From NCBI GenBank assembly GCA_945868195.1, contig CAMBLP010000007.1, positions 1 through 26,906 on the forward strand: a DNA stretch of 26,906 nt, read 5' to 3'. The position numbers and the translations under genes were made by a program. Shown here piece after piece: positions 1 through 26,906 of the stretch. Numbering within the stretch: the first letter of the stretch is position 1; the number at the start of each line of letters is the position of its first letter. This stretch comes from Bordetella parapertussis (GTDB taxonomy: Bacteria; Pseudomonadota; Gammaproteobacteria; Burkholderiales; Burkholderiaceae_B). Below the pieces are notes generated by a model that did no database searches, was not told where the DNA came from, and saw only the letters and a program-made list of their open reading frames with translations.

Positions 1-267
1 GTCGAGATCGCGAATACCACCGCCGATTTGGACAGGGATATCGTCACCCACTGCGCCTACGATGGCTTTGATGAGCGCTTCGTTTTTGGGCTTGCCGGCG
101 ACAGCGCCATTGAGATCGACCAAGTGCAAGCGACGCGCGCCTCGATCCAGCCAATGCGTGGCCATGGCGGTAGGGTCTTCGGAAAAGATCGTTGCGTCAT
201 CGAGGTCGCCTTGGCGAAGTCTGACACATTGTCCGTCTTTGAGATCAATTGCGGGGATCAGCAGCAT
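1..267 (-). CDS. hisA: HisA, 5'-ProFAR isomerase (partial, C-terminus outside window)
   Basis: The first 89 codons of the cytoplasmic (beta/alpha)8-barrel isomerase of histidine biosynthesis are present; it converts ProFAR to PRFAR. The protein begins [20 protein letters not shown], with the catalytic aspartate in the AIDLKDG strand (Asp8) and the phosphate-binding GGGIR segment near residues 83-87. The ATG at 267 is the natural family start. The ribosome binding site is weak (an A-rich AAAAAGAT stretch directly before it). It follows hisH by 30 bases in the same orientation, so it is translated from the same message. The reading frame is open to the window edge, so truncation is due only to the window boundary. 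Confidence 0.96.
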
Positions 268-297
268 ATCTTTTTGTGATCTGTCACTTTCAGGTTG

Positions 298-954
298 TTA
301 AGGTTGCCAGTCTACAAAATTCCGATACAGACGCAAACCATAATCGGCACTTTTCTCTGGGTGAAACTGTACGGCAAAGATATTGTCTTGGGCGATTGCG
401 CAAGCAAAAGGACCGCCATAATTGCTTTCGCCGACTGTCAGAGCGTTGTCGGCCGGAACAGCATAATAGCTGTGGACAAAATAAAAGGGTGTGGCATCGG
501 GAATACCCGACCAAAGCGTGTGTGCACGCACCTGATACACAGGATTCCAGCCCATATGCGGGACTTTAAGTCGATCTGCGTGATCGTTCGCCTCCGTTGT
601 GGGCGCATCAAATGCGGGTCCCTTAAAACGACGAACCTCGCCTTTGAAAAGGCCAAGACTTGTTGTGTTGCCTTCTTCGCTGCGCTCGAACAGCATTTGT
701 TCGCCGACGCATACGCCTAGCAGAGGCTTGGTTGCCGCAGCGCGTAATACGGCCTCTCGCAGACCCGCTTCGTCGAGCGTGCGAATGCAATCCGCCATCG
801 CACCTTGTCCAGGAAAAACGACACGATCCGCGGCCTCTATCTCAGCCGCGAGCTTGCATAAACGAATGTCCGCCTCAGGCGCTGCGTGACGCAGCGCGCG
901 CTCGACAGAGTGATAGTTCCCCATGCCGTAATCGACAATGGCAATCGAAGTCAT
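298..954 (-). CDS. hisH: HisH, glutamine amidotransferase subunit of imidazole glycerol phosphate synthase
   Basis: This is a 218-residue class I glutamine amidotransferase. It hydrolyses glutamine and channels ammonia to HisF, which converts PRFAR to IGP and AICAR. Visible residues are the nucleophile Cys82 in LGVCVGEQ and the His198/Glu200 pair in VQFHPEKS. The N-terminus [14 protein letters not shown] is typical of HisH. The oxyanion segment reads PGQGA rather than PGVGA; I believe this is common in betaproteobacteria. The start is 3 bases after the hisB stop, indicating tight translational coupling. HisF is not in the window and presumably lies beyond hisA. Confidence 0.97.
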
Positions 955-957
955 GAC

Positions 958-1545
958 TTACAGCACGCCCTTGGTGGAGGGCACGACACCCGCGCTGCGC
1001 GGATCGAGCTCGAGAGCCATGCGAAGCGCACGGCCCGTTGCTTTGAAGATGGTTTCGCACTGGTGGTGCGCATTGACGCCGCGCAAGTTGTCGATGTGTA
1101 GCGTGAGGAGGGCATGGTTGACCAAGCCTTGAAAGAATTCAATGGTCAAATCGACATCAAAATCACCTACCCGCGCACGCGTGAACGGGACGTGGAACTG
1201 CAAACCCGGACGCCCTGAAAAGTCCACAACGACGCGTGAAAGCGCCTCGTCGAGAGGGACATAGGCATGTCCATAGCGACGAATACCTGCCTTGTCACCC
1301 ACGGCTTTGGCGATGGCCATGCCGAGCGTGATGCCGACATCTTCGACAGTGTGGTGTGCATCGATGTCGAGATCGCCATCGGCGTGTATCTCAAGGTCGA
1401 TCAGACCATGGCGCGCGATCTGGTCCAGCATGTGGTCCAAAAAGGGCACCCCAGTGTTGAGGGATTGTTTGCCAGTGCCGTCTAGATTGACCGCGACGCG
1501 GATGCGCGTTTCATTGGTATTGCGGATAATTTCTGCGGTACGCAT
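958..1545 (-). CDS. hisB: HisB, imidazoleglycerol-phosphate dehydratase (monofunctional)
   Basis: A 195-residue dehydratase that converts IGP to imidazole acetol phosphate, the sixth step of histidine synthesis. The two metal-binding histidine motifs are present: AHHTVED around residues 63-69 and AHHQCE at 159-164. The C-terminus VPSTKGVL is characteristic. The length is that of the monofunctional enzyme; there is no fused histidinol-phosphatase domain as in E. coli HisB, so that phosphatase must be encoded elsewhere. It lies 36 bases after hisD, in a place where hisC often sits. The ribosome binding site is not strong, and the leader contains a short GTACAT repeat. Confidence 0.97.
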
Positions 1546-1581
1546 GATATGTACTCTGATGTACTGAGATCTTAGGAAAGT

Positions 1582-2889
1582 CTATTGTATGTTGGTCAGG
1601 CGATAACGGGCGCTCGCAGCATGGGCTTGGAGACCTTCGCCAAGTGCCAGTTCGTTTGCCACTTTGCCTAGAGTTTGCGCGCCTGCGGCTGAGACATGAA
1701 TCAAACTAGAGCGTTTTTGAAAATCATACACGCCTAAGGGTGAGGAAAAGCGCGCAGTTCGAGACGTCGGCAGAACGTGATTGGGTCCTGCGCAATAATC
1801 CCCAAGCGCTTCGGAACTATGGCGCCCCATGAAAATGGCACCCGCATGGCGTAACAAGGGCAACCATTCATCAGGGTTCTCGCAAGACACTTCGAGGTGT
1901 TCGGGTGCAATGTTGTTACTGATTAGGCAGGCCTCTTGGAGGTCGCGTACCAAAATCAAGGCGCCGCGATCACGTAAGCTCGTGCGGATAATGTCCGCGC
2001 GCGGCATGGTGGGTAGCAACTTTTCAATCGAGGCTTCAACTTCGTCGAGGTATGTTGCATCTGGGCAAAGCAAAATCGCTTGGGCCAACTCATCATGTTC
2101 GGCTTGCGAAAACAAATCCATCGCAATCCAATCCGCTGGCGTTTGACCGTCACAAATGACCAAAATTTCGCTTGGACCGGCAATCATGTCGATCCCGACC
2201 GTTCCAAAAACGCGCCTTTTGGCAGCGGCGACATAGGCATTGCCAGGCCCGACGATTTTATCGACGGCAGGGATGGTCGCCGTGCCGTAGGCGAGCGCGC
2301 CGACAGCCTGCGCGCCACCAATGGCAAAGCAGCGATCCACACCCGCGATGGCCGCAGCAGCCAGAACCATGGCATTGCGCTGTCCACCGGGCGTAGGCGT
2401 CACCATGATGACTTCGCTCACGCCTGCGACTTTTGCAGGGATAGCGTTCATCAGGACAGAGGAGGGGTAGGATGCTTTTCCGCCAGGTACGTACAGACCG
2501 ACTCTGTCTAGGGAAGTGATTTGCTGACCCAGACGAGTGCCATCTGCTTCGGTGTAAGACCAGCTTTCTTGACGTTGATGCACATGATAAGCACGCACGC
2601 GTTCGGCTGCGATTTCAAGTGCTTGTCGTTGAGCGGCGGGTAGGTTAGCGAGTGCTAACTCCCAGTCACAACGAGGTATTTCTAGGGCGGCAACCGAGCC
2701 AACGTCGACTTTGTCGAATTGGCGTGTGTAGCCAAGCAGGGCCTTGTCGCCCTCAAGGCGCACTTGTTTAAGGATGCTGGCAGCGGCCGCATCGATCGCG
2801 TCATCTTGCTCGGCATCAAAAGCCAGCAGTTTGGAGAGTGTTGTTTGAAACTCAGGATCGCGTGAGTCCAGACGTGTGATTGTGCGCAT
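1582..2889 (-). CDS. hisD: HisD, histidinol dehydrogenase
   Basis: A zinc-dependent, NAD-linked enzyme of 435 residues that oxidises L-histidinol to L-histidine in two steps. Recognisable features are the NAD-binding core with [12 protein letters not shown], the zinc-ligand segment FSQAEHDE, the catalytic APEHLEV pair (Glu-His), and the C-terminal block with [14 protein letters not shown] start it at the ATG at 2889 (MRTITRLD) because GAGGGG lies about 10 bases upstream. A TTG two codons earlier (2895) is possible but less likely. It sits 50 bases downstream of hisG and directly precedes hisB, without an intervening hisC. Confidence 0.97.
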
Positions 2890-2939
2890 TATCAAAGAGC
2901 CCCTCTTTTGAAGGAGTCATCAAAACAAATAGATCTCTA

Positions 2940-3620
2940 TCATGCCACAGAGCGTGCGCTTGCACGCTCAAAGGCATCCAGTAAGGGCTGTAATTCGGCG
3001 TGTCGGGTTTTAAGGGCCGCTCGATTGACCACCAATCTGGAGGAAATGGGCATGATGTCCTCGACGGCAACTAAGTCATTGGCTTTCAAGGTATTGCCAG
3101 TGGAGACCACATCGACGATCGCATCGGCCAAGCCGACGAGAGGCGCAAGCTCCATTGAGCCGTATAGCTTGATCAGGTCTACGTAAACGCCCTTGGCAGC
3201 GAAGTGTTCGCGCGCCGCAGCCGTATATTTGGTCGCGACACGTAAGCGCGCGCCTTGTTTGACTGCGGCAGCGTAGTCAAAGCCATTGCGAACAGCAACG
3301 GCCAGACGACATTTGGCGATATTCAGGTCAATCGGCTGGTACAGGCCGCCAGGGTGTAAAGCGGTGTGTTCAATCAGCACGTCTTTGCCGGCAATTCCAA
3401 GGTCCGCAGCACCGTATTCAACATAAGTGGGGACGTCAGAGGCACGAACAATAATGAGCCGCAATCCTGGATCGCTGGTCCCAATGATGAGTTTGCGAGA
3501 TTTTTCGGGATCCTCGCTGACCGTGATCCCGGCCGCCTTTAAAAGTGGCAAGGTTTCTTCGAAAATGCGTCCCTTGGACAATGCCATGGTCAGAGGGCGC
3601 GTGCGTGCGTCTGTGCTCAT
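2940..3620 (-). CDS. hisG: HisG, ATP phosphoribosyltransferase, short catalytic form
   Basis: The committed step of histidine biosynthesis: ATP plus PRPP gives phosphoribosyl-ATP. The 226-residue protein has the HisG signature [12 protein letters not shown] and the PRPP-loop segment ending in [13 protein letters not shown]. It stops soon after the catalytic domains, without the C-terminal histidine-binding regulatory domain of the ~300-residue long form. This is the HisG-S type, which in other bacteria needs the HisRS-like regulatory partner HisZ; no hisZ is in the window. The start at 3620 has AAAGGAA 6 bases upstream. A longer open frame reaches back to 3755 but overlaps murA and is not family-like. 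The murA stop is 10 bases upstream. Confidence 0.97.
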
Positions 3621-3630
3621 GAGGGTTCCT

Positions 3631-4887
3631 TTAGCTGGATATTCTTTCGATATGAGCACCGAGCGCTCTGAGTTTGTGTTCCATGCGTTCGTAGCCTCGG
3701 TCGAGATGATAAATCCGCTCGACCAGGGTCTCGCCTTCGGCGGCAAGTCCTGCAATGACCAAACTAGCCGAAGCCCTCAGGTCGGTTGCCATGACGGTTG
3801 CGCCGGAAAGGCGTGTTACGCCTCGAACGACGGCAGTGTGGCCATCGATATCAATATTGGCGCCCAAGCGCAATAGTTCTTGTACATGCATAAAACGATT
3901 TTCAAAAATCGTTTCCGCAATGACCGAGGTTCCCTCGGCAATGGTGTTTAGCGCCATGAGTTGCGCTTGCATGTCAGTCGCAAAACCAGGGTATTCGTGA
4001 GTGCGAAAGTCGACCGCTTTAGGGCGTTTGCGCATGCTGGCTTTGATCCAGTCCTTGCCTGACTCAATCGTCAGGCCCGCCTCTTGAAGCTTTGATATCG
4101 TGGCACCCATTGTTTCGGGTGCGGCTCGGCGCAGCATAATTTCTCCGCCTGCAGTACCTACAGCACATAAAAAGCTACCCGCCTCGATGCGATCCGGGAT
4201 CACATCATGGGTGGCGCCATGTAAAGTCGGTACACCGTCGATGACGATCCTGTCTGTACCATGTCCCATGATACGCGCGCCCATTTTGATCAACAACTCG
4301 GCGAGATCGACCACTTCGGGTTCACGCGCGGCATTTTCCAAAATGGTTTGACCATCGGCCAGCACGGCCGCCATCATCAGGTTTTCTGTGCCTGTGACGG
4401 TGACCATGTCTGTGCGTACGACTGCGCCTTTGAGTTTTTTGGCCTTGGCGACGACAAAGCCATGTTCGATTTTGATGTCCGCACCGAGTGCCGCAAGACC
4501 CTGAATATGTTGGTCTACAGGTCGCTGACCAATCGCACAGCCGCCAGGCAGACTGACACGCGCTTCGCCGAAGCGTGCCAAAAGTGGGCCGAGCACCAGA
4601 ATCGAGGCGCGCATGGTTTTAACGAGCTCATAGGGCGCTTCTAGAGCTGTTAGTTGATTGGCAGTGATACTGACCCTATCGTCACTCGCTCTCTCGCAAC
4701 GCACACCTAATTGCCCAAGGAGCTTAAGCGTCGTCGCAATATCATTGAGCTTTGGAACGTTTGAGAGCGTGACGGTATCCGAGGTCAATAGTCCGGCGCA
4801 TAAAATCGGCAGAGCAGCGTTTTTGGCGCCCGAAATAATGATTTCGCCCTTGAGCGCATACCCGCCTTGAATGCGAAGCTTGTCCAT
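3631..4887 (-). CDS. murA: MurA, UDP-N-acetylglucosamine 1-carboxyvinyltransferase
   Basis: The first committed enzyme of peptidoglycan precursor synthesis, adding enolpyruvate from PEP to UDP-GlcNAc in the cytoplasm. The 418-residue length is typical. Key residues are visible: Lys22-Asn23 in GAKNAALP, the loop cysteine Cys117 in [13 protein letters not shown] (the fosfomycin target in this family), the [10 protein letters not shown] block, and Asp305 in [10 protein letters not shown]. With cysteine rather than aspartate in the loop, the protein should be of the fosfomycin-sensitive type. The start codon abuts the ibaG stop (TAA directly followed by ATG), so the two genes are translationally coupled. 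An ibaG-murA pairing is also seen in E. coli. Confidence 0.98.
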
Positions 4888-5130
4888 TTAGCGCTTTCCG
4901 TTGAACTCTTCGGGCGTCAAAGTACGCATTGAAAGAGCATGAATTTCTTGTTTCATCCGATCACCAAGTACGCCGTAGACAAGTTGATGGCGCGCAATCG
5001 GGCGCTTGCCCGCAAAGGCGGTGCTGACGATCAGTGCTTCGAAGTGTGAGCCATCACCTGTGACCTCGAGGTGTTCGCAAGGCAACCCGGCTGCAATGTA
5101 GGTGCGGATGTCTTCTGGAGTGGGCAACAT
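4888..5130 (-). CDS. ibaG: IbaG/YrbA, BolA-family protein
   Basis: A small cytoplasmic BolA-fold protein of 80 residues. BolA-family proteins bind monothiol glutaredoxins and [2Fe-2S] clusters, and E. coli IbaG is linked to acid stress and sits next to murA. Conserved features are the SHFEALIVS strand, the RHQLVYGVL helix and the late EIHALSMRTLTPEE segment, which is diagnostic for the IbaG branch. I chose the ATG at 5130 (MLPTPEDI) because it gives the family length and has AAGGA about 11 bases upstream. A longer frame back to 5214 overlaps the permease gene and adds residues without similarity to the family. Confidence 0.93.
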   Translation of the reverse strand: MLPTPEDIRTYIAAGLPCEHLEVTGDGSHFEALIVSTAFAGKRPIARHQLVYGVLGDRMKQEIHALSMRTLTPEEFNGKR

Positions 5131-5170
5131 GTTTAGGTCTGTCCTTGGTCTAAGAATGCATTCATGTAAA

Positions 5171-5962
5171 TCAGGTTCTAAGTTTGTAACCGGTGCCGAG
5201 CAGGCGTAGGGCAAAAAATGTCAGCGCAATGAAAACCCCGCCAACGACAGCCAGGCTTTGCCAGGGCGATACATCTGCGACACCAAAAAATCCATAGCGA
5301 AAGCCGTCGATCGTATAAAAAAGCGGGTTCCAGTGAGAAACGTGTTGCCAGAATGGAGGCAAGGAGTGGACCGAGTAAAAAACGCCAGATAAAAAAGTCG
5401 CAGGCATGATGAGAAAGTTTTGAAATGCCGCGAGCTGGTCAAATTTTTCAGAGGTCAGGCCGGCAATGAGGCCAAGAATGGCCATGATGCCGCATGATAA
5501 AACAGCGAACACAAAAGCCCAAAGGGGTTCCTTGATACCGAGCGGAACGAAATATAAAGAGAATAACCATACGCAGCCGCCAACGGCGATACCCCGCAAA
5601 ATCCCCGCAATCGTATAGGCACTGAAGAACTCGCGATGCGAAATCGGAGGGAGCAGCACAAACACTAAGTTACCAGTCACTCGACTTTGAATCAAGGAAG
5701 AGGAGGGGTTGGCAAAGGCGTTTTGCAACATGCTCATCATCATCAGGCCCGGGATGAGAAAGGCGGTATATGGCACGGTTCCGTAGACTTGAATACGATC
5801 TTGCAGAACCTGGGCGAAAATCACGAGATACAAGAGCGCCGTAATGACGGGTGCCGCGATTGTTTGGAATCCAACCTTCCAAAAGCGCAGGAGCTCCTTG
5901 CCCAATAAGGTAGGAAAGCCGGAGCCAGCGCCTGCGCGTGCGGTGAGTAACGCGCGTGTCAT
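5171..5962 (-). CDS. ABC-2 type transporter permease (YadH-like)
   Basis: A polytopic inner-membrane protein of 263 residues with about six hydrophobic segments, starting near residues 33-51 (a stretch including TALLYLVIFAQVL). The FANPSSSLIQSRVTGNLVF region followed by PPISHREFFSAYTIAG is typical of ABC-2 permeases of the YadH/NodJ type. Its ATG overlaps the stop of the ATPase gene by 4 bases (ATGA), so the two form one exporter. The substrate is unknown. Its place between the Mla phospholipid genes and ibaG-murA suggests an envelope-related role, but that is context only. Confidence 0.92.
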   Translation of the reverse strand: MTRALLTARAGAGSGFPTLLGKELLRFWKVGFQTIAAPVITALLYLVIFAQVLQDRIQVYGTVPYTAFLIPGLMMMSMLQNAFANPSSSLIQSRVTGNLVFVLLPPISHREFFSAYTIAGILRGIAVGGCVWLFSLYFVPLGIKEPLWAFVFAVLSCGIMAILGLIAGLTSEKFDQLAAFQNFLIMPATFLSGVFYSVHSLPPFWQHVSHWNPLFYTIDGFRYGFFGVADVSPWQSLAVVGGVFIALTFFALRLLGTGYKLRT

Positions 5963-6750
5963 GCTTGCACCTCTAGGGGATGGTGGTCTGGTGTATTCAT
6001 GATGTGCACGAAGGTTTCTTCTAGGCTTCCGCCTGTGCGGGCGAGTAGAGCTTGTGTCGATTCGAGCGCAACGATACGTCCGCGTTTAAGCATCGCGATT
6101 CGACCGCAAAGCGCTTCGGCTTCTTCGAGGTAGTGGGTCGTGAGCATGATGGTATGCCCTTCGCGATTGAGTCGGGAAATAAACTCCCACAAGCTGCGGC
6201 GCAGGTCGACATCTACGCCCGCAGTGGGTTCGTCAAGCACGATGACGGGTGGACGATGCACAAGCGCTTGCGCGACGAGGACTCGACGCTTCATACCGCC
6301 CGAGAGGGCACGCATATTTTCATCGGCTTTATCCGAGAGGTCGAGGTGAGAGAGAATTTCGTCTATCCAATCGTCATTGTTGCGGAAACCAAAATAACCG
6401 GACTGAATGCGTAAGGTTTCACGGACCGTGAAAAAAGGATCGTAAACGAGCTCTTGTGGCACGACGCCCAGTGAGCGCCGCGCAGCTTGATAGTCCGTGA
6501 CAACGTCGTGACCACAGACGCTTGCTTGTCCGGAAGTGGCGCGACAGAGGCCGGCTAGAACGGAAATCAGCGTTGTTTTGCCTGCTCCATTCGGCCCAAG
6601 TAAGCCAAAAAATTCACCGTGCTCAATGTTGAGCGAGACATCGTTCAGGGCTTGAAACCCCTGACCCTGCGGCTTTTTAAAGAGCCCGCGCCAGCCTGTG
6701 GCACGAGGAGAGAATACTTTTGAAACGTGTTGGAGTGATACGGCGGACAT
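5959..6750 (-). CDS. ABC transporter ATP-binding protein (YadG-like)
   Basis: The cytoplasmic nucleotide-binding subunit of the exporter formed with the overlapping permease gene. The 263 residues contain Walker A GPNGAGKTT (about 52-60), Q-loop VVPQE (96-100), signature LSGGMKRR (149-156), Walker B VIVLDEPTAGVD (169-180) and the H-loop TTHYLEEAE. The start at 6750 (MSAVSLQHVSKVF) gives a 4-base gap after mlaC. An upstream in-frame TTG at 6783 lies inside mlaC and is not credible. The segment between MlaC and this gene, where a STAS protein (MlaB) would be expected in related clusters, is absent. Confidence 0.94.
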   Translation of the reverse strand: MSAVSLQHVSKVFSPRATGWRGLFKKPQGQGFQALNDVSLNIEHGEFFGLLGPNGAGKTTLISVLAGLCRATSGQASVCGHDVVTDYQAARRSLGVVPQELVYDPFFTVRETLRIQSGYFGFRNNDDWIDEILSHLDLSDKADENMRALSGGMKRRVLVAQALVHRPPVIVLDEPTAGVDVDLRRSLWEFISRLNREGHTIMLTTHYLEEAEALCGRIAMLKRGRIVALESTQALLARTGGSLEETFVHIMNTPDHHPLEVQA

Positions 6751-6754
6751 GTGA

Positions 6755-7381
6755 TTATTGAGCTCGCTGGTTAAGCGCGGCAATCAGTCCATCAATGCCG
6801 TTTCGATTAATCTGTTGTGTGAATTGGTTGCGATAATTTTCAATCAACCAGACATTTTCGACGTTAATGTCGTAAACCTTCCAGCCTTGAGGTGTTTTTT
6901 CAAGCCGGTAGTCAAGTGCAAAGGGCTGAGCGTTTGCGCGCGGAAGAACCTGGACCTTGACGACAACGTCATTGGCATTGGCATCGCCACGAAACGGCAG
7001 CGTTTTGATGCTGGTGTCATCACTCACACGTGTGAAGGCACCACTGTAGGTGCGAACGAGGGTTCCACGAAAGGCAAGGCTGAGTGCCTTTTTTTGCTCA
7101 GGCGTGGCTTCGCGCCAATTGCGTCCCGCGGCCAAGCGCGTGGTTTTTTCAAAGTTAACGTAGGGCAAAATCATTTCGTCCACGATTTGATTAATGCGCT
7201 TGATATCCCCGGCGCGCGCCAAGGTGTCCGCTTTGAGTGCGTTCAGCACTTGATCCGCAACTTGCTGAACGAATTCGTTCGGCGCAGCCATCGGATCGGT
7301 TTTTTGTTGTGCGTGAACACCTGCGGCTAGACTCAGGCTCAGCAGTAAAAAGAGATTGAATCGTGTGATGAGTGACAGCAT
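6755..7381 (-). CDS. mlaC: MlaC, periplasmic phospholipid-binding protein
   Basis: The periplasmic shuttle of the Mla pathway, which carries phospholipids between the outer-membrane MlaA complex and the inner-membrane MlaFED(B) transporter. The 208 residues start with a Sec signal peptide (hydrophobic NLFLLLSLSLAAG, probable cleavage after VHA near residue 24). The mature part shows Tol-Tol-Ttg2 family features, such as ILPYVNFEKTTRLAAGRNWR and WKVYDINVENVWLIENYRNQF. AAGAGG lies about 9 bases before the ATG. The gene follows mlaA by 14 bases. Confidence 0.95.
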   Translation of the reverse strand: MLSLITRFNLFLLLSLSLAAGVHAQQKTDPMAAPNEFVQQVADQVLNALKADTLARAGDIKRINQIVDEMILPYVNFEKTTRLAAGRNWREATPEQKKALSLAFRGTLVRTYSGAFTRVSDDTSIKTLPFRGDANANDVVVKVQVLPRANAQPFALDYRLEKTPQGWKVYDINVENVWLIENYRNQFTQQINRNGIDGLIAALNQRAQ

Positions 7382-7395
7382 GAGGAGGGGCCTCT

Positions 7396-8181
7396 TTAGT
7401 TTTTAGATGGAATACCAAGCGCTTTGCGATCTACCGGCGCGGCTTCTTCATCTTCGTAATTGGGGAGATTTTCAGCTTCGTTCAAGGGGCCGTTGACTTG
7501 GACCGTACGTCGCTTTAAGTAGGCATCGCGAATAAAACTGTAACGATCCAAGGCTGTACGATCAAGGGTATCGGTAACGTCAAGAAGCGCTTCACGGCGT
7601 TGCACGACCTCGAGCCCATAGAGCGAGTTGCGCACAGAGATATCACTGATCATGTGACCCCAGCCCACTTGGTTGACGTATGCATCCGCGATCAGGCCTG
7701 TGCCATCACGGACAGTGCTTGAACCAATGAAGGGCAACACGATGTAAGGACCTGAACGGATACCCCACACGCCCAAGGTGACGCCAAAATCGTTGGGGAT
7801 ACGTTTAGCTCCCGTTGTACTGGCAAGATCCAGGCAACCACCCAAACCTAACGTAGAGTTCAGCATGACACGACCAAACGTGTTGATGGCATCGATATGA
7901 CGGCCTTGCAGTGAACTATTCACGCCCGCCCAAACATCACCGATATTTAAGAAGATGTTGTGAATACAAGTTCGAACGGGCTGCGGAGTCACAAAGGCAT
8001 AAGCTTGCGCAACAGGCTTAAAGATTGCTTTGTCAAGGGTGTCATTGAATTGAAAAACCGCACGATTGGAGCTCTCCAATGGGTCAGCTGCAATGGGAGT
8101 GGTCACCGACCGAGTCGCACAGCCTCCGAGCACAAGCAAAAGCCCGATCAGTAGCGTTTTAGAAAAAGAGTGCGTGTTCAT
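7396..8181 (-). CDS. mlaA: MlaA (VacJ), outer-membrane lipoprotein of phospholipid transport
   Basis: The outer-membrane component that removes mislocalised phospholipids from the outer leaflet. The 261 residues begin with a lipoprotein signal peptide with lipobox LGGC, giving a lipidated Cys21. The VacJ signature follows: DPLESSNRAVFQFNDTLDKA, then FLNIGDVWAGVNSSLQG, and later PFIGSSTVRDGTG. In E. coli mlaA (vacJ) is separate from the mla operon; here it lies between mlaD and mlaC, so the pathway is one unit. No clear Shine-Dalgarno sequence is visible in the 14 bases after mlaD, so translation probably depends on coupling. Confidence 0.96.
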   Translation of the reverse strand: MNTHSFSKTLLIGLLLVLGGCATRSVTTPIAADPLESSNRAVFQFNDTLDKAIFKPVAQAYAFVTPQPVRTCIHNIFLNIGDVWAGVNSSLQGRHIDAINTFGRVMLNSTLGLGGCLDLASTTGAKRIPNDFGVTLGVWGIRSGPYIVLPFIGSSTVRDGTGLIADAYVNQVGWGHMISDISVRNSLYGLEVVQRREALLDVTDTLDRTALDRYSFIRDAYLKRRTVQVNGPLNEAENLPNYEDEEAAPVDRKALGIPSKN

Positions 8182-8195
8182 GGTTGCAACCGAGG

Positions 8196-8699
8196 TCAGT
8201 TTTGGGGTTTGTCCGGCGCGTTTGGAGGCGTTGTCTGGCTTCCCTGCTTTTCTGCAGTGTTGAAGAGAAACTGACTAATCAGGCTCTCAAGAACAATGGC
8301 GCTTTGGGTATATTGGATCATGCCATTGTCGGAAAGGTTCGTTTCGTCGCCCCCCGCCTCAAGGCCGATGTATTGCTCACCCAACAAGCCGGAGGTCAAA
8401 ATTTTGGCGGATGAGTCGAGGGGAAATAGAAAGCCTTTTTCCATATCGATTCGTACGACGGCTTGGTAAGTTTTGGTGTCCAAGGAGATGGAAGAAACGC
8501 GCCCCACAACAACACCTGCGCTCTTGACAGGGGCTCTGACCTTGAGTCCGCCGATGTTGTCGAACTTGGCCGAGAGGGTATAGCTTGGCGAGAAGGAAAA
8601 GCTGCTTAAATTTGCGGCTCGCAATGCTAAAAACGTGAGAGCGACACCGCCAAGCAGTACGAATAGTCCTACCCACCAGTCAGTTTTTTCAGTAGACAT
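8196..8699 (-). CDS. mlaD: MlaD, MCE-domain substrate-binding subunit
   Basis: The membrane-anchored MCE protein of the Mla importer/exporter, which forms a hexameric lipid channel in the periplasm. The 167 residues have one N-terminal transmembrane helix (WWVGLFVLLGGVALTFLAL) followed by a single MCE domain with GGLKVRAPVKSAGVVVGRVSSI and the late GLLGEQYIGLEAGG segment. I chose the ATG at 8699 (MSTEKTD), which has GGGA 6 bases upstream. An ATG at 8705 and a TTG at 8711 are in frame, so the start is uncertain by up to four codons. It begins about 13 bases after mlaE. Confidence 0.94.
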   Translation of the reverse strand: MSTEKTDWWVGLFVLLGGVALTFLALRAANLSSFSFSPSYTLSAKFDNIGGLKVRAPVKSAGVVVGRVSSISLDTKTYQAVVRIDMEKGFLFPLDSSAKILTSGLLGEQYIGLEAGGDETNLSDNGMIQYTQSAIVLESLISQFLFNTAEKQGSQTTPPNAPDKPQN

Positions 8700-8712
8700 T
8701 TTCATTCCCAAG

Positions 8713-9492
8713 TCAGTTGCTGAACATTAATGCGGTCAGCAAAAAATCAAGACCTAATACGGCCAGCGAACCAGCAACAACGGTACGGGTGGTGGCGCGT
8801 GCGACTCCTTCGGGCGTTGGACGACACTGCCAGCCCTCATAAAGAGCGATCAAGGTCACTGCCACACCAAACACGATACTTTTAATCACGCCATTCATGA
8901 TGTCTTTCCAGACGTCGACACCGCTTTGCATCTGGGACCAGAACGCGCCGGTATCGATGCCGATCATCAGCACACCGACGACCCAGCCACCCAAAATACC
9001 CACCATGGAAAAAACAGCCGCTAGGATCGGCATGGCGATCACGCCACCCCAAAAACGCGGAGCCAATACGCGGCGCACTGGGTCGACTGCCATGACCTCC
9101 ATCGCGGCCAGTTGCTCGCCTGCCTTCATGAGGCCGATTTCGGCGGTTAACGAGGTACCCGCACGTCCAGCAAACAAAAGGGCTGTCACAACGGGTCCTA
9201 GTTCGCGGGTCAGGGAAAGTGCCACGAGTAGGCCGAGCGCTTCTTCGGATCCGTAGCGGTTGAGTGTGTAGTAGCCCTGCAGCCCCAGGACGAAGCCGAC
9301 AAAGAGCCCAGATACAGCGATGATCAGCAGTGAGTAGTTGCCGATAAAGTGTATTTGTTGCGATACCAAGCGAGGACGTGAAAAAACGATGCCGCTGCGC
9401 TGAAGGAGGAGCCAGAAAAAACGCGCAAACGTCCCGAGACCGCTGACACGCATTCGTATCCCGCGACCGATGGAGGTCAGAGAGGTATTCAT
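8713..9492 (-). CDS. mlaE: MlaE, ABC transporter permease for phospholipids
   Basis: The inner-membrane permease of the Mla system (MlaE/DUF140 family), 259 residues from the ATG at 9492. Family hallmarks are [38 protein letters not shown] and [14 protein letters not shown], together with several hydrophobic helices. The chosen start has AAGGG six bases upstream and lies two bases beyond the mlaF stop. An ATG at 9498 overlaps that stop and has the AAGGG immediately adjacent, so it is less likely. It works with MlaF and MlaD. Confidence 0.95.
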
Positions 9493-9494
9493 GC

Positions 9495-10328
9495 TCATCC
9501 CTTGCTCTCTTGGTTGACTAGCCACGCTTCGAACTTGGGTGTGCTGGGGTAGTCAAAGGGGACGGGTCCGTCGGGCTGACCTTTGAGGAACTGTTGTACG
9601 TAGGGGTCAGTCGAGGTAGTAAGGGTTTTGGGTGTGCCATGTGCCTTAAGGACACCCTGACCAACGAGATAGACATGGTCTGCGATCGCAAATGACTCTG
9701 TGATGTCGTGGGTAATCACAACAGAAGCACAGCCTAGTCTGTCTGAGAGGTTGCGGATAAGGCGAGCCGTAATGCCCAAAGAGATCGGGTCAAGTCCGGC
9801 GAAAGGTTCGTCATATAAAACGAGCTCTGGCTCAAGAACAACTGCGCGCGCGAGTGCGACGCGTCGCGCCATGCCGCCAGAGATTTCAGAGACGCGTAGA
9901 TGTGCCGCAGCACGCAAACCAACGGCTTCGAGCGTGTCGAGCACTCGGGCGAGAAGCACGGTAGGCGAGAGTTTCGCGTGTTCCCGTAACGGAAAGGCCA
10001 CGTTTTCAAAGACATTGAGGTCGGTAAAAAGAGCGCCTTGTTGAAACAATACGCCCATTTTTTGCCTCAGTGCCTGAAGCGCTGGGCCGCTTATCTTGCT
10101 GAGGTCTTGGTCAAACAAAGTGACGCAACCAGCTTGTGCTTTGATTTGACCTGTTGCGGCGCGAAGCAGCGTGGTTTTGCCCGACCCTGAGCCACCCATC
10201 AAGGCTACGACCTGCCCTCGTCGAACGTCCAGAGAGATGTCGCGCAGGATGCTGACATCACCATAGCCCAACGCCACGCCTGACAGGCGCAGTACTAAGT
10301 CATCTGGAGCGGTGGAAAGCGAGGGCAT
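9495..10328 (-). CDS. mlaF: MlaF, ABC transporter ATP-binding protein for phospholipids
   Basis: The ATPase of the Mla complex, 277 residues. Motifs are Walker [10 protein letters not shown] (about 45-53), Q-loop LFQQGALF, signature [13 protein letters not shown], Walker [14 protein letters not shown] and the H-loop ITHDITE. It is the first gene of the 14-gene minus-strand run. The upstream 137-base gap to gltD holds a possible promoter (TACAAT, read on the minus strand) and a hairpin. The ribosome binding site is weak. The C-terminal extension after the ATPase core, with [13 protein letters not shown], is typical of proteobacterial MlaF. Confidence 0.96.
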
Positions 10329-10389
10329 TGAGAACCGTTTAGGTCATGGCAAACAAGCCAAGGCAGGCAAAGATATGCCCGGACTCCTC

Positions 10390-10395
10390 ATTGTA
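10390..10395 (-). promoter_or_regulatory. possible -10 box for the mla-murA-his run
   Basis: On the minus strand this reads TACAAT, five of six matches to the sigma-70 -10 consensus, about 62 bases before the mlaF ATG. No good -35 box is present at 16-18 bases, so an activator or a different sigma factor could be involved. It is the only reasonable promoter-like site in this gap. Confidence 0.3.
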
Positions 10396-10428
10396 GCGCC
10401 CTGCGCCCTAAATCGTGCCTAAATGAGT

Positions 10429-10456
10429 AGGACTTTATCCAACCGGATAAGGTCCT
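10429..10456. terminator. 12-bp hairpin downstream of gltD
   Basis: AGGACTTTATCC (10429-10440) and GGATAAGGTCCT (10445-10456) pair across a four-base AACC loop with one imperfect position. It lies 9 bases after the gltD stop, so it probably ends or protects the gltBD transcript. No U-tract follows on the minus strand (only ACTCATTT), so it is a weak intrinsic terminator or an RNA-stabilising hairpin. Confidence 0.45.
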
Positions 10457-10465
10457 TTGACAAAC

Positions 10466-11932
10466 TTAGCGCGGAAGTTCGCTTGAGCCCATCAGAAACG
10501 CATCGACCGAGCGCGCGCATTGACGCCCTTCGCGAATCGCCCACACAACGAGCGATTGACCACGTCGCATATCACCGGCGGCAAAGACCTTGTCGACATT
10601 GCTCTTGTAGTCATCAGTATTCGCCCGTGCGTTTCCGCGAGGATCTTGGTCAATGCCAAAGGCGGTCAGCACATTATTGACCGGGGCAACAAAACCCATC
10701 GCCAACAACACCAGATCGGCTTGAATGTCGAACTCAGAGCCCTTGATCTCTTGCATACGCATTTGGCCTGTCGTTTCGTCTTTAACCCACTCGACACGCG
10801 CAGCCACGAGTTTTTCAAGCTTGCCATTTTTACCTGCGAGTGACTTGCTGGTGATGGCCCAGTCGCGCTCAGCGCCTTCTTCGTGGGAAGAGGAGGTCCG
10901 CAGCTTGGCGGGCCAATAGGGCCAGGTCATCGCTTTGTTTTCGTTTTCAGGCGGACGGGGCATCAACTCAATCTGGGTGACGGATTTGGCGCCATGGCGG
11001 TTGCTCGTACCCACACAGTCCGAACCTGTATCACCACCACCGATAACCACGACATGTTTACCTTTTGCCAAGACTTGAGTGTTCAGTTTGTCGCCAGCAA
11101 CCACTTTGTTTTGGGGACGTAAAAAGTCCATGGCATACATCACGCCATCAAGCTCACGGCCAGGGATAGGCAAATCACGTGGTGTCTCGCACCCGCCTGT
11201 CAGCACGATCGCATCAAATTCTTTTTTAAGTGCGTCGGGCGTTTTAACTGTGAGACCTTTTTCAGGTGCATCGCCAGCTTGACCCACGTAATGCGAGGCC
11301 TTGAAGGTCACGCCTTCAGCTTCCATTTGTGCAATGCGCTGATCAATGAGCTGCTTTTCTAATTTGAAGTCAGGAATGCCATAGCGCAACAGGCCGCCGA
11401 TTCGGTCGTTCTTTTCGAAAACGATCACGTCGTGTCCGACGCGCGCCAATTGTTGAGCACAGGCCAAGCCTGCAGGTCCCGAACCGATCACCGCGACTTT
11501 TTTACCCGTTTTCTGTGCGGGAATTTGGGGGGTGACCCAGCCTTCTTCCCAGCCCTTGTCGATGATGGCGTGCTCAATTGATTTGATACCCACGGCATCA
11601 TCGTTGATGTTGAGGGTGCAGGCGGCTTCGCAAGGCGCGGGACAAATTCGACCTGTGAACTCAGGAAAGTTGTTGGTCGAATGTAAAACATCCAAGGCGC
11701 CGCGCCAGTTTTGGCGGTAGACCAAGTCATTCCAATCGGGAATGATGTTGTTGACAGGGCAGCCGTTATTACAAAAAGGAATACCACAGTCCATGCAACG
11801 CGCAGCTTGTTTCCCGGCTTGCTCGTCGCTTAGATGCAAGACAAATTCTTTCCAATGCTTGAGTCGATTCGCGGGTGGCTCGGAGGCCTCTTGTAAGCGT
11901 TTGACTTCGAGAAATCCAGTAATTTTTCCCAT
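10466..11932 (-). CDS. gltD: GltD, glutamate synthase small subunit
   Basis: The NADPH-oxidising beta subunit of glutamate synthase (GOGAT), which passes electrons to GltB for reductive transfer of the glutamine amide to 2-oxoglutarate. The 488-residue length is usual. The N-terminal cysteine clusters for 4Fe-4S centres are C46-x2-C49-x4-C54-x3-C58 and C97-x3-C101-x3-C105. The FAD-binding motif is [12 protein letters not shown] (149-159) and the NADPH-binding motif is [12 protein letters not shown] near residue 300. The C-terminal FAD contact region [16 protein letters not shown] is present. AAGGA lies 7 bases before the ATG. It follows gltB by 9 bases. Confidence 0.97.
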
Positions 11933-11941
11933 AATGATTCC

Positions 11942-14900
11942 TTAAGCGGCTTTGGGCTGAGGGTTGGCGGCGCGCCACATTTCGCCGAGGGCGCGCTTGT
12001 AGTCGACAGGCATGATTTTGATGAATTTGCCGCGCGCACCATCCCAGTTGCTGACGAGATCGCGTGCACGGAAACTGCCGGTGTAGCGGAAATGATTTTC
12101 TACGAGGCGTTTCAAAATCACCTCATCGGTCTCGCGCTCACCGCCGCGAGTCATGCTGTGCCAAATATCAATGCCTTGCTCTTTTGATTGCGAGGCTGTT
12201 GAAAGCACGGGCTCAATCGCAACCATTGACATATTGCAACGCTCGGCGAAGGTGCCCTCAGGATCCCATACGTAGGCAACGCCACCAGACATGCCTGCAG
12301 CAAAGTTACGACCCGTCTCGCCCAGTACGACAACAGTGCCGCCGGTCATGTATTCACAACCATGGTCTCCTGTGCCCTCGACGACTGCGGCAGCGCCTGA
12401 GTTACGAACAGCGAAGCGTTCTCCGCCAACGCCGTTAAAGTAGGCCTCGCCCCCGGTCGCGCCATATAGAACAGTATTGCCGACAATAATATGATCTGGA
12501 CCAAAGCCTCTAAAATCATTGGGTGAACGAACAATAATGCGACCACCCGATAAGCCCTTGCCGACGTAGTCGTTGCCTTCGCCAACAAGGTCTAGCGTGA
12601 TACCGCGTGCCAAGAACGCACCAAAACTTTGGCCGGCAGTGCCGTTGCACTGGATGTGAATCGTATCGTCGGGCAAACCTTCATCGCCATAACGCGAAGC
12701 GACTCGGCCAGACAGCATGGCGCCAATCGTACGGTTGCGGTTACGAACCGGCACAATAAAGGAGACTTTTTCACCACGCTCAAGCGCAGGTAGGCTGCGC
12801 TCAATGAGTTGATGATCCAGCGCGACATCGAGCCCATGATCCTGACCTTCGGTGTGTCTGCGTGGGCTGTCTGTCGTAGGTTGATAAAACACACGCGCGA
12901 AATCTAGACCATTGGCTTTCCAATGTTCGATGCCCGAGCGGGTGTCGAGCAAGTCAGCGCGACCAACCAACTCGTCAAAGCTGCTGATGCCAAGCTGAGC
13001 CATGATTTCACGCACTTCTTCGGCAACAAAGAAGAAATAGTTCACAACGTGTTCTGGTTTGCCTTGGAATTTTTTGCGCAAAACAGGGTCTTGTGTCGCA
13101 ACGCCAACTGGGCAGGTATTGAGGTGGCATTTGCGCATCATGATGCAACCCTCAACAACCAGAGGCGCCGTTGCAAAGCCAAACTCATCTGCACCAAGCA
13201 GTGCGCCAATGACGACGTCGCGACCGGTTTTCATTTGACCATCGGCTTGCACGCGAATGCGGCTGCGCAATTGGTTGAGCATCAGGGTTTGTTGTGTCTC
13301 GGCAAGGCCAAGCTCCCAAGGGGTGCCCGCATGCTTGATCGATGATACGGGTGACGCGCCTGTGCCTCCATCATGGCCGGAGATCGTGACATGATCGGCT
13401 TTTGCTTTTGCAACACCGGCAGCAACAGTCCCTACGCCAACCTCTGAGACAAGTTTGACAGAAATCGAGGCGCGATCATTGACGTTCTTGAGGTCGTGAA
13501 TGAGTTGTGCCAAATCCTCGATCGAATAAATGTCATGGTGGGGCGGGGGCGAGATCAGGCCAACACCAGGCACCGAACAACGGAGTTTGGCAATGTACTC
13601 GGAGACCTTGTGACCCGGTAGCTGACCGCCTTCGCCGGGCTTGGCACCCTGTGCCATTTTGATTTGAATCTGGTCTGCACTGGAGAGGTATTCGGCGCTG
13701 ACACCAAAGCGACCTGAAGCGACCTGCTTGATCTTGGAGCGCATGGAGTCGCCCTCTTGCAAGGGAACATCGGCAGCAATACGATCCGCACCGAGCTCGC
13801 TTGCCAGTGTTGCACCTGCTTTGATCCCGCTCTTGCCAGTGCGTAGCTCGTTGCGATAGCGTAATTCGTCTTCGCCACCTTCGCCGGTATTCGATTTTCC
13901 ACCAATACGATTCATGGCAACAGCCAGCACGGAATGTGCCTCTGTCGAGATCGAACCAAGAGACATCGCGCCAGTCGCAAAGCGCTTGACGATTTCTTTG
14001 GCGGGTTCAACTTGATCAAGAGGAATGGCGCGTGCTGGATCAACCTTGAACTCAAATAGGCCACGTAAGGTCATGTGACGTCGACTCTGGTCATTGATGA
14101 GTTGCGCGTACTCTTTGTAGGTACGATAGTTGTTATCGCGGGTCGCGTGTTGTAGTTTGGCGATGGAGTCAGGCGTCCACATATGATCTTCGCCGCGCAC
14201 GCGGAAGGCATACTCGCCGCCTGTTTCAAGCGCATTCGCCAGAACAGGGTCGTTGCTGAACGCAGCGCGATGCGTGCGGAGTGCTTCTTCGGCGACTTCG
14301 AAAATACCGATCCCTTCGATCGTGCTGGCGGTGCCTGAAAAATATTTATTCACCAGGTCTGTGCGCAAGCCAACGGCTTCGAAAATCTGCGCACCACAAT
14401 AAGACATGTAGGTGGAGATGCCCATTTTGGACATGACTTTGTTCAAGCCCTTGCCGACGGCTTTGACGTAATTTTTGATGGCTTTCTCGGCGTCCTTGCT
14501 GATGGCAGCAATGCTCTCGATGGCGAGAAAAGGGTGTATGGCTTCGGCGCCATAGCCACCAAGCAGGGCGAAGTGGTGAACCTCGCGAGCAGAACCTGTT
14601 TCAACGACGAGACCCGTGTTGGTACGAAGGCCTTCTCTAATCAGGTGTTGATGGATCGCCGAGGTTGCGAGTAATGCTGGAATCGCGACATGATCGCTAT
14701 CGACATTTCGATCAGTCAAAATCAGCACGGTATAGCCGCTTTTAACCGCATCGACTGCCCTCGCACAAAGGGCTGCGAGACGTGCTTCGATGCCGTCTGG
14801 ACCCCAAGCAGCGGGATAGCTGATGTTGAGTTCGAAGCTGCGGAATTTGTTACCCGTCAACTCGGAGATGCCGCGAATCCTAGCCATCTCTTTGTCGTCG

Positions 14901-16678
14901 AGAACGGGCTGGTTGACTTCGAGACGGAGTGGCGGGTTGACGTTGTTGATATCTAACAGGTTGGGTTTGGGCCCGATGAAAGAGACCAGCGACATCACCA
15001 TTTGTTCGCGGATTGGATCAATCGGCGGATTGGTCACCTGCGCAAAGAGTTGACGGAAATAGTTGTAAAAAGGTTTGGCGCGGCTTGACAAGACGGCGAG
15101 TGGCGCATCGTTGCCCATCGAGCCGATCGCTTCTTCGCCAGTTTCAGCCATGACTTCAAGAATAAATTTGAAGTCTTCTTGCGTCCAGCCAAAGGCTTGC
15201 TGGCGATCAAGCAAGCTTGTCTTCACGGCAGGTAGGTTTTGAGTCGCAGGCGAGGGTAAGGACTCGAGCTTGACGCGCAGGCGATCGATCCACTGGCGGT
15301 AGGGGCGGGAGTTGGCGAGTTGAGACTTGATTTCGGCGTCGTCGATGATGCGGCCTTGCTCAAGGTCAATCAAGAACATCTTGCCTGGTTGCAGGCGCCA
15401 CTTTTTGACGATTTTATTTTCAGGGATGGGCAGGGTACCGGCTTCGGATGCCATGATGACCATGTCATCATCGGTAATGAGATAGCGCGCAGGGCGAAGG
15501 CCATTACGGTCCAAGGTTGCGCCGATTTGGCGACCGTCGGTGAAGGCCACGGCGGCAGGGCCGTCCCATGGCTCCATCATTGCTGCGTGATACTCGTAGA
15601 ATGCACGGCGGCTTGGATCCATGTGGGTGTGCTGTTCCCACGCTTCGGGGATCATCATCATCATGGCGTGGGCGAGGGAATAACCCGAGTTCACCAACAG
15701 TTCTAGGCAGTTGTCGAAGGTGGCTGTGTCTGACTGACCTTCGTAAACGATTGGATAAAGCTTTTTGAGATCGTCGCCCAAGACGGCAGATTGCATCATG
15801 CCTTCGCGGGCGCGAAGCCAGTTGAAGTTACCTTTTACAGTGTTGATTTCGCCATTGTGGGCGATCATGCGGTAGGGGTGGGCGAGCGGCCAAGCAGGAA
15901 ACGTATTCGTAGAAAAGCGTTGGTGCACAAGGGCCACTGCGGAAACGGTGAGGGGATCCGCTAAATCACGGTAGTAGCAACCGACCTGGTCTGCTAAAAG
16001 AAGGCCTTTGTAGACGATCGTACGAACCGAGGCGGAAGGTACGAAATATTCTTTGCCATGCGCTAAGCCCATGGCTTGAATGGCATGGCTCGCGGTCTTG
16101 CGAATCACATAGAGCTTGCGTTCTAGCGCATCTGGAACCATCACGTCAGCGCCGCGGCCGATAAAGAGCTGGCGAATAACGGGTTCGCAGGCTCGAACAG
16201 CAGGCGACATGGGCATCTCCGCATCGACCGGGACGTCACGCCAGCCGAGGACAACCTGGCCTTCGGCCCGCACAGAGCGTTCGAGCTCTTGTTCACAGGC
16301 GAGACGGGAAGCGATTTCTTTGGGTAAAAACACCATCGCAACGCCGTACTCGCCTGGCGCGGGAAGCGTAATCCCTTGTTTGGCCAGATCTTGACGATAG
16401 AATGCATCGGGGATCTGAATCAGAATTCCCGCACCATCTCCCATGAGCTTGTCTGCGCCAACGGCACCCCGGTGATCGAGGTTTTCAAGGATTTTGAGGC
16501 CCTGTTCAATAATAGAGTGACTTTTTTGTCCCTTGATATGTGCCACAAAGCCAACACCGCAGGCGTCATGCTCGTGCGCTGGGTTGTAGAGCCCCTGGGC
16601 TTTTGGGAGGCCTACGTTCGGTCTAGACGAGACCTTCGTGGCAGTTGAAGGATGAAAACTGAGAGGGAAAGTCGACAT
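11942..16678 (-). CDS. gltB: GltB, glutamate synthase large subunit
   Basis: The alpha subunit of NADPH-dependent glutamate synthase, 1578 residues. The class II amidotransferase nucleophile is Cys40 in HDACGVGF, so a 39-residue propeptide must be removed for activity. The central and FMN-binding domains contain [10 protein letters not shown] and [20 protein letters not shown]. The 3Fe-4S ligands are Cys1178, Cys1184 and Cys1189 in [15 protein letters not shown]. The C-terminal GXGXG beta-helix domain is intact. The ATG at 16678 (MSTFPLSF) has GGAG 7 bases upstream. An open frame extends to 16753 but covers the promoter and lacks family similarity. Confidence 0.97.
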
Positions 16679-16724
16679 ATCGTGCTCCAGGGACTGATCT
16701 GCGATGTTGCAGCGCAAGAGCAAA

Positions 16725-16753
16725 ACAATACCCGCGAATATCGTCCTGCGCAA
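16725..16753 (-). promoter_or_regulatory. sigma-70-like promoter of gltBD
   Basis: On the minus strand TTGCGC (16748-16753) is separated by exactly 17 bases from TATTGT (16725-16730). Both are partial matches to -35 and -10. Transcription would start near 16718, giving a leader of about 40 bases before gltB. The REP-like palindromes lie just upstream of the -35 box. Confidence 0.5.
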
Positions 16754-16756
16754 GAA

Positions 16757-16820
16757 AATAAATTGGGGTGCGTCCCCATTTATTGGGGAAGAAAATGCGT
16801 CTAAAAAATAAATGGGGACG
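16757..16820. repeat. REP-like palindromic cluster next to the transposase-derived gene
   Basis: The core AATAAATGGGG appears three times in alternating orientation. The copies are AATAAATTGGGG at 16757-16768 (one inserted T), its inverse within CGTCCCCATTTATT at 16771-16784, and AATAAATGGGGACG at 16807-16820. The last two form a perfect 14-base inverted repeat with a 22-base spacer. The first two form an imperfect hairpin around TGCGT. The cluster begins two bases beyond the stop codon of the Y1-transposase-derived gene. REP sequences are typically found flanking REP-associated transposase genes, which supports the interpretation. As RNA it could also terminate the transcript of that gene. 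Confidence 0.7.
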
Positions 16821-16822
16821 GA

Positions 16823-17509
16823 TCAGGTCTTTTTGGGCCGACCTCGGTTGCCGGGGCTCACGCGACGTGTGGCGATTTTTTGTAATTCGGCGATAAAGGA
16901 TTCGTCCCCAAGCGCCCATTGACCGTTCAAGCAAAAGGAGATGCGTTTGTCCGTGAGGGGGGGTAAACCTTCAAAAAGGCGCTTCCGGTAATTGGCTTGC
17001 CTGTCAAAAGGCGTGTTGCCATAGAGCCAGTAATCAGGATGGGGCTGTAACCACGATATTGCTTGTGAGACAGTGCCCGCATGGATTCGAGCAGAAGACC
17101 AGGGCCAAGATTCCGCATTTTCGACAAGGTTTTCGCGAACAGGCTGCTGCTCAAGCCAAATAAGAGCGGGTAGTACCCACAAGCCTGGTTGGGGAATGGT
17201 CGCGTGATAACGACCTGAAAAAACGCCGCCTATCTTCAGTTGCGCGGCTAGCTTGCGACCTAGGGCCTGAACCAGGGAAGGCAAACTTTTATCGTCAGTG
17301 GGTGTTGCGAGTAGATAAAGGGCGCGAGGCGTAATGGACCAACCATGAATTGATGCATTGCAAAGGGAGGCCGCCTCACCTAACAAAGCCGTCATGTTTT
17401 GGCAGCGCTGATCGAGGAGACTCTGATCGATCTGTTGCGCAGAATCAGAAAACTGGATCGAAACCAGCTGGGCGTAACCCGCAGCGTAGAGACGTGGCTG
17501 TCGGGCCAT
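16823..17509 (-). CDS. REP-associated tyrosine transposase-like protein (Y1_Tnp family), catalytically degenerate
   Basis: A 228-residue protein recognisable as a RAYT/Y1 transposase by the N-terminus MARQPRLYAAG, the LLATP strand, SGRYHATI, LEQQPVRENLV, the WPWSSARIHAG block and a basic GRPKK tail. Two catalytic features are missing. The HUH site (usually PNHVH before LL.TP) reads PRALY, with Ala63-Leu64-Tyr65 in place of His-x-His. The catalytic tyrosine position in the GRRY helix is Leu87 in LGRKLAAQ. The frame is nevertheless intact. I infer a DNA-binding, non-catalytic descendant. The start has no Shine-Dalgarno sequence because a terminator ends four bases before it. Confidence 0.8.
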   Translation of the reverse strand: MARQPRLYAAGYAQLVSIQFSDSAQQIDQSLLDQRCQNMTALLGEAASLCNASIHGWSITPRALYLLATPTDDKSLPSLVQALGRKLAAQLKIGGVFSGRYHATIPQPGLWVLPALIWLEQQPVRENLVENAESWPWSSARIHAGTVSQAISWLQPHPDYWLYGNTPFDRQANYRKRLFEGLPPLTDKRISFCLNGQWALGDESFIAELQKIATRRVSPGNRGRPKKT

Positions 17510-17513
17510 GGTG

Positions 17514-17541
17514 AAAAAAAGCCCGAGACTAGGGCTTTTTT
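17514..17541. terminator. bidirectional Rho-independent terminator
   Basis: A run of seven A, then GCCC, a GAGACTA loop, GGGC and six T form a classic terminator that works on either strand (stem core 17521-17524 with 17532-17535, plus A:T pairs). On the minus strand it ends the SdiA-regulated-like gene, whose stop codon TAG (17529-17531) lies in the loop region. The U-tract finishes four bases before the ATG of the transposase-derived gene. Confidence 0.85.
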
Positions 17542-18473
17542 AACCTATAAAAAAGATTAGGCTCACTCACAATGTATAGATTGCCGGCATCATCCGTCGC
17601 GATACCTTCTGGCCGCGGCATTGGTTTTGCGCCTTTTGGGGAAAGCGAAAGCATGCCTCGGCCCTCACCGGAGTCTCCATCAACCTGGACAATCATTTGC
17701 GATTCTTCGCTTAGCAAAAACACACGCCCGTTGGTTGGATCGGCTTCGACAGAGGAAAGGTCTGTCGCAAAAGGAACATCGTCTAGCCAAAAGCTAATGT
17801 TTTCGATGCGCAAGCCGCGCGAGTCGGGTGCCTGCAAGTAATTGAGCCCACTGACGCGATAAAGCGTACGCGGGCTGTGTTCTTTGGAAATATACAGACG
17901 ATCACGCTTGAGGTCGTAGCCTAAGCCATTAAAACCTTGATTGGCATCCTCGCCCTCGCCAAAGCGCAAAAGAAGAGAAAAAGCGCGAGTCACGTCGAGG
18001 GATTGTGGAGAAGAAGGAATCTCGGTCAACACGACACGGTTGCGCTTGCCATTGACCAGTGCCACGCGGTTACCACCCATCCAGGCAATACCATTGATGT
18101 CTGACATCCCTTTGACGGGGTAGGTCGCCAAAAGTTGTCCGTCCGTAGAGAGCGCGACGATGGCCGTAGGCCGATTGACCACGCCCCAGAGCCGCTTTTG
18201 CAATGGGTCGTAGGTCAGCCCCGCAAACCTACCCTCAAGCCTTTGAACAGGACGGGGCTGGTCAGGCGGAGCGAACCCCGTAAGTGTGTTTCCGCCTTGG
18301 GCTGTAATTTTCTTTTCCCACTCGGCTTGTTTGGCAGCTAGACCGGAAATCCAACGATAAGCCACCTGCTCGGCGTGGTAATAGCGCACGCCGATGTAAG
18401 TTGCCCAGCCCACAGTGATGATCAGTAGGCAGGCAAGCAATATTTTGGAAAGAAACTTGACTAAGTCGGACAT
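17529..18473 (-). CDS. Membrane-anchored SdiA-regulated/YjiK-like beta-propeller protein
   Basis: A 314-residue protein with a single N-terminal transmembrane helix (about residues 9-27, including ILLACLLIITVGWATYIGV) followed by a probably periplasmic SdiA-regulated (YjiK) domain. Propeller-blade motifs recur: FAGLTYDPLQKRLWGV, SDINGIAWMGGNRVALV, FNGLGYDLKRDRLYIS, LSSVEADPTNGRVFLLS and PEGIATDDAGNLYIVSE. The family's biochemical function is not established, so none is assigned. The ATG at 18473 is preferred; an in-frame TTG at 18491 adds six residues. The gene ends inside a terminator hairpin and is divergent from rpoH. Confidence 0.88.
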   Translation of the reverse strand: MSDLVKFLSKILLACLLIITVGWATYIGVRYYHAEQVAYRWISGLAAKQAEWEKKITAQGGNTLTGFAPPDQPRPVQRLEGRFAGLTYDPLQKRLWGVVNRPTAIVALSTDGQLLATYPVKGMSDINGIAWMGGNRVALVNGKRNRVVLTEIPSSPQSLDVTRAFSLLLRFGEGEDANQGFNGLGYDLKRDRLYISKEHSPRTLYRVSGLNYLQAPDSRGLRIENISFWLDDVPFATDLSSVEADPTNGRVFLLSEESQMIVQVDGDSGEGRGMLSLSPKGAKPMPRPEGIATDDAGNLYIVSEPNLFYRLKKP

Positions 18474-18502
18474 ACCCGAATCCAGGGACAAACAAAAACG
18501 CC

Positions 18503-18525
18503 TCAGACTAAAAAAGGGCGTCTGA
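18503..18525. repeat. inverted repeat in the divergent intergenic region
   Basis: TCAGAC (18503-18508) and GTCTGA (18520-18525) are perfect inverted copies 11 bases apart. An alternative fold on the minus strand pairs ACGCC with GGCGT followed by five T, resembling a weak terminator pointing into the YjiK-like gene. It could be an operator for that gene or an attenuator in its leader. Confidence 0.35.
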
Positions 18526-18589
18526 AATGCGTTCTCAGATTAACACTCTGAAGGGTAATAAGGAACTTTCCTAGCTGAAAACCGTCATA

Positions 18590-18616
18590 TTGGCACTCAG
18601 GGCGTTCGAGTGCTAA
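18590..18616 (+). promoter_or_regulatory. CIRCE operator (HrcA-binding site) upstream of rpoH
   Basis: The sequence TTGGCACTC, exactly nine bases, then GAGTGCTAA matches the CIRCE consensus TTAGCACTC-N9-GAGTGCTAA with one mismatch (third base). CIRCE is bound by the heat-labile repressor HrcA, classically at groESL and dnaK operons. Here it overlaps both promoter boxes of rpoH, so HrcA bound at this site should block transcription. Confidence 0.9.
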
Positions 18617-18619
18617 AAT
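18590..18619 (+). promoter_or_regulatory. sigma-70-type promoter of rpoH, overlapping CIRCE
   Basis: TTGGCA (18590-18595) and TAAAAT (18614-18619) are separated by 18 bases. They match the -35 and -10 consensus at four to five positions each. Transcription would begin near 18626, about 32 bases before the rpoH start codon. Confidence 0.65.
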
Positions 18620-18657
18620 GGAGCATTGGATGACGCCTCAAAAAGGAGTCTTTCTTC

Positions 18658-19539
18658 ATGACAAATACGGCAGCTTTAACCTTGCAACCCAGTCAACTCG
18701 CAATGGCTATTTCGAATCCAGGCTCGCTTGGAACGATTGAGGCCTATATTTCAACAGTCAACCGCCTGCCTTTGCTGACACCAGAGCAGGAGAGCGCTCT
18801 TGCCCGAAGGCTTCGTGACGATCAGGACATCGACGCGGCGCGTGAGCTGGTGCTTTCCCATTTGCGCTTGGTGGTGTCCGTCGCTCGACAGTATCTGGGT
18901 TACGGCTTACCGCATGCGGATTTGATCCAAGAGGGCAACGTAGGGCTGATGAAGGCCGTCAAGCGCTTCGACCCTGAGCGAGGTGTCAGGCTCGTTTCCT
19001 TCGCCGTACATTGGATCAAGGCTGAAATTCACGAATACATCGTGCGCAACTGGCGGATGGTCAAGGTCGCAACGACGAAAGCGCAACGAAAGTTATTTTT
19101 TAATTTGCGCAGCATGCGACCTGATGGGCAAACGCTGGATTCCAAACAGGTTGATGAGATCGCGGCGCATTTAAATGTGCGCACCGAAGACGTGCGTGAG
19201 ATGGAGGTTCGCCTCTCTGGTCGCGAAATGTCGCTTGAAAATCAAGACGACGATGAAGATGCGTACGCACCGATTGCGTACTTGTCCGATGAGGGGCATG
19301 ACGATCCAACGCAGGTGCTTGCGCGCAGGGATGAAGACCTGATGCGCGGAGCCGGATTGGATCGTGCCTTGGAAGCACTTGATCCTCGCTCGCGTCGCAT
19401 TGTTCAGGCGCGCTGGTTACAGGACGACAGCGGCGCGACACTGCACGAGTTGGCAGAGGAGTTTGGCGTTTCGGCCGAACGTATTCGTCAAATCGAAGTT
19501 GCCGCCATGAAAAAAATGCGTTTGGCCTTGACGAACTAA
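18658..19539 (+). CDS. rpoH: RpoH, heat-shock sigma factor (sigma-32)
   Basis: An alternative sigma factor of 293 residues that directs RNA polymerase to heat-shock promoters. Region 2 is clear (HLRLVVSVARQYLGYGLPHADLIQEGNVGLMKAVKRFDP, then FAVHWIKAEIHEYIVRNWR). The RpoH box QRKLFFNLR at about residues 142-150 distinguishes it from RpoD/RpoS. Region 4.2 (LHELAEEFGVSAERIRQIE) closes the protein. AAGGAG lies about 9 bases before the ATG. The promoter is overlapped by a CIRCE element, so its synthesis is probably linked to HrcA. The antiporter gene follows 72 bases later on the same strand. Confidence 0.97.
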   Translation: MTNTAALTLQPSQLAMAISNPGSLGTIEAYISTVNRLPLLTPEQESALARRLRDDQDIDAARELVLSHLRLVVSVARQYLGYGLPHADLIQEGNVGLMKAVKRFDPERGVRLVSFAVHWIKAEIHEYIVRNWRMVKVATTKAQRKLFFNLRSMRPDGQTLDSKQVDEIAAHLNVRTEDVREMEVRLSGREMSLENQDDDEDAYAPIAYLSDEGHDDPTQVLARRDEDLMRGAGLDRALEALDPRSRRIVQARWLQDDSGATLHELAEEFGVSAERIRQIEVAAMKKMRLALTN

Positions 19540-19577
19540 AGTCAAAAACCGGCAACATCACGTACCATAGGGTTCTA

Positions 19578-19598
19578 TTGGCAGGCCTTGCCTGCCAA
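19578..19598. repeat. perfect 9-bp hairpin between rpoH and the antiporter gene
   Basis: TTGGCAGGC (19578-19586) and GCCTGCCAA (19590-19598) pair perfectly around a CTT loop. It lies 38 bases after the rpoH stop and 13 bases before the antiporter ATG. No U-tract follows, so it is not a canonical terminator. It may be an RNA element affecting antiporter translation, or a dyad DNA-binding site. Confidence 0.55.
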
Positions 19599-19611
19599 GC
19601 TTGCGGAATCA

Positions 19612-22146
19612 ATGGTTATGGACATCAACTCCTTTGTGTTTGGACTCACGGGCCTTTTGGCGCTCGTGTGTTTCATGCCGCCACTTGCCGGGCGCGTCAA
19701 GCTCCCCTATTCGGTTTTTCTTGCGATCGCAGGCTGTGTGCTGGGTTATGTTTCTCACGTACACCAATGGGCGCCGCCCGTCCTGGGCGAGTTTCTGACC
19801 ATTCTCAGTACTTTTGAAATATCGTCTGAGACATTTCTGGTCGTATTTCTGCCGATCTTGCTCTTTGAAGCGGCACTCGCGATGAACGTGCGTAGGCTGT
19901 TGGATGACTTAGGCCCTATCTTAATGATGGCTGTGGTGGCCGTTATCATCAGCACGGTATTGGTTGGCGTGGTCTTATCCAACATCTCCGGCTTTAGTCT
20001 GGTGGTTTGTTTGCTGCTGGGCTCGATTGTCGCCACGACTGACCCTGCCGCAGTGATCGGGATTTTCAAAGAGGTCGGCGCGCCTGCAAGACTCAACACG
20101 CTAGTCGAAGGCGAAAGTTTGTTGAACGATGCGGCAGCCATCGCGTTGTACGCGGCGCTGATGGGCGTGTTGTCTCACACAGCAGAGCTGAGCTTTGGCG
20201 CACTCTCGCAAAACTTCCTTTATCTCTTTATTGGCGGTGGTCTGACGGGCTTTGTACTGGCGCGACTCGCTTGTTTGTCGTTTCCACTGCTGCGTGGTTG
20301 GCCCGCTGCAGAGATTTCTTTGACGATCTCTGTCGCCTATTTATCCTATTTTGTTTCTGAACATTATCTTCATGTTTCTGGTGTCGTGGCTACCGTAGTG
20401 GCAGGCTTGGTGGTGGGTTCGACCGGCCGCACCAGAATGGCACCAACAACGTTTGTGACGCTTTCACAGTCGTGGCATCAGTTTGGTTTTTGGGCGAATT
20501 CACTGATCTTTTTGTTTGCGGCGATGCTGATCCCCAAGGTCATGCAGAATGCGACATGGATACATCTTTTTTATGTTTTCCTCGTGTTTGGCGCGACACT
20601 TTTGGCGCGCGCGATCGTTGTGTTTGGTCTAGTGCCGATCCTCTCTTTTTCAGGCATCGGTGCGCGCATTGGCACGAGATTTAGAGTGGTGCTGTGGTGG
20701 GGCGGACTGCGCGGCGCATTGTCTCTCGCGCTTGCACTGGCCGTCACCGAGCGTACAAGCTTACCTGCGGAGGCGCGAGAATTTATCGCGATTACGGTCA
20801 CAGGCTTTGTGCTGGCAACCCTCTTTATAAACGGGCTGACTTTGCAGCCTGTGATCAAGTTGCTGGGCCTAAATTTACTGACAAAAAAAGAGCGCGCATT
20901 GAGGAATCAAGCTGTCCTTGTCGCGACAGCGATGATTCAACAAGAGACCGATGAAATTGCCCGCTCTGAGCATGTCTCTGGCGCAGCGCGTGATCATGTT
21001 TATGCGGCCTTTAACAAAAGCATCGAAGAAGGCAGTGAGCTCCACATCGAGCATTTTTCGATCAAAGAGCGTGTTGATCTTGGCCTCACGATTCTTGCAA
21101 GACAAGAGTACGAAAGGTATTTTGATGTGCTGAAGCATCAGATTATTGATCGAAACATGGCGGAACGATTGCTCGGTCGAGCTGAACGTCTAGAGGAGTC
21201 CGTTCGCTTACGGGGCGTGCGGGGTTTTGAAGCGAGTACCGCACGATCGATGCGTTATCCCCGCCGCTTTAGGCAAGCGATGCGTATTTATGAAGTATTT
21301 GGTGTGCAGCGTTGGTTGGCGTACGAATTAAGTCAGCGCTTTGTTGCATTGATGTGCATGCGCTCCATTTCACAACAGTTGCTGGACTTTATTGCGAAAA
21401 AACTACCCGACATTCTGGGTCCTGAGGCCTGTGAAAAAATCACTGCGTTGCATATTCAACGCCTGTCCATGATTCGTGAAGCACTGCATGCTTTGGAGCT
21501 CCAGTACCCAACGTATTCGCTGTGGATGCAAGAGCACTATTTGGGACGCATTGCGCGACGCCTTGAGCGCGAGCGTTATGGCGAGATGTTTGACCAATCG
21601 CTTATTAGTGGCGAGGTCTATGAAAGTCTGTCGGACCAAGTGACCAAGCGCTGGGCGTTTCTTGATAAAGATGCAACCCTTGATATACAAATGGGCTCGG
21701 CTGAACTGGTTGCGCGTGTGCCTTTGTTGATGGGTTTGCCCGAGCAGGCGCAGCGCGCAGTCAGTCGAATGCTCAAGCCTCGCCTGTTTTTGCCTGATCA
21801 GCTGATCTGGGGGAAAAAAGCGCCCCCTTTTGGCCTGTATATCGTCGCATCCGGCGCCGTCACAATTTTATTGCCGGACGGCACGCACGTTGAGTTGGGT
21901 TCGGGAGAGTTTTTCGGAGAAATGTATCTGCTGGACCATGACGTGCCTGAAGATTTTGAGGTGCGCTCATTGGGTTACACCAAGGTGCTGTGTTTGCCTG
22001 CGAAAGACTTCGATGAGCTGCTCGGTCAGGACCTCACCATCAAGGCTGCGATTGAGTTGGTGGCTAAGCAGCGCATGCGCGCACTTGAAGTTTGGCGCGC
22101 GCATCACACGACTAATCCGACGTCCGACGCCACAGATCCTCAGTAA
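19612..22146 (+). CDS. CPA1-type Na+/H+ antiporter with C-terminal cyclic-nucleotide-binding-like domain
   Basis: An 844-residue inner-membrane cation:proton exchanger. The N-terminal ~410 residues hold 12-13 hydrophobic helices with CPA1 hallmarks: TDPAAV (143-148), GESLLNDAAAIALY with the Asn172-Asp173 ion site, and VVLWWGGLRGALSLALAL. A long alpha-helical cytoplasmic region follows. Residues about 700-825 form a CNB-like fold with GSGEFFGEMYLL. This layout resembles plant SOS1. In the phosphate-binding cassette the usual Arg-Ser-Ala reads Glu780-Asp781-Phe782, so normal cAMP/cGMP binding is doubtful. The ATG at 19612 is chosen, but 19618 (ATG) and 19588 (TTG) are possible. The 3' end overlaps the Nudix gene. 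Confidence 0.92.
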   Translation: MVMDINSFVFGLTGLLALVCFMPPLAGRVKLPYSVFLAIAGCVLGYVSHVHQWAPPVLGEFLTILSTFEISSETFLVVFLPILLFEAALAMNVRRLLDDLGPILMMAVVAVIISTVLVGVVLSNISGFSLVVCLLLGSIVATTDPAAVIGIFKEVGAPARLNTLVEGESLLNDAAAIALYAALMGVLSHTAELSFGALSQNFLYLFIGGGLTGFVLARLACLSFPLLRGWPAAEISLTISVAYLSYFVSEHYLHVSGVVATVVAGLVVGSTGRTRMAPTTFVTLSQSWHQFGFWANSLIFLFAAMLIPKVMQNATWIHLFYVFLVFGATLLARAIVVFGLVPILSFSGIGARIGTRFRVVLWWGGLRGALSLALALAVTERTSLPAEAREFIAITVTGFVLATLFINGLTLQPVIKLLGLNLLTKKERALRNQAVLVATAMIQQETDEIARSEHVSGAARDHVYAAFNKSIEEGSELHIEHFSIKERVDLGLTILARQEYERYFDVLKHQIIDRNMAERLLGRAERLEESVRLRGVRGFEASTARSMRYPRRFRQAMRIYEVFGVQRWLAYELSQRFVALMCMRSISQQLLDFIAKKLPDILGPEACEKITALHIQRLSMIREALHALELQYPTYSLWMQEHYLGRIARRLERERYGEMFDQSLISGEVYESLSDQVTKRWAFLDKDATLDIQMGSAELVARVPLLMGLPEQAQRAVSRMLKPRLFLPDQLIWGKKAPPFGLYIVASGAVTILLPDGTHVELGSGEFFGEMYLLDHDVPEDFEVRSLGYTKVLCLPAKDFDELLGQDLTIKAAIELVAKQRMRALEVWRAHHTTNPTSDATDPQ

Positions 22147-22966
22147 TCACAATGGAGGCCTCTAGGGTGAACGCGTCATCTTTGAGCATTTTATAAAGGG
22201 TCTCTTGCTCGAGGAGTTGGATTTCCATCACCTCCCCATCGCGGTTTTTTGGGGTGACATGATCGGCCAAAACACATTCGCAGGTGAGTACGGCCTCCGT
22301 TTGAAAACCTTCGGGCAGTTGACGTCGCATATGTGCGATGGTTCTTAGGGGGGTGCGCGCCACAATGTCGGGCGCATCCAGACCGGCTTCTTCGTCAGAC
22401 TCGCGGACGAGCGCAAAGTCGGCGTCCTCGAGATTGCCGACAAGCCCGCCAACAAGCGTATCCCACATCCCAGGGTCTGTGGCTTTGGTCAGGGACCGTC
22501 GGGCCACCCAGAGCCGGTGGTCTGTAGACCAACCGCTGAGGTGAACTGCGCGCGTGGTCAGTCCCAGAGGGCGCATGACGCCACGCTCGATAGCGCCGAC
22601 CCGCTTCGCGGGGGTGCTGTCCTGTCCAGCAGGCACGGACCAGACATCCAGCAGCTCGTTACGCCAGCCGGGCGTGCAGCCAGCGTTTTTTAGTGTGAGG
22701 GCGATTTCGGCGAGACAGGCGTCAAGCGGGGCACCCGGCGCTAGTTTTTCCCCAAAATAGGCTGCGGTTGTGGTGAGTCTCACGCTTTTAATATTCGAGA
22801 GGGCCTGCGCCGCACCTGGAAAAAGCCAGCCACAGCGTTGGCTTCCGATCACTAAGGGGAGAGAGTCCGCGATGGGCTCTTGGGTGGCGCGCTCTAAAAA
22901 GCGATTCAAAAGAGTTTTGAGGCTATTTCGATTTGGGGAAAAGGCTGACTTTTGCATGTTGAGCAT
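22112..22966 (-). CDS. Nudix hydrolase with N-terminal DUF4743 domain
   Basis: A cytoplasmic protein of about 284 residues. The C-terminal half has a full Nudix box (about residues 174-196): G187-type start GLVGNL, then E, then RESDEEAGL, giving the REx2EE metal-binding core. The N-terminal half, with CGWLFPGAA and GWRNELLDVW, resembles the DUF4743 domain found with thiamine pyrophosphokinase-like Nudix proteins. Some eukaryotic members of this group remove damaged thiamine diphosphates; that activity here is only an analogy. ATGs at 22966 and 22957 are both possible starts; the frame opens further to a TTG at 23005. A TACAAT on the minus strand at 22987-22992 could be its -10 box. It converges on and overlaps the antiporter gene by 35 bases. 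Confidence 0.87.
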   Translation of the reverse strand: MLNMQKSAFSPNRNSLKTLLNRFLERATQEPIADSLPLVIGSQRCGWLFPGAAQALSNIKSVRLTTTAAYFGEKLAPGAPLDACLAEIALTLKNAGCTPGWRNELLDVWSVPAGQDSTPAKRVGAIERGVMRPLGLTTRAVHLSGWSTDHRLWVARRSLTKATDPGMWDTLVGGLVGNLEDADFALVRESDEEAGLDAPDIVARTPLRTIAHMRRQLPEGFQTEAVLTCECVLADHVTPKNRDGEVMEIQLLEQETLYKMLKDDAFTLEASIVITEDLWRRTSD

Positions 22967-23018
22967 ATGCCTGATGTAGAAAAGGGATTGTAGTGCAGCA
23001 TTCAAGTCGAGCCTGCGC

Positions 23019-23092
23019 TACAATAATCATCGTTTCTTTGATATACGCGCTAATCCTTGGTAGAAAATCTCGCCTACGGTTAGCCATACAAT
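23019..23092 (+). promoter_or_regulatory. two TACAATAAT sites upstream of coxB
   Basis: The nine-base sequence TACAATAAT occurs at 23019-23027 and again at 23087-23095, both on the coding strand of the cox cluster. Each contains a five-of-six match to the -10 consensus. No convincing -35 box is seen at the right distance from either. These are candidate promoters for the cox genes. The rest of the 22967-23178 gap shows nothing else recognisable. Confidence 0.3.
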
Positions 23093-23178
23093 AATTCTGC
23101 GCAAGGTGGTCTTTCAAATCGGGCATAGCCATGTATTTGATCAGATTCATCTACGTGTGTTGTGTTTTAGAGGTCAGC

Positions 23179-23214
23179 ATGAAGAAGTTGAGAGGGTGAC
23201 TGGGCGCCTGTGCC
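23179..23214 (+). other. coxB: disrupted 5' end of coxB: start codon, signal-peptide codons and in-frame TGA
   Basis: An ATG at 23179 preceded by AGAGG at ideal spacing begins MKKLRG, followed by TGA at 23197-23199. The same frame then continues LGACA into the coxB frame at 23215 without any shift. The expected residue in such a signal peptide would be Trp (TGG), one base different. So the native start and the positively charged n-region of the signal peptide are cut off from the rest of CoxB by a single stop codon. Confidence 0.85.
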
Positions 23215-24333
23215 ATGCTTTTCGCAGGCATCTCGAGTGCGCAGGTACAAGACATGCCCGGCGGGCCGCGCGTCAATCAGCTTAATCTCCCCGAGGGAGT
23301 GAACCAGATCGCGCGCGATGTGGTTTGGCTGCACTGGTTTATGTTGATTGTCTGTTTGGTGATCTTCGTGGCAGTGTTCGGCGTCATGTTTTACTCGATC
23401 TGGGCCCATCGTAAATCCCGCGGCTTTAAGCCTGCGACATTTCATGAACACATGGGTGTTGAAGTTGCCTGGACCGTGGTGCCTTTCATCATTGTGATCG
23501 CCATGGCTTTGCCTGCGACCCGTACCGTTGTGGAGATGAAGGACACGAGTGGCGCGGACTTGACTGTGAAGGTCACGGGCTACCAGTGGAAGTGGGGCTA
23601 TGAGTACATCGATGGTCCTGCTGCGGGGGTCAAGATCCTCTCTAATCTGTCCACGCCTCGTGCTCAGATTGAAAACAAGGAACCTAAAGGTCCCTTTTAT
23701 CTGATGGAAGTGGATAACCCGCTTGTGGTGCCTGTTGGTAAAAAGATTCGCGTGGCCGTGACGGCCGCAGACGTGATCCACTCTTGGATGGTGCCAGATC
23801 TGGCTGTCAAACAGGATGCGATTCCTGGCTTTGTGCGCAATACCTGGTTCCGTGCCGACAAGATCGGTGAGTACCGTGGGCAGTGTGCCGAGTTGTGCGG
23901 GAAAGACCACGCTTTCATGCCAATCGTCGTGAAGGTTGTTTCTGAGGAAGATTACGCAAAATGGTCGGCTGAGCAGAAAAAACTGTTGCTTGCCGCAGCG
24001 GATGATCCCAAAAAAGAATGGACGGCTCCTGAACTGATTTCACGTGGCGAAAAGGTCTATGCCTCTAATTGCGTAGCTTGTCACCAAGGTAGCGGCAAAG
24101 GCGTCGTAGGCGCTTTCCCAGCCTTGGATGCAAGTGCCCTGGTCATGGGACCCAAGGCCGCCAACATCGACATTTTGTTGAAAGGCAAGCCTGGTACGGC
24201 GATGGCCTCTTATGCACAGCTGAGTGATGTAGAAATTGCAGCAGTGATTACGTACACACGTGCTTCTTGGACGAATGCAGGCAAGGGTAAAGACCCTGTT
24301 GTTTCGCCTGCCAATGTCAAGGCGGCACGTTAA
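23215..24333 (+). CDS. coxB: CoxB, cytochrome c oxidase subunit II with fused cytochrome c domain
   Basis: The electron-entry subunit of aa3-type oxidase. From the ATG at 23215 it has 372 residues: a hydrophobic remnant of a signal peptide (MLFAGISSAQ), two transmembrane helices (about 39-61 and 83-100), and a periplasmic CuA domain. CuA ligands are His189, Cys224, Cys228, His232 and Met235 (CAELCGKDHAFM, with Glu226 also positioned). A C-terminal mono-haem cytochrome c has CVACH (286-290) and likely axial Met330. The original start is most likely 23179 (384 residues), interrupted by a TGA at 23197-23199. The ATG at 23215 has no clear ribosome binding site, so expression from it would depend on reinitiation or stop-codon readthrough. 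Confidence 0.9.
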   Translation: MLFAGISSAQVQDMPGGPRVNQLNLPEGVNQIARDVVWLHWFMLIVCLVIFVAVFGVMFYSIWAHRKSRGFKPATFHEHMGVEVAWTVVPFIIVIAMALPATRTVVEMKDTSGADLTVKVTGYQWKWGYEYIDGPAAGVKILSNLSTPRAQIENKEPKGPFYLMEVDNPLVVPVGKKIRVAVTAADVIHSWMVPDLAVKQDAIPGFVRNTWFRADKIGEYRGQCAELCGKDHAFMPIVVKVVSEEDYAKWSAEQKKLLLAAADDPKKEWTAPELISRGEKVYASNCVACHQGSGKGVVGAFPALDASALVMGPKAANIDILLKGKPGTAMASYAQLSDVEIAAVITYTRASWTNAGKGKDPVVSPANVKAAR

Positions 24334-24392
24334 GTTTGCACGTTGTGGGCGGTTTTGGTTCAGTCAAACAGATCAATTCATATAGATCGCTG

Positions 24393-24413
24393 CTCTCTCC
24401 TACAAAGAGAGAG
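24393..24413 (+). repeat. hairpin between coxB and coxA
   Basis: CTCTCTC (24393-24399) and GAGAGAG (24407-24413) pair around a seven-base CTACAAA loop. It lies 59 bases after the coxB stop and 26 bases before the coxA ATG, upstream of the coxA ribosome binding site. There is no following U-tract. A role in RNA processing or stabilisation of the coxA message is possible. Confidence 0.45.
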
Positions 24414-24439
24414 TGGCTTAAGTAGGATAGGAGTTCGCC

Positions 24440-26080
24440 ATGAGTAGCATTCCAGCAGATCAGATTGGTGGCCACGGCCACGGCCACGGTCACGGTCATG
24501 ACCACGATCACGCGCACGACCACGACCATCATCATGGTCCCTCGTTGCATGGGTGGCGTCGTTGGTTGTTTGCGACCAATCACAAAGACATCGGTACGAT
24601 GTATTTGATTTTTTCTTTCGTGATGTTGCTCCAAGGTGGTGCGTTAGCACTGCTGTTGCGTACGGAGCTTTTCCAGCCTGGTTTGCAGTTCTTTCGTCCG
24701 GAGCTTTTCAACCAGTTCACGACGATGCATGGCTTGATTATGGTGTTCGGCGCGATCATGCCGGCCTTTGTAGGCTTTGCCAACTGGATGGTACCTCTGC
24801 AAATTGGCGCCTCCGACATGGCGTTCGCTCGCATGAACAACTTTAGTTTCTGGTTGTTGCCGGTTGCGGCGACCCTCTTGACGGTTTCCTTCTTTGTGCC
24901 TGGTGGCGCAACAGCTGCGGGTTGGACGCTCTACGCGCCCTTGACCTCCCAGATGGGACCCGGCATGGATTTCGCGATTTTTGCGATCCACCTTATGGGT
25001 GCCTCATCGATCATGGGCGCCATCAACATCGTGGTCACGATTTTGAACATGCGCGCGCCCGGCATGACATTGATGAAGATGCCTTTGTTTTGCTGGACAT
25101 GGTTGATTACTGCGTACCTGTTGATCGCAGTGATGCCAGTGTTGGCGGCTGCGATCACCATGGTGCTGACCGACCGTCATTTCGGTACCGGCTTCTTTAA
25201 CGCAGCTGTTGGTGGTGATCCGGTCTTGTACCAGCACATTTTCTGGTTCTTCGGTCACCCCGAGGTGTACATCATGATTCTGCCGGCCTTCGGCATTGTC
25301 TCTGCCATTATTCCTGCTTTTGCTCGCAAGCAACTGTTTGGCTATGCCTCGATGGTGTATGCCACGGCTTCGATCGCCATCTTGTCGTTCATCGTCTGGG
25401 CGCACCACATGTTTGCCACGGGTATGCCTGTGACGGCGCAGTTGTATTTCATGTATGCCACGATGTTGATTTCGATCCCAACAGGCGTCAAAGTGTTTAA
25501 CTGGGTTGCCACGATGTGGCGCGGTTCTATGACGTTCGAAACGCCCATGTTGTTTGCCATTGGCTTTATCTTTGTGTTTACGATTGGTGGTTTTACGGGC
25601 TTGATCTTGTCCATGCCACCGATCGATATTCAGGTGCATGACACGTATTACGTGGTGGCGCACTTCCATTATGTGTTGGTGGCAGGTTCCTTGTTCGCCT
25701 TGTTTGCGGGCACGTATTACTGGTTGCCTAAATGGTCGGGCTACATGTATGACGAGCGCCTGGGTAAGTGGCATTTCTGGATGAGCATGATCTCGTTCAA
25801 CATCACCTTCTTCCCGATGCACTTTATGGGTCTCGCAGGGATGCCGCGTCGCTATGCGGATTATGCAGCGCAGTTCACAGATTTCCACCAGGTTGCTACC
25901 CTTGGCGCATTTTGGTTCGGCTTCGCACAGTTGCTGTTCCTCTACATCGTCTTGAAAGCCTATGCTGGCAAGGGTGAGCGCGCACCGGCCAAGCCATGGG
26001 AAGGCGCTGAGGGACTCGAGTGGACGGTTCCTTCACCTGCTCCGTTCCATACGTTTGAGACTCCACCGCAGGTTAAATAG
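24440..26080 (+). CDS. coxA: CoxA, cytochrome c oxidase subunit I, with histidine-rich N-terminus
   Basis: The catalytic haem-copper subunit of the aa3-type oxidase, 546 residues with 12 transmembrane helices. Haem a ligation is in [11 protein letters not shown]. The CuB ligands and His-Tyr cross-link site are in GHPEVY, which also carries the proton-channel Glu; HH of [10 protein letters not shown] supplies the other CuB ligands. The K-channel Lys is in [10 protein letters not shown] and the haem ligands in [14 protein letters not shown]. Residues 12-32 contain 12 histidines alternating with Gly, Asp and Ala, a likely metal-binding tail. AGGAG lies 7 bases before the ATG. Confidence 0.98.
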
Positions 26081-26088
26081 GATTTTTG

Positions 26089-26205
26089 ATGACCCCAGAA
26101 CAACGTCGCAAGAATAAGCGGGCCGGACTCATTTTTCTGGTGCTTGTCCTTGTGATGTTTGGATGGACCATTGGCAGGCAGTTTTATACGCATTATTTTT
26201 CCTGA
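26089..26205 (+). CDS. 38-residue single-span membrane protein, cytochrome oxidase small assembly protein-like
   Basis: A short frame begins 8 bases after the coxA stop and encodes MTPEQRRKNKRAGLIF followed by a hydrophobic helix (LVLVLVMFGWTIG) and a short tail ending in FS. The basic N-terminus and single helix match the tiny membrane proteins that follow coxA in many Burkholderiales and are often named cytochrome oxidase small assembly protein. I recognise it by size, start and position; a function in oxidase assembly is inferred. The spacing implies coupling to coxA translation; the ribosome binding site (TAGGAT, in the stop of coxA) is moderate. Confidence 0.82.
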   Translation: MTPEQRRKNKRAGLIFLVLVLVMFGWTIGRQFYTHYFS

Positions 26206-26226
26206 ATCAGGTGAGGTGGTAAACAC

Positions 26227-26451
26227 GTGAGTCAGGATCTAAAAGAGTTATCACAGCGCAAGCTGAACTTTCTACAGACGCTCAAGGCTATTTCATGGGC
26301 AATGTTCGGAGTTAGAAAAGGCAAGGGGTATGAAGAAGATATCGCCAAGCTCAACCCAGTACATCTTATTGCGGCTGGATTGTTGTTTGGAGTGATATTT
26401 GTGGTGAGTCTTGTGTTGATTGTCCAAGTGGCCGTCGCAAGTCTCAGCTAG
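26227..26451 (+). CDS. DUF2970-family membrane protein
   Basis: A 74-residue protein with a charged N-terminal half (including FGVRKGKGYEEDIAKLNPVH) and one C-terminal transmembrane helix (LIAAGLLFGVIFVVSLVLIV). This arrangement and the YE.D..KLNPVH motif are those of DUF2970, a small family found in cytochrome oxidase clusters of betaproteobacteria. The start is GTG at 26227 with GAGGTGG about 7 bases upstream. The function is unknown; the location suggests a role in oxidase assembly or stability. In related clusters cox11 usually precedes it, but here it follows the 38-residue gene directly. Confidence 0.88.
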   Translation: MSQDLKELSQRKLNFLQTLKAISWAMFGVRKGKGYEEDIAKLNPVHLIAAGLLFGVIFVVSLVLIVQVAVASLS

Positions 26452-26484
26452 AAAAATTTGATTATTTGTAGTCTGGAGAACAAT

Positions 26485-26906
26485 ATGAGTGCATCCCACT
26501 CTGCTCACGTTAAAGAGGCACCTTATTATTACGTGCCCGCTGATTCGTCGCACCCAGTCAGTGCCAGCATTAGCTTGCTTGTAGTTATGCTGGGCGCTTC
26601 GGCTTGGGTCAATGGTGTAGAAGCAGGCAAATGGGCTGTTTTTGCTGGTTTGCTTAGTCTGTTCGTGGTGCTCTACAAATGGTTTGGCGATGCAATCAGA
26701 GAGTCTGAAGCTGGCTTAAATAGCAAGCGCATCGATGCCTCGTATCGCTGGAGCATGAGTTGGTTTATTTTCTCCGAAGTTATGTTCTTTGCGGCGTTTT
26801 TTGGCGCGCTTTGGTACACGCGTGTCGTCACGATGCCATGGCTGGGCGACTTGGATCACAAGCAATTATTGTGGCCAGAGTTTAATGCGGTCTGGCCAAA
26901 TCTCGG
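26485..26906 (+). CDS. coxC: CoxC, cytochrome c oxidase subunit III (partial, C-terminus outside window)
   Basis: The first 140 residues of the third core subunit of the aa3 oxidase. The N-terminus MSASHSAHVKEAPYYYVPA is followed by the helix ISLLVVMLGASAWVNG and a second helix (AVFAGLLSLFVVLYKWFGD). The family motif SYRWSMSWFIFSEVMFFAAFFGALWY carries the conserved Glu of the SEVMFF segment. GGAG lies 7-8 bases before the ATG at 26485. The full protein would be about 285 residues; the frame is open at the window edge. Confidence 0.96.
   Translation, partial: MSASHSAHVKEAPYYYVPADSSHPVSASISLLVVMLGASAWVNGVEAGKWAVFAGLLSLFVVLYKWFGDAIRESEAGLNSKRIDASYRWSMSWFIFSEVMFFAAFFGALWYTRVVTMPWLGDLDHKQLLWPEFNAVWPNL

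Follow-up and report, generated by a model that had tools for sequence, protein, structure and literature searches.

The coxB gene of the window (the whole stretch of 26,906 nucleotides analysed here) carries an in-frame TGA as its seventh codon, and comparison with relatives points to a private and recent Leu-to-stop change in a gene that is otherwise intact. That the TGA is really in the cell, with all variants of this view pooled, has in our judgement (weighed rather than computed) somewhat better than an even chance, and if it is real, the likeliest source of CoxB protein is restart at the ATG at 23215. That the TGA is in the record only, as an error or a minor variant, we judge, again without computing a figure, to fall somewhat below an even chance.

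The interrupted leader of an intact gene

Read from the ATG at 23179, the coxB frame gives MKKLRG and a stop, continues as LGACAMLFAGISSAQVQD... and is open from 23215 to a TAA at 24331-24333. The features that matter here are the following.

23169..23173, plus strand: Shine-Dalgarno sequence AGAGG of coxB, 5 nt 5' of the ATG at 23179; duplex of -7.0 kcal/mol with an assumed 16S 3' tail, the same as for the other duplex energies
23179..23196, plus strand: coxB codons 1-6 (MKKLRG), with the original start and the basic n-region of the signal peptide
23197..23199, plus strand: the in-frame TGA, codon 7 of coxB, where relatives in the genus have TTA or TTG (Leu) or TTT (Phe)
23215..23217, plus strand: candidate restart ATG (codon 13), the first in-frame ATG 3' of the TGA, with no Shine-Dalgarno sequence at useful spacing
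23215..24333, plus strand: remaining coxB frame, 372 aa and intact, with two hydrophobic helices, the CuA domain and a C-terminal cytochrome c-like domain
24440..26080, plus strand: coxA (cytochrome c oxidase subunit I), the intact operon partner (TIGR02891, 716 bits)

A leader with a basic n-region in frame with CoxB was not found, as the TGA splits MKKLRG from the remainder. An earlier note on this DNA had claimed that the TGA breaks the leader and that the start at 23179 is a strong one, and both claims hold: the ATG, the TGA and the second ATG lie at the positions it gave, AGAGG precedes the start by 5 nt, and the start ATG is matched in all 30 coxB genes of the nearest genus. Since these 30 genes share the position of the ATG and are stop-free through codon 7, the leader stop is more than a chance effect of an open reading frame.

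The 372-aa product falls within the CoxB family (NCBIfam TIGR02866, 191.9 bits against a cut-off of 147.7), and CAELCGKDHAFM and CVACH, which we take to be the CuA and haem-c ligand motifs, are both present in the coxB translation. Compared with G032, the nearest relative (94% protein identity), coxB gave a dN of 0.035, a dS of 1.16 and a dN/dS of 0.030; the ratio ranged from 0.030 to 0.050 over the window's five pairs and from 0.018 to 0.043 over seven relative-only pairs, all of them rough values since dS exceeds 1 in every pair (three pairs with L083 gave no dS). At columns that are otherwise invariant the window has one private residue, which lies within the range of 0 to 10 found among the 30 other genes. 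Judged from these ratios, the rest of coxB is under strong purifying selection, and with the frame open to the TAA and the family match above its cut-off, the earlier claim of an intact, selected gene downstream of the stop is supported. Signs of a pseudogene were not found in coxB (dN/dS 0.03, one private residue, no further stop or frameshift), albeit a very recent loss of the gene would leave no mark in such tests.

The surroundings of coxB are likewise in order. Three collinear blocks, with 78-83% nucleotide identity, align almost the entire window with G032, and 20 of the 21 other complete genes reach the stop codon of their G032 counterpart to within one residue and with no frameshift; the 21st, gltB, is spread over two G032 loci and aligned, stop-free, to its last residue. 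Stops of G032 in hisG (columns 27 and 34, counted from 0) and mlaD (column 3) were left uncounted because they lie at the start of window ORFs, which we took to be over-long there. A low-quality contig, considered as an explanation, was rejected: the 21 further complete genes hold no other break against G032. The start of coxA (window 24470-24538) encodes a long stretch rich in His, Asp and Gly, and in the coxA alignment with G032 the relative's sequence is gapped at 5 residues.

Codon 7 in relatives

As nearest genus we took that of the genome with the best locus, as grouped by the tool (32 genomes, 30 of them with CoxB). Codon 7 of the 30 genus genes is TTA in 21, TTG in 7 and TTT in 2, and it is TTA in G032. 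A contig scan matched at least 598 stretches, from which 80 coxB loci were retained, and the first ten of these have TTA or TTG; neither TGG nor a stop occurs at codon 7 in the 109 coxB loci compared (some of which are two loci of one genome). When an intact 385-aa relative was used as query on the 268 genomes of the family, 249 gave some match, and no in-frame stop was seen at any of the 150 coxB places listed (a hand count, out of a larger number of matches), 149 of which span codon 7 and one of which begins at residue 13. From a large protein collection 7995 CoxB proteins were recovered, and in the best 120 of them the residue at codon 7 is Leu in 112, Phe in 7 and Trp in none, with the leader absent from one (P0109).

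These comparisons make leucine the ancestral residue at codon 7, encoded by TTA in the nearest species, and the TGA is one base, the middle one, away from that TTA. The idea that one base separates the functional from the disrupted leader was therefore right in part: a single base does make the nonsense change, but the original residue is Leu (TTA in the nearest species) and not Trp (TGG). No support was found for TGG as the codon that would give back an ordinary signal peptide, for it is absent from all 109 loci and Leu stands in 112 of the 120 best proteins, and Trp or TGG as the lost codon was ruled out, as no relative examined has it there. Because the ancestral residue is Leu, read-through by Trp would insert only a substitute residue and not yield the ancestral protein.

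Among the nearest intact systems, the coxB genes of L091 (94% protein identity), Zwartia hollandica (89%) and a Sheuella sp. MAG (83%) are alike in their leader and in having coxA downstream, and differ in having Leu at codon 7. The coxB loci of two MAGs titled 'Candidatus Methylopumilus' (L004) and 'Bordetella parapertussis' (L005) are 85% and 83% identical to the window; named Bordetella coxB loci are 72-76% identical to it, and the L004 and L005 labels look wrong. L065 (64% identity) was tried as a second case and rejected, since its TGA, 30 nt before the anchor, lies 5' of the ATG of that gene, whose leader does not align with that of the window. P0109 (373 aa, 5 members, 1 contig) is a CoxB that starts at an internal Met matching 23215, and this start may reflect another truncation of the leader, the edge of a contig, or a mis-called start or annotation choice. 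The TGA version of the leader had no match in a scan of viral_contigs. Among the papers listed for coxB or subunit II, none has a title or abstract about a stop codon in coxB, which is no proof of absence.

Restart, error and other readings of the stop

The account to which we give about an even chance is a recent private nonsense mutation with restart, that is, a plain allele with no programmed signal. A middle-base substitution would have changed UUA (Leu) to UGA at codon 7 of an otherwise intact coxB, and ribosomes would initiate at 23179, terminate once six residues are made and, in some cases, restart at the AUG at 23215, with 15 nt between it and the stop codon. The product would be the 372-aa CoxB minus the first 12 codons; it would lack MKKLRG and the five residues after the stop, and with them the whole n-region and some of the hydrophobic core, as the earlier note had foreseen for the basic n-region of a protein begun at 23215. 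Such a protein would still have its two membrane helices, its metal sites and the probable cleavage site for signal peptidase, while its level and export would probably be lowered. A stop within the first 2% of a gene and just 5' of an ATG seems to sit where a nonsense change is most survivable. Of 38 solved-structure sequences, 35 have a best aligned stretch that begins no earlier than residue 28 of the 385-aa form, downstream of the restart residue 13; those that begin earlier are 1ar1 (residue 9), 7q21 (6) and chain 2B of 9f5x (5).

Two points count against restart. A CoxB stripped of its basic n-region should be exported poorly, and the ATG at 23215 has no Shine-Dalgarno sequence at useful spacing, since its computed duplex of -7.2 lies in the most distant part of the 20 nt considered. 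Pairing with the 16S tail was computed to be strongest (-10.5) for the CTG at 23200, right after the TGA; this pairing extends to the base preceding the CTG, so that the spacing is nil, and CTG seldom serves as a start codon, so a start there is a less likely alternative to the ATG at 23215. Bacterial ribosomes that terminate at an internal stop can begin again at a Met codon close by (PMC6728339). To the 5'-end nonsense mutations with termination-reinitiation summarised in that paper, coxB is alike in its early stop, its in-frame AUG 15 nt on and its intact remainder; it differs in a restart site with no Shine-Dalgarno sequence at useful spacing.

Because the gene is otherwise selected and intact, a private stop is either very recent or absent from the cell. 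The latter would mean a mistake in base calling or assembly, or a minor variant of the strain that entered the consensus, with Leu at codon 7 in the cell and a normal coxB, and to this we assign somewhat less than an even chance; the strong selection on coxB, its intact operon and the lack of a stop at any of the 150 listed family places all speak for it. So does a point of sequencing chemistry, in that T-to-G is the hallmark substitution of systematic Illumina error and, at GGT, the top miscall motif of one study (PMC3295828, in its passages on such motifs), and coxB shares with this error a T-to-G change beside a run of G (the changed T lies in GGGTT). However, the classic miscall strikes the T right after GG, and in coxB that base is the first T of codon 7, which has not changed. 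The altered T comes second behind GGG, one base beyond the GGT of that report (PMC3295828), so the motif is matched imperfectly. In addition, the 21 other complete genes with neither frameshift nor truncation argue against a poor record. Sequence error and recent nonsense mutation with restart at 23215 had both been put forward in the earlier note, and they are the two readings that we keep, at the strengths given above for each.

How a cell might live with a weak aa3 oxidase was judged from genus relatives, and it may do so by way of bd or cbb3. A bd oxidase is present in 30 of the 32 genus genomes and cbb3 ccoN scores above its cut-off in 25 of the 32; both are present in G032. Two spare oxidases are not to be assumed, since G001 (second nearest by protein identity; 2.4 Mb and perhaps incomplete) has bd and no ccoN match. 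A cytochrome bd subunit I homologue at G017:C40:67284-68603 has one in-frame TAA in its matched stretch. That the stop is a real nonsense allele giving no useful CoxB, a first step of gene loss for which bd or cbb3 compensates, would fit with alternative oxidases being common in the genus, with the lost n-region and with the want of a Shine-Dalgarno sequence at useful spacing before the restart; yet we hold it to be very improbable, as coxB and coxA are free of decay elsewhere and the idea clashes with long-term selection unless the loss is extremely recent.

Read-through of a real UGA, by tRNA-Trp or another near-cognate tRNA and at a level that gives enough CoxB with a full signal peptide, stands only a slim chance. 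While a hydrophobic residue at codon 7 would suit the h-region, the ancestral residue is Leu and not Trp, no relative examined has kept the stop, and read-through would reach a few percent at best. The UGA of prfB lies near the start of its gene, as does that of coxB. It, too, is an in-frame UGA followed by C, but many bacteria share the prfB site, at which the frame shifts, while the TGA of coxB is private and in frame (PMC5289835, in the sections on prfB). As for the earlier claim that UGA-C is a weak stop, its inefficiency is indeed documented (PMC5289835, in the sections on stop context), but the same sections state that in E. coli tRNA-Trp misreads UGA more readily when an A comes next (+4A), and coxB has UGA-C, which counts against read-through here.

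Programmed recoding, a regulatory stop (a leader peptide whose termination is coupled to restart) or a TGA reassigned in this lineage is given an extremely slim chance, and recoding or reassignment is very unlikely. Synonymous sites of the leader are unusually conserved in the genus, the stop creates a 6-codon ORF adjoining an ATG and P0109 begins at the matching internal Met, all of which could be read in favour of a programmed or regulatory stop. Against this, none of the 30 genus genes shares the TGA and no structured element was found by alifold or Rfam. The earlier note had held that relatives sharing the TGA would argue for a recoded or regulatory codon; with an in-frame stop in 0 of the 30 genus genes and 0 of the 150 listed family places, that test is negative and a conserved recoding signal was rejected. 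Reassignment of the table 4 or 25 type was rejected as well: because TGA is the normal end of 7 of the 22 complete window genes (coxB itself among the 22), the code is standard.

The conserved start region and the meaning of the stop

In the 30 genus relatives, the ribosome-binding site and first 12 codons of coxB (window 23165-23214) are conserved at the DNA level. The share of the commonest codon at fourfold codons is 0.905 within codons 2-12 (4 codons) versus 0.540 beyond codon 20 (54 codons), and among 114 overlapping blocks in the first 150 codons the most conserved is that of codons 2-12, with ten codons scored. This pattern possibly reflects selection acting on how translation starts or on the target site of a small RNA. 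A conserved leader RNA structure was not found by alifold against 200 column shuffles, in which the 25 distinct relatives gave -6.51 versus -3.29 (sd 2.03), a value reached by 18 of the 200, and single leader sequences are less folded than their shuffles (mean z +1.46, 31 sequences). On 22600-24600 Rfam returned one sub-threshold match only (pRNA, E 0.39), outside the leader, and a promoter and terminator scan of 22900-24500 gave 1 and 3 sites versus 1.7 and 1.9 expected, hence nothing usable. That the 36-nt coxB start is an RNA-level control element, such that the UGA here would make a six-codon leader ORF whose termination sets aa3 output through restart at 23215, seems to us a very slim prospect.

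The conserved coxB leader may nonetheless merit attention in its own right, and the case as a whole is a caution that a lone in-frame stop in a conserved gene calls for comparison with relatives before recoding is proposed. If the change is real, the strain would offer a natural experiment on how well CoxB copes without the n-region of its signal peptide.
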